The notes below the pieces were generated by a model that worked only from the letters and a program-made list of their open reading frames with translations, was not told the origin of the DNA and made no database searches. From positions 1 through 44,690 of the forward strand of contig SCQL01000064.1 of the NCBI GenBank assembly GCA_004299235.1: a stretch of 44,690 bases of DNA, in the 5' to 3' direction. Position 1 is the first letter of the stretch; the number at the start of each line of letters is the position of its first letter. This DNA is from a bacterium. Its GTDB lineage: Bacteria; Chloroflexota; Dormibacteria; Dormibacterales; Dormibacteraceae. The translations under genes and the position numbers were made by a program. Below are positions 1 through 44,690 of the stretch, one piece after another.

Positions 1-218
1 GGCGCAAGATCGGCCTCGCCAGCGATCTCTGTGCCCAATGCAGAAGTGGCCGGAGAACTCGAGATGGTTCCCGACAATGCGGTTTCGCTCGCAGCCTGCG
101 CCAACACTGAAGCGAACGACTGATCGGCGGCGCTCAAAGGAACGCTGGAATTCGGCCGGGGCTGCCCGTCACCTGGGATCTGGCCGGTCTGAGACAGGCT
201 TACAGAGCCGATGGTCAT
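1..218 (-). CDS. Partial flagellar-operon protein, N-terminus only
   Basis: The reading frame opens with ATG at 218 and runs off the left edge, giving about 72 residues. Its start overlaps the fliJ stop as ATGA (ATG 218-216, TGA 217-215), so it is translationally coupled and belongs to the same operon. The visible N-terminus reads MTIGSVSLSQTGQIPG and then a Ser/Ala-rich stretch with FASVLAQAASE. This is low in complexity and has no signal peptide. In related Gram-positive clusters the gene after fliJ is usually a lytic transglycosylase or NlpC/P60-type rod hydrolase, or the hook-length protein FliK. The FASVL segment fits the unstructured head of either. The function cannot be settled from this fragment. 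Confidence 0.7.
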   Translation of the reverse strand, partial: MTIGSVSLSQTGQIPGDGQPRPNSSVPLSAADQSFASVLAQAASETALSGTISSSPATSALGTEIAGEADLA

Positions 219-649
219 GGCCGCGCCGCCGGTGTAGGACGCGAACTTGCCAGATCGTCCAGCTCCGTCAACTCCTGGCGCATGGCCTCCTCGCGCCACC
301 GGTTTCGGCTGCGCGCATCGAGCCGGGCAAGGACGCTCGATTTTTTGCCTGCCTCGCTCCATGCCTGACGGGTTTCGGCGCACTTCAACTGGGCCGAGGC
401 GGTATTGTTGTGGCAGATCCGAATGGAATCGCTAAGGCGTTGAGCCTGGTCCTGGGTCCATTGAATCTCAGCTATCGTCACTTGGCCGGTGGGAGGCTCA
501 AGGGATGCGAGCCTGGCCTTGGCCTCGAGCTCCATTGCTTTGGCACGCCGAAGGTCGCGCAATGCGAGCATGAGCCGGTCCTTGGCAACTTTTTCCTCCA
601 ATTCGCGGATCCGTGTCAGCCGGGCAAGCCGGAAATGGTAGCTCTTCAC
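215..649 (-). CDS. fliJ: FliJ, flagellar export ATPase stalk/chaperone-escort protein
   Basis: This 144-aa protein is almost wholly helical and charged, beginning MKSYHFRLARLTRIRELEEKVAKDR, the usual FliJ opening. It has heptad-like patterning throughout, as expected for the two-helix coiled coil that sits in the central pore of the FliI hexamer and couples export energy to FlhA. The length matches the family (about 145 aa). The start overlaps the end of fliI by four bases (ATGA at 646-649), and its own stop overlaps the next gene. Sequence conservation in FliJ is always low, so the call rests on the N-terminal pattern, length and position after fliI. Confidence 0.9.
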   Translation of the reverse strand: MKSYHFRLARLTRIRELEEKVAKDRLMLALRDLRRAKAMELEAKARLASLEPPTGQVTIAEIQWTQDQAQRLSDSIRICHNNTASAQLKCAETRQAWSEAGKKSSVLARLDARSRNRWREEAMRQELTELDDLASSRPTPAARP

Positions 650-1965
650 GAAGCTGGCACCTCCGATTCAGCGAGAGCGAGCAGGCCATTGCGGGCGGTA
701 TCCAGATCGGTGACCTCAGTTACGCTTTGCCTGCAATAGTCATCGATGGCAGGCTTCAGTGTGACTGCGCGGTCTATCAGCGGGTTTGTCCCGGAGACGT
801 ACGCATCGATTTCGATCAAATCTTTGGCATCACGCCATGCGGCGAGCATTTCGCGCACGGCGCCTCCGGCGCGCAACTGTTCCGCCGATGCCACGGCCGG
901 GGCAACCCTGGAAACCGAGCCCAGCACATCGACCGCCGGGTAGTGGTTCGATTCGGCCAAGGCCCTGGAAAGCTGGATGTGGCCGTCGAGTATCGAGCGG
1001 GCGGTATCGGCGATTGGCTCGTTCATGTCATCGCCCTCCACCAACACTGTGTAGAGACCGGTGATCGACCCCATCTCCGATAGGCCTGCCCGTTCGAGCA
1101 GCCGGGGAAGAAGTCCAAAGACGCTTGGAGGATAGCCGCGTGTAGCCGGGGGTTCGCCGGCGGCAAGGCCCACTTCGCGCTGGGCCATGGCGAAGCGGGT
1201 TAGGGAGTCCATCATCAAAACCACATCGTTGCCCTGGTCGCGGAACCACTCGGCGATTCTGGTTGCAGTGAAGGCGGCCCGTATCCGCATGACAGCCGGG
1301 GCGTCGGAGGTTGCGACCACTACCACCGAACGCGACAAGCCATCCGGGCCCAGATCCCGTTCGATGAATTCCGCAACTTCGCGGCCGCGCTCGCCAATCA
1401 GTGCCACAATCGAGATGTCAGCCGAGGTTCCCCGGGCAATCATCGACATCAATGACGATTTGCCGACACCCGAGCCGGCGAATATGCCAAGGCGCTGACC
1501 TTTGCCGCACGGGATGAGCCCGTCTAGAACTTTCACTCCCAGCGGCAATTGATCCTTTACGATGCCGCGGCGCAGCGGGTGGGGAGGCGTTCCCGCTATC
1601 GATACGTCGAATCCGCCAATTGCAGGCCCGTCGTCAATGGGCCGGCCGAAGCCGTCAAGTATGCGGCCCAGCAGCTCCGGTCCCAGGCGGAGCGGCACCG
1701 GCCCATCCAGAGCGCGCACCCGTGTTCCCGCACGCAGGCCGGTAGTGTCGCCGAATGCCAAACATACGACTTTGTCTTCTCTGAGCGCCACCACCTCGGC
1801 ATGGATCTGGCTCTCGCCGAGGATCAACACGAGGCCGTCGCCGATCGCCGCCGGAATGCCGGCAACTTCAATGGACATGCCGACCATCTGAGTCACCTGG
1901 CCATATCGCTGCGGGCGCGCCGCGGCGAGCGCCTCTGCTGTAATGTCGTCGATCAACCCGGTCAT
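646..1965 (-). CDS. fliI: FliI, flagellum-specific export ATPase
   Basis: This 439-aa P-loop ATPase is related to the F1 beta subunit. It energises type III export of rod, hook and filament subunits at the cytoplasmic face of the basal body. The Walker A motif GSGVGKS is at about residues 164-170. A Walker B-type strand DVVLMMDSLTRFAMAQREV and the GYPPSVF motif follow, and residues 1-90 form the beta-barrel domain. The length is normal for FliI. The start overlaps fliH by four bases, and the gene lies in the order fliG-fliH-fliI-fliJ found in most flagellar operons. No key residue looks altered. Confidence 0.98.
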   Translation of the reverse strand: MTGLIDDITAEALAAARPQRYGQVTQMVGMSIEVAGIPAAIGDGLVLILGESQIHAEVVALREDKVVCLAFGDTTGLRAGTRVRALDGPVPLRLGPELLGRILDGFGRPIDDGPAIGGFDVSIAGTPPHPLRRGIVKDQLPLGVKVLDGLIPCGKGQRLGIFAGSGVGKSSLMSMIARGTSADISIVALIGERGREVAEFIERDLGPDGLSRSVVVVATSDAPAVMRIRAAFTATRIAEWFRDQGNDVVLMMDSLTRFAMAQREVGLAAGEPPATRGYPPSVFGLLPRLLERAGLSEMGSITGLYTVLVEGDDMNEPIADTARSILDGHIQLSRALAESNHYPAVDVLGSVSRVAPAVASAEQLRAGGAVREMLAAWRDAKDLIEIDAYVSGTNPLIDRAVTLKPAIDDYCRQSVTEVTDLDTARNGLLALAESEVPAS

Positions 1966-2612
1966 TGCCCGCTCTCCGGTCCAGAGGCAAGAAGAACCTG
2001 CCTCACCCGTTCAAGCGCGCTGTCCAGCTGTGCATCCAAAGTGGATCTGCCAACCTCAACAAGAGCTCCTCCGCATTTTATTGAGGGATCCGCAACCAGG
2101 CAGAGCTCGCGCCCTGGGCTTATTTCGCTTACATCGCCTAGCGTTTCGACATCTGCAGGGTTCATCCTGACGATGGCAGGCTGGTTTCCTCCATCCAGTG
2201 CCAAGGCCCGCGCGATGGCATCGCGTCCCGGGTTGGCCGCCAGCCCTGCTTCCCGGCCCAGAAGCTCTTCAAGAAGGGAGAAGGCCAGCTTCGGCACCGT
2301 CGTTTGGACTTCAGTCCTAAGGCGGGTGCCTATCTCGTGCACTTCTGCGAGCGCCTTTGAAAGTGCTGCGAATGCGACCTCGACGCGCCGGGACTCCGCG
2401 TCCCTCAGCGCCGCCGATTCGATCGCCGCCTTGGCCAGCCCATCCGCATAGCCGTCCTCGTAGCCCTCGCGCACCGCCTCGGAGTGCTCTGCCTCCAGAT
2501 CAACTTGCGATCCGCGTCTTTGGTAGGCAGTGGTGACCGCGACGGCGTGATTCAGCCTGCGAAGCTCAAGCAGCCGCTTGTTCTGGGCATCCGATTGGCC
2601 AAAGATGGTCAT
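1962..2612 (-). CDS. fliH: FliH, export ATPase negative regulator
   Basis: This 216-aa protein lies between fliG and fliI. It has a charged N-terminus, a Glu/Ala-rich helical middle (EGYEDGYADGLAKAAIES, the Gly-spaced helix typical of FliH) and a C-terminal domain like V-type ATPase subunit E. FliH holds FliI inactive and carries it to the C-ring through FliN. Both ends overlap the neighbours by four bases (with fliG at 2609-2612, with fliI at 1962-1965), indicating coupled translation. The length agrees with the family, and the Gly-rich helix plus position make the call firm despite weak conservation elsewhere. Confidence 0.92.
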   Translation of the reverse strand: MTIFGQSDAQNKRLLELRRLNHAVAVTTAYQRRGSQVDLEAEHSEAVREGYEDGYADGLAKAAIESAALRDAESRRVEVAFAALSKALAEVHEIGTRLRTEVQTTVPKLAFSLLEELLGREAGLAANPGRDAIARALALDGGNQPAIVRMNPADVETLGDVSEISPGRELCLVADPSIKCGGALVEVGRSTLDAQLDSALERVRQVLLASGPESGQ

Positions 2613-3706
2613 ATAACCACCTCGTCATCGCGGGCAATCGTTATGACCCCCTCCTCGTCGAGTTGGCGCGCCATGTGCACAATCGTTCCCTGGGCAGCGT
2701 TGATATGGGAACTTCGCACCGCGCCCATCACTTCCATTTCCTCTTCGATCATGGTGGTGACTCTTTCAGAAAGGTTGCTGCGGATCTTGGAAAGGGCTTC
2801 AGGAGAGAGATTCGGGTCTTTCATAGCCAGTGCGAGCGTGGGCGCATCAAGCTTCCGGAAAATCTGCTGAAGAGCCTTGTCCTCGAGCTTTATAACGTCG
2901 TCGAAGGTGAACAGCTTGGCCCGGATCTGCTCGGCGAGGTTCTGGTCCTGCATCTCAATCTCGCTCAGCACATGCTGCTCTATGGAGCGGTCCGAATGGT
3001 TGAGAATTTCGGCTATCGCCAATGCACCGCCAGCCATGGTGGTCGAGCCGCTGGCACGGAGATTTCGCAGCCTGCCCACCAGCAAGGCTGTGGCTTGGCG
3101 AACTGCTGCGGGGTCGACCCTGGTCAACTGTGCGATCCTCTTTGCCACCTTCACCCGGAAGGCGGGATTGAGACCGCTGAACAACGCTGCCGCGTCGGCA
3201 GGGGGCAGGTAGGCAAGAATTACTGCTACCACTTGCGGCTGCTGGGCGCCAAGAATCTCCAGAGCCTGCTGGGGGTCGGCTTGCAGCAGTTGAGACAATG
3301 GGCTGACGGCCTGTTGGCCCTCTATCTGTTCCATGATCTCGCGCGCTCGGGCCTGCCCCAGGCGCTCCTCGAGGAACTCCTGTGCAAGTTGGGCACCGCC
3401 GTGGCCAACCAGTCCGGTCTGGCTGGCTCTGCTCATGAACTCGTTCAGCACATCAACCACGATTTCATCGCTGAGCTTCGGAAGCGCGATCATCTCTTTG
3501 ATCAGACTGATAGCTTCCTCGTCGCTCATCTCTTTCAGAATTGGACCTGCGCGCTGAGTACCGAGTTGGGCCAGCAGCACTGCCACCTTTTGGCGGTTGG
3601 TGAGAACGATTTCCGTTTGGCGAGTCAACCTTGTGCCCGCGGGCGGATCAGTCCTGGCCTCTGGAGCGGCAACCGATATCGGCTCTGTGGGATTGGCCGC
3701 ACTCAT
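2609..3706 (-). CDS. fliG: FliG, flagellar motor switch protein
   Basis: This 365-aa C-ring protein links the MS ring (FliF) to the switch and transmits torque from MotA. Recognisable segments are LTNRQKVAVLLAQLG near residue 35, VKVAKRIAQL in the middle domain, the EHVLSEIEMQDQNLAEQIRAKLFTFDD block including the EHPQ-like region, and a C-terminal domain with LKDPNLSPEALSKIRSNLSERV, the charged torque helix. An extra N-terminal tail of about 30 residues rich in Pro and Thr precedes the conserved part, so a slightly later start is possible. It overlaps fliF and fliH by four bases each. Confidence 0.97.
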   Translation of the reverse strand: MSAANPTEPISVAAPEARTDPPAGTRLTRQTEIVLTNRQKVAVLLAQLGTQRAGPILKEMSDEEAISLIKEMIALPKLSDEIVVDVLNEFMSRASQTGLVGHGGAQLAQEFLEERLGQARAREIMEQIEGQQAVSPLSQLLQADPQQALEILGAQQPQVVAVILAYLPPADAAALFSGLNPAFRVKVAKRIAQLTRVDPAAVRQATALLVGRLRNLRASGSTTMAGGALAIAEILNHSDRSIEQHVLSEIEMQDQNLAEQIRAKLFTFDDVIKLEDKALQQIFRKLDAPTLALAMKDPNLSPEALSKIRSNLSERVTTMIEEEMEVMGAVRSSHINAAQGTIVHMARQLDEEGVITIARDDEVVI

Positions 3707-5301
3707 GCCGGGTTCCCGTTTCGCTCGTCAGCCCAGGACCTGAGAAGGCGGGCGACTTCTCCAGGATGCTGTCCAACGTGCGCATTGACCTGGGAGAGCA
3801 CCGCTTCCGGAGCGCCTGTCAACGTGACAGGCGAAGGCACGAAGCTTTGTTCGCCCGCCGTCAGGGCGCCGTCTTCGAATGACAGCATGCGCGAAGGCCT
3901 TGGGACGTCGGAGACCTGGATCTCGTGATAGACGGGGCGCCGTGCGGATCGCATCGCTAAGAACAGCATGGCCAGCAGAAGCAGGATCAGCACTGCAGCC
4001 TCTGCTGCGTGTTCGATCATCTGGCGCCGTGCCGCAGCGGCAGTCATGGCACTCGCCTGTGCCGTATTAGGTTTGGCAAACGGCAGCTCTGTGACAACCA
4101 GGCTGTCTCCGTTGGCTGTATTGAGGCCAGCGGCCGCCGTTACCAGGGATTGTACCTGGGCCACGGTGGCCTTTGTCTTGGCATCGGAATTGAGGATCAC
4201 GGCAACGGAGGTCTTTTCGACCTGGCCCGGGGCCTGCTTGACCGTCTTGGTAACCTGACCGACAGCGTTTGTAACCTGGCTGTTGGTGGAAGTGGAGTTG
4301 TAGTTTCCGCTGCCGGACGGAGGCGGCTGCGAAGCTCCGATGACCCCCGATGGAGGAGAGCCGGTTCCCGTGTAGGTCTGGCTGGAGGTGGTCTGGTTGG
4401 TGCTGGCCGTGATTGGCTGGCCTTGGGAATTTGTCTGCAGGCCTTGGGTCGTGGTGCTCTGCTGATCGAAGTTCAAAAGTGCGTGGACCTGGACCGTCGA
4501 GTTGCCCACACCCACCACCCTGCTGAGAAGGTTTTCAATTGAGCTGGAGAGCTGGTTGTCGTAGGCGGTGCTTTGCTGTGCCTGAGCCGTCTCATTGCCA
4601 AGGGATGTTTCTCCCGGTGATGAGAGCACGTTGCCGTGGTTATCCACGAGGGTGACGTCCGATGCGGACAAATTGGGTGTTGCCGAGGCAGTGAGATGAA
4701 CGATCGCCTGGACCTGGCCCGCAGTCAACTCGACTCCAGGATAAAGGGCTACGAGTATCGATGCGGTGGTGGCGGGCTGATTGCCGATGGCGAAGTCGCT
4801 CTGCGCTGGCACCACGAGATCCACCTGGGCTGCCTGTATTCCCTGGATTGATTCGATGGTCTGGGCGAGCTGCTGTTCCAGAGCCTGCTGGTATTCGACC
4901 TGCTGGACGAACTGCGAGGTGGTGAATCCACCCTTTTCCAGGCTCGTGAATCCGACCGTCCCCGAATTGGGAAGACCCTGCTCAGCCAGCGAGACCCGCT
5001 CCTTGTCCACGCTGGCAGCCGGGACCAGGATGGTTGCGCCTCCGTCGCTCAGCTTGTAGGGAATCTTTGCTGAGTTCAGTTGTGCCACCACCGCCCCCGA
5101 ATCTGACGACTGCAGATTGGTGAAAAGAGGTTGGAAGTTGGGCCGGGATTCATAGCGCATGAAAACCACGCCGGCAACGATCGTCACGATGACCGCCAGG
5201 ACCGTGGTAACCTTCTGCCCTAAGGTGAAGCCTGAGAGCGCCGAGGTGGCCCGGCCTCGTGCGGAGGCCAGCGTTTCGAGATTCAAAGGTAGAAGAGCCA
5301 C
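3703..5301 (-). CDS. fliF: FliF, MS-ring protein
   Basis: This 532-aa protein forms the membrane ring on which the basal body and export gate are built. It has two membrane spans: one near residues 28-48 (VTTVLAVIVTIVAGVVFM) and one near 430-455 (AAVLILLLLAMLFLAM). Between them are ring-building motifs, including the YRKNL-type region with LAEQGLPNSGTVGF and the VDLVVPAQSDF segment. A Gly/Ser/Thr-rich linker is at about 280-340. The C-terminal tail that binds FliG is present. It starts five bases after the fliE stop and overlaps fliG by four bases. The length is normal. Confidence 0.97.
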   Translation of the reverse strand: MALLPLNLETLASARGRATSALSGFTLGQKVTTVLAVIVTIVAGVVFMRYESRPNFQPLFTNLQSSDSGAVVAQLNSAKIPYKLSDGGATILVPAASVDKERVSLAEQGLPNSGTVGFTSLEKGGFTTSQFVQQVEYQQALEQQLAQTIESIQGIQAAQVDLVVPAQSDFAIGNQPATTASILVALYPGVELTAGQVQAIVHLTASATPNLSASDVTLVDNHGNVLSSPGETSLGNETAQAQQSTAYDNQLSSSIENLLSRVVGVGNSTVQVHALLNFDQQSTTTQGLQTNSQGQPITASTNQTTSSQTYTGTGSPPSGVIGASQPPPSGSGNYNSTSTNSQVTNAVGQVTKTVKQAPGQVEKTSVAVILNSDAKTKATVAQVQSLVTAAAGLNTANGDSLVVTELPFAKPNTAQASAMTAAAARRQMIEHAAEAAVLILLLLAMLFLAMRSARRPVYHEIQVSDVPRPSRMLSFEDGALTAGEQSFVPSPVTLTGAPEAVLSQVNAHVGQHPGEVARLLRSWADERNGNPA

Positions 5302-5305
5302 AGGA

Positions 5306-5632
5306 CTACACCGGCATGTTCATGATTGCGTTGAGAGAAGTGACAGCCTTGCTGGTCAGCGCGGTGGCAAGCTGAGTAGCAAGTTCGGCCTCGGTGGAGG
5401 CCACTGTGGCATCGACCGCGCTTGCCTTGCCGACCGCCGCTTCCAGCGAAAGGTTTGTGGCATTGCTGGTTGTGCCATTCAGCGAATCGATTGCCTGACC
5501 CAGGATGTTGTGGAACGAGTCCGCCGATGCCGGACTGGACATTGAGGTGCCGGCGCTGCCTGGACCGGCGACCTGTGCGGCGCCGACGGACTCGGCGGCG
5601 ATAGTTGGGATGGGGGGAATTGCCGGTATCAT
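5306..5632 (-). CDS. fliE: FliE, MS-ring to rod junction protein
   Basis: This 108-aa protein has a disordered Pro/Ala-rich N-terminus and a helical C-terminal half. It contains SFHNILGQAIDSLNGT and ends with ALTSKAVTSLNAIMNMPV, the classic FliE ending. FliE is the first protein exported and anchors the proximal rod in the MS ring and FliP/FliR gate. It follows flgC closely and is followed by fliF, the standard flgB-flgC-fliE-fliF order. Confidence 0.95.
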   Translation of the reverse strand: MIPAIPPIPTIAAESVGAAQVAGPGSAGTSMSSPASADSFHNILGQAIDSLNGTTSNATNLSLEAAVGKASAVDATVASTEAELATQLATALTSKAVTSLNAIMNMPV

Positions 5633-5634
5633 TC

Positions 5635-6057
5635 TCAGGCCTTTATGTCGAGGATCGAGGCGTAGGCGTCTTTTGCGTGCGACATGACCTGGGCGTTGGC
5701 CTGATATGAAATTTGAGCCTGAATGAGATCGGTCATCTCGCTTCCAAGGTCGACAACCGGATATGCGACCTCGCCGCTAGCGTTAGCAAGCGGATTAGTC
5801 GGCTCGTACTTGTTCTGCCCGCTTGCCGGGCCAAGTTCGATGGCATTCACCTGCACACCAGCTCCGGCTCCGGTCCCATCCGGGATGCCCGGCAGAACCC
5901 GCTCGCCAACATTGACGTACTCAGCCTGGTAGACGGGCTGGCCCGGGGTGACACCATCATTCATATTGGCGATATTGCTTCCTATGGTGTCGATCCATGT
6001 CTGGTCGACCTCCGACCCGGTTCCAGCGACATCGACTGCGCTCCAAATTGAACTCAA
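5635..6057 (-). CDS. flgC: FlgC, proximal rod protein
   Basis: This 140-aa rod protein has the N-terminal helix with IGSNIANMNDGVTPGQPVYQAEYV, a variant of the usual SNNIANANT motif, and the C-terminal helix QAQISYQANAQVMSHAKDAYASILDIKA that packs in the rod core. The N-terminal motif is more divergent than normal (SVDVAGTGSEVDQTW replaces the usual first helix), but length and the C-terminus are typical. It sits eight bases after flgB and two before fliE. Confidence 0.95.
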   Translation of the reverse strand: MSSIWSAVDVAGTGSEVDQTWIDTIGSNIANMNDGVTPGQPVYQAEYVNVGERVLPGIPDGTGAGAGVQVNAIELGPASGQNKYEPTNPLANASGEVAYPVVDLGSEMTDLIQAQISYQANAQVMSHAKDAYASILDIKA

Positions 6058-6065
6058 AGTACCTC

Positions 6066-6404
6066 CTAAGCGGTTATGGCATCCGAAAGGATGCTGAACT
6101 GCCCGCTGAGGGCATTGTCCAGTGTGCGGTTCATGAGATTGTTGTCCATCATCAAGGTTGTTTCGGCAGGTATGGAGACATTGTTGCCATTGGTCCCCGA
6201 AGCCAGATTCTCTGGGATGGTCTCCACGCTGGCCGTACCACCCGTTTGCAATGCCTGGGCCAGCGCGGATTCGAAACTTACCTGGTCGGCCTGATAATTG
6301 GGGGTGTTGACGTTGGAGATGTTGTTGGCGATGGCCTGCTGCTGATCGACGACGGCATTGAGGGCGAACTGCAAAATTCCGATGGACTCGGTAACATCAG
6401 CCAC
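6066..6404 (-). CDS. flgB: FlgB, proximal rod protein
   Basis: This 112-aa rod subunit contains VVDQQQAIANNISNVNTPNYQADQVSFESAL, a canonical rod/hook N-terminal signature, and a C-terminal helix ending NALSGQFSILSDAITA. It is the first gene of the flgB-to-fliJ operon. The start is a GTG at 6404 with CAGGAG about seven bases upstream. A motif-type promoter lies roughly 80 bases upstream, and a small hairpin lies in the leader. Confidence 0.96.
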   Translation of the reverse strand: MADVTESIGILQFALNAVVDQQQAIANNISNVNTPNYQADQVSFESALAQALQTGGTASVETIPENLASGTNGNNVSIPAETTLMMDNNLMNRTLDNALSGQFSILSDAITA

Positions 6405-6456
6405 GGCAATACTCCTGAGCGTGAAATAGGGGTAATAGCCGTCGTGGCCCGATGTC

Positions 6457-6471
6457 GAGCGTTCCTTGCTC
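6457..6471 (-). promoter_or_regulatory. Candidate CsrA-binding hairpin in the flgB leader
   Basis: On the mRNA strand the sequence GAGC-AAGGAAC-GCTC forms a 4-bp stem with AAGGA in the loop, starting 11 bases after the flgB promoter -10 element. GGA exposed in a hairpin loop is the known CsrA recognition feature. The ten bases GAGCAAGGAA recur at the same distance from the flagellin promoter. Binding itself is inferred. Confidence 0.5.
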
Positions 6472-6482
6472 TCACTGGTATC

Positions 6483-6509
6483 TACGGCCCAACCGCGTCA
6501 GGAATTGAG
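6483..6509 (-). promoter_or_regulatory. Flagellar sigma-type promoter of flgB operon
   Basis: Read on the minus strand: CTCAA, 14 bases, GGGCCGTA. The same two boxes with the same 14-base spacer precede five other flagellar units in this window. It resembles the sigma-28 class (E. coli 8-N11-8 architecture; CTCA...GCCG in actinobacterial FliA promoters, from memory). It would start the flgB-flgC-fliE-fliF-fliG-fliH-fliI-fliJ transcript with a leader of about 70 bases. Confidence 0.85.
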
Positions 6510-6573
6510 AGGCTGGGGGAAATTTATAGCTGAGGCTGAAAATGCAGCTTCCGGCAGCACCGAATGCGCCAAA

Positions 6574-6861
6574 TCAAAGAGCGGTGTCCACGTATGCCGG
6601 CGGCCGCTGCTCCTGGTGGGGGCTTCGCCATGTAGGAGACAGGCGCCGTTCGATTGCCGACATCCGGGCAGCTACGTCCGCCGCCAGCTGGTCATAGCCA
6701 GTGGCGAGCTGGCGTGCGGTGTCGATGCAGCTATCGGGAATGGGTTCACTTGGCCGGTTAGGAGGCGATGGGGGAGTTGCACCTGTCTCAGCTGCTTGGC
6801 GCGCCGCCGCAAGATGCATCGAGGCTTCAGCCAAATACTCATCCCAGGTTGGATCCGGCAT
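6574..6861 (-). CDS. Small hypothetical protein downstream of fliS
   Basis: A 95-aa protein starts at ATG 6861 with GAGGGG six to seven bases upstream. The frame is open to 6879, but that earlier Met has no comparable site. The first 23 bases overlap the fliS end, so it is co-transcribed with fliD-fliS. The sequence MPDPTWDEYLAEASMHLAAARQAAE is helical, with a Pro-rich middle and a second helical segment (GYDQLAADVAARMSAIERRLS). Position and helical make-up recall the small FliT-type chaperone that often follows fliS, but no FliT motif is recognisable. Function unknown. From its stop to the flgB promoter there is no further gene. Confidence 0.7.
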   Translation of the reverse strand: MPDPTWDEYLAEASMHLAAARQAAETGATPPSPPNRPSEPIPDSCIDTARQLATGYDQLAADVAARMSAIERRLSPTWRSPHQEQRPPAYVDTAL

Positions 6862-7240
6862 TGTTCCCCTCGTTTGCACTCACGGCGGCGCGCCACGCAT
6901 CGTGAATCGGCTGAAACAGTTCGGCGCACTGTCTAACCCGCTCGACATTTTTTTCCAAATTCGCTTCGATGAGCTGGCGCTCCAAAAATGCGTAGACCGC
7001 CATCAATTCGTGGCCTCCTGTGAATCCGTCGGGATTGAGCGCGCTGCGGAGCATTCTAAGGATGCTCTGGGCATGTTGAAGATTCTCGTTTCCCGCCTCA
7101 TAGTCCGCCGCCTCGATAGCGGCTTCTCCTCTGGCGAGGTCAGCTGCCAGCCGGTCGCAGAGCATTAGCAGGAGCTGGGGTCCGTTGGCGGTCTGCACGG
7201 CCTGGTTGTGGTAAGCGGAGGCAGGATTGATGTAAGGCAT
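6839..7240 (-). CDS. fliS: FliS, flagellin export chaperone
   Basis: This 133-aa four-helix protein binds the C-terminal helix of flagellin, prevents early polymerisation and brings it to the export gate. Typical features are the opening MPYINPASAYHNQAVQTANGPQLLLMLCDRL (YxxxxVxTAxPxxLLxMLYDxxI pattern), the central ANENLQHAQSIL-like helix (here GNENLQHAQSILRMLRSALN) and the Tyr/Phe-rich ELMAVYAFLERQLIEANLEKN helix. In firmicutes FliS also assists the FliW-CsrA loop by controlling free flagellin. It lies eight bases after fliD. Confidence 0.95.
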   Translation of the reverse strand: MPYINPASAYHNQAVQTANGPQLLLMLCDRLAADLARGEAAIEAADYEAGNENLQHAQSILRMLRSALNPDGFTGGHELMAVYAFLERQLIEANLEKNVERVRQCAELFQPIHDAWRAAVSANEGNNAGSNLG

Positions 7241-7248
7241 GGAATCTC

Positions 7249-9768
7249 TTAGCCTCCCATAGTTGTCGAGCCGCCCGACAGAAGGGACGACGACGAGGAT
7301 GACGATGACGATGAGGACTGGGAGAGAAACTTGCTCTCCGAGGAGAGCTGGGCAAGGAGCTCCTCCATATGGGTGAACTCCTGCGTGAGCAGCGCGCGCT
7401 GGTTGCTCACAAGCTGCTGCTGCAGAGAGATTTCACTCGTCACATTGGACAGGGTGGAGTTCAGGCCTGTTATGGTCTCCGATATTTGTCCGCCGGGAGT
7501 GACGGTGGCCTGCTCGGCAAGGTTGGCCAATCCCTGGGCAAGGCCGGGAGCGTAATTGACGGATCCAAGCGGCGTCGCTGTGGTGATTCCAGGCGTGGTG
7601 ATCTGGAGAGTCAGGCCGTCCGCCGCATTGCCGGGATCTGCCAGGGTCAGGGTCTGGCCAATTCCGGAAGCAGCCACCCCGTTTATCGTCCCTGCGACAT
7701 CGGTGCCTGAGAACGTGGTGCCTGCTGCTGTCAGGCCAAGCTGGTCGCTGCCCGAGGCGCTGACACTGAAACTGGCTGCGGATCCGTAATTTGCCGAACC
7801 CAACTGCACGTTGTAAGCGCCTGAGGTGCCCGCCAGTGAGGCTGAGACTGCAATGCCGGCCGCAGCCATCGCACCGTTGATGCCTGTTATCACGTTGGCG
7901 ATGCTCTCACCGGCGGTGGCCGCATATGTGGCAGTGCCTGAGCCCGAGGTAACCGTGTAGCTTTCGGCAGAGGCCAATGTCGCGGCCGACGAGGCGAACG
8001 CCGCAGTGCCGGTGTCGATCGCCTGGGAGGCAGAACGGCTGATCGAGACGCCATAGCTGCCTGGCATGGTGCTATTGCTGGCTCCAGCCACGCTTACCTG
8101 GCCGGAGTAGGTGGAGCTCGAAGGAGAGAAGGTGCCTCCCTCGGTGAACATGGCCTGCACTGCGGCTGGGTTGGCGTCGTAGGCAGTTACGAAAGCGTTC
8201 TGGTTGAATGTGATCGTTCCCGAAGAGGTGATTGCCAGCCCGGCGGATTCCCCGGCGGTGCCGTCAGATCCGGCGGTTGAGGATCCTATTGCATTCCCCA
8301 CAATTGCAAGCACCTGCTGCGCAAGGGTGTTCAGCGATGTCTGGCCGTTGAGAGGCCCGGCGGTATTGGTCGACTGGTTGTATGCCGTATCCGTTGCGAT
8401 GTCGGAGAGGATTTTGTTCGCCGCGTCCACCAAGGACGATACCTGGCTTGCCACCTGGGATCCGTCAGCGGAGACATTGAGCGTTACAGGTGCTGTGGAG
8501 ACCTGGCTCAGGTGCACCGTCACTCCGGGAAGCAGGCCAGTCACGTCATTTGTTGCGGAGCTGACCTGGTAGCCGCCGACGCCGCCAATCGACACGACGG
8601 CGTTCTGGGCAGCTGTCGTTGTTTGCATCGCGCCAAGCGACGAAGCAGAAAATGCCTGGGTATCGATGGTTGCCGCCCCCGCGGTTCCCGTTTTCATCGA
8701 GTTTACTTCGAGTGCATACTGGTTTGCGCCCACCTGAAGAGCGGTAGCCGTGACTCCAGCGTTGGCTCCATTGATCGCATTCACGACTGAGGAGAGTGAA
8801 CCGTCACCGACCGAGACGTTCTGGGCGGTCATGGTACCAACGCTCAAGCCGCCGGAGATGTTTGCTGTTATCGATCCGCCAGTGCCCGATGCAAGGGTAA
8901 CGGAGGTGGTTCCGGTGCCGGCGATATTGTTTACGGTGGTGTTTGTGCCGTCGACATTGATGATCCCGTCGGTCCCGTAAACGACTGAGCCGGTGGAGAG
9001 CCCCAGAGTGCCCAGTGCCGTGCCCCCGGTGATTTGAAGCGATGCGGCCGATCCCTGCTGCGCGGTGGCAATTGAGAGCAGCCCGCTCGAGTTGACCGAA
9101 GCATTCAGCGTTCCGCCTGAAGCCTGGGTGATTGCCTGGGCCAATTGAGCCTGGGTGTAGGTTCCAGTCGGGATGACGACGGCCAGTGCGCTCCCATCCA
9201 CATTGAGGTTTATCTGGTTGTTGGTCGAAGTGATCGAGGTGCTCGATGCCAGTGGAGTGGCTCCCGTGACGCTTGCACCGGCCGAGGCCTGGGTGACGCT
9301 GATTGTGTGGGCTCCGGCGGCAAGGCCCGAGGTGCCGCTGAAGGATGAAATTCCGATCGCAAGGCCACCGGAACCGACCAGATAGTTGCCCGAGGCCACT
9401 ACGTCGTTGGTTGCCGATACCGTGCCGGCAGAGATTTGAGTGGATCCGGTAGCCAGCTGGTCTACCGCAAGGGTGATGGATCCGGCACTTGTTCCTCCGG
9501 TGACCGTTCCGGTGGCGGTTGTGGAATTTGACGAGCTGACCGAATAGGCCTCGTTATAGGCGGCCGGATTTGCAAGCGCGTCACCAGCCTGCTGCAGGCT
9601 CAGAAGGTCGGAATTCAGTGCCTGGTAGTCCGAAATCTGGGTGTTCAGCTGGCTCTGCTGGGATTGCAGCGACATCAGTGGTTGTTCGAAAATCGCCAGC
9701 TCGGCATTGATTATCTGACTCGTGTTGAGGCCTGATTCCAGTCCGCCAAAACTGATAGGTGCTGTCAT
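7249..9768 (-). CDS. fliD: FliD, filament cap protein (hook-associated protein 2), unusually long
   Basis: This 839-aa protein begins MTAPISFGGLESGLNTSQII, the standard FliD N-terminus. The ATG is at 9768; the frame is open to 9831, but the upstream residues do not resemble FliD. The N-terminal coiled coil (LMSLQSQQSQLNTQISDYQALNSDLLSLQ) and C-terminal coiled coil (ISLQQQLVSNQRALLTQEFTHMEELLAQL) flank a very long Ser/Thr/Ala/Gly-rich middle with several flagellin-hook-like segments (TYTQAQLAQAITQASGG). It ends in a run of about eleven serines followed by LLSGGSTTMGG. FliD is often 400-500 aa, so the exposed middle is enlarged. It caps the filament and controls flagellin insertion. fliS follows. 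No motif-type promoter was seen directly upstream. Confidence 0.95.
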   Translation of the reverse strand: MTAPISFGGLESGLNTSQIINAELAIFEQPLMSLQSQQSQLNTQISDYQALNSDLLSLQQAGDALANPAAYNEAYSVSSSNSTTATGTVTGGTSAGSITLAVDQLATGSTQISAGTVSATNDVVASGNYLVGSGGLAIGISSFSGTSGLAAGAHTISVTQASAGASVTGATPLASSTSITSTNNQINLNVDGSALAVVIPTGTYTQAQLAQAITQASGGTLNASVNSSGLLSIATAQQGSAASLQITGGTALGTLGLSTGSVVYGTDGIINVDGTNTTVNNIAGTGTTSVTLASGTGGSITANISGGLSVGTMTAQNVSVGDGSLSSVVNAINGANAGVTATALQVGANQYALEVNSMKTGTAGAATIDTQAFSASSLGAMQTTTAAQNAVVSIGGVGGYQVSSATNDVTGLLPGVTVHLSQVSTAPVTLNVSADGSQVASQVSSLVDAANKILSDIATDTAYNQSTNTAGPLNGQTSLNTLAQQVLAIVGNAIGSSTAGSDGTAGESAGLAITSSGTITFNQNAFVTAYDANPAAVQAMFTEGGTFSPSSSTYSGQVSVAGASNSTMPGSYGVSISRSASQAIDTGTAAFASSAATLASAESYTVTSGSGTATYAATAGESIANVITGINGAMAAAGIAVSASLAGTSGAYNVQLGSANYGSAASFSVSASGSDQLGLTAAGTTFSGTDVAGTINGVAASGIGQTLTLADPGNAADGLTLQITTPGITTATPLGSVNYAPGLAQGLANLAEQATVTPGGQISETITGLNSTLSNVTSEISLQQQLVSNQRALLTQEFTHMEELLAQLSSESKFLSQSSSSSSSSSSSLLSGGSTTMGG

Positions 9769-9883
9769 TGTTCGCCACGCTCCATTCTTGGACGTCTCAA
9801 GGTTCCCGAGTGGTTCTCCTGATGCTGGCAATGTTCTGGCGTTATGCCGGGGGACTAAGGAGAGCCTGGGCCGCTTGGGATGG

Positions 9884-9915
9884 CTCCACCCCAGGGCTTG
9901 GACCCTGGGGTGGAG
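9884..9915 (-). terminator. Strong hairpin between flagellin and fliD
   Basis: A perfect 13-bp inverted repeat (CTCCACCCCAGGG, six-base loop CTTGGA, then the complement) begins seven bases after the flagellin stop codon. There is no T-run after it on the minus strand. Actinobacterial terminators often lack one. It probably ends or attenuates the flagellin transcript, making flagellin far more abundant than the cap protein, and may stabilise the flagellin mRNA 3' end. Confidence 0.75.
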
Positions 9916-9922
9916 GCTGGAA

Positions 9923-10759
9923 TTACTGGAGCAGCTTCTGCGCCAAGCTTGGCAGGTGCTGCGCCTGATAAAGAACCGACATTCCTGACTGTTCGAGGAT
10001 TTGCAGCGAGGCGAACTGCGTCGTCTCCTTGGCGACGTTTACGTCGACCAGGTTGGCGTGCGCTGCCTGGATGTTCTCCTGGGCTGTGGTAAGGTTCGCC
10101 GAAAGCGAGGTCATCTGGTTCTGCGTTGCACCAATATCCGATGCCATGCTGGCAACCGTGGAGATTGCAGCCTGGACAGCGGTCATGGCCGCCTGGGCCG
10201 AGGTTACCAGCCCGATGCTGATGGCGGCGGTGTTGACCCCCAGGGCAGTCGAGGTGGATGATGCTATGGACAGAGCGATCTGGTCGCTCGACTGGTTATA
10301 GGGTCCGACCTGGAAAGTCTGGTTCTGGTATGAACCGTTCAGCAGGGCAGTTCCCCCGTAGTTGGTGCTTTGGGCAATCTGGTCGAGTTCGGCCTGCAGC
10401 GAGGCGAATTCGGACTGGGATGCGCTCAGCGTGGAGGAGTTCTGCGTACCTCCGTTTGCGGCCTGGGTGGCCAAAGTGTTCATGGTTTGGAGGATTGAGG
10501 CCTCCTGTCCGAGCGCTCCCTGGGCAGTCTGGAGCACGGACACGGCGTCTTGAACGTTGCTGATCGCCTGAGTGTAACCGTTGGCCTCTTCCTGCAGGTA
10601 TTGCCCGATAACATAGCCGGCCGGATTGTCAGCAGCCGTTTGAATCTGCAGGCCCGATGAGAGCTCGCCGACTGCTTGTGCCAATGCACTGTTGGTTTGG
10701 TCAAGATTGTCATACGAATTGACAGCTGACGCATTGTAGTTGATAAGAAGTCCCGACAT
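9923..10759 (-). CDS. fliC: Flagellin, filament subunit
   Basis: This 278-aa flagellin starts at ATG 10759 behind AGGAGG with a 9-base gap. The frame extends upstream to 10948, but that part overlaps the preceding gene and is not flagellin-like. The N-terminal D0/D1 region reads MSGLLINYNASAVNSYDNLDQ, then LSSGLQIQTAADNPAGYVIGQ; the C-terminal region has ENIQAAHANLVDVNVAKETTQF and ends SVLYQAQHLPSLAQKLLQ. The exposed D2/D3 part is almost absent, so the protein is near the minimum size for a working flagellin. It lies alone between a promoter and a strong hairpin, with a glycosyltransferase gene directly upstream, suggesting a glycosylated filament. Confidence 0.97.
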   Translation of the reverse strand: MSGLLINYNASAVNSYDNLDQTNSALAQAVGELSSGLQIQTAADNPAGYVIGQYLQEEANGYTQAISNVQDAVSVLQTAQGALGQEASILQTMNTLATQAANGGTQNSSTLSASQSEFASLQAELDQIAQSTNYGGTALLNGSYQNQTFQVGPYNQSSDQIALSIASSTSTALGVNTAAISIGLVTSAQAAMTAVQAAISTVASMASDIGATQNQMTSLSANLTTAQENIQAAHANLVDVNVAKETTQFASLQILEQSGMSVLYQAQHLPSLAQKLLQ

Positions 10760-10786
10760 GGGATTTGTCCTCCTGCTGACATTGAT

Positions 10787-10818
10787 TCTTCCCGAAGGAA
10801 GACGAAGCTTCCTTGCTC
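10787..10818 (-). promoter_or_regulatory. Flagellin leader with competing hairpins and AAGGA site
   Basis: Three overlapping foldings are visible in the mRNA leader. First, GAGC-AAGGAA-GCTT puts AAGGA in a loop (10805-10818). Second, AAGGAAG-CTTCGT-CTTCCTT is a 7-bp stem (10795-10814). Third, TCTTCC-TTCG-GGAAGA is a 6-bp stem closed by a UUCG tetraloop (10787-10802). They exclude one another. The Shine-Dalgarno AGGAGGAC is a further GGA site. This fits control by CsrA, whose antagonist FliW is also encoded here; the control itself is inferred. Confidence 0.55.
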
Positions 10819-10828
10819 CAGTGCTAAC

Positions 10829-10855
10829 TACGGTCCATTGCCGTAAAGAGTTGAG
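10829..10855 (-). promoter_or_regulatory. Flagellar sigma-type promoter of flagellin
   Basis: On the minus strand CTCAA, 14 bases, GGACCGTA. It lies in the short gap between the glycosyltransferase stop and flagellin, giving a leader of about 65 bases. Boxes and spacer are the same as those before the other flagellar units. Confidence 0.87.
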
Positions 10856-10868
10856 AGGTCGGCAGGTT

Positions 10869-13800
10869 TTAGTTCTTGGCCGCTTTGTGCGAATCGGTCC
10901 GCTGTGGCTCGTGCACATTGCCGTAGCGCCGGCGCTCGATGGCTGCAAGCCGTTCCTTCATTGCCCGGGCCGAGCGTGCAGGGGAGAATTGCCTGAGATA
11001 GCGTTCCCTGGCTCTTTGCGCCTTCATCAGCGCCAACTTGGGCTGCCCAGCGACGAGCCGCATGGCCTTGGCCGCTTCCGTTAGGCTTGGCTCGGCCCAG
11101 CGCCCCTGAGACGAGCTGCGGTATAGGAGATCCGGGATCGCCTTTAGCACGAAGGGAACCTGGAAGCTGTCGCGCTCGCTCTGAAGTTCGGCACTGAACG
11201 AATGGCCCGTAACGATAGTTGGCACCCCTGCAGTCATTGCCCGGCCAATAGCCAAGCCGGTCCCTTCGCTTCGATGAAGCGAGACGAAGCACGATCTGGC
11301 CGCTGCCCGGTCATTGAGGATGTGGCCAAGTCCCTTGTGATAGTCATTTACGAGTTCGATGTCGCTCCTCTTTGATGCAGCGGCGACCAGCCTTGCGTGT
11401 TCCGCCGGAAAGCGCTCCGCATGAGTTGTCTCAATGAGGAGTTTTGGCCCCTCACCGGGCTGGAACGCGCCAGAGAAGGCCTCCACTGCGCCAAGGGGGT
11501 TCTGCCGCTCGAATCCTTCCGCGTAGTCGACGCTGGCGACAAAGGTGAAACCGGTCTCGCTGGCGTCGTCCCCCTCCTGGCGCCACTCGGTCGTGATCGG
11601 GAGCAACATCCTTAGGACCGGCCGGCTTGTCGCCCGGGTAACGCTAGCGGCGGAAAATGCCGAAGGCACCCAGATTTCATGAACGATCGACGAGGCCGTG
11701 CTCATAGTCTGAGGCGGCCTTTCAAAGTCGCAGCGCCACACGCCGATCATGTAGCGGGCTTCGAAGCAAGCAGCACCGTGGTCGAAGACGAAGTTGGTCA
11801 AATCCTGGGGGGAGAGCACGAGCAGCGTGGTGTCGAAGGGATGGTCTCCCTCGTCATGGTGAGTCCACTCCAGCAGGCCCGGCTGTCCGTCCGAATGATA
11901 GGAGGTGGTCGACACCGACATGCCGTGGCTGCCCAGCGTGTTGGCAAGGGCACGTGCTATGTCGCCTTCGACAGAGGTGCTCTCAAACGCGCCAACGATA
12001 TTGATGCCTCCGCGCCGGGTCACAGCCGCCACCCTCTGGGGCGGCAACGAAGTTGATCCTCTTCGCCCGCGTTCGATGGGAACGGAGCCAACCGGAGCAA
12101 TTTCCACATTCGCTACAACCGGGTCGGCGTGGCTGGCTTCGAGCAGCCCGGGAGCAATCCGGCTGACCTCCTCGGTCGATTGGGCCAATGCCTCGGGATC
12201 AAGCAGGCTCCGCGCCTGGTGCAAGGCATTGATGACACTATGGTCTGCGAAACTGCCAAATGCCGCAGCCGCCGCGAGGATGCGCACCCGGGGATCGAGC
12301 TGTTCGTTGTTGGCCATTGCCACCAACGGGCACGCTGCCGGCAGGCCGCGGTTGCGCAGCCTTGAAGACCACACCAGAGCTCTGGCCACAGGCAGGCGCG
12401 GACCAAGGCGTCCTGCCGCAGCAAGCGGCTCCAGACGATCCGGAAACTTCTGCCAGATGGCTTCGAGCACTGAATCAGCCACCGCCGCCGGCTGGCGAAG
12501 CAGCCGTCCGAGCACCCCCATGAGGTCGTCCACCTCAAGTGCGTCGGCAATCTCTGACGGAGACCGGTGCGCTTTGATCAGCCAGAAAACGAGCTCTCCG
12601 AGATCTGCCTCCAGCAGTCCCTGAGCGCGCACTGCGTCAAGAACGACGTCAGCGGCCTCTGCGAACCGGCCGAGAGAAGCAAGTGCTTCGCCGCGTATGG
12701 AGGCGAGCGTATGCGCGGTATATTCCATGCCGTCATCGTCGCGCCCCCGCGACGGAACGCGCGCCAGCATAGACAGGCCTGCTGCAACGTCGCCCATGGA
12801 GATCCTTATCGAGCCCTCAGCGATGTCCGCGGCAATCTGGCTGACCGATGTCCGGCGCAACTCCTCCACCTGGTCGAGGGCCTCATCGAAGCGTGAAAGG
12901 CGGCCAAGGATATAGACCAGGTTATTAATGGCCATCCGCCGCGTAATTGGCTCCTCGGCAATTGAGGCTGCCTCCTTCAACACCTCAACCGCCTCAGTGC
13001 TCTGTCCGGCCACGTCCAGAGCGCGGCCGTAGTTCATTAGCGCATATGGCTTGTTGAGGACCTCGTCTTCTACGGCTTGCCGGGCGAGAGCGAGATTGCG
13101 TTCGGCCTTGTTCTTCGACTGGAGCACCTCGGCAACATAGCCATAGTGGATTATTCTCGATCCGCTAAGGTAGCCGAGCCTGAGAGGGCGGCTTGGGTCG
13201 TCGGCCGCGACCACCTGCTCGTGAAGCCGATAGAGCCATGTGCACGAAGTCCTTCGGAACAGCCGTATAGCGGTATGCACCGAGCGGGCATTGCCCAGCC
13301 CATGAAGATTCTCTATTGCCACCAGGTACGCTTCCAAGTTGGAACGCCGGTCGGAGAGGGTGGCCCGCAGCATCTCCGGATCGGCCAAGAGGTGCTCATC
13401 GGCGTCCAGCGAGAGAATCCATTCACCACTCGCCTGTTCCAGCGCCGCATTGCGGGCCCGGGCAAAGGAGTCGTCCCAATACCCCTCTATGACCCGCGCG
13501 CCAGCCGCCTTTGCAATTTCCACCGTATTGTCGCTCGATCCGGTGTCGTAAACGACGATCTCATCGGCAATATCGGCAATTGAGTCGAGGCATGACTGAA
13601 GCATCTGCTCTTCGTCCTTGACAATCAGGCACACTGAAAGCAGGCAGAGCGGGGGAACCGAATCTATGCCCCACTTGGTCACGAACAGTTCCTGATTGCA
13701 CACCTGGTGCTGCCACTTGATTCCGTTGAAGTCAAAGGTTGCGTGCCCCGCGTGATGTACGAATGAGCCGTGCGCGACCACGAGGCGAAGGCCTGCTCCG

Positions 13801-14402
13801 CGAAGTTTCATGCACAGGTCGTCGTCCTCGAATCCGCCGATGCCGTACGCCTCGTCGAAACCGCCGATCCGGGTGAAGACTTCAGAGCGGATTGCGAGGC
13901 AGAAACCGACAAGACGCGCACAGTCGCTGGTCTGCCCGGCGTGGGCCCTTTTCCAGGCCTGCGCAAATTCCCCGATAGCGGCGGCACCTTCACCCTGGTA
14001 AGGGATGTCTTGGATTATCTGATGTCCTGAGACGCTGTTCGATCTCGGACCGACCGCACCGACTGTGGGATCCGCAAAAGGGAGGAGCAGTTCCTCGAGC
14101 CATCCGTCGAAAACCAGGGTGTCGTTGTTCAAAAATACCAGGGCTTGGCCCCTGGCTGCTGCTGCGCCCTGATTGCAGCCTGCGCCGAAGCCGCAATTGG
14201 CTTCGTTTGAGACTACATCGACCCATGAATAATTCCGAAGTTCAAAGCCCGTGGCATCAGTCGAGCCATTGTCGACCACCACCACTTGGTCTCCAGGTGC
14301 GAGTGTTGATTGAAGAGACTCGAGGCAGTCACGCGTGCGGTCCCATGCGTTCCAGACGGGAATTACAACTGTCGCGGCAAGGCGCTGGCTCTGAGGGCTC
14401 AC
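10869..14402 (-). CDS. Multi-domain glycosyltransferase (GT2-GT2-TPR-GT4-like), probable flagellin glycosyltransferase
   Basis: This 1,177-aa protein has four parts. Residues 10-245 are a GT-A glycosyltransferase (TVVIPVWNAW, VVVDNGST at 41-48, FLNNDT at 90-95, GGFEDDDL at 189-196). Residues 254-430 are a second GT2 domain (LLSVCLIVKDEE, DTGSSDNT, catalytic DAD at 333-335). A helical TPR-like region covers about 430-620. The C-terminal part resembles GT-B family 4 enzymes (SEGTGLAIGRAMTAGVPTIV from about 1045). It lies directly upstream of flagellin and has its own flagellar promoter, which strongly suggests that it builds a glycan on flagellin or another filament protein. The GTG start is only nine bases after the promoter -10 box, with no Shine-Dalgarno, so its mRNA may be leaderless. 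Sugars and acceptor are unknown. Confidence 0.85.
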   Translation of the reverse strand: MSPQSQRLAATVVIPVWNAWDRTRDCLESLQSTLAPGDQVVVVDNGSTDATGFELRNYSWVDVVSNEANCGFGAGCNQGAAAARGQALVFLNNDTLVFDGWLEELLLPFADPTVGAVGPRSNSVSGHQIIQDIPYQGEGAAAIGEFAQAWKRAHAGQTSDCARLVGFCLAIRSEVFTRIGGFDEAYGIGGFEDDDLCMKLRGAGLRLVVAHGSFVHHAGHATFDFNGIKWQHQVCNQELFVTKWGIDSVPPLCLLSVCLIVKDEEQMLQSCLDSIADIADEIVVYDTGSSDNTVEIAKAAGARVIEGYWDDSFARARNAALEQASGEWILSLDADEHLLADPEMLRATLSDRRSNLEAYLVAIENLHGLGNARSVHTAIRLFRRTSCTWLYRLHEQVVAADDPSRPLRLGYLSGSRIIHYGYVAEVLQSKNKAERNLALARQAVEDEVLNKPYALMNYGRALDVAGQSTEAVEVLKEAASIAEEPITRRMAINNLVYILGRLSRFDEALDQVEELRRTSVSQIAADIAEGSIRISMGDVAAGLSMLARVPSRGRDDDGMEYTAHTLASIRGEALASLGRFAEAADVVLDAVRAQGLLEADLGELVFWLIKAHRSPSEIADALEVDDLMGVLGRLLRQPAAVADSVLEAIWQKFPDRLEPLAAAGRLGPRLPVARALVWSSRLRNRGLPAACPLVAMANNEQLDPRVRILAAAAAFGSFADHSVINALHQARSLLDPEALAQSTEEVSRIAPGLLEASHADPVVANVEIAPVGSVPIERGRRGSTSLPPQRVAAVTRRGGINIVGAFESTSVEGDIARALANTLGSHGMSVSTTSYHSDGQPGLLEWTHHDEGDHPFDTTLLVLSPQDLTNFVFDHGAACFEARYMIGVWRCDFERPPQTMSTASSIVHEIWVPSAFSAASVTRATSRPVLRMLLPITTEWRQEGDDASETGFTFVASVDYAEGFERQNPLGAVEAFSGAFQPGEGPKLLIETTHAERFPAEHARLVAAASKRSDIELVNDYHKGLGHILNDRAAARSCFVSLHRSEGTGLAIGRAMTAGVPTIVTGHSFSAELQSERDSFQVPFVLKAIPDLLYRSSSQGRWAEPSLTEAAKAMRLVAGQPKLALMKAQRARERYLRQFSPARSARAMKERLAAIERRRYGNVHEPQRTDSHKAAKN

Positions 14403-14411
14403 AGTTTCTAT

Positions 14412-14438
14412 TACGGTCCAAAGGAGTGCCGAATTGAC
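14412..14438 (-). promoter_or_regulatory. Flagellar sigma-type promoter of the glycosyltransferase
   Basis: On the minus strand GTCAA, 14 bases, GGACCGTA. Only the first base of the -35 box differs from the consensus of this window. Its nearness to the GTG codon at 14402 points to a leaderless or nearly leaderless transcript. This ties the glycosyltransferase to the flagellar regulon. Confidence 0.8.
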
Positions 14439-14734
14439 CCCCGCAAACTGCGATGTGGCGCTGGGGCGGGAACGGCGGCTGGCACCGGTTCAGCCCCAGG
14501 GGAAATCGGAGCGTGCGGGATATCTGAGCAGAGTTTCACGCAGGAAGAACTGCTTATGACCTTTATACCCAAGCGGCCCTTCTGCTGGGAATATTATTGG
14601 TTATGCAAGGCGTGTTTACCGTGATCAACTAAGCTTTTACTCGTGGCAGGAAGACGAACGGGTTTTCTAGAGTTGTTAACTTGAAACTTAGGTTTTTTCA
14701 TTAAGAGGGCTTTTTTCGCAGACTCAGGGCTAAC
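14439..14734. other. Divergent intergenic region
   Basis: About 300 bases lie between the glycosyltransferase promoter and the plus-strand 180-aa gene. A hairpin of CTGGGGC (14461-14467) with GCCCCAG (14493-14499) encloses a smaller bulged stem. The right part is AT-rich with several T runs (near 14692-14716). No clear -35/-10 pair for the plus-strand gene and no gene was found here. Confidence 0.5.
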
Positions 14735-15277
14735 ATGACATACTCGCTTGAAGAGTTCGACTCTTTGCTCAGCCGGGCCCAACCCGTAAGTTCTTCGACG
14801 CCGGTCGCCACTCTCAGAAAGTGGAGGACGGAGCTGGTTCGTGCCTCCGTTTTCGTCTCTTTTGCGATAGGGGTGCTCTCGGTTGATTTCGAGGTTCTCA
14901 AAGAAGGCCTCGAAGCGATCGAATCATCGGATAAGGACGTGCTGCAGTCAATTGTGGATGATCTTCCCTCCATTCTTGCTTCCGGATGGGTCGGTGGCGG
15001 CTGGTCGCTTTCTCCCGATGCCTCAGCCTCCGTGGGCGCAGCTGCCGAGCTGTCGCTTGACAATGCCAGCGGCCTGCTGGAGCTGCATACTGAGATTGCC
15101 TCTAGCAATCTGGGTGATCCGGTTGCCGTCCGCGATTTGATGGAACGCGTCTCCACGCAGCGCCTGGCGCTAATTGGCATCAGAGAACAGCTCGAAGGCA
15201 GGATAAAGCAGATCCAGCAGATCGTGCGTCAACACTACGCCGCGGGCACCGCTTCCGTCGACGACTGGCTGGCTTGA
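14735..15277 (+). CDS. Hypothetical 180-aa helical protein upstream of the flagellar sigma factor
   Basis: The protein starts MTYSLEEFDSLLSRAQPVSSST at ATG 14735, with AGGG about six bases upstream. It is mostly helical and acidic, with a hydrophobic stretch RASVFVSFAIGVLSV that looks like a buried helix rather than a span. A Ser/Ala-rich centre follows, then a C-terminal coiled-coil-like part (LIGIREQLEGRIKQIQQIVRQHY). I do not recognise the family. It is one of only two plus-strand genes in the flagellar cluster and lies 417 bases before the sigma factor gene. A regulator or adaptor role, for instance acting on that sigma factor, is conceivable because no FlgM is visible, but nothing in the sequence proves it. 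Confidence 0.75.
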   Translation: MTYSLEEFDSLLSRAQPVSSSTPVATLRKWRTELVRASVFVSFAIGVLSVDFEVLKEGLEAIESSDKDVLQSIVDDLPSILASGWVGGGWSLSPDASASVGAAAELSLDNASGLLELHTEIASSNLGDPVAVRDLMERVSTQRLALIGIREQLEGRIKQIQQIVRQHYAAGTASVDDWLA

Positions 15278-15694
15278 TCGGGCTGGTCGCGCAGCGGACT
15301 TTCCGGTGACTGGGGGCAGCCAAAAATGTGTATCAGAGCTGCAGGGGATGACAACCGGCTGTAGCAGGCAGCAACCGCTGCCAATTCACAGACATTTGGC
15401 GGATGTCATCGGTGAGGGGCCGGTAAGAGCTGGGGAATTTATGACCGTGCCGCTTGATCTGAGCCGTAAGGACAGCGCCTGATTCCGGGTGCACGGGACC
15501 ACTCCAGGTTCGCGGTTGCTTGCCGTTTGGCAAAGCCGAGTCTTTTCTCTGTGGAAGGACTGAAGTTGCCGACGGGGAACGATCTCGATTGAACGTCGAA
15601 ATGAGTATTGATATTTCCTTGCCTCAACCCCGATATTGTGTGATAGCATGACCTACAATTCGCTATCTGTGCTTCTAAGGCGGGAGCAGCTTCT
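15278..15694. other. Intergenic region with weak promoter candidate for the sigma factor
   Basis: About 415 bases separate the two plus-strand genes, and no open frame with a good start is seen. A weak promoter candidate on the plus strand is TTGCCT at 15619-15624 with GATAGCAT at 15642-15649. It overlaps a CTCAA that is followed after 14 bases by GATAGCAT rather than the flagellar -10 box, so it does not count as a motif match. Confidence 0.4.
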
Positions 15695-16525
15695 GTGGCG
15701 GGAGTGAGCGGGAGCAAAAAGGGTCGGATCGTGTTCACACAAAGTGAGGTGGCCTCTGCACTGCACGTTAAGGCAGGCCAGGCCCAAGAATTGTGGTTGC
15801 GCTATTTTCAAACACGGGCAGTTGAGGACAGAAACCGTCTGGTATTGTTCTACGCCCCACTGGTCAGATTAGTAGCCAACCGTGTGGCTAAAGGGGTGCG
15901 CCCGTTTCAATCAGTGGAGGAGATCTGCTCCAGCGGGCAGCTTGGACTGATCAATGCTGTTGAGCGGTTCGATCCTAAAGAGGGATTCCAGTTCGCCACC
16001 TACGCCACTATCAGGATCCAGGGTGCGATAATCGATGAGCTGCGCCGCGACGATATCCTTCCCAAGCGGATGCGGGCGAGGGTGCGCACCTATCAGGTGG
16101 CCCGGGAGTCGCTCGAAGCCGATCTGCATCGCACTCCGACGCTTCGTGAAGTTGCCGAGCATCTCGAACTTACCTTGGCTGAGATCATGGAAATCGATGA
16201 CATGGCGGTCCTGTCGAGTTACCTCGTTCCCTTGTCGATGATTGGCAATGATCGAAGCGGGATTGCCGCCGGTTTGGGCACTGATCCAAGCGGCGAGGCG
16301 GAAATGGCTTCAACCCGGGAAACAGTCAAGGCTGCCTTGCTGCGCATTACCGAGCGCCAGCGCCAGGTCCTTGTCCTGCACTATCTCGAAGGGTTTCACA
16401 AGAGCGAGATTGCCGAGACTCTCGGGATCGACCGGTCGAGGGTGACGCAACTGATCCAGCAGGGCCTGCGCAATCTTCGTCTGCAGCTTGAAGACAAGGC
16501 CGGCCTGGGACCAGGAATCGAATAA
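15695..16525 (+). CDS. fliA: Flagellar/sporulation-type sigma factor (FliA/WhiG family)
   Basis: This 276-aa sigma-70-family factor has region 2 (FYAPLVRLVANRVAKGVRPFQSVEEICSSGQLGLINAVERFDPKEGFQFATYATIRIQGAIIDELRRDD), region 3 (ARVRTYQVARESLEADLHRTPTLREVAEHLEL) and region 4 (LRITERQRQVLVLHYLEGFHKSEIAETLGIDRSRVTQLIQQGLRNLR). The IRIQGAIIDELRR core is diagnostic for the sigma-28/FliA-WhiG group. It starts at GTG 15695, with GGGAG nine bases upstream; GTG 15704 is an alternative. It most likely directs RNA polymerase to the CTCAA-N14-GGRCCGTA promoters found here. The 50-residue N-terminal extension before region 2 is slightly longer than usual. Confidence 0.95.
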   Translation: MAGVSGSKKGRIVFTQSEVASALHVKAGQAQELWLRYFQTRAVEDRNRLVLFYAPLVRLVANRVAKGVRPFQSVEEICSSGQLGLINAVERFDPKEGFQFATYATIRIQGAIIDELRRDDILPKRMRARVRTYQVARESLEADLHRTPTLREVAEHLELTLAEIMEIDDMAVLSSYLVPLSMIGNDRSGIAAGLGTDPSGEAEMASTRETVKAALLRITERQRQVLVLHYLEGFHKSEIAETLGIDRSRVTQLIQQGLRNLRLQLEDKAGLGPGIE

Positions 16526-17116
16526 CTCTCCCGGAGATTCACCGCGATCACAGGAAGGACGGTTCGGATTGACTTGTGGGTCTCCTGGCTGCTTGGGGTT
16601 TTGGAGCGGCGTACCCGGTGGTTTAGCTTGCGGGCCTTTCAAGTCCTGGTTCGATCCTTTTGAATCAAAGGATTGCTAGAGGGTTGACAGGACTTCCAAC
16701 TTCTTCTTCGATCGGCAAGACACACGTAGCAAGGAAGAATGGGTAGCGCCGTCTTCAGCACACGCTTGCGCAAGTCCTTCCAAATTGAAAATTCTTCCAA
16801 CAACACGACCGATGTCGGGGATGACCACATGATGCTAAAGCTGATACATTTCCGGACTGCTTCAGGTCGCACTTCAGCTCCCTACGTGTCGGTAGCCACG
16901 ACAGCAACTTCACAAGCAAAAGCCGAGGGGCGCTAGGCCCCAGATCAAGCGTATTTATAACCGGCAAATCCCGCCTTGGCCGATGGTTGGTGCGCATTTG
17001 CAGGAGTTCTGCCCAGCCAATGGTGAGAAGCCCTCTCCACCTGCATGTAGAACCCGGTTTGTTGCTTGCCGCACTGGACAAGCGGCCCGGGATGCCTGGC
17101 CGGCGTCCATGGCGCA
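16526..17116. other. Convergent intergenic region between fliA and csrA
   Basis: About 590 bases hold no convincing gene. Two hairpins are visible. ATCCTTT/AAAGGAT (16654-16673, 7-bp stem, 6-base loop) lies 130 bases after fliA. GGGGC/GCCCC (16927-16941, 5-bp stem) has TTTT shortly after it when read on the minus strand, downstream of csrA. Either could help end the two converging transcripts; both are weak. Confidence 0.45.
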
Positions 17117-17389
17117 TTATTCCAAATTTTTCGCTCTGGCGTTTGCACGCCGTGCACCATAAGTGGCCCAGGCCGCTGCATCTGCGGCGACCACCGGAGA
17201 GGCGGCGCTGGCAGACTCCATGTTCTCCACGCGGATCCGATCGAGGACTTCCTGCCTGTCTATTCGCACGTGCTTAGGAGCTTCGATGCCAAGCCTGACG
17301 CGGCCGCTTGGGGATACCGAGAGCACCGTGACGACGATATCGTCGCCTATGAGGATCTTTTGACCAATTTCGCGGGTAAGTGCCAACAC
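17117..17389 (-). CDS. csrA: CsrA, RNA-binding translational regulator
   Basis: This 90-aa protein starts with GTG and reads MLALTREIGQKILIGDDIVVTVLSVSPSGRVRLGIEAPKHVRIDRQEVLDRI, the full CsrA beta-strand core with the conserved GIEAP loop and the arginine of the RNA-binding strand. An Ala-rich tail of about 30 residues makes it longer than E. coli CsrA (61 aa) or B. subtilis CsrA (74 aa). CsrA dimers bind GGA-containing hairpins and block translation, in firmicutes that of flagellin. A good site, GGGAGG, overlaps the end of fliW, five bases upstream. Confidence 0.97.
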   Translation of the reverse strand: MLALTREIGQKILIGDDIVVTVLSVSPSGRVRLGIEAPKHVRIDRQEVLDRIRVENMESASAASPVVAADAAAWATYGARRANARAKNLE

Positions 17390-17394
17390 GGCGT

Positions 17395-17862
17395 TCAGTC
17401 CTCCCCTTCGGTCGGGAACGGGGTCCTCACGCTCCAGCCAACTTCCAGCTCACTCAACGACGGAACCAGCTGATCGGCAAGACCGGTGCGGCGGTTGACA
17501 ACGATGGGCGAATATAGATTCGCCGTTGAGGATGACAAGGGCTCCCTGGGATGAACGATTGCAAGGAGCACCACATCGTCGGGGCTGGTCAGGCCGAGGT
17601 CCTCGACCATAGCCTCTTCTATGTGCACCTCATAGTCGTGCCAGAGGAAACCGGGTGACATTACCAGCAAAGTAAGGTCATTTAGCGCTTTGCTTCCCTG
17701 CACATAGACCGTATCTGTGCAGCGGAGACGGGCAAAGACTCTTTCTGACTCCTCTCCGACGGGCTCCAGGACGAAGTGCCGGGCACCGCTGAATCCAGGC
17801 ATGTCGCGCGTGAAGTTGAGCTCCATCCTGGTGATAAGAGCAGGGTCGGTTGCGGTATGCAT
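17395..17862 (-). CDS. fliW: FliW, CsrA antagonist and flagellin sensor
   Basis: This protein of about 155 residues has the FliW pattern: MPGFSGARHFVLEPVG near the start, FLWHDYEVHIEE, then LGLTSPDDVVLLAIVHPREPLSSSTANLYSPIVVNRRTGLADQLV, the conserved ANLxAPIVVN-type strand. FliW binds either flagellin or CsrA; once flagellin is exported, free FliW removes CsrA from its target mRNAs. The ATG at 17862 is chosen for GGAG eight bases upstream. ATG 17889 (AGGA six bases upstream) is nearly as good, and the frame opens at 17910. It lies between flgL and csrA, the order seen in many Gram-positive bacteria. Confidence 0.95.
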   Translation of the reverse strand: MHTATDPALITRMELNFTRDMPGFSGARHFVLEPVGEESERVFARLRCTDTVYVQGSKALNDLTLLVMSPGFLWHDYEVHIEEAMVEDLGLTSPDDVVLLAIVHPREPLSSSTANLYSPIVVNRRTGLADQLVPSLSELEVGWSVRTPFPTEGED

Positions 17863-17943
17863 TTGGCTATCTCCCTCGAGTACAGTCATTGCCAGTCCTA
17901 TGCGATTCAACGTAGTTGGAGGGAATCGGCAATACAGGCCGCC

Positions 17944-18846
17944 TCACGGGGCTACGAACTTCGCGAGCGTTTCGGGGATTGCGCGCGACGCGGCCCACAG
18001 TGCAGCCTGATAGTTGGTCATATCGGAGTCGAGCTGCGTCGTAGCACTGGCCAGGTTCACATCTTCGAGAGTAGCCTGGTTAGCCTGGATATTCGCGATC
18101 TGGCTGGAAAGAGTTGCCGAGCTGTTCGACACCTGGAGCGCTGCGTTGCCCAGGGTCGCGCTGGCCTGCTCGGCGGTCGAGATGTTTCCATCGAGTGCAT
18201 TCAGTGCCGTGGAGATTTCCGCCGAAGTTGGCGCACCGGTCAGCAAAGCATTGGAGGCGGCGCTCAAAGTGGCGAACACGCTGGATGCGCCTGATCCGAA
18301 AAGCGCGGTTCCCGGAACAGAGAGGTCCACTGTCTGGCCTGCTCCGGCTCCAGGTCCGATCACCACGGTCGGAGCGTCGCTGTTGCCCAGGTAGTTTCCG
18401 CTTGCATCATAGGCCTGGGCCGAGGCAGAGGTGCCGGCAAAGATGGGCCTGTCCCCGTACTGTGAGTTGGAAAGGGAGCGCAGGTTTGTGATGATGCCCT
18501 GGAGCTGGCTGCCGATTGCCTGATATGAAGTCGGATCCTGGACACCCTGATTCGCCGCTCCCAAAAGCAGCGACCTCGCCGACTGCATTGCATTGATAAC
18601 GCTGTTGGCTGCGTCTGCGGAGGTGCCCAGCCACGATTTGGCCATCTCGGCATTTGCCTGCCAGCTTGCCAGCTGGCTGGCCTGGCTGGATAGAGCGAGC
18701 ACCTGGGTGACCGCTGTGGGATTGTCGGAAGGCCGGTTGAGGACCTGGCCGGAGGCAAGCTGCATCTGGAGCTGGGCGATGCTGTCCTGCTGCATCGACA
18801 ACTGATTTGTGAGTGCCTGTATGAGAGTCGTATCGGTAATGAGCAT
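17944..18846 (-). CDS. flgL: FlgL, hook-filament junction protein (HAP3)
   Basis: This 300-aa flagellin-like protein joins hook and filament. The N-terminus MLITDTTLIQALTNQLSMQQDSIAQLQMQLASGQVLNRPSDNPTAV contains the SGxxxxRPSDNP signature. The middle has SQYGDRPIFAGTSA, the FlgL-specific GxYxFxGT-like loop. The C-terminus NQATLEDVNLASATTQLDSDMTNYQAALWA pairs with the N-terminal helix. It lies one base after flgK, and length is normal. Confidence 0.96.
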   Translation of the reverse strand: MLITDTTLIQALTNQLSMQQDSIAQLQMQLASGQVLNRPSDNPTAVTQVLALSSQASQLASWQANAEMAKSWLGTSADAANSVINAMQSARSLLLGAANQGVQDPTSYQAIGSQLQGIITNLRSLSNSQYGDRPIFAGTSASAQAYDASGNYLGNSDAPTVVIGPGAGAGQTVDLSVPGTALFGSGASSVFATLSAASNALLTGAPTSAEISTALNALDGNISTAEQASATLGNAALQVSNSSATLSSQIANIQANQATLEDVNLASATTQLDSDMTNYQAALWAASRAIPETLAKFVAP

Positions 18847-18847
18847 T

Positions 18848-20308
18848 TTAAACTGCCTGGAGCAGTGTCTGGAAGCTTGTTGTCAGTGCGCTCACTACCC
18901 GGGAAACTGCTTGGAACGCATTCTGGGCAGCAAGGATATCGAGTTCCTCATTGTTCACGTTGACTCCGGATATCGATGACAGGTTGCTGGCGGCGGTGGA
19001 GGCCAAATTGGACGCAGTCGACGATACTGCCGACGCATTGGAGGCCTCGGTTCCAAGCGCTCCGATCATTGTCTGGTAATTCGAATCCGGACCTGCAGGT
19101 GATGAGGCGACTGCCGCCATCGCCTGAGCATTCGTTCCATCAAGCGTAGGTGTTCCGATGACATTGGAGTTTCCGGCTCCCGGTGCTGAAGCAGTTGCTA
19201 TCAGGCTCGGATTGGCCAGCAGTTCCGGGGAGACGGCGATTGTGGCTGCCGAGTCGAATCCCGGGGGACTGGGGGTGTAGATGCCCGGGGATCCATTGTC
19301 GACAAAAATATTTGGCAATACGGTTCCGGTCCAGCCAGATCCGGCAATTGCTGAACCGGGATCACCTTTGGCATCCATGCCGTTTGCCTGCAAGGTATTC
19401 AGACTCGTGGCCAGGGAGTCCGCCACTGAGTTGAGATGATCCACATAACTGGGAATGGTGCTGTTGAGGGCCGTCAAATTGGCTCCGACCGTTCCTCCGG
19501 CATCGACTGCAACACCATTGGAGGTGGCAATGCCCAGATTTGTCGTTGCGGCGGAACCCGTGCTCTTGAGGCTCTGCGCAGAGTTTCCCGCAACCAGCTG
19601 CACTCCGTTCAGATAGACGGTGACTGAACCATTTGCCGCGGTGACGGCACTCACCCCAAGAAGAGCAGCAAGCTTGTTCACTGCGGCATTGCTCTGGTCC
19701 ATCAATGCATTCACATCCTGGCCGCCCGCCGATCCGGCCACAATGGATGCATTCAGGTGCGCAACTTGCGACAGCAGCGCATTTGCCTGGGCAAGCGCCC
19801 CACCGTCATTGGCTCCGGTCCCGATCTCGCTTTGCAATGACGAAGACAATTGGTTCATTTGGTTATAACCGGAATTGATCGATCCGGCCACGGTCTCCGC
19901 GGCGCTGACCACCGCCTGCTGGGCCCCTATCTGATTGGGATTGGAGGCGAGAGTCGAGATGTCTGTCCAGAACGCGGATAGCTGCGAGGCAATTCCGGCA
20001 TTACTGGGTTCAGGGAAGATTGATTCGATCGACTTCAAGACCTGGTCTGTCTGCTTGGCTGCGCCCTGGACTCCAAGGGCGGAAATATTCGCTGCCATGT
20101 AAACGGCGTCGGTCAACCGGCTCACCGATTCGATCACCACACCCTGCCCTGTTCCCAGGGGGCCTCCCGCCGCTTCCGGCGAGAGGTTGACCTGCTCAGC
20201 GGCATATCCAGGGGTGCTCACATTGGACAGGTTGTTCGATGCCGCATCAAGTTCAGCCGTATCGGCTGCTATGCCGCTCGCCGCTATGGACAGATTCATA
20301 TCGCTCAT
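18848..20308 (-). CDS. flgK: FlgK, hook-filament junction protein (HAP1)
   Basis: This 486-aa protein begins MSDMNLSIAASGIAADTAELDAASNNLSNVSTPGYAAEQVNL with the SNNLSNVNTxGY rod/hook motif. It ends with VNNEELDILAAQNAFQAVSRVVSALTTSFQTLLQAV, the standard FlgK C-terminal helix (usually VNLDEEMxNLxxxQxAYxAxARV). The central region is Ser/Ala-rich. It overlaps flgN by four bases and precedes flgL. Together with FlgL it forms the junction between hook and flagellin filament. Confidence 0.97.
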   Translation of the reverse strand: MSDMNLSIAASGIAADTAELDAASNNLSNVSTPGYAAEQVNLSPEAAGGPLGTGQGVVIESVSRLTDAVYMAANISALGVQGAAKQTDQVLKSIESIFPEPSNAGIASQLSAFWTDISTLASNPNQIGAQQAVVSAAETVAGSINSGYNQMNQLSSSLQSEIGTGANDGGALAQANALLSQVAHLNASIVAGSAGGQDVNALMDQSNAAVNKLAALLGVSAVTAANGSVTVYLNGVQLVAGNSAQSLKSTGSAATTNLGIATSNGVAVDAGGTVGANLTALNSTIPSYVDHLNSVADSLATSLNTLQANGMDAKGDPGSAIAGSGWTGTVLPNIFVDNGSPGIYTPSPPGFDSAATIAVSPELLANPSLIATASAPGAGNSNVIGTPTLDGTNAQAMAAVASSPAGPDSNYQTMIGALGTEASNASAVSSTASNLASTAASNLSSISGVNVNNEELDILAAQNAFQAVSRVVSALTTSFQTLLQAV

Positions 20309-20787
20309 ATCGATCCCTCCACGAGAACGCCTCCGCGCGGCACGGTGCGGCCATAGGTCGCTCCGCAGTCGGCCCGAATCGACGTGAGGGCTTCCTCGGC
20401 CATCGCTGCCCGCCGGCCCATTGCGGAAGTGAGGGCGCCGGCCAGGCCCTGAATCTCGGTCACTGCTTCTATCAAAGTCCGGCGGCGGTCCAGGAGAATA
20501 TCACCCCAGCCAGCGCTGGCGTGTGCGGCAAGCTCATCGATCCGCGGCATTGGACCGAGGTGGAATTCGTCAGCCAGTCGAACCGTCACTGAACCCCGCA
20601 CAAGCTCCAAAAGCCGTAGAGCTTCTGATGCGACCTCGGTTTCGCGCACCGCGGTGGGAATGGATTGGCTTTGGTCAGTGCCGGCAAGCGCTCCAAGCAC
20701 GATCAACCTGTATTTAATGGTTGCCAGCAGTTCGAGTTCGCGGTCAAGCGTCTCTACGAATTCCACAAGAACATCGTCAATAGTCAC
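20305..20787 (-). CDS. flgN: FlgN-family chaperone for FlgK/FlgL
   Basis: This 160-aa helical protein (MTIDDVLVEFVETLDRELELLATIKYRLIVLGALAGT) has the long N-terminal helix of FlgN chaperones, including the ELELL and LxxKxxxLV-like pattern. It sits directly before flgK with a four-base overlap, its normal place. The start codon is GTG at 20787, only ten bases after the -10 box of the promoter and without a Shine-Dalgarno sequence, so a leaderless message is likely. It keeps FlgK and FlgL soluble and docks them to FlhA. Confidence 0.88.
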   Translation of the reverse strand: MTIDDVLVEFVETLDRELELLATIKYRLIVLGALAGTDQSQSIPTAVRETEVASEALRLLELVRGSVTVRLADEFHLGPMPRIDELAAHASAGWGDILLDRRRTLIEAVTEIQGLAGALTSAMGRRAAMAEEALTSIRADCGATYGRTVPRGGVLVEGSI

Positions 20788-20797
20788 TGGAAGAGAT

Positions 20798-20824
20798 AAC
20801 GGCCCGGACCGATCGAAAATTGAG
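20798..20824 (-). promoter_or_regulatory. Flagellar sigma-type promoter of flgN-flgK-flgL-fliW-csrA
   Basis: On the minus strand CTCAA, 14 bases, GGGCCGTT. The last base differs from the others. The downstream GTG lies at 20787, so transcript start and translation start nearly coincide. Confidence 0.82.
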
Positions 20825-20840
20825 AGGTTGGATACATAGT

Positions 20841-21113
20841 TCAGGCCTGCTTGTCATCCTCGGTTTCCACTGCCGGCCTGGACCGGGCCTGGGTGCGCGC
20901 GTAGCGGAGCAATACCGCCGAGACCATCCAGACGAGGGCTCCGGCGAATGCCATCGCCTCGACGAAGCGCAGCAATACGACCAGTGCCGACAGGCCTTCG
21001 GTTGCCATCTCAACCAGACTCGGCGCAATCACCGCTATCGCCAGGACAATGACGGCAAGGGGGCGGAACCGGTGTATGTCCGCGATAAAGGAGTAATAAT
21101 CCTGGTGTCTCAA
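20841..21113 (-). CDS. Small two-span membrane protein after flhF-like gene
   Basis: This 90-aa protein starts MRHQDYYSFIADIHRFRPLAVIVLAIAVIAPSLVEMA. It has two hydrophobic segments, about residues 18-35 and 41-67, and a charged cytoplasmic tail ending ETEDDKQA. The start overlaps the flhF-like stop by four bases (ATGA), so it is the third gene of the flhA unit. I do not recognise the family. The position suggests an accessory membrane part of the flagellar export or motor system. Confidence 0.75.
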   Translation of the reverse strand: MRHQDYYSFIADIHRFRPLAVIVLAIAVIAPSLVEMATEGLSALVVLLRFVEAMAFAGALVWMVSAVLLRYARTQARSRPAVETEDDKQA

Positions 21114-22198
21114 GGCTTGCTTTCAAGGGTCAGGTTGACGAGGGTTAAAACCCAGCGCAGGGTTGAAGCGGGCAGGCCATCGATGTAGGCGATCGGAAGC
21201 TCGCCCATGAGTTCGCCCGGGGTAGCGGTGTCCGCCAGATTAGACAACGACAGGGCGTCGATTCGCCCAAGGCGCTTTCGCCAGCGCGCAACATCGGCGC
21301 GCTTGGTGGCGGCGGGCACATTGCCAAGGACGTAGTCAGGTCTGAGCTTGTCGATCCAGGCTGCTGTCTCGGCCAGAGCGTGCGAACGCAGGGCAGCTTC
21401 GACGGGAATGACCGTCACTTTCTTCGAATACCGGCGCCATGCCACCCGATGAAAATCCGAGTCGTTCCCCTCGAGAATGAAGAGGTCTGAGGGTTCGAGT
21501 CCAAGTCCTTGGATCAAATGCTGTGCCGTCGCGTGTACTTCTCTGCGACCACCGATCACCACTATGACCGATCCGCCGGCACTTGGAATCGGCTTCGCGC
21601 GGGGCAGCCTTGCAAGTGCGCTGGCCAGGCCGTCGAGGGTGGACTGCGAGTGAGGCGGCCTGTACTGGGATGGCACCCCGATCTCCGCAAGGTCCTCGAT
21701 CAGCCCGTCTATTATCTCAGGCCCATCGGGCTTTGGATCGCAAGGCGGCTCCAATCTATCGCGGTACGCAACGCCCGCATCGCTAAGTGTCGCTTCCGCC
21801 TCGGCAAGCATGTCGCTGAAGGCTGCCTCGGTTACCAGATCCGCTCCAAGGACAACCTGGTCCGCGGTTCTTTCCACTAAATCGGAAAAGGCGGAATCAA
21901 TTGGCCGATCGAAGGCCGGGAAGTCCCTGGCCGCCGTTCTGGCCACGCCTGGGCGGATTTGTGATGGTGATGGCAGCTTGATGGCACTTTCGCCGCGCTC
22001 CACCGAGTGTGCCGGCGGCGTAATTCCCGCGACGAAGGTCTCTTTGGCGAAGAAGCCCAGGATTCCTCCCCGACGGGTCTTCCAGCACCGCACCTGCACC
22101 CCTTCGGGAAGTTCCTGGCGGGCACGGCGTATCGCCTCTTCGGAGGTGCGGCCTTCGAAGTTGGCGGCTTTCGCCTCAGACGGCCGCAATAATTTCAT
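21110..22198 (-). CDS. FlhF-like protein with a degenerate GTPase domain
   Basis: This 362-aa protein starts MKLLRPSEAKAANFEGRTSEEAIRRARQELPEGVQVRCWKTRRGGILGFFAKETFVAG, resembling the N-terminal B domain of FlhF (and the Jag-N-like KKGGxxGFFxxxxV turn). The C-terminal half keeps the SRP-GTPase layout, with VIVVIGGRREVHATAQHLI at 211-229 where the P-loop should be, and the ending LPIAYIDGLPASTLRWVLTL. The nucleotide-binding Lys/Ser residues of GxxGxGKT are missing, so GTP binding is doubtful. It overlaps flhA by 23 bases. FlhF normally places the flagellum; this version may act as a scaffold only. Confidence 0.75.
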   Translation of the reverse strand: MKLLRPSEAKAANFEGRTSEEAIRRARQELPEGVQVRCWKTRRGGILGFFAKETFVAGITPPAHSVERGESAIKLPSPSQIRPGVARTAARDFPAFDRPIDSAFSDLVERTADQVVLGADLVTEAAFSDMLAEAEATLSDAGVAYRDRLEPPCDPKPDGPEIIDGLIEDLAEIGVPSQYRPPHSQSTLDGLASALARLPRAKPIPSAGGSVIVVIGGRREVHATAQHLIQGLGLEPSDLFILEGNDSDFHRVAWRRYSKKVTVIPVEAALRSHALAETAAWIDKLRPDYVLGNVPAATKRADVARWRKRLGRIDALSLSNLADTATPGELMGELPIAYIDGLPASTLRWVLTLVNLTLESKP

Positions 22199-24254
22199 GG
22201 TTCACACTCCCCGCAGTGGCAATTTTGATGGTGGATCCGACCTCGCCGGCACCAATAACGGCGAGGCGCGGCAGGCTCGGTTTGAGAAGTCGGCGAAGCG
22301 CGCAGCGCAGCCGGGTCGCGCACAGAACTACGGGACTGTGCCCTTGCGCCTCGGCATCCCGGAGGAGACGCCCGACTTCGCGCACGATGGCTTCCGCCTC
22401 ATTGGCGGGAATCCCGAGGCTTTGCCGGCCCCGCTCCCCGGTGCGCAGCACACCCAGCAGCCCCTGTTCAAGAACGGGGGAAAAGGTGATGACCCAAAGC
22501 ACTCCGTCTCTGGCATTCATGGAGCCGATGGTGGACCCTAGCGCCAGCCGGGCGGCCTCCAGCAGGCTGTCGCCATCTTTGTGCTGGCTGCGGGCCTGTT
22601 CCGTGAGCGCTTCCACAATGCGCACCAGATCCCGCACTGAAACGCCCTCGTCGAGAAGCTCCCTTAGCACCCCCTGGACATCGCCCAAAGTGAGGTTCGC
22701 CGCAGCCATCTCGTCTAGCACAACCGAATCGGTCGCTTTGAGCGCGTCGAGGAGCAGCTTGGTATCCTGGCGTGAAATAAGGCTGCCGGCGTGTTCGCGC
22801 ACGATCTCGGCGAGGTGGGTAGTTACGACGGCCGAACGGTCGACCACCGTCACTCCGGCAACGGCGGCCTGATGGCTCAAGCCCACGGCTATCCATTTTG
22901 CCCGGCCGCCAAATGCCGGATCACGGGTTTCGATCCCGCTCAAGCCATCAATGTTTTCACCGATGGCGAGCAGTTTTCCTCTGGGGGCCTGGCCTCTGGC
23001 CACCTCGACTCCGTGCACCTTGATGGCGTAGTCGATGTTCGCCAGATCGAGATTGTCCCGTGTGTGGACCCTGGGCATAACGATTCCGAGCTCTTTGGCA
23101 ATATTGCGGCGGAGAACCTTTACCCTGTCGAGGAGGTCGCCACCCCTGTCGGGCTGAACCAGGTCAATAAGTTCAATGCCCAGTTCGAGGCTGAGGGGCT
23201 CGACCGCCATGGCTGCCGCGAGCGCCTCAGGCGATTCTTCCTGGATTGCCGTGGCAGGGGCTGGCTGAGCCTCCCCGCGGTCCTCCGGCAACTCCTTTGG
23301 AAGGCGCGTGCCGAAATAGAATACCAGCCCGCCAATTATCAGAAATGGAAGCTTTGGAAGCCCGGGGACAAGGGCGAGAATTGCCATGATGATTCCTGTG
23401 GTTCGGACGATCTTTCTGAACCGAGAGAGCTGATGCACCACGTCATGGCCCAGGTTGTGTTCGGTCGCCGACCGGGTGACGATGATTCCTGTTGACAGAG
23501 AAAGCATGAGTGCCGGTATCTGGGATACCAGACCGTCGCCAACCGATAGAAGGCTGTAGGTGTCGATTGCCTGGCCGGCAGCGAGGTGGCGCTGGAAGAT
23601 TCCAATCGCGAGCCCACCAATTAAATTGACCATGGTGATGACTATCGCCGCAACCGCGTCGCCGCGCACGAATTTGGATGCGCCGTCCATGGCGCCATAG
23701 AAGTCGGCTTCGTCGGCAATCTCACGCCGTCGCCGTCTTGCGTCCTGCTCATTTATCGCTCCCGATGCGCGGTCGGCGTCGATCGCCATCTGCTTGCCTG
23801 GCATCCCGTCAAGAGTGAATCGGGCTGCCACTTCGGCTACGCGCCCCGATCCCGAGGTGATCACCACGAACTGGATGACGATCAATATGAAAAAGACCAC
23901 CAGTCCGACGACGATCGACCCTCCTATCACGAAGTGGCCGAAACTCGACACCACCACGCCCGCATATCCGTGCAGCAGGACCTGGCGGGTCACGGCCACA
24001 TTTAGGCCAAGCCGGAACATCGTCGCTATGAGAACCAAAGTCGGGAAGACCGAGAAGTCCAGGGGGCGCTTTACCTGCATCGCAGTGAGCAGCACCAGTA
24101 CGGATCCGGTGATATTGGCCGTGATCAGCAAGTCGATGAGGAAGGTTGGAAGCGGGATGATCAGAACTACAACAACGGCCACGACCGACAGAGGAACTGC
24201 CATGTGGGTCAGTTGTGTCCAGCGGTCGGTCTGTATCTTCGCGGCCTCAGGCAT
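22176..24254 (-). CDS. flhA: FlhA, export gate protein
   Basis: This protein of about 692 residues starts at MPEAAKIQTDRWTQLTHM (ATG 24254). It has eight membrane helices in the first half and the highly conserved loop with FTLDGMPGKQMAIDADRASGAINEQDARRRR...EADFYGAMDGASKFVRGDAVAAI. The C-terminal cytoplasmic domain binds late chaperone-substrate complexes. FlhA converts proton motive force for export. The frame is also open from GTG 24350, seven bases after the -10 box. The extra 32 residues look unlike FlhA, so a 97-base leader is preferred, but a leaderless longer form cannot be excluded. Confidence 0.97.
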   Translation of the reverse strand: MPEAAKIQTDRWTQLTHMAVPLSVVAVVVVLIIPLPTFLIDLLITANITGSVLVLLTAMQVKRPLDFSVFPTLVLIATMFRLGLNVAVTRQVLLHGYAGVVVSSFGHFVIGGSIVVGLVVFFILIVIQFVVITSGSGRVAEVAARFTLDGMPGKQMAIDADRASGAINEQDARRRRREIADEADFYGAMDGASKFVRGDAVAAIVITMVNLIGGLAIGIFQRHLAAGQAIDTYSLLSVGDGLVSQIPALMLSLSTGIIVTRSATEHNLGHDVVHQLSRFRKIVRTTGIIMAILALVPGLPKLPFLIIGGLVFYFGTRLPKELPEDRGEAQPAPATAIQEESPEALAAAMAVEPLSLELGIELIDLVQPDRGGDLLDRVKVLRRNIAKELGIVMPRVHTRDNLDLANIDYAIKVHGVEVARGQAPRGKLLAIGENIDGLSGIETRDPAFGGRAKWIAVGLSHQAAVAGVTVVDRSAVVTTHLAEIVREHAGSLISRQDTKLLLDALKATDSVVLDEMAAANLTLGDVQGVLRELLDEGVSVRDLVRIVEALTEQARSQHKDGDSLLEAARLALGSTIGSMNARDGVLWVITFSPVLEQGLLGVLRTGERGRQSLGIPANEAEAIVREVGRLLRDAEAQGHSPVVLCATRLRCALRRLLKPSLPRLAVIGAGEVGSTIKIATAGSVNHEIIAAV

Positions 24255-24335
24255 TTGGCCAGCCAGCAGGAAAGAGCTGCATGTGAGCCTCCATGGACGA
24301 AGTGGTGCAGTCACGTCCGTCCTTGGACATGGATT

Positions 24336-24348
24336 GGCCTTCCTGACC
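24336..24348 (-). promoter_or_regulatory. Candidate CsrA-type hairpin in the flhA leader
   Basis: On the mRNA strand GGTC-AGGAA-GGCC forms a 4-bp stem (one G-U pair) with AGGAA in the loop, nine bases after the -10 box. Place and loop content resemble the flgB and flagellin leader hairpins. Confidence 0.4.
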
Positions 24349-24357
24349 ACCTAATGA

Positions 24358-24384
24358 TACGACCCTTCCCTCTAAAGAATTGAG
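24358..24384 (-). promoter_or_regulatory. Flagellar sigma-type promoter of flhA unit
   Basis: On the minus strand CTCAA, 14 bases, GGGTCGTA. It lies in the 158-base gap between flhB and flhA and separates the flhA-flhF-like-membrane protein unit from the flbD-flhB operon. Confidence 0.8.
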
Positions 24385-24412
24385 GGGCAGCTCTGCAAAA
24401 TCCAAGCGGCGG

Positions 24413-25501
24413 TCAGCCAGACATCTGGTGGACTTCGCGAAATGCCCGCGCTGTCGGCGACAGGGAATAGACGAATGCCAAAAGCTGGGCCACAGCCGCG
24501 TAGAGCTGGGGAGGAACGACGTCATCTATTTCACATGACGCATGGAGCGCACGGGCAAGGGAGGGATTCTCGACGATTGCCACATTGCAGCTGCGGGCAC
24601 GCTCCCGGATCGCCACAGCGTTGAAGTCGGCCCCCTTTGCCACCACACGGGGTGCCCGGTCTTTGTTTCGGTCATAGGCGATCGCAACGGCGAAGTGGGT
24701 CGGATTTGTCACCACTACATCCGCGGTGGCAATCGCCGCCATCATCCGCTGGCGAGAAAGCCGCCGTGCTTTGCTGCGGATGGCCCTGCGCATTTCGGGA
24801 GAGCCATCGCTCTCGCGCTGCTCATCCTTTATGTCCTGCCTCGACATGCGGAGCTCCTGCTGATAGGTGCGCCGCTGGAAGTAGTAGTCGACCCCTGCGA
24901 GGGCCAAAGCCAGCGCCCCTATTACACGCATCAGATTCGCGAGGGTCGATGCCGCGGCGGAAAGCGTCACCTGCAGGGGAAGGGTGCCCCCGCCGAGGAC
25001 CCCGCCTACCAGCCTGCGCATGATGACATAGCCCACGCTTGCGAGCATGGCCAGCTTGAGAAGGGTCTTTCCCAAAGTCCAGAATCCCTGGCTCGAGTAG
25101 AGCCTTTTGAGCCCGGACTTGGGGGATATCCTGGAGAATTTCATCCGCATCGCCTTGGGCGTGAAGCGAAGTCCTACCTGGGCGACCGCAATTGCAACAG
25201 CGAGCCCGCCGCCGATCAGCAGTATCGGAAGCACTGTGAATGCCGCAGTCTCGAGCCCCTGTCCAAGGAGCGTCACCGCTGTCCCGGGGTCCGGATGGCC
25301 CATCGCCTGGGTGGCATGGTGCATGAATCCGGTTACGCGGTCTGCCGCCGCGCTGCCGAGCTTAGGCAACAATGAAGCGACCAGCAGGAAGCTTGCCCAG
25401 CCCCCGAGTTCGGCTGACCGTGCAACGTTGCCCTCCTCGCGGGTCTCCCTGCGGTGCTTGGCGGTGGGCTTTTCAGTGCGCTGCGATTTATCTGCCATCA
25501 C
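24413..25501 (-). CDS. flhB: FlhB, export switch protein
   Basis: This 362-aa membrane protein has the FlhB N-terminus (KSQRTEKPTAKHRRETREEGNVARSAEL), four membrane helices and the self-cleaving NPTH motif at residues 266-269 (VVTNPTHFAVAIAYD). Cleavage between Asn and Pro lets the export gate change from rod/hook to filament substrates. It is the last gene of the flbD operon, overlapping fliR by four bases. No alteration of the catalytic motif is seen. Confidence 0.97.
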   Translation of the reverse strand: MMADKSQRTEKPTAKHRRETREEGNVARSAELGGWASFLLVASLLPKLGSAAADRVTGFMHHATQAMGHPDPGTAVTLLGQGLETAAFTVLPILLIGGGLAVAIAVAQVGLRFTPKAMRMKFSRISPKSGLKRLYSSQGFWTLGKTLLKLAMLASVGYVIMRRLVGGVLGGGTLPLQVTLSAAASTLANLMRVIGALALALAGVDYYFQRRTYQQELRMSRQDIKDEQRESDGSPEMRRAIRSKARRLSRQRMMAAIATADVVVTNPTHFAVAIAYDRNKDRAPRVVAKGADFNAVAIRERARSCNVAIVENPSLARALHASCEIDDVVPPQLYAAVAQLLAFVYSLSPTARAFREVHQMSG

Positions 25502-26259
25502 AAACCGCCAAAAATTTGCGCCATGGCACGTCCGACCAGATTCACCACATCGTTTGGAAGCGCGACAATGGCAACGCTCACGCCAACCAGTGCAAGGGTC
25601 ACCTGGAGAGGCATTCCAAAGACGAACACGTTGACCTGGGGCACGGCCTTGGCCAGAAATGCCAGGAGGATCTGAGTGGCAAAGAGAACGACGATCACCG
25701 GCGCGGCAATCTCAACTGCGGCCGCGAAGAAGGTGACCACGTCGCCGGTCACGCTCTGTGCCAGCGAGCCGAGTGTCACCGATCCAAAGCTTGTTCCCAC
25801 CGCCTGAAAAGACCTCATAAAGCCTTCTACTATGACTACGGCCGCCCCCGTGGTGAAGAGAAGGGCGGTTAGAACCAGGTTGTAGAACTGGCCGAAAATC
25901 GCTGTCTGCTGTTGGGAAAGCGGATCGATAGCCCTTGGAAGGTTCAGCCCGGAGAATAGGTCGATCAGGCTTCCCGCGCCGGTCACGGTGGTTACGAAAA
26001 GGGCTACCACATATCCGAGCACTACTCCAACCAAGGCCTGGACCAGTATCTGGGTTATGACCTCGGCATCGCTATGGGGCAGCGCATCGTGCTGCAGCGT
26101 CCCTGCGGCAAAATAGGCGATTGCACCGGCAAGCCCGATCTTGACTTTGGCCGGAATCGACGGATTGGAAAACGGCGGGCAGAACATTACCCAGCCCACT
26201 GAGCGCACGAAGGCCAGCGCCAGGGCGACTGCAAAGTTGGCTGAGAGGTCGAAACTCAT
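25498..26259 (-). CDS. fliR: FliR, export gate protein
   Basis: This 253-aa membrane protein (six predicted spans) opens MSFDLSANFAVALALAFVRSVGWVMFCPPFSNPSIPAKVKIGLAGAIAY, the FliR signature where the export channel forms with FliP and FliQ. Further conserved parts are the GFVLGYVVALF-like helix (here VLGYVVALFVTTVTGAGSLIDLFSGLNL) and the C-terminal QVNVFVFGMPLQVTLAL segment. Its start shares one base with the fliQ stop. Confidence 0.97.
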   Translation of the reverse strand: MSFDLSANFAVALALAFVRSVGWVMFCPPFSNPSIPAKVKIGLAGAIAYFAAGTLQHDALPHSDAEVITQILVQALVGVVLGYVVALFVTTVTGAGSLIDLFSGLNLPRAIDPLSQQQTAIFGQFYNLVLTALLFTTGAAVVIVEGFMRSFQAVGTSFGSVTLGSLAQSVTGDVVTFFAAAVEIAAPVIVVLFATQILLAFLAKAVPQVNVFVFGMPLQVTLALVGVSVAIVALPNDVVNLVGRAMAQIFGGL

Positions 26260-26534
26260 CAGCGTCCCGATATGACTTGGGGAATCGAGGTGTATAGATG
26301 CTCGGTGTAGGCCACGATTATCCCCAGCATCCAGTGGCCCAGGATAAGCAGGACTATGGCGATTGCCACCACCTTGGGCAGAAACGTCAGGGTGAATTCC
26401 TGGATGGAAGTCACAGCCTGGAAAACCGCAACTAGGAGTCCGACCGCGAGGCTTACCAAAAGCACCGGGCCAGCCAGCTCAGCGATGAGCACCAGGGCTT
26501 GAGACGCAAGGTTGAGAACAGTGGTGTCGTTCAT
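26259..26534 (-). CDS. fliQ: FliQ, export gate protein
   Basis: This 91-aa protein has two membrane helices (ALVLIAELAGPVLLVSLAVGLLVAVFQAVTSIQEFTLTFLPKVVAIAIVLLILGHWML). The FQAxTQIxExTLxFxPK motif between them is kept, with S replacing Q in VTSIQEF. Four copies wrap around the FliP-FliR pore. Size and order fliP-fliQ-fliR are standard, and it starts four bases after the fliP stop. Confidence 0.97.
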   Translation of the reverse strand: MNDTTVLNLASQALVLIAELAGPVLLVSLAVGLLVAVFQAVTSIQEFTLTFLPKVVAIAIVLLILGHWMLGIIVAYTEHLYTSIPQVISGR

Positions 26535-26538
26535 GGCT

Positions 26539-27225
26539 TTAGCGGTTGAAGGAGATCAATAGTGAATGGACTACCAGCGACCACCCGTTCACCAGGACGA
26601 ACAGAAGGATCTTGAACGGGAGCGAGATCAGAGTGGGTGGCAGCATATACATTCCCATCGACATCATGATCGCGGATACCACCAGGTCAATGATCATAAA
26701 TGGTATGAAGATCATGAACCCAATCAGAAATGCGGTCTCGATTTCCGACAGCACGAAGGCCGGTATCACCGTGGTCAATGGCAGCGACTGTGGGTTCTTG
26801 GCGCTCTCGTTGCTGTACGAGGTGAAAAGTTTGAGTTCCTCTGTCTTCGTCTGTTTCAGCATCCACTGTTTAAGCGGCACTTCCCCGGTGTCGATTGCCT
26901 GAGTCGCTGTCAGGATCCCGTGCTCGTAGGGCTGGATAGCCACCTGGTTGATGGTCGACAGTACCGGGGCCATGATGAAAAGCGAAAGAATCAGCGCCAA
27001 CCCTGCCAGCACCTGGTTTGGAGGAACCGTTTGCGTCCCGAGCGCGTTTCGCGTTAGTGACAGCACGATAAACACGCGGGGAAAGGCCGTCATGAGCATA
27101 AGTACCGAAGGTGCTATGGCCAAGACCGTCAGAACAACGATGATAAGTACAGAGGTCGAGGGATTTTTCAGCCCGCCGATGTTGACATTGATGCTCGAAG
27201 CCGCGGCAAGCAGTTCAAGAGTCAT
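26539..27225 (-). CDS. fliP: FliP, export gate protein
   Basis: This 228-aa membrane protein has the hallmark FliP segments: LMTAFPRVFIVLSLTRNALGTQTVPPNQVLAGLALILSLFIM, then VIPAFVLSEIETAFLIGFMIFIPFMIIDLVVSAIMMSMGMYMLPPTLISLPFKILLFVLVNGW. The start region is short and hydrophobic, and the long cleavable signal of E. coli FliP is reduced. Five copies form the export pore with one FliR. It follows a 64-base gap after fliO that contains a small hairpin. Confidence 0.98.
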   Translation of the reverse strand: MTLELLAAASSINVNIGGLKNPSTSVLIIVVLTVLAIAPSVLMLMTAFPRVFIVLSLTRNALGTQTVPPNQVLAGLALILSLFIMAPVLSTINQVAIQPYEHGILTATQAIDTGEVPLKQWMLKQTKTEELKLFTSYSNESAKNPQSLPLTTVIPAFVLSEIETAFLIGFMIFIPFMIIDLVVSAIMMSMGMYMLPPTLISLPFKILLFVLVNGWSLVVHSLLISFNR

Positions 27226-27263
27226 TTTCGGTCCCCGCGGGCGCCGAGTGCTTTAAAACCATT

Positions 27264-27283
27264 GGTACTCCCTCAGGAGTGCC
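27264..27283 (-). terminator. Small hairpin between fliO and fliP
   Basis: An 8-bp inverted repeat (GGTACTCC / GGAGTGCC, one G-U pair, 4-base loop) occurs in the only sizeable gap inside the export operon. Read on the minus strand it is followed by TTTT eleven bases later. It may partly stop transcription or mark an mRNA processing site. Evidence is weak. Confidence 0.35.
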
Positions 27284-27289
27284 GGGACG

Positions 27290-27712
27290 TTAGTGCCGGA
27301 CAGTCATCTCCCGTAGACGGTCTATAAAGGCATCCCATGCCCCTGGGGAAGTTCCCCCAGCACCTGACGCCGTCCCTGGCGCCAGGAGTTGATCGCTACC
27401 ACCATCCGACACCGCAACGGGCGGGTCACTATCCACCCATTCGTCTCCATCGAACTCAGCCAGCAGCGTCATCTGCTGGTTGCTCTGACCGACGAGGAAC
27501 GTGCGCCGTGCCACCCTGACGACGAGCAAAGACACGTGCTGGCCGAGCGAGCGCCGTGACAAGACTTCTATATGCCCAAGCTGCTTTCCTCCCAGCCGCC
27601 CAATTCCGTTGAGCTGGTGCTTTTGAGCGAATCGCGCTAATAAGAGAAGTCCCGCGATGATTAGGCCCAGAACCAGGACCATCCGTCCGAAGGCCAGCAG
27701 AGAGGTTCCCAT
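27290..27712 (-). CDS. fliO: FliO, export gate assembly protein
   Basis: This 140-aa protein has one N-terminal membrane helix (LAFGRMVLVLGLIIAGLLLLARFA) and a cytoplasmic domain containing IEVLSRRSLGQHVSLLVVRVARRTFLVGQSNQQMTLLAEF, the typical FliO SH3-like core. It assists assembly of the FliP ring. It lies between fliN and fliP, its usual place, with a three-base gap after fliN. The acidic, Gly-rich C-terminal tail is poorly conserved. Confidence 0.92.
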   Translation of the reverse strand: MGTSLLAFGRMVLVLGLIIAGLLLLARFAQKHQLNGIGRLGGKQLGHIEVLSRRSLGQHVSLLVVRVARRTFLVGQSNQQMTLLAEFDGDEWVDSDPPVAVSDGGSDQLLAPGTASGAGGTSPGAWDAFIDRLREMTVRH

Positions 27713-27715
27713 TTT

Positions 27716-28045
27716 CTAGAGGTCCTTGTCGGAGACGATCTCGGTTATACGGATTCCGTATTCGTCGCCCACCTCGACCACCTCACCCCTGGCAAGCACG
27801 ACTTCGCGGTTGAGCACGATCTCGATCGGCGCACCGACTGGCTGGTCCAGTTCGATCACCTTGCCAGGACGCAGGTCGCTCAGCTCGCCGAAGGTTAGCT
27901 TGGTCTTTCCAATCCATGCCGATACCTCCACCGAAACATTGCGGAACTGCACCTCCCGCACGCGTAGCCTCTCCTCGTCCCTGTCGTCAGGCAAAGACGC
28001 TTTCGAATCCGGCGGCAGGCCGTCGAAGCCCTCTAAGGCCGTCAT
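27716..28045 (-). CDS. fliN: FliN, C-ring motor switch protein
   Basis: This 109-aa protein starts at MTALEGFDGLPP (ATG 28045), where the ATGA overlap with the fliM stop and AGGAGG about nine bases upstream decide the start. The earlier in-frame codon at 28096 lies inside fliM. The SpoA domain has VREVQFRNVSVEVSAWIGKTKLTFGELSDLRPGKVIELDQPVGAPIEIVLNREVVLARGEVVEVGDEYGIRITEIV, a complete FliN core. It forms the base of the C-ring and docks FliH. Confidence 0.97.
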   Translation of the reverse strand: MTALEGFDGLPPDSKASLPDDRDEERLRVREVQFRNVSVEVSAWIGKTKLTFGELSDLRPGKVIELDQPVGAPIEIVLNREVVLARGEVVEVGDEYGIRITEIVSDKDL

Positions 28046-28932
28046 CTTGTAACCTCCTCTTTGATCTCGCAAGCTTTGTGCACTCCTGAACTGCACATTT
28101 CTGCCAGGGCAACCAGCAGCCCATCGGCGCGCACCTCAAGCGGGCGGCCCTTCGGGTGACCCAGGCCGAACATGTCGCCGACCTGGAGTGTGAGCAGCTC
28201 GGCCGGAGTGGTCACCATGCTAGGGAACTGAAACACGACATTGAAGGGAATATCCATAAGGCGGCGGCGGGTGTCGGCGGCCACTGAATCTTTCTGGCCC
28301 TCGCCCATAAGAGCCGTCTTGGCATGCAGGCTGTCGATCAGCGTCCGCACCATTTGGAGAGGAAAGATGATAAGCACCTCACGCGGAGGCCGGCTGGCCA
28401 CGCAGAAGAGCATGCGGGCCACCATGCACATTTCGGATGGTGAAGCAATCGAGACGAACAGGATATTGCCTTCCTGCGCCTCGAGAATTGGCACCGTGGA
28501 CTGGATTCTGGCGAAGGCCTTGCCCAGTTCGCCAATCAGATCCTCCACTATGGGTTCGAGGAATGCCTGATCAAGTTCGCTGGGTATCCGCCCTGTGAAG
28601 TCGTCGTCTCCCGAACCTGCAAGCCGCAGGTCAACGATGGCCAAGACTTCGTCAGTTGGGATCGTCAGGGCAGCCCGTCCTGCAAGCGGAGGCAATGAAA
28701 AGGTGAAGAAGTAGGTGCCGGTCTCCAGGTCGGCCGCCAGGTCGCTCCAGGTCAGCTGGTCCAGCCGCACAATCTCTAATACACAGGGCTGATGAAGAGT
28801 CGAAGTGAGTTTTTGCGTCGCCGAGCGGGCAAAGGTTTCGAGCAGCCCGTGGACCACTTGCAGGTTGACTCGCTCGATAACGTCTCCGCGGCGAAAATCG
28901 TGATTTCTGATCTCTTTTCCATTCTGGCTCAT
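28042..28932 (-). CDS. fliM: FliM, C-ring motor switch protein lacking the usual CheY-binding N-terminus
   Basis: This 296-aa protein begins MSQNGKEIRNHDFRRGDVIERVNLQVVHGLLETFARS. The conserved FliM body starts about residue 8 (xxYDFxRPD pattern), the middle CheC-like domain follows, and the SpoA domain closes the protein (ELLTLQVGDMFGLGHPKGRPLEVRADG). The LSQxEIDxLL peptide that in most FliM proteins binds phosphorylated CheY is absent, and only 28 bases separate the start from motB, too little for it. No chemotaxis genes occur in the window. Motor reversal may therefore be absent or controlled differently. Confidence 0.93.
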   Translation of the reverse strand: MSQNGKEIRNHDFRRGDVIERVNLQVVHGLLETFARSATQKLTSTLHQPCVLEIVRLDQLTWSDLAADLETGTYFFTFSLPPLAGRAALTIPTDEVLAIVDLRLAGSGDDDFTGRIPSELDQAFLEPIVEDLIGELGKAFARIQSTVPILEAQEGNILFVSIASPSEMCMVARMLFCVASRPPREVLIIFPLQMVRTLIDSLHAKTALMGEGQKDSVAADTRRRLMDIPFNVVFQFPSMVTTPAELLTLQVGDMFGLGHPKGRPLEVRADGLLVALAEMCSSGVHKACEIKEEVTR

Positions 28933-28960
28933 CGGAAACCCGCGTCTCGAATTATGTTCG

Positions 28961-29746
28961 TCATGGCTTGAAGGTGCTGGTAGGGCTGATTATTATGTTG
29001 ACCCTGCGGTTCTGTGCCTGCCCTGCAGGCGTAGAATTTGGTGCCAGCGGGTGATACTGGCCGTAGCCAATCAGAGCGACCTGCCCCGGGTCCATGCCAT
29101 CGACCGTTGTCATGCGGATCAGAACCGTGGTTGCCCTGGCGGCTGACAGCACCCAGTTGTTTGGGTAGGGGCCTCCGATAATTGGATTGTTGTCGGTATA
29201 GCCGACGACTTCGATCGCATTCGAGAATCCAATGAGGGCGCCTGCAGACGTGTCGACCACCTCCATCCCGATGGGCGTCAGGTCGGCCACGTCCGAGCTG
29301 AAAAAGGTTGAGTCGGCGACAAGGCCTTCCACAAGCCCGGATGAATTGATGGAGAAGGTGACATCCCCCAGCAGTCCCTTGCTCTTTAGCGCGGCGGTCA
29401 GTTTTTGCTCGATCTGCTTGAGCTGATTGGTCTGTTGATTGGCCTGTGTCAATTCGTTGGTCTGTGGCGCTGTCGAGTTCTGGCTGAGGTTTGTCGTTCC
29501 ATGGGGCACCTGCGAAAGCAGGGCCCTCGTAACCGACTGCTTGAATTCCTGGTACTTCGCCTGGTCGATCGTCGAGATGGCGTAAAGCACGATGAACAGG
29601 ACCAATAGCAGGGTGATCATGTCGGCGTAGGTGAGCAGCCATCGCTCCTGGCCTCCCTCGCCAGCCTCTTCGGCGCCTGCACCCGAATGTTTGGTGCGCC
29701 GCAATGGCGAACGGATTTTTCCCTTCATGGGTCCGGATGCGCTCAT
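28961..29746 (-). CDS. motB: MotB, stator protein
   Basis: This 261-aa protein has a single membrane helix preceded by WLLTYADMITLLLVLFIVLY. The Asp at residue 42 is the proton-binding residue. A linker with many Gln/Asn/Thr residues follows, then an OmpA-like peptidoglycan-binding domain (EVVGYTDNNPIIGGPYPNNWVLSAARATTVLIRM...VALIGYGQYHPLAPN...NRRVNIII). It anchors the stator to the cell wall. It overlaps motA by four bases (ATGA). No fliL lies between motB and fliM, unlike many clusters. Confidence 0.97.
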   Translation of the reverse strand: MSASGPMKGKIRSPLRRTKHSGAGAEEAGEGGQERWLLTYADMITLLLVLFIVLYAISTIDQAKYQEFKQSVTRALLSQVPHGTTNLSQNSTAPQTNELTQANQQTNQLKQIEQKLTAALKSKGLLGDVTFSINSSGLVEGLVADSTFFSSDVADLTPIGMEVVDTSAGALIGFSNAIEVVGYTDNNPIIGGPYPNNWVLSAARATTVLIRMTTVDGMDPGQVALIGYGQYHPLAPNSTPAGQAQNRRVNIIISPTSTFKP

Positions 29747-30528
29747 GCGGCGGCATCCGGAGCCTCCAGTGGGCCTCGAGCCGGCGTCTCACCGCGTTCT
29801 GAAGGCGAGAGATGCGCGTACAGGCGGTCTTTGAGCTCTGTAGTCGATGCATTCAGTTGCATAGTGAGCAGTCCCTCCACCACCATTTCGCGGAAGGAGA
29901 CTTCCTCATCGGTGAGACGGCGCAGCTTGTTGGAGATTGGGAGCCAAACCGCGTTTGCGAGCAGCACGCCCCAAAGAGTGGCGGTGAAGGCTGAAGCGAT
30001 TGCCGGTCCAAGCTTGCCGGGTGAACTGAGCTGGCCAAGCACGCCGATCAAGCCAACAACTGTTCCAAGAATTCCAAACGTTGGAGAATATCCTGCCAGA
30101 TCAGAGAAAAACTTGGCCGCTATCTGATGCCGCCCTCTAAGGCCGTCGATTTCCGTTGCCATGAGATCAGCCACGCGATCGGGTTCCGACGTCGAGATGA
30201 TGAGTTCGATGCCCTTTTTCAGGAACATATCATCGGTCTCCAATTCCTCGAGAACCAACGGGTTGGTCCGTGCCTCCTTTGCGATTGCCAGCAGAGAGTC
30301 GATGGTTGCCCGGATATCCGGGCCCTTGCGTGGCTTGACCACGATGAGGAGTGCTTTGGGGATTACCCGAATCTGGCGGAACTCGAATCCGGCCATCGAT
30401 GCACCGAGGCTTCCCCCGACAACCAGGATCATCGACGAGATCTTGATGAGCGAGCCGATGTTTTCATGGTCCATCGTCATAGCACCCAGCAGCGCACCGA
30501 TGGAAATAATGATACCGATAGGGGTCAT
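29743..30528 (-). CDS. motA: MotA, stator protein
   Basis: This 261-aa protein has four membrane helices: residues 4-20, 30-50, and the pair around PTFGILGTVVGLIGVLGQL and LWGVLLANAVWLPISNKL. The cytoplasmic loop carries the charged region that touches FliG. The conserved prolines of the proton path and the GxxGTVxGLI motif are present. It is encoded between flbD and motB with four-base overlaps at both ends. The partner Asp in MotB indicates a proton-driven motor, but the sequence alone does not rule out sodium. Confidence 0.97.
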   Translation of the reverse strand: MTPIGIIISIGALLGAMTMDHENIGSLIKISSMILVVGGSLGASMAGFEFRQIRVIPKALLIVVKPRKGPDIRATIDSLLAIAKEARTNPLVLEELETDDMFLKKGIELIISTSEPDRVADLMATEIDGLRGRHQIAAKFFSDLAGYSPTFGILGTVVGLIGVLGQLSSPGKLGPAIASAFTATLWGVLLANAVWLPISNKLRRLTDEEVSFREMVVEGLLTMQLNASTTELKDRLYAHLSPSERGETPARGPLEAPDAAA

Positions 30529-30803
30529 TGCTCTTTTACCTGAGTCAAGATCGGCACGTCGGCCGCCATCACGTGTGCAGGTGCCGCCTTACTCTGCTGG
30601 GGACCATGGTGGACCCGGCGCAGCTGGGAAACTTTCTCGGCACGGATTCTCTCGATGACGACATTTGAATCATTCGCCACGATAATGTGACCTCCGTTTA
30701 TCAGGTAGACCGCCGATTGCCCGTCCGCCCCATCCTCCACGCGCTCTATGAGGTCCTCATTCAGGTAGATCCTTGATCCGTCAAGCTTCTGTACTGCTAT
30801 CAC
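30525..30803 (-). CDS. flbD: FlbD family flagellar protein
   Basis: This 92-aa protein starts with GTG (GGAG five bases upstream) and reads MIAVQKLDGSRIYLNEDLIERVEDGADGQSAVYLINGGHIIVANDSNVVIERI. This matches the short FlbD family (MIxVTRLNGxxFxLNxDLIExIE...TLxxGxKxxVxE). A 40-residue C-terminal tail is additional. The gene regularly precedes motA in Gram-positive and spirochaete clusters. Its exact role is not established. It is the first gene of the flbD-to-flhB operon. Confidence 0.92.
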   Translation of the reverse strand: MIAVQKLDGSRIYLNEDLIERVEDGADGQSAVYLINGGHIIVANDSNVVIERIRAEKVSQLRRVHHGPQQSKAAPAHVMAADVPILTQVKEQ

Positions 30804-30843
30804 GCCGTCTCCGTTCCCAGATAGGGAATTTCATACCCCAGAT

Positions 30844-30870
30844 TACGGCCCAATGGGGTTCAGAATTGAG
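30844..30870 (-). promoter_or_regulatory. Flagellar sigma-type promoter of flbD-to-flhB operon
   Basis: On the minus strand CTCAA, 14 bases, GGGCCGTA, identical to the flgB promoter in both boxes. The 40-base leader contains TTCCC-TATCT-GGGAA, a 5-bp hairpin, close to the start codon. It drives the motor and most of the export apparatus. Confidence 0.86.
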
Positions 30871-31017
30871 AGGTGCCGCATGCGAATCATGCATATCAAC
30901 GGCCTGCAGCCGATCCGAATCAAAGCGAAGCGCCAGTCCTGCTTGCGCGTCGCCTGTCCCGGATTGGCTTCAAAGGCCAATGCAATCAGAAGTACTACTG
31001 GCCTGCCGGAGCATCTA

Positions 31018-31046
31018 TTGTTTTTCTAGCTGATGCTAGATAAACT
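31018..31046 (+). promoter_or_regulatory. Housekeeping-type promoter of the 53-aa gene, with palindrome
   Basis: TTGTTT, 17 bases, TAAACT on the plus strand fits a sigma-70-type promoter. The spacer holds the inverted repeat CTAGC-TGAT-GCTAG (31026-31039), which could be a repressor site. The region 30,871-31,017 between it and the flagellar promoter has no gene. Confidence 0.6.
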
Positions 31047-31082
31047 GTGGTGCAGCTCGAGAAAGTCAATGAGGAATTTCAA

Positions 31083-31244
31083 ATGTCAGATGTCGATCGG
31101 CCTGAGCACACTCATGAAAGCCGGGAAGAGGACCGCGTCGTTATCGACGAAGGTATGCGCCGCTGGTACAAGTCTTGTCCCTGCTGCATGAGTGCAGCGT
31201 ATCCAAAGATCAAGTTCGCTCTGGACGAGGAGAAGTATTCTTAA
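31083..31244 (+). CDS. Small 53-aa protein with CPCC motif
   Basis: It starts at MSDVDRPEHTHESREED (ATG 31083) with GAGGA eight bases upstream; an earlier in-frame start at 31047 has no comparable site. The acidic, His-containing N-terminus is followed by DEGMRRWYKSCPCCMSAAYPKIKFALDEEKYS. The C-P-C-C cluster may bind a metal or act in thiol chemistry. I do not recognise a family. It has its own promoter candidate and converges on the reductase gene. Confidence 0.65.
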   Translation: MSDVDRPEHTHESREEDRVVIDEGMRRWYKSCPCCMSAAYPKIKFALDEEKYS

Positions 31245-31313
31245 GGCCCTATTGGTACGAAGCCAGGGTGCCGCAGATGACAAGCTGCCGGTCAGGTGCT
31301 TTGATCGCCAGCC

Positions 31314-32537
31314 TCAGGAACCCAAGTTAGCCAGATCTATGCTGGCGTCGGCAAGCCGGCCGGCGTCGACAGGCCGGCCGGCTCTTATCAGCGCCTCGAT
31401 AGCGTCGCCCTGATCCCATATGTTGGCATTCATCGCCGCAGCAACCTTGCCGTGGCGTATCCAGAAGGCGATAAACTCGCGCCGCGAGACGTCGCCCCGC
31501 AGTACGACCTTGTCGAAGGCCGGAGCCCAGCCACGGTATTCCATGCCAAATTCGTACTGGTCGGAGTAGAAGAACGGAATCTTGTCGTAGGCGACATTTT
31601 TTCCAAGCATGTTCTTTGCAGCTATTGGGCCTTGATTTAGTGCCGCCGACCAGTGCTCGAGTCGGATGTGCTGGCCATAGGCCGGGTAAAAGACGTTGGC
31701 GACATCACCTGCGGCGAAAATGCCAGGGATGCTGGATGCGAGGTGCTCGTCGGTTACGATGCCGTTGTCAAGTGCCAGCCCCGCAGCCTGGGCCAGCTCT
31801 GTCCGGGGGGCCACCCCGACGCCCACGACGACCACCCCAGCGGGGAGCGTAGTTCCATTGCCGAGAACGACCTCCTCAACTTTGCTGGTGCCGCGAAACG
31901 ATTCGATGCCAACTCCGAAGTGCAGTTTGACCTCGTGCTCAGCATGCAGGTCTTTGTAGATTTTGCCAACCTCTTCGCCCAGCACCCGCTTGAGAGGTAC
32001 TGACTCGAGTTCGACCAGCGCTACTTCTGCACCGAGTTGGCGGGCCGAGGCCGCAACCTCCGCACCGATCCATCCCGCTCCGATCACGACTACCGGCACA
32101 GCCGTATTGATCGCTTGGCGCAGTGCGTCGGAATCGGCGACGCTGCGCAGGTAATGGATCCCGGCAAGTTCAGAGCCCGGTATCGACAAGCGCCTTGGAG
32201 AGGCCCCGGTCGCCACGAGGAGCTGGTCATAGCGGATACGTTCTCCGCCCAAGAGTTCGATCTCCGACGACCTGGGGTCGATGCCGGTGACCACTGTCGA
32301 GGTGCGCAGCTCGATGCCTTGAGTGTCGTAGAAGTCGGCCTGGTGAACGGCAGCGGAGTCGAACTCGTCCTCGCCCCGCAGGTATCCCTTCGAGAGAGGG
32401 GGGCGCTCATAAGGGCGGACCGGCTCCTCGCCCAAGAGGATAACCCGCCCTTCGAAACCTTCGCTGCGAAGTGTCTCAGCCGCTTTTGCCCCGGCAAGGC
32501 TGGCTCCAACTATAACGAAGTTCTGCGGTGATGGCAT
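31314..32537 (-). CDS. Ferredoxin/rubredoxin-type NAD(P)H reductase (FAD)
   Basis: This 407-aa flavoprotein starts at MPSPQNFVIVGASLAGAKAAETLRSEG (ATG 32537, GGAGAGGAG upstream). The first dinucleotide fold binds FAD, the second (VVVIGAGWIGAEVAASARQLGAEVALVE) binds NAD(P)H, and GIFAAGDVANV is the second FAD contact. The C-terminal ~85 residues match the reductase domain of the BphA4/ThcD/rubredoxin-reductase group. It passes electrons from NAD(P)H to a small iron-sulfur protein for a monooxygenase, dioxygenase or P450. No partner ferredoxin is adjacent. An 11-bp hairpin lies in its 3' coding end. Confidence 0.9.
   Translation of the reverse strand: MPSPQNFVIVGASLAGAKAAETLRSEGFEGRVILLGEEPVRPYERPPLSKGYLRGEDEFDSAAVHQADFYDTQGIELRTSTVVTGIDPRSSEIELLGGERIRYDQLLVATGASPRRLSIPGSELAGIHYLRSVADSDALRQAINTAVPVVVIGAGWIGAEVAASARQLGAEVALVELESVPLKRVLGEEVGKIYKDLHAEHEVKLHFGVGIESFRGTSKVEEVVLGNGTTLPAGVVVVGVGVAPRTELAQAAGLALDNGIVTDEHLASSIPGIFAAGDVANVFYPAYGQHIRLEHWSAALNQGPIAAKNMLGKNVAYDKIPFFYSDQYEFGMEYRGWAPAFDKVVLRGDVSRREFIAFWIRHGKVAAAMNANIWDQGDAIEALIRAGRPVDAGRLADASIDLANLGS
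31354..31383. repeat. 11-bp perfect inverted repeat in the 3' end of the reductase gene
   Basis: AGCCGGCCGGC, eight-base loop GTCGACAG, and the exact complement lie 40 bases before the reductase stop codon and about 110 bases after the 53-aa gene. The stem is nearly pure G/C. It could end the 53-aa transcript or slow the convergent one; it may also be a chance result of repeated Ala-Gly-Arg codons. Confidence 0.5.
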
Positions 32538-33103
32538 ATGCCGGCTCCTCTCCTTTGCCTCAATCCAGGCACCGCCTGTCACAGTAAGCCGTTTCGGCGA
32601 GGTTGTTCGCGGACTAGGAATAGGCAATATCTCGGATCTAAATTTCGCTCAGCTCTTTGATTCCTGTGACATCCGTTCTTCAGCGGGCCAGATGTCAACT
32701 CTTTTCACTTGGTTTTCCAACTGCTGTGGCTGCCTAATCCGATTCTGTCCCATCAGGAGTGAGTTGTCAATAGAGGCTGGGCTGGTAAAGGTTGTGCTGA
32801 CAGGCAGTTTCAAAGTGGCGGACCGTCGTGCTTGGCATGGCTTAGACTTCGCGGGCAGATCGCCTGCTTTCCGTGGTTTTTTCTGGATGTGCCCTGTGAG
32901 GCTGCTCTTGATCGTTGCCCTGGCATATCGAAAACGAAAAGCAATAATGCGATAAGTTCCATGAGCGATGTCCCCGCCCGGCCCAGGTTTAGTATCGTGG
33001 CTTTTAGGTCAAAGTCTTGTTGGGCAGATTTCTTTTACTGCCTGCATTCCAATGAGTCCCTTCATAAGTGTTCAATGGTCACTCATTCGAGGAGGAAGTT
33101 ATC
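32538..33103. other. Intergenic region before aconitase
   Basis: About 565 bases separate the divergent reductase and aconitase genes. Short open frames exist, but none has a good start or recognisable product. The right end carries the aconitase ribosome site GAGGAGGAAG. I could not assign promoters with confidence. Confidence 0.5.
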
Positions 33104-35968
33104 ATGACACCAGTTGACAGCTTTGGAGCCCGGAGCAGTCTCGCGCTGGATGCAAAGAACTACCGGATATGCCGTCTTGCAGCCCTAAGTGATATTGCCG
33201 ACATCGCCCGCCTGCCCTATTCGATCAAGATACTCCTTGAAAACCTGCTCCGTCATGAAGACGGGCGCCTAATCACCTCGGAAGATGTAGTTGCGTTGGC
33301 ACAATGGTCGGGGCATAAAGAAGAAGAAAGCGTCGTGGCTTTCACGCCCGAGCGGGTTCTGCTCCAGGACTTTACAGGGGTGCCCGCCGTTGTCGACCTG
33401 GCGGCGCTGCGCGATGCTCTGGCCGAGCTGGGTGGTGATCCAGCTCTTGTAAGTCCAAGAGTGCCGGTTGAACTCGTCATAGACCATTCCGTTATTGCCG
33501 AGGTGTCCGGGAGCCCTGCGGCATTTGGCATCAATGCGAAAATTGAATACGAGAGAAACGTTGAGCGTTATCGCCTGCTTCGCTGGGCCCAGCAGGCCTT
33601 CGACCACTTTGTTGTAGTGCCTCCCGATACCGGAATTTGCCACCAGGTGAACCTGGAATATCTGGCGCGCGTGGTGTTTGTCACCGATGAAGGTGAGGTG
33701 TTCCCTGACACTCTGGTTGGAACGGACTCCCATACCACGATGGTGAATGGATTGGGCGTTCTGGGTTGGGGGGTTGGAGGCATTGAGGCCGAGGCTGCCA
33801 TGCTTGGCCAGCCCCTTCCGATGCCCACACCTGCTGTGGTGGGAGTGGAACTTTTAGGTGAGCTCGGTCCAACGGTGACTGCCACTGATCTTGTGCTGAC
33901 AATGGCCGAGCTTCTGCGCCGGCATGGAGTTGTTGGCAAGTTTGTGGAGTTCACCGGGCCCGGGCTTTCGCGGCTTCGAGCAGAGCATCGGGCCACGCTC
34001 GGAAATATGGCCCCCGAGTACGGGGCCACTTGCGCCATAAGCCCCATCGATGAGGTCACGCTTGATTATCTCAGGCTGACCGGCCGTTCGGACGAGCATG
34101 TCAACCTTGTCGAGCGCTATGCCAAGGAGCAGGGCCTCTTCCATGAGGCGAACAGCGAACGGGCTATGTTTTCGGAGCTGATCACTTTGGATCTGTCTGA
34201 AATCGAACCGAGCATTTCAGGTCCCTCCCGCCCTCAGGACCGCATTGCATTGAGCAAGGCCCGGCGTAGTTTCCGCACGGCGCTTGGGCATCTCGAGCCC
34301 GGGGCAATTGATGTCAACGGGCAAGCCGAGCCCACGGTCTCTGCTGAGATTGTCGATGGCAGCCCCGAAGAGGCTTCGGTGGAGTCATTTCCAGCCAGCG
34401 ATCCGCCAGCGGAAATGGCGGGGCAGAACGGGTCCGGCAAGCCCGATCCGTTCCTGCAGGCCCGGCTGGCCCAAGACGACTGCACGCCGGAACCACGCCG
34501 CATCTCACGGGCAGTAACAGCTGAGGTCAAGGGCCAAAAGGTTGAGATTGACGATGGCCATGTTGTGATTGCTGCGATTACCAGCTGCACCAACACCTCC
34601 AACCCTCAAGTCATGCTGGGCGCCGGGCTCCTGGCTAAACGGGCAGTGGAGCTTGGGCTGCAATCCAAGCCATGGGTCAAGACCTCGTTGGCGCCAGGTT
34701 CCCGGGTGGTGACCGAATACCTGGAACGTGCCGGGCTTGCCCAGCCACTTACCCAACTTGGCTTCGATTTGGTGGGCTACGGATGCACAACCTGCATCGG
34801 CAACTCCGGGCCGCTGCTTGAAGGGGTTTCAGAAGCTATTGCCAAAGGGGATCTGGCCACGTGCGCCGTACTCTCTGGGAACCGCAATTTCGAAGGCAGG
34901 ATACATCCTGAGGTGCGCATGAACTATCTCGCCTCTCCGCCGCTGGTTGTGGCCTATGCCCTGGCGGGCACGATGGACATTGACATTGTGACTGAGCCGC
35001 TTGGATATGCTCCAAATGGTGATCCGATCCTGCTCAAGGACCTTTGGCCAAGCACATCTGAGATAAATGCCGTTGTCGATGACGTGCTCGGCCGCCAGCA
35101 GTTCACTTCGTCTTATGCGACTCTGTTCGATGGCGACGAGCGATGGGCTTTGCTGGAATCAGGAACCGGCCTCCGCTTTGATTGGCAGCCGGACTCCACT
35201 TACGTGCAGCAGCCGCCGTTCCTGCATGGAATCACAACAGATGTTCCAGAACTGGCCGACATCCGTGGAGCCAGAGCTCTAGCCGTCCTTGGCAACAGCA
35301 TCACAACTGACCACATCTCGCCTGCCGGTTCCATCTCGGTTTCGGGACCGGCAGGACAGTATCTGATCGGGAAGGGAGTCCAGCCAAAGGACTTCAATTC
35401 TTTCGGGGCACGGAGAGGAAATCATGAGGTGATGTGGCGCGGAACCTTTGCGAACGTGCGTCTGAGAAACGGACTGGTCCCTGGCGTTGAAGGCGGGTTC
35501 ACCCGCTATCTTCCCACCGGTGAGCAGCTTTCGATCTTCGAGGCCGCAGAGAAGTACCGGCAAGCAGATATCCCATTGGTAGTACTGGCAGGCAAAGAGT
35601 ATGGCTCCGGATCCTCGCGGGACTGGGCAGCCAAGGGCACAATGCTTCTCGGGGTTCGCGCGGTGCTTGCCGAGAGCTACGAAAGGATCCACCTCTCCAA
35701 CCTGGTCGGCATGGGAGTACTGCCGCTCCAATTCGAGGAGGGTGCCTCCGTCGAGAGTCTCGGGCTCAGCGGTGAGGAGACCTTTGATATCACCGGGATT
35801 GCTTCGCTTTTCAATGGCGGCGGCGAAGGGCTGCAAGTTTTAGCGGATGGACGAAAGGTACCTGTTCGGGCGCGTCTCGAAACACCAAGTGAACGCGAGC
35901 ATTTTCGCCATGGCGGCGTTCTTCCTTTCGTGTTGCGCGAGCTGGCGGGCGAGGCTTCGCGGGCATAG
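33104..35968 (+). CDS. acnA: Aconitate hydratase A
   Basis: This 954-aa enzyme of the citrate cycle interconverts citrate and isocitrate. The start is ATG 33104, seven bases after GAGGAGGAAG; an upstream in-frame codon at 33068 is less likely. The 4Fe-4S ligands are Cys 495 (AITSCTNTSNP) and Cys 561/564 (GYGCTTCIGN), with the same 66+3 spacing as E. coli AcnA (435, 501, 504). Also present are the swivel domain GSSRDWAAKGTMLLGVRAV and the DSHTTMVNGLGVLGWGVGGIEAE region. A linker of about 60 residues before the first cysteine contains ESFPASDPPA near 427, a feature I associate with actinobacterial proteins. Confidence 0.97.
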   Translation: MTPVDSFGARSSLALDAKNYRICRLAALSDIADIARLPYSIKILLENLLRHEDGRLITSEDVVALAQWSGHKEEESVVAFTPERVLLQDFTGVPAVVDLAALRDALAELGGDPALVSPRVPVELVIDHSVIAEVSGSPAAFGINAKIEYERNVERYRLLRWAQQAFDHFVVVPPDTGICHQVNLEYLARVVFVTDEGEVFPDTLVGTDSHTTMVNGLGVLGWGVGGIEAEAAMLGQPLPMPTPAVVGVELLGELGPTVTATDLVLTMAELLRRHGVVGKFVEFTGPGLSRLRAEHRATLGNMAPEYGATCAISPIDEVTLDYLRLTGRSDEHVNLVERYAKEQGLFHEANSERAMFSELITLDLSEIEPSISGPSRPQDRIALSKARRSFRTALGHLEPGAIDVNGQAEPTVSAEIVDGSPEEASVESFPASDPPAEMAGQNGSGKPDPFLQARLAQDDCTPEPRRISRAVTAEVKGQKVEIDDGHVVIAAITSCTNTSNPQVMLGAGLLAKRAVELGLQSKPWVKTSLAPGSRVVTEYLERAGLAQPLTQLGFDLVGYGCTTCIGNSGPLLEGVSEAIAKGDLATCAVLSGNRNFEGRIHPEVRMNYLASPPLVVAYALAGTMDIDIVTEPLGYAPNGDPILLKDLWPSTSEINAVVDDVLGRQQFTSSYATLFDGDERWALLESGTGLRFDWQPDSTYVQQPPFLHGITTDVPELADIRGARALAVLGNSITTDHISPAGSISVSGPAGQYLIGKGVQPKDFNSFGARRGNHEVMWRGTFANVRLRNGLVPGVEGGFTRYLPTGEQLSIFEAAEKYRQADIPLVVLAGKEYGSGSSRDWAAKGTMLLGVRAVLAESYERIHLSNLVGMGVLPLQFEEGASVESLGLSGEETFDITGIASLFNGGGEGLQVLADGRKVPVRARLETPSEREHFRHGGVLPFVLRELAGEASRA

Positions 35969-36012
35969 TCTTAGGCTTCAGGACTCTATCTTCAGCTCCA
36001 CGAAAGGATGGT

Positions 36013-36984
36013 ATGCCGAGCGTGGGGAGCCATCAATTCGAGGTTGAATTACAGGCGCCTTACCGCCTTGATGCGACGGTGTGGGTGCTGCGCCGAAGAG
36101 CGCACAATCTGATGGACAGTTGGGACGGCGCCTATTATGGGCGCACCCTGGTTATCGGGGGATCTCCGATGAGGGTGCGGGTAAGGCAGCTATCGGGTGA
36201 GGGCCAGGCAAGGGCAAGGCTGTCCGTGGATCTCGACAGCCCAGGCAGGGACTTGGGTGATCAGATCATCGCACAGGTCCGCCAAATTCTTGAACGAATG
36301 CTCGGTCTTAAAGAGGATCTAAGTGGTTTTTATGAAATGGCCGGGCCCGATGGTGTCATGAGCGCCATTTCCCAGAAGTTCCTTGGTTTTCGGCCTCCCC
36401 GTTTTCCGAGCGTGTTCGAGGCGATGATCAATGCGGTAGCCTGCCAACAGTTATCTCTTGAGGTGGGAATACACCTCCTGAATCGCCTCACCCTCAATTA
36501 TGGGGACTCGATTCCCGGGTATCGCAATGAAGACCGCGCGTTTCCTTCGGCCGAGGCTCTTAGGAGCGCGGACCAGGCCGATCTGCGAAATCTTGGGTTC
36601 AGCAGGTCCAAGGCCGGCACTATAGCTTTGCTTGCAGGTCAGGTAGCGGCCGGAGAGGTTGACCTCGAAGGCCTTGCCAAGCTTGATGACCGTGAGGCGT
36701 CCGCCATCCTCACGCGCTTTCATGGAATTGGAAGGTGGAGCACGGAATATACGCTGCTGCGTGGACTGGGGCGCTGGAATATCCTTCCTGCTGACGATGT
36801 CGGGGCGCGCAACAACCTTCAGCGCCGTTTTGGATTAGCCGCTGACGCCAATTACGACACGGTTGGGGAATTCTGCAGAGCATGGTGGCCTTACGGTGGA
36901 ATAGTCTACTTTCATCTGCTTCTCGACAGCCTTGCCAGCAGGGGGTTGATTGCCACAGGCTCAGGCCCAACCTTTGAAAGCTGA
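36013..36984 (+). CDS. DNA-3-methyladenine glycosylase II (AlkA type)
   Basis: This 323-aa base-excision repair enzyme has an N-terminal AlkA-like domain (residues 1-110). The HhH-GPD domain follows, with FPSVFEAMINAVACQQLSLEVG at 131-152, the hairpin LTRFHGIGRWSTEYTLLRGLG at 233-253 and the catalytic Asp in ILPADDVGARN (261 or 262). It removes alkylated bases such as 3-methyladenine. It starts 44 bases after aconitase with AAGGA upstream and could share its transcript. A fused methyltransferase (Ada) part is absent. Confidence 0.92.
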   Translation: MPSVGSHQFEVELQAPYRLDATVWVLRRRAHNLMDSWDGAYYGRTLVIGGSPMRVRVRQLSGEGQARARLSVDLDSPGRDLGDQIIAQVRQILERMLGLKEDLSGFYEMAGPDGVMSAISQKFLGFRPPRFPSVFEAMINAVACQQLSLEVGIHLLNRLTLNYGDSIPGYRNEDRAFPSAEALRSADQADLRNLGFSRSKAGTIALLAGQVAAGEVDLEGLAKLDDREASAILTRFHGIGRWSTEYTLLRGLGRWNILPADDVGARNNLQRRFGLAADANYDTVGEFCRAWWPYGGIVYFHLLLDSLASRGLIATGSGPTFES

Positions 36985-37404
36985 TTGTGGTGGCCAGACG
37001 GGCCAGCCCGCCAGTCAACCTGAACCTGCCTGCTCGAGACTCTTGAGCTATAAGGATCCAGGCGATCAGGATTCGTCTTCTTTTGCCTGCCGCTGAAATT
37101 CTGAATCAGTAATACTAGCGAAGACTAGAAAAAACATGATAGGCTCAGCTTTGGAATGGTCAGGCTGCCAAAAGATTGGCGAATCCAGTCTCTGGAGAGT
37201 GGTTGCTTGAAGCGAGGCCTATTTTCAGGCCTCCGGAGTCTCAGTAAAAAGGATCTGAATCGATTGGTCCGGATACCTGCAAATTCTGGCACGTGTTCTG
37301 TTTTGTGAGCGCAGCGACTTTGGCAGACTCTAATCATATGCGGCCACATTTTTGTCTTATGGGGTTTTTCTGGTCGCCGATGCTCCGGGAGACAGGGAGG
37401 TGAA
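36985..37404. other. Intergenic region before the NHL gene
   Basis: About 420 bases with no supported gene. An AT-rich stretch with CTAG repeats is at 37117-37140. The ribosome site GGGAGGTGAA precedes the next start. No clear promoter was identified. Confidence 0.4.
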
Positions 37405-38409
37405 ATGAGCGATCTTCCTGAAAAAGGTCACTTCAGCCAAATCCATGATGAGGAAATACCGAAAAATGATCACTGGTCAATATACCCGAAACAAGGCTCC
37501 GGCAGGCTGGTGTTCTCATTCCCGGGCCGGCCCGGTGGCATCGCATCGAGCGGCGAAAATTCTCTGATTGTCTCAGATTTTTCGTCTGGTGACATCTGGC
37601 AAATTGACCTGGAGCGTGTTGGCGCGATTTTCAGGTTGGTTCCAGCTGGCATAGATGGGAAAGGGCAATTCCACCAAGACATCGCTACTCCGGCCGGTCT
37701 CGCATTTGCTTTTGATGGTTCGATTTATTTGGCCGACAGTGCCCGCCATAGGATTAGCGCGGTCTCGCCTGACGGTTCATTTCGGGTCGTTGCTGGCGGA
37801 GCTAATGGCTATCGCGATGGTCCGGCCGGTGAAGCCATGTTCAGCTTTCCCCTTGACGTGGCACTGGCAAGCGATGGGAGCTGCTATGTGGCCGATTCTG
37901 GAAATGACCGGATCAGATTGATATCCCCTGATGGTTACGTCACAACTCTCGCTGGATCTATCTACGACTACGGAGATGGCTGCGGTCCTGATGCGCGCCT
38001 TCGTCGTCCAGGGGCTCTCGAATTTAATTCTTTAGGCACCTGCTATGTTGCTGACACGGGAAATAACGTGATTCGCGGTATAACACCTGACGGACAAGTT
38101 ACGACTTTTGCTGGAGATTCCCTAGGGGGCGATCAGGACGGGAAAGGTCCGGAGGCTGGTATGCGCTGGCCAACCGGTATTGCGGTTGGTTCCGATGACT
38201 CCGTTTGGGTTGCCGACCATGGCAACGGTGCTGTGCGTCGCATCACCGCTGACGGAGCAAGTGCGACGGTTCTCAGGTTGCATGGGCGACGGTGGCCCAC
38301 AGCAGTGGCTGCGGTTTCTGATTCGAAAGTAGCCATTGCCTATGTCGCATTCGATCAGATCACGCGGCCGCAGGCACATCTTATGATCTTGGATTTCGAG
38401 TCCGACTAA
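37405..38409 (+). CDS. NHL-repeat beta-propeller protein
   Basis: This 334-aa protein has no signal peptide or membrane segment. Five clear NHL blades are seen: GLAFAFDGSIYLADSARHRISAVSPDG, DVALASDGSCYVADSGNDRIRLISPDG, ALEFNSLGTCYVADTGNNVIRGITPDG and GIAVGSDDSVWVADHGNGAVRRITADG, plus a weaker first one (GGIASSGENSLIVSDFSSGDIWQID). Such propellers bind proteins, peptides or metabolites; some are lyases or lactonases. No catalytic motif is evident. It is isolated, with a strong ribosome site (GGGAGGTGAA). Function unknown. Confidence 0.85.
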   Translation: MSDLPEKGHFSQIHDEEIPKNDHWSIYPKQGSGRLVFSFPGRPGGIASSGENSLIVSDFSSGDIWQIDLERVGAIFRLVPAGIDGKGQFHQDIATPAGLAFAFDGSIYLADSARHRISAVSPDGSFRVVAGGANGYRDGPAGEAMFSFPLDVALASDGSCYVADSGNDRIRLISPDGYVTTLAGSIYDYGDGCGPDARLRRPGALEFNSLGTCYVADTGNNVIRGITPDGQVTTFAGDSLGGDQDGKGPEAGMRWPTGIAVGSDDSVWVADHGNGAVRRITADGASATVLRLHGRRWPTAVAAVSDSKVAIAYVAFDQITRPQAHLMILDFESD

Positions 38410-38891
38410 TTGGGCGTTGGGTATCGCATTTATTTAAGGATTCGCGGTCTTTGGATTCGTATTTTGGATCATTTTTGAAAATTTCAGTTCGAATTTGCCT
38501 TGAAGATTGTTGAGGCCGGGGTCCCGAGTGGCCGTCCCGTATGAACGATCACGGCAACGGCGCTGGGGCTCGGCCACCACCGCGGTTTAGGCCGCGAACC
38601 AGGATCTGGGCCCACAGATTTGCTCGTCAATCGTTTGAGGTCTGGCTGCATTGTGTCGGGCCAGCTTTGGAGGTCACTGGCCTTCCGGCTCCGGTACCTG
38701 ATCGCTGCCTTGGTGCGGGGTTGGCTGAGGTTGCGGATTCAAGACCCGGCCGCGGAACCGTTCAGTCTCAATTTTCGCTTTGGCAAGATCTGTGTCGGCG
38801 TCAACTTCATACCTGGCAGCCCACACTGAAATCCGGAACCGTATTGATGCAGATTTTTCTCGTTTGCAGATTTTCAAGCGCCCCGCACGAC
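38410..38891. other. Intergenic region between NHL and AhpD-like genes
   Basis: About 480 bases lie between two converging genes. Open frames occur on both strands but share no features with known proteins and lack good starts. A 5-bp hairpin CGCGG/CCGCG is at 38581-38596. A decayed gene cannot be excluded. Confidence 0.4.
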
Positions 38892-39350
38892 TCAGTTGGT
38901 TGCCTCATTGCGCTGATAGCTGCCGACAGGAGAGCGCAGACCTACGGCAAAACGATTCCAGCCATTGATTGCTACGACCGCTAGTGTCAAAGCGACTATC
39001 TCCTCCGGGCTGAAGACATTTTCCAATTCTTTGTAGATCTCGTCTGGTGCGTCTGAGTTCGGCAGCAGCGTGAGCGTCTCGCACCAGGCCAGTCCAGCGC
39101 GTTCCCTGGGCGAATACATCGGCGCTTCTTTCCATGCCGCAACAAGATGAAGCCGTTGCGGACTCATTCCTATTGCGCTGGCATCTTTCGTGTGCATATC
39201 GAGGCAATAGCCGCAGCCGTTCAGCTGGGAAGCGCGAATCTTTACAAGCTCAAGAAGTTCTGCCTCTAGAGTGCTGGCATGGACCGCATCTTCCAGCCCC
39301 CTCATCGCCTGCAATGCCTCAGGATAGATTTTCCGGTAGTCCACTCGCAT
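38892..39350 (-). CDS. AhpD/carboxymuconolactone decarboxylase family protein
   Basis: This 152-aa protein of the alkylhydroperoxidase group has the redox motif NGCGYCLDMHTKDA (Cys 46, Cys 49, His 52). Further family features are LVKIRASQLNGC before it and the C-terminal VALTLAVVAINGWNRFAVGLR. Members reduce peroxides through the CxxC pair or serve in small-molecule redox reactions. The ATG at 39350 follows GGACCGGAAG. It lies downstream of the NADH dehydrogenase on the same strand, with a 327-base gap containing a direct repeat, so it probably has its own promoter. Confidence 0.92.
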   Translation of the reverse strand: MRVDYRKIYPEALQAMRGLEDAVHASTLEAELLELVKIRASQLNGCGYCLDMHTKDASAIGMSPQRLHLVAAWKEAPMYSPRERAGLAWCETLTLLPNSDAPDEIYKELENVFSPEEIVALTLAVVAINGWNRFAVGLRSPVGSYQRNEATN

Positions 39351-39416
39351 CTTCCGGTCCTTTCTCCATAACAGACCAAGCCGTTAAGGCTTTTGCGGTT
39401 GTGGCGCTTAGAGCAA

Positions 39417-39491
39417 ATGTTTGCTTTCCATTGTAGTCATGACCTATCGAAGCTGTTAGTGCCGCCTGATCAATACCTAGATGTTTGCTTT
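39417..39491. repeat. Pair of 11-bp direct repeats upstream of the AhpD-like gene
   Basis: ATGTTTGCTTT occurs at 39417-39427 and again at 39481-39491, 64 bases apart and about 70 and 130 bases upstream of the AhpD-like start. Two equal sites upstream of a redox gene may be regulator sites; this is inference. The rest of the gap 39,351-39,677 holds no supported gene. Confidence 0.45.
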
Positions 39492-39677
39492 TTGCTGGTG
39501 CGGCTTGTCCCCCAAATATCAAACTGAGCACGCGATTCAATTGAACGGATCCGGCTTAGGTGGATCGGGGTTCCTTCGTGGTTGAATGAGTTAACTTTGA
39601 ATGCGTTTTGTTTCGCCATTGGCGGGTGTTGTTTTGGCCGGCTGGCAGAATCTTCCTGTCGAAGCGGATCGGCCCTG

Positions 39678-41036
39678 CTACTGGTGATCAGGTTTTAGGT
39701 GAGGACAGTCAGGACATTGGACCTCTGGCGCACCTGGTTTGTATCCAATGTCGCCAACAATCAAGCGCGGTCCTGAAGGCCACTTGAAATACCTCCAAAC
39801 CCAGTTGATGAGGACGGCGATCCGATTGCGAAAGCCAATCAGATATACCAGGTGCAACGCCAGCCAAGCCAGCCAGCCCAGAGTGCCGCTAATCACTAGT
39901 CCATGTTTTAGCTGGGCCACAGCTGCTCTGCGGCCAACCGTTGCCATCACCCCGCGTTCGCGGTAAACAAACTCTTCAGTTCGTTGTCCATTGATCCGAT
40001 TGAGAATCTGCAGTGCCGCGTGATCGCCAGATTGGATCGCAACCTGAGCCACTTGCGGATACAAGGTGGCGGCGCCATGGGACCTAGTTGCATTTCCGGA
40101 ATGAACGTTATTTTCAGATGGCCGGATTGCTGCGGCGTCACCGACAATGAAAACTTCTGGATGGCCAGGAACCGTGAGATCAGATTCGACCTGGATCCGC
40201 CCGCCGGGTCCATGGAGCTGCTCAGGCAAAGTCGAGGCAAGGGTACCATCCACAGTGATGCCCGCTACCCAGATAACGACCGATGCGCTTATTACCTGCC
40301 CGTCGACCAGAGTCACATCGGTTGGGGATACAGATGCAACCTGGGCATTGAGACGGATATCGACACCGCGGGAGGACAGAGCCTTTTCGGCATAGGTGCC
40401 TGCATGCGCAGAAAAGCTCGGCAACAAGCGGTCGCGTCCTTCAATGAGGACTACCCGGGTGCGAAGTGGATCCAGGCGAAGGCGGTCATGACGCATGGTG
40501 ATGTCGATGAGTTCAGACAGGGCACCAGCAGTTTCGACTCCCGTGGGACCGCCGCCGACTACCACAAATACTGCGGCACCGCCGGCCCCGTTTGGATCGT
40601 TGTCGGCACGCTCCAGCGCGGCAAGAACTTTGTTGCGAACCCAGCGGGCGTCGTCAAGAGTGTAAAGGGGAAGAGCATGTTGCCGCACTCCCGGAATCCC
40701 GAGGAAGGACGCGGTTGCTCCAGTGGCAATGATGAGGTGGTCGTATTGGAGGGCTGCTCCGTCTTCGAGGATGACACTTCGTCGGCCAAAGTCGATGTTC
40801 GACACTAGGCCGTGTATGAAGCGGATATTGCTCCTCCTGCGCAGGATTGTGCGGATGGGGTATGCCACATCCGCAGTATCGAGGCCGGCAGTTGCCACCT
40901 GATAAAGGAGCGGCTGGAAGGTATGAAAATTGTGGCGATCGATGAGACGAATGTCAAGGGGTGCTTCTCGAAGCCGTTTTGCCGCCGCCAAGCCGCCAAA
41001 CCCTCCACCAACTATCAAAACTCGCTCCAATGACAC
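39678..41036 (-). CDS. ndh: Type II NADH:quinone oxidoreductase
   Basis: This 452-aa single-subunit NADH dehydrogenase passes electrons to quinone without pumping protons. The FAD fold is VLIVGGGFGGLAAAKRL at 6-22 and the NADH fold is FVVVGGGPTGVETAGAL near 160. EVFIVGDAAAI contacts FAD, and AQVAIQ matches the AQxAxQ quinone-site motif. The C-terminus has a hydrophobic amphipathic region (LGWLAWLALHLVYLIGFRNR) for membrane attachment. A CPDC pair close to the end is unusual. It starts 113 bases after the small CMD gene and is probably co-transcribed with it. Confidence 0.95.
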   Translation of the reverse strand: MSLERVLIVGGGFGGLAAAKRLREAPLDIRLIDRHNFHTFQPLLYQVATAGLDTADVAYPIRTILRRRSNIRFIHGLVSNIDFGRRSVILEDGAALQYDHLIIATGATASFLGIPGVRQHALPLYTLDDARWVRNKVLAALERADNDPNGAGGAAVFVVVGGGPTGVETAGALSELIDITMRHDRLRLDPLRTRVVLIEGRDRLLPSFSAHAGTYAEKALSSRGVDIRLNAQVASVSPTDVTLVDGQVISASVVIWVAGITVDGTLASTLPEQLHGPGGRIQVESDLTVPGHPEVFIVGDAAAIRPSENNVHSGNATRSHGAATLYPQVAQVAIQSGDHAALQILNRINGQRTEEFVYRERGVMATVGRRAAVAQLKHGLVISGTLGWLAWLALHLVYLIGFRNRIAVLINWVWRYFKWPSGPRLIVGDIGYKPGAPEVQCPDCPHLKPDHQ

Positions 41037-41149
41037 CTCCTTGTTTCCTCCGTGGCCTGGGTAGCTCCAAGAGAAGCAGCAGTGCTGTAGCCAGCGTTCA
41101 TGTCTTGACCACTGGCAAACTCCAGTGGCTTTTCGTCAAAAAAGTTGTC

Positions 41150-41500
41150 CTAATGTTCAATTTTGTCAAGAGTGTGAAGCGCGATCGTTGAATGGGCAAA
41201 GGCACCTCCGGCCCGCATTTCCGCTGCCACCCAGATTGCCTCCATTATTTCTTGGTCGGTCGCGCCTTTTCGCTGGGCTAGCTTTGTGTGGCCCGCTATG
41301 CAATAGGGGCACTGTGTTACGTGGGCCACTGCCACTGCGATAAGTTGTTTTGTTTTTTCCGGAAGAGCGCCTTGGCTGAAAACGGCACGGCTAAAGGTTT
41401 CAAATGCCTCGTGAATTTCGGGCGCAAGTTCTTTGCGGCGCTTTCCAATCTCCGCGGTAGCGGGGGGATATACGCTGTTGTCATCGGTCAATGTTGTCAC
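41150..41500 (-). CDS. Carboxymuconolactone decarboxylase-like (AhpD fold) protein
   Basis: This 116-aa protein begins with GTG at 41500; AAGGAG eight to nine bases upstream selects it over the frame's first codon at 41659. The core is LPEKTKQLIAVAVAHVTQCPYCIAGHTKLAQRKGATDQEIMEAIWVAAEMRAGGAFAHS, with the redox pair Cys 64/Cys 67 and His 71. Short CMD proteins form trimers or hexamers and handle peroxides. Standing before the NADH dehydrogenase, it may protect against peroxide made by that flavoenzyme. Confidence 0.92.
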   Translation of the reverse strand: MTTLTDDNSVYPPATAEIGKRRKELAPEIHEAFETFSRAVFSQGALPEKTKQLIAVAVAHVTQCPYCIAGHTKLAQRKGATDQEIMEAIWVAAEMRAGGAFAHSTIALHTLDKIEH

Positions 41501-42105
41501 TGTCTCTCCTTGGTGCATACTTGCCAGATAATTTAAAGAACTGGTGGACTTGGATTTCCGGAGCCACAGCCAGGAAACTGTAATGGTAAGAACGAGTTTT
41601 ACCACTGATGAGGTCTGGCTGGACAAAACCGCAAAGTTCAAAACACGCGGAAAAGGCAAAGGATTGCCGAAACGCCTCAGGCGAATTTGCAGCGATCATG
41701 CGCCTCGTACTGCTTGGAATTAACGCTTTCGCCATCTGCCGTACCCTCTCAATTGTGTTGGGAGTCGCTGAAGGGCTTCATTGCACCGCGTGTGTTTCAT
41801 TTATTCTATTCCAGACTAGAGATATGCGATGCCTAAGCTTAAGCAGGATTCTCTCTGTCATGCTGAGATGGAGCGCAATGCCCTTTTGAACCATTAAAAG
41901 TTATTTCAGCGTTTCTTTTGACATCGGTGTATCGATGGTCTTTGGAAACATGCCCAAGACGTCTTTACGGGGGACTGTTTTTTGGACTCAGTTCCCGAGC
42001 GTGTGAGGCATCTCGTGGAGCGCCGTTCACCTGGCTGCTGATGCTAAATTGCGCGTAGTGGTGATAGATTCGTAATGGAAATCTAGCGGATTTGAGCGTG
42101 ATCAT
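41501..42105. other. Divergent intergenic region between CMD gene and the small operon
   Basis: About 600 bases without a supported gene. A TTGACA box is at 41918-41923 on the plus strand without a matching -10. The right end leads into the GTG start of the 82-aa gene. Promoters for both directions must lie here, but I cannot place them. Confidence 0.4.
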
Positions 42106-42354
42106 GTGAAAGGTTTACTGAGAGCACGCAGCACGGACGGATCTCTGCTTTGCCCGGTCTGCGCTAGCCCGGCGCAAGATCTATATGTCCTGGCATCCCA
42201 TCTGGTGGAGAAAGCAGAAGCCAGCGACGGCGCCCACGTGATGTGGCTAAACCGCAACTTGACCAAGCACCGCAAATCCATTGAGGAAATTGAGCGGCTG
42301 CTGGTCAGCCTGCTGGCCGAAGAGAGGCCATCCGACGAGGTGGTGAAACGATGA
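42106..42354 (+). CDS. 82-aa CxxC/His zinc-finger-like protein
   Basis: It starts with GTG 42106; the ribosome site is weak (GAG). The sequence has CPVC at residues 16-19, histidines at 32, 44 and 55, and a charged C-terminal helix (KSIEEIERLLVSLLAEE). Spacing recalls a zinc-binding finger, but no named family is recognised. The stop overlaps the ATG of the next gene (ATGA at 42351-42354), so the two are translated together. It is the first gene of the three-gene operon with a di-metal oxidase-like protein and the TGA-interrupted protein, suggesting a joint role in metal or thiol chemistry. Confidence 0.75.
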   Translation: MKGLLRARSTDGSLLCPVCASPAQDLYVLASHLVEKAEASDGAHVMWLNRNLTKHRKSIEEIERLLVSLLAEERPSDEVVKR

Positions 42355-43103
42355 ATCAATCTATGGCATCCAGGGTTGAAAAGGCGGTAATCGAGGGATG
42401 GTTTCTTGATCCGCCGCCGCTGATAGCTGCGATGGCAAACGGGCCCACAATCGGCGTAACGAGGGCTTTTGTGCTTCAGTGGACCAAATTCTCGCGGCTG
42501 TTTCCACGCTGGGTGGGGTCAATAATGTCGAACTGTCCTGAGTTTGCGGTGCTGGCCTACGAGGTGGAAAACCTAATGTCCGAGGTTGTCCGCGATCCTG
42601 AAAGCGATGGCAACCACTACCAGCTCTTGACCCGCCTAGGAGAAAGTGTCGGTCTTAGCCAAAATGAGATCGAGACTTACCCGGAGCTTCCACAGTCATC
42701 TGATCTCTTTGAATGGTTGTGGAGGAAAGCGCGCAACCCCGATTGGCTCATCGGCTTCGCTGCTGTTAATGGCCTGGAGATTTTGGGAGACCGGAACCTC
42801 CCTTTGAAATATGGTGTTCAGTCGGGCACCGGACTTAACCCTGAACCCTATGCCGATATCCTCGGACTTGAAGAGGAGAATCTTGAGTTCTTCAGGGTCA
42901 GCGATCAGGCCGATGCGGGTCACGGGCATGAAACCGTCGAAATCCTTGCGCGCTATACCCCGGCTGGGCGCGAAGACGAGATCCTGGCGGTGCTAAAAGA
43001 GGCTATGGATCAGCTGAGGCTAATGATGAACGCCCTGTGGGAATTGGCTACAGTGATAGACGCCGGACTGAATTCCAAAGCGAGGGCTGATGGCGAAGGG
43101 TGA
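42351..43103 (+). CDS. Heme-oxygenase-like di-metal protein (TenA/PqqC/CADD fold)
   Basis: This 250-aa helical protein resembles iron-containing redox enzymes of the heme-oxygenase-like fold. YEVENLMSEVV near 70-80 provides the first glutamate, GNHYQLLTRLGESVGL at 87-102 the first histidine (H89), GLEILGDR a glutamate (E143), and FFRVSDQADAGHGHE the last helix. That helix normally reads H-x3-D-x2-H; here Ser 184 stands for the first His, while Asp 188 and His 191 remain (His 193 nearby). Related enzymes cleave or oxidise amino acids, fatty acids or peptides. It overlaps genes on both sides, so its substrate may be a neighbouring small protein; that is inference. Confidence 0.75.
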   Translation: MNQSMASRVEKAVIEGWFLDPPPLIAAMANGPTIGVTRAFVLQWTKFSRLFPRWVGSIMSNCPEFAVLAYEVENLMSEVVRDPESDGNHYQLLTRLGESVGLSQNEIETYPELPQSSDLFEWLWRKARNPDWLIGFAAVNGLEILGDRNLPLKYGVQSGTGLNPEPYADILGLEEENLEFFRVSDQADAGHGHETVEILARYTPAGREDEILAVLKEAMDQLRLMMNALWELATVIDAGLNSKARADGEG

Positions 43104-43392
43104 CCCTTGTGATCTGTGTGGATCCACCTGGGGGGATGTTGACCAGGAAATTGGCGGCCGCAGGTATCATTTCTGCTGAGACCTTTGAGCCGCCGCGTTC
43201 GCCAATTTGGTTGCAGCCATTGAGGGGCAACTGGGTGAAGGCGTTGTCGTCCGGTCGGACGACGTAGACGGAAATGACGTAACGGGCCTGGCTTGGCTTG
43301 CCACTGATAGCGAGTCCAAGTACAGCTATGCGGCGGTCTTCAATGACGATGGGACACTTGTCAGCTGCATCATTGGAGAGTTGAGTGGCTGA
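43090..43392 (+). CDS. Putative UGA-recoded small metal-binding protein (two internal TGA codons)
   Basis: The frame opens at ATG 43090 inside the end of the previous gene. It reads MAKGDPCDLCGSTWGDVDQE IGGRRYHFC, then TGA (43177), Asp-Leu, TGA (43186), AAAFANLVAAIEG, and continues without interruption to TGA 43390: 100 residues if both internal stops are read. The pattern C-x2-C...Y-H-F-C-[C]-x2-[C]-x3-F is that of TRASH/YHS-like treble-clef zinc sites, and both TGAs fall on the expected cysteines. The part after the stops (about 67 residues) looks protein-like. Reading TGA as selenocysteine or cysteine explains this best. A pseudogene or a 29-residue peptide are the alternatives. The family may be Ta0938-like (from memory, unverified). 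Confidence 0.65.
43200..43243 (+). other. SECIS-like hairpin after the TGA pair
   Basis: Hand folding gives CGCC (43200-43203) with GGCG (43240-43243), then ATTTGGTTGC (43205-43214) with GCAACTGGGT (43227-43236), four pairs of which are G-U. A 12-base loop AGCCATTGAGGG can close two further C-G pairs. The apical part lies about 26-38 bases after the second TGA, within the usual range for bacterial SECIS elements. Sequence rules for these are loose, so this is supportive only. Confidence 0.35.
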
Positions 43393-43449
43393 TCCAGCCT
43401 GTTGTTCTGCTTCAGTATTGGCGAGAATGCCCAGTGAGAGGGGAATCAT

Positions 43450-44628
43450 TTGAAATTCATAGGGAAGGCAAGGTCAATTCCGCCGCTGGTAAGCATGGCG
43501 ATTTCCACTTTGTTAATTTCGTCGTGTGGCAATTCGCCTCAGGTCTCCTCGAGTGCCACATCCGCGGTTGGCACAACGACGACTAGTTCTCCGAGCAGCC
43601 AGCTGCAGTTTTATCCGGTCTCCTTCACTGCAGTTTCGGCTGATCAGTACTGGCTGCTTGGTCTGGGGCAATGCCCGAATTCATTGTGCACCTCGATCGT
43701 GCACACAACCGACGGGGGCAAGCATTTCTCAAAGGTCTCAGCACCTTCATCCCCAGTAGGTCCCAGACAGGGACCCGGTTCATACACGAGCTATATCGAT
43801 ACATTGCGATTTGTAACACCACTGGATGGATTTGCATTCGGCATCCGGTCCAGCGCACCCTTATGGGCTACCACCGATGGTGGGATCACTTGGAAGAAAA
43901 TCGATCTGGGAGAAATCTTGGCCTTCGCCTCGAGCGGTGGCTATGCGTATGCGGTCACCGCATCATCCTGCAATCAATTAGGCAAATGCATCAATCTCGC
44001 CTTGAAGCGTTCGCCTGTGGGAACCTCAACGTGGTCAACGATAACCTTGCCAGCATCTCAAACCGGGCCGCTGGCGACGATGGCAGCTCACGGATCCTCT
44101 CTGTGGATTTCCATAGGAGCTTTGGCCAGCGCGAACAAACAGGATCTGCTCACCTCCACGGACTATGGGAACCACTTCAATTCCTTTGCCAGCCCCTGCT
44201 TTAGTGACCTGGGGGGCCAGATTGAAGCAAGTTCAAGCACCGTGCTCTGGGCTGTGTGTGCGACGGGCATGCAGGCGGGGGCATTCCGGTCCGCTGATGG
44301 TGGGAAAAGCTGGACGTCTATCAACGCTGAGCCTCTTAATAATTCGGCCCAGCTGGCTCCGGCGGATGACTCGACTGCAATCCTTGATCCGGGAGTTACC
44401 GGAGCTTTGCTGCGCACTGCCGACGGAGGAAAGACGTTTTCCCATGTCCAGGTGGGCGGCCCCGGAGAGTCGTGGGTAGCCTGGATTGGTTTCACAACCC
44501 CGTCGGTCGGTTCTGCATTGGTCGTGTATTCCACCGGCGGTCCAAGCTCGACTGTTTCAAGAGAGGAGCTATGGCGCACGGTCGATGGTGGCATAAGCTG
44601 GACTGGCCCGGTTTCATACTCCAGCTGA
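43450..44628 (+). CDS. Secreted lipoprotein with Asp-box (BNR/Ycf48-like) propeller
   Basis: This 392-aa protein starts with TTG 43450 (GAGAGGGGA upstream). A signal peptide MKFIGKARSIPPLVSMAISTLLISSC ends in a lipobox with Cys 26, so it is lipid-anchored outside the membrane. A Ser/Thr linker follows. Five Asp-box turns are visible: TTDGGKHF, TTDGGITW, SADGGKSW, TADGGKTF and TVDGGISW, typical of sialidase-like or Ycf48-like beta propellers. No sialidase active-site arginines could be identified, so a binding or assembly role is more likely. It begins 57 bases after the TGA-interrupted frame. The last 62 bases of the window hold nothing recognisable. Confidence 0.85.
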   Translation: MKFIGKARSIPPLVSMAISTLLISSCGNSPQVSSSATSAVGTTTTSSPSSQLQFYPVSFTAVSADQYWLLGLGQCPNSLCTSIVHTTDGGKHFSKVSAPSSPVGPRQGPGSYTSYIDTLRFVTPLDGFAFGIRSSAPLWATTDGGITWKKIDLGEILAFASSGGYAYAVTASSCNQLGKCINLALKRSPVGTSTWSTITLPASQTGPLATMAAHGSSLWISIGALASANKQDLLTSTDYGNHFNSFASPCFSDLGGQIEASSSTVLWAVCATGMQAGAFRSADGGKSWTSINAEPLNNSAQLAPADDSTAILDPGVTGALLRTADGGKTFSHVQVGGPGESWVAWIGFTTPSVGSALVVYSTGGPSSTVSREELWRTVDGGISWTGPVSYSS

Positions 44629-44690
44629 ATACCATGGTGCGTCGTCGCTTCACCGGCCAGGTAGTCAAGCCGGGCTAAGCGCATCAATGG

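Follow-up and report, generated by a model that had tools for sequence, protein, structure and literature searches.

A zinc finger–heme-oxygenase-like oxidase–Ta0938 gene cassette in which the third gene is predicted to encode a multi-selenocysteine protein

The window, i.e. the whole stretch of 44,690 nucleotides that was analysed, carries on its forward strand three genes which overlap one another. Gene 1 (42106..42354, GTG start at 42106) encodes an 82-residue zinc finger protein (PF16293, zf-C2H2_9) with a CPVC motif followed by two His residues and a conserved HVMWLNR. Gene 2 (42351..43103, ATG start at 42351) codes for a heme-oxygenase-like dimetal oxidase (HDO) of 250 residues (PF14518, Haem_oxygenas_2); its start overlaps the stop of gene 1 in the ATGA at 42351. 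Gene 3 (43090..43392) begins with the ATG at 43090 within gene 2 and specifies a 100-residue protein of the Ta0938 family (PF11494), with a CxxC and a later F-C-U-x-x-U. All Pfam assignments were above the curated cut-offs (E-values 9e-16, 2e-13 and 3e-17 for PF16293, PF14518 and PF11494, respectively). Gene 1 scored 58 bits against a cut-off of 29; gene 3, with TGA read through, scored 63.2 bits against 27, and NCBIfam holds no family for it. At the end of gene 3 a pattern scan found a weak terminator-like stem (43387..43399, forward strand). Because 1.9 such stems are expected by chance and one was found, it is no evidence by itself. The original prediction, made from the DNA alone, had described a three-gene overlapping cassette of a CxxC/His protein, a di-metal oxidase-fold enzyme and a recoded Cys-rich protein. 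Its coordinates and overlaps were confirmed, and the enzyme class is supported by the PF14518 match and the predicted heme-oxygenase-like fold. The CxxC/His protein is indeed a CxxC...H...H zinc finger; in most archaea, however, it makes up the N-terminal region of the enzyme and is not a free metal carrier.

Is the cassette a fixed unit, as had been proposed? A scan of GTDB contigs with a Ta0938 alignment yielded 21 loci. The HDO gene was directly upstream of Ta0938 in all 21 and the order zinc finger, HDO, Ta0938 was kept in 20. A second search in 292 Thermoplasmatota genomes gave 21 matches above the Pfam cut-off, one of them a locus already in the first set (L026). Again an HDO gene was upstream in each, in two cases without a zinc finger. 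Thus, all Ta0938 genes detected above the family cut-off lie directly behind an HDO gene, in Actinomycetota as well as in several archaeal phyla. These counts start from Ta0938 genes, not from HDO genes, and the carriers are for the most part metagenome-assembled genomes. Zinc finger and HDO share one reading frame of about 300 residues in most archaea, whereas in Actinomycetota they are two genes. The refutation set beforehand, i.e. that the genes be found apart in other genomes, failed, and we consider it very likely that the three genes form a functional three-part unit. Three loci of a Thermoplasmatota lineage (L035, L091, L092) have an HDO and a Ta0938 gene (FCCDACARFY) with no detectable zinc finger, and their HDOs have some motifs in common with the actinobacterial enzymes (FPRWVGSI). 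In two further loci (L028 and L029, about 5968-7470) the Ta0938 gene is extended at its C-terminal end by a long low-complexity region; the reading frame of L029 comprises 500 residues.

The cassette is rare in Actinomycetota. When 150 relatives and a sample of 400 genomes of the phylum were searched, Ta0938 turned up in the window's own genome alone; in the class of another carrier 2 of 198 genomes had it. A search of plasmid records for Ta0938 gave no match. Among archaea, Sulfolobus acidocaldarius has a Ta0938 match in its genome. In the flanking genes of the loci no other neighbour was conserved beside the cassette, and flanking genes were therefore dismissed as a functional clue. An aconitase gene lies 3' of the cassette in two actinobacterial loci and 6 kb upstream of it in the window, probably a matter of shared local gene order.

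The closest solved fold for gene 2 is SSO2700 of Sulfolobus solfataricus (PDB 4lqx, annotated as a TENA/THI-4 domain), which combines genes 1 and 2 in one chain: its residues 19-74 match gene 1 and residues 88-293 match gene 2. Thus, what is fused in SSO2700 is split in the window. A literature search found neither a paper on SSO2700 nor a function. The profile match of gene 2 to 4lqx had an E-value of 1e-129, that to CADD, the self-sacrificing p-aminobenzoate synthase of Chlamydia, 6e-13. The AlphaFold2 model (mean pLDDT 94) was nearest to 4lqx (Z 27.4), then to CADD (Z 22.8), PqqC and HrmI. It meets the seven-helix heme-oxygenase-like fold criterion of the HDO superfamily, but not that of a full ligand set of three His and three carboxylates. 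In the alignment E78, H89, E143, D188 and H191 are candidate metal ligands. They correspond to E81, H88, E142, D178 and H181 of CADD, residues which we take to be its metal ligands; the positions are from the alignment. CADD H174 is replaced by Ser184 in gene 2 and by Gly in most archaea. With one canonical His ligand missing, the metal site may be unusual. E71, seven residues ahead of E78, is conserved in 26 of 27 sequences and could, as far as conservation can suggest it, substitute for the missing ligand. In spite of the common fold and five of six metal ligands, p-aminobenzoate synthesis of the CADD type was rejected because the key Tyr141, which adjoins the metal-site Glu, is not conserved (Leu142 in gene 2). 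The region of K152 is variable, and gene 2 reached 42 bits with NCBIfam TIGR04305 (CADD), for which the cut-off is 200. Unlike CADD, the HDO of gene 2 has a Cys/Sec partner.

Gene 3 is homologous to TA0938 of Thermoplasma acidophilum (PDB 2fqh). Both have a CxxCG-TWGD motif followed by the FCCDxC region, and in archaea, too, the family is paired with an HDO. Only five Cys are invariant in the alignment of the family, at positions 7, 10, 29, 30 and 33. Where TA0938 reads FCCDIC, the window has FC-TGA-DL-TGA. The two in-frame UGA codons (43177..43179 and 43186..43188, forward strand) are at positions 30 and 33, which are Cys in every archaeal relative. With TGA as Sec the protein begins MAKGDPCDLCGSTWGDVDQEIGGRRYHFCUDLUAAAF. 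The recoding suggested for the third gene thus falls on positions at which relatives invariably have Cys. UGA codons replace Cys in seven actinobacterial genes altogether, those of the window and of L016, L017, L018, L019, L020 and L043, and the F-C-C-x-x-C cluster is encoded in either of two ways. L016 and L019 have FC-U-xL-U, as in the window, whereas four of the seven genomes (L017, L018, L020, L043) have a third UGA at position 29, F-U-U-xL-U. C7 and C10 are never UGA. No UGA was found in archaeal Ta0938 copies, which have Cys only. The sole hit with internal stops (L093) was below the cut-off, lacked an HDO and was not counted. In a tree of the HDOs the seven enzymes from Actinomycetota group in a single clade, in which L043 branches deepest. 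By parsimony, the three-Sec form as ancestor needs fewer changes, with Sec29 reverting twice to Cys; this is an inference from a tree that is midpoint-rooted and has some weak branches.

The UGAs could in principle be stops, so that gene 3 would be broken or only a 29-residue peptide would be made. That the terminal stop of gene 3 is also UGA agrees with this. Yet the same UGAs are present in seven genomes, exclusively on Cys codons, and what follows is not a decaying frame. In codons 34-70 the differences at codon positions 1, 2 and 3 numbered 159, 185 and 367. On both sides of the UGAs substitutions are mostly in the third codon position and dN/dS is below 1, a pattern which, as far as sequence comparison can establish it, marks the coding sequence behind the UGAs as under in-frame selection. 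Together with the conserved hairpin described below this makes termination scarcely credible. Might another tRNA read the UGAs as Cys or Trp? The archaeal relatives do have Cys at these positions. In the window's genome, however, the UCA anticodon was present only on tRNA-Sec; the 45 other tRNA genes included no special tRNA reading UGA as Cys or Trp, the only tRNA-Cys had the anticodon GCA and an ordinary tRNA-Trp (CCA) was present. A SECIS-like hairpin would likewise be out of place in such a decoding. The draft genome being 97% complete, a tRNA may conceivably have been missed; this reading, too, remains highly improbable.

The machinery for selenocysteine is present. In the window's genome adjoining genes encode SelA (492 bits) and SelB (353 bits); a tRNA-Sec with anticodon UCA is present, as are SelD with a UGA in GUACK and FdhA with a UGA in UHAPS. 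SelA was above the cut-off in four of five other actinobacterial carriers tested and in none of seven archaeal carriers. In G459, the metagenome-assembled genome of L020, SelA was not found, and its selD and fdhA both contain a UGA. In the genome of L018 some 11 kb separate selA-selB from the cassette, both being on one contig (L049, G457:C60:50000-69999), a hint of a possible joint transfer of selenocysteine machinery and selenocysteine gene. We conclude that gene 3 very probably encodes a selenoprotein; the conclusion is computational and has no selenium labelling or mass spectrometry data behind it. The window's genome has another formate-dehydrogenase-like gene (L067, G000:C31, 23831-24601) with an in-frame TGA (RVUHGP) and hence probably at least four selenoprotein genes.

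Downstream of the UGAs is a SECIS-like hairpin, GUCGUCC-GGUC-GGACGAC (43246..43263, forward strand). Its GGUC loop (43253-43256) follows the last UGA at a distance of 64 nt. The hairpin is present in all seven genes, the loop always at 64 nt. The stem is GUCAUCC/GGAUGAU in L020 and lacks the outermost pair in L017. Six genes form a 7-bp stem of -13.2 to -16.0 kcal/mol; pairs and loop are present in the seventh as well. Over the seven genes 48 of 49 pairs are formed, a number that none of 20,000 synonymous shuffles attained (mean 36.4). Fourteen of 18 hairpin columns are identical, with a shuffle maximum of 11. In these shuffles amino acids were fixed and codons redrawn, and phylogeny was ignored. 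The codons for Arg55 (CGG) and Ser56 (TCG) are the same in 7/7 genes and are the sole invariant six-fold codons. In a scan of every possible 6-bp helix the GGUC helix ranked first (Z 5.68, against 5.08 for the best of 600 null sets). A covariance model scored the seven genes at 95-113 bits and archaeal copies never above 16 bits, which is not significant. Covariation itself is thin, with one double change in seven sequences. Because these are too few, covariation was rejected as proof, and the evidence for the hairpin is synonymous-site constraint instead. Rfam had nothing near its cut-off in the hairpin region.

How can a hairpin at this distance act? The bacterial SECIS model places the loop 16-37 nt after the Sec UGA, although some elements do not fit it; it further demands a stem of 4-16 bp and an MFE of at most -7.5 kcal/mol (PMC13188914). 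The GGUC hairpin meets the stem and energy criteria, but with 64 nt in 7/7 genes not the spacing. Canonical elements do occur in the same genomes: in the FdhA genes of five carriers, including the window's genome, the GGUC loop is 18 nt after the UGA, and in SelD of two carriers it is at 32 nt. The gene 3 hairpin has in common with them a GGUC loop atop a G+C-rich stem; it differs from FdhA in distance, in a second hairpin in between, and in presumably serving two or three UGAs. This second, spacer hairpin (43192..43245, forward strand) has the core UUCGCC/GGUGAA (43198-43203 and 43234-43239). Of 42 possible core pairs 40 are formed in the seven genes against 31.9 expected (Z 4.5), and when folded from just past the last UGA its ensemble probability was 0.76-1.0 in 7/7. 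It may fold away most of the 64-nt gap, which is inferred and untested. With the 42-nt core folded out, 22, 31 and 34 nt would remain to the three UGA positions, all within 16-37 nt, so that one SECIS could serve all of them. SelB with Sec-tRNA would bind the GGUC hairpin. However, when the first nine bases are opened by the ribosome another local hairpin often forms instead, and the form of the spacer during decoding is uncertain. On balance we lean, without much assurance, towards one distant SECIS serving all UGAs.

An inventory of prokaryotic selenoproteins from May 2026, with 119 families and subfamilies, contains neither PF11494 nor an HDO-associated selenoprotein (PMC13188914). Its UxxU selenoproteins (the NF041115 metal-binding protein, an FmdB-like and a Prx-like UxxU protein) likewise have two Sec two residues apart, but in domains other than Ta0938, and there is no UUxxU entry. 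In its sole three-Sec entry, an arsenite methyltransferase/AhpD domain selenoprotein, the UxxG and CxxU motifs are separate (PMC13188914). Thus, gene 3 very probably represents a selenoprotein family not described before, in which as many as three Sec are clustered and the SECIS is atypical. Standard gene calling stops at the first UGA and would miss it. Two or three Sec within five residues would allow one to study how several UGAs can be served by a single SECIS and at what distance from the codon it may lie, and the Cys form of archaea and the Sec form of bacteria are a natural pair for finding out what selenium adds.

What does the protein do? The AlphaFold2 model of gene 3 had a mean pLDDT of 89. 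Foldseek gave no significant match with the Ta0938 model. In a second structure comparison the best Z, 6.6, was too low to be meaningful, and the matches listed did not include 2fqh. Sec is predicted exactly at positions 29, 30 and 33 while Cys is kept at 7 and 10. From this we infer that the site is more probably a reactive one (redox or soft-metal) than a zinc site of merely structural purpose. C7/C10, U30/U33 and residue 29 (C or U) may together make up a single site of this reactive kind, its role being untested. The HDO would use O2 at its dimetal centre on an unknown substrate, with the Sec protein tentatively reducing or metallating it. None of the HDOs studied to date requires a protein effector (PMC13108848), and an obligatory partner would therefore be new for them; the cassette gives HDOs an apparently constant small partner. 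We are confident of the explanation as a whole, namely of a zinc finger-HDO with a dedicated Ta0938 partner, which in the actinobacterial lineage would have become a multi-selenocysteine protein. That gene 3 is the redox or electron-donor partner of the HDO is inferred, and is a working hypothesis rather than an expectation. The most far-reaching version, in which a single SECIS, located 64 nt 3' of the last UGA and beyond a spacer hairpin, directs up to three Sec into five residues (UUxxU), giving a tri-selenol/dithiol redox or metal centre that serves an O2-activating HDO, would be the first Sec partner of the HDO class and a new SECIS architecture; we rate its chances as not quite even.

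The original prediction had offered metal delivery, modification of the small Cys/Sec protein and handling of a reactive compound as possible functions, a choice that the present results narrow rather than settle. Two other roles were weighed. Gene 3 might be a TRASH-like soft-metal chaperone or sensor, or a carrier that loads the HDO, in which Sec raises metal affinity and no electrons are donated. Weak similarity to the TRASH and YHS metal-trafficking domains is in line with this, as is the restriction of invariant Cys to positions 7, 10, 29, 30 and 33, and a metal-binding UxxU selenoprotein is on record (PMC13188914). But no conserved metal transporter, regulator or resistance gene adjoins the cassette, and the constant pairing with an O2-activating enzyme is left unexplained, so that we regard a pure metal role as rather unlikely. 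Still less likely is that the gene 3 product is itself the substrate, its Cys/Sec cluster being oxidised or rearranged by the HDO, with a modified peptide or protein-bound cofactor as the result. Such a relation would suit the constant pairing and the translational overlap; amino acids are among the substrates of HDOs, and CADD uses up side chains of its own. Ta0938, however, is a folded 100-residue domain in which no leader-like region was seen, and genes for maturation, export or proteolysis are not conserved in its neighbourhood. The redox partnership with the HDO remains our preferred, if tentative, reading.

Some other genes of the window may be mentioned. Next to the cassette two carboxymuconolactone decarboxylase/AhpD-like proteins are encoded (38892-39350 and 41150-41659; CGYC and CPYC), and between their genes an NDH-2-like oxidoreductase is on the opposite strand (39678-41036). 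In the flagellar cluster a very large glycosyltransferase-like protein (10869-14402, 1177 residues, recognised by eye only) is encoded beside flagellin; possibly it glycosylates flagellin.

Follow-up and report, generated by a model that had tools for sequence, protein, structure and literature searches.

A putative selenoprotein family on the Ta0938 domain, with two or three in-frame UGA codons and a displaced SelB-type hairpin

The locus and its three-gene cassette

The window, meaning the whole stretch of 44,690 nucleotides analysed here, carries a cassette of three overlapping genes in the order zinc finger, haem-oxygenase-like and Ta0938-type (Table 1). The third gene contains two in-frame TGA codons, and translation confirms the earlier sequence-only reading that the frame past them stays open to the terminal TGA. 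With TGA taken as a residue (U), the product reads MAKGDPCDLCGSTWGDVDQEIGGRRYHFC-U-DL-U-AAAF...ELSG. It holds the motif C7-x2-C10 ... YHF-C29-U30-x2-U33-x3-F37, just as that reading had described it with cysteines in place of the two U.

Table 1. Features of the cassette and of the putative recoding signal, in window coordinates
Feature	Position	Strand	Basis or remark
Small C2H2-type zinc-finger protein, PF16293	42106..42354	+	overlaps next gene by 4 nt
Haem-oxygenase-like / TENA-type protein, PF14518	42351..43103	+	overlaps selenoprotein start by 14 nt
Putative selenoprotein gene of the Ta0938 family; product of 100 residues with Sec at 30 and 33	43090..43392	+	PF11494 match, homologue 2fqh
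TGC, Cys29	43174..43176	+	TGA in 5/7 loci, giving tandem UGA-UGA in those five
Putative Sec-UGA 1, residue 30	43177..43179	+	TGA in 7/7 loci, Cys in 2fqh
Putative Sec-UGA 2, residue 33	43186..43188	+	TGA in 7/7 loci, Cys in 2fqh
Hairpin 1, inferred spacer hairpin	43192..43245	+	outer stem present in almost every locus, inner stem partly kept, apical loop variable
Hairpin 2, inferred SelB site, GUCGUCC-GGUC-GGACGAC	43246..43263	+	GGUC loop at 43253-43256; conservation, fdhA likeness
Terminal TGA, real stop of the selenoprotein gene	43390..43392	+	translation

The claim that both TGAs stand where cysteines are expected is borne out by the domain match. PF11494 (Ta0938) covers residues 6-91 and spans both TGAs with an E value of 3e-17 when they are read as Cys, scoring 63.2 bits against a gathering cut-off of 27 bits, and it is matched by all six members scanned. 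The homologue 2fqh (hypothetical protein TA0938), whose structure is solved, has this domain and the C-x2-C ... F-C-C-x2-C pattern in common with the window protein. Its FCCDIC aligns with FCUDLU of the window, so that a relative with Cys at both places, the counterpart foreseen for a recoded gene, does exist.

Two domains match the window protein more weakly, TRASH_HVO_1752_C with E 2e-5 and YHS with E 0.003. Both matches are under the curated cut-offs, and they agree with a metal-binding site. The predicted structure has a pLDDT of 83.6. A Foldseek search with this model gave no confident match, and 2fqh was not among the matches listed.

Both upstream genes precede the third gene in all seven loci compared below. 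A single solved chain, 4lqx, a TENA/THI-4 domain-containing protein from Sulfolobus, matches both upstream proteins, the zinc finger at 19-74 and the TENA domain at 88-293. There the two are fused, whereas the window encodes them in separate, overlapping genes ahead of the selenoprotein gene. The fusion suggests that the cassette proteins act together, and the Ta0938-type protein is a probable partner of the haem-oxygenase-like and zinc-finger proteins. That it binds soft metals, or serves the haem-oxygenase-like protein as a redox partner, is only our guess, made from its motif and the neighbouring genes.

In-frame UGA codons and the selenocysteine machinery

The gene was compared at seven loci in seven genomes, namely the window, L010 and L011 (from genome contigs), L051, L052 and L053 (from the order of G455) and L055 (from the class of G456). 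Every one of them, the window included, has TGA at residues 30 and 33. Residue 29 varies, being Cys in the window and L010 and TGA in L011, L051, L052, L053 and L055. The latter five read FUU-x2-U with a tandem TGATGA, spelled YHF-UU-DL-U in L011.

The proteins are 62–84% identical across the seven genomes. L010 is 82–84% identical to the window protein with the same two TGAs, and L011 is 64–65% identical with three. No frameshift or other internal stop occurs in any of the seven loci, with L010 leaving its contig end after 93 codons. Downstream of the TGAs, dN/dS is 0.36 against L010 and 0.23–0.31 against L011, L051 and L053, and by these ratios purifying selection continues beyond the TGAs. 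The dN/dS values and the haem-oxygenase-like identity figures leave out L055.

These comparisons bear on whether the TGAs are decay mutations in a pseudogene whose sole product is a short N-terminal peptide. Standard annotation would indeed end the protein at residue 29. However, the same two Cys codons are TGA in seven genomes at this degree of divergence, without a frameshift and with selection acting on the frame behind them. The sequence-only reading had called two independent hits on cysteine codons a coincidence, and had named frameshifts and further stops in relatives as refuting evidence; the first point is upheld, and no such lesion turned up in the seven loci. The pseudogene is largely refuted and, as far as comparison can tell, decay is excluded for practical purposes; we leave it barely any credence.

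The selenocysteine genes, whose absence would have spoken against recoding, are present. Among selA, selB, selC, selD or a UCA tRNA, the window genome has selA and selB adjoining on contig C1, selD on C9 and a tRNA-Sec with the anticodon UCA on C15. It also has three other selenoprotein genes, SelD (GAG-U-ACK) and two FdhA (U-HGPT and U-HAPS); the fdhA genes, with Sec codons at the U-H-x-P site, lie on C26 (L034) and C31 (L035) of the same genome, G000. SelA and tRNA-Sec(UCA) are likewise present in the genomes of L010 and L011, the two relatives tested. The tRNA-Sec gene of the window genome (L002 1497-1597) sits between a recombinase-like ORF (346-1383) and a thioredoxin-like ORF (1615-1944).

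UGA is not reassigned globally, since TGA serves as an ordinary stop at the end of the selenoprotein gene and also of the gene just upstream. These stops also count against a reading of UGA as Cys or another residue, without selenium, by a suppressor-type UCA tRNA. Such decoding would fit the Cys of the known homologue and has the UCA tRNA as its sole direct requirement, but the UCA tRNA found is tRNA-Sec and all the sel genes are there. ARAGORN, run on selected loci and not on the whole genome, showed no second UCA tRNA there. We rate this decoding as very improbable.

The sequence-only reading had allowed recoding to either selenocysteine or cysteine. Its selenocysteine half is supported and its cysteine half is less favoured, because a SelB-type hairpin (see below) and other selenoprotein genes are present. 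Homology, the exchange of TGA and Cys, purifying selection, the Sec genes and the conserved RNA are established by comparison of sequences. Insertion of selenocysteine at UGA30 and UGA33 is inferred from them with high confidence, in the absence of any protein, 75Se or mass-spectrometry data.

This is a rare gene. Of 110 genomes from the window's class, the window's own was the only one found to carry it; the order of G455 gave 4 of 298 genomes and the class of G456 gave 2 of 395. PF11494 was found in the window itself alone in the class and a phylum sample of its genome, no relatives were found in the plasmids and viral contigs searched, and no Cys-only version of the gene was found in the bacteria examined. 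One further candidate, L012, was rejected as a relative, being a Cys-containing YHS-type sequence that is not close.

The cassette DNA is 88% identical between the window (41963-43369) and L010 (2443-3850), and the haem-oxygenase-like protein is 89.6% identical, although the SelA proteins of the two genomes share only 42% identity. From this disparity, horizontal transfer probably brought the cassette into one of the two lineages. Three loci have an aconitase gene close to the cassette or adjoining it (window 33068-35968, L011 4783-7692 and L053 from about 2043).

Two hairpins downstream of UGA33

Two adjacent hairpins follow UGA33 with fixed spacing in the seven sequences. In hairpin 2, the loop and five of the seven pairs are invariant in all seven loci, 98% of the cells are paired, and L053 has one compensatory double change of G-C to A-U. 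Its GGUC loop keeps a fixed offset of 67 nt from the U of UGA33 in all loci, which places it 64 nt past UGA33 and 73 nt past UGA30. Hairpin 1 begins 3 nt past UGA33, and its outer stem is kept with 93.5% of the cells paired.

Bacterial SECIS elements have a 4–16 bp stem, a 3–9 nt loop with an early G and a stable fold, and most but not all of them place the apical loop 16–37 nt from the UGA (PMC13188914). Hairpin 2 meets the shape rules with its 7 bp stem, GGUC loop and early G but fails the distance rule for both UGAs. Formate dehydrogenase genes, E. coli fdhF among them, supply the bacterial SECIS for comparison. In the window genome itself, the fdhA hairpin on C26 is GUCGCC-GGUCU-GGCGAC, and its loop lies at +21 when counted from the U of the UGA. 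It is near-identical to hairpin 2 in sequence and both have the GGUC loop, yet that of hairpin 2 is at +67 with a whole hairpin in between.

Codon usage and a motif scan were also considered. The Arg55 and Ser56 codons that span the loop are CGG TCG in all seven loci, while the four other invariant six-fold-codon columns use three codons each; permuting codon variety among the invariant columns within and next to hairpin 2 gave no significant result (p = 0.21). Scanning 458 kb of strand for a GGUC loop on a stem of 6 bp or longer gave 13 hairpins, of which seven belong to this gene, one to fdhA and five lie elsewhere. In each of the seven loci the native sequence folds more stably than its synonymous shuffles, with z of -1.7 to -3.4.

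Covariation is thin. Three pairs are changed on both sides, a level reached by 44 of 500 shuffles and inflated by relatedness, and the covariation measures overall are reached in about 25–45 of 500 shuffled alignments. An Rfam search of the region found no known element.

On the fdhA likeness, the GGUC conservation, the codon constancy and the scan, we infer hairpin 2 to be the likely SelB site. The same selenoprotein could instead be served by hairpin 1 as the SelB-binding SECIS, leaving hairpin 2 as a by-product of the conserved RSDDVDG peptide. Hairpin 1 is well placed for this, as it lies close behind UGA33 with its apical region at about 26 nt, inside the published range, and its outer stem is preserved. 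Its apical loop, however, varies between lineages (AGCC.. in the window, AGAC.. in L010, AGUU.. in L011, CAUCGA in L051 and UGGA in L053), often without the early G, and the constant GGUC, the compensatory change and the fdhA likeness of hairpin 2 would remain to be explained. We consider this assignment unlikely, if possible.

In the arrangement that we favour, UGA30 and UGA33 would be decoded by SelB with tRNA-Sec(UCA), and SelB would most likely be anchored by the hairpin with the invariant GGUC loop. Hairpin 1 is inferred to fold out the intervening coding sequence, about 54 nt, and so to bring the GGUC hairpin close to the UGAs. A single distal signal would thus act on two or three UGAs, including the tandem UGA-UGA. 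It counts against this arrangement that the sharing of one bacterial element by several UGAs has no established mechanism.

As to the protein, its TRASH/YHS-like metal-binding site has five conserved Cys positions, of which two would be Sec in the window and three in most relatives. Soft-metal binding or redox chemistry is the probable task of these Sec residues, a biochemical role that is inferred and no more than a guess. Taken as a whole, this scheme of spacer hairpin, distal SelB hairpin and metal site with two or three Sec ligands is somewhat better than an even bet, held less firmly than the SelB assignment of hairpin 2 alone.

Place among the known selenoproteins

FmdB is a zinc-ribbon-type protein. 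Two Sec three residues apart, which the sequence-only reading had thought unusual, are not new in themselves, as UxxU families are already known in the metal-binding protein NF041115, the FmdB family TIGR02605 and the Prx-like UxxU proteins (PMC13188914). The present family likewise has two Sec three residues apart but differs from all three by the third, adjacent Sec in its relatives. More unusual than UxxU would be this third tandem UGA together with the displaced two-hairpin signal, neither of which the sequence-only reading had mentioned. The YHS-domain selenoprotein NF041384 has the motif GxU with a single Sec, whereas the present family has merely a weak YHS/TRASH match.

The suggestion of a new selenoprotein family has gained support. 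A 2026 inventory that covers 119 families of prokaryotic selenoproteins does not include Ta0938, nor any Ta0938 member with Sec where 2fqh has Cys (PMC13188914). The NCBIfam selenoprotein models, including NF041115, TIGR02605 and NF045648, gave no match at E <= 1 to six members. Very probably, this is a new selenoprotein family with two, and in relatives three, UGAs read as Sec.

The signal layout, with the RNA unusually far downstream, is possibly new as well. Neither three Sec as U-U-x2-U nor a SelB hairpin displaced behind a spacer hairpin was found in the sources consulted, subscription papers being outside the search, and we make no claim of being first.

Search models that require the 16–37 nt spacing would miss the GGUC hairpin. 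The seven natural sequences offer material to test the action of SelB at a distance via a folded spacer and the service of several close UGAs by one signal. In summary, these results would add a selenoprotein family on a domain without a recorded Sec member, with U-U-x2-U in most of its members.
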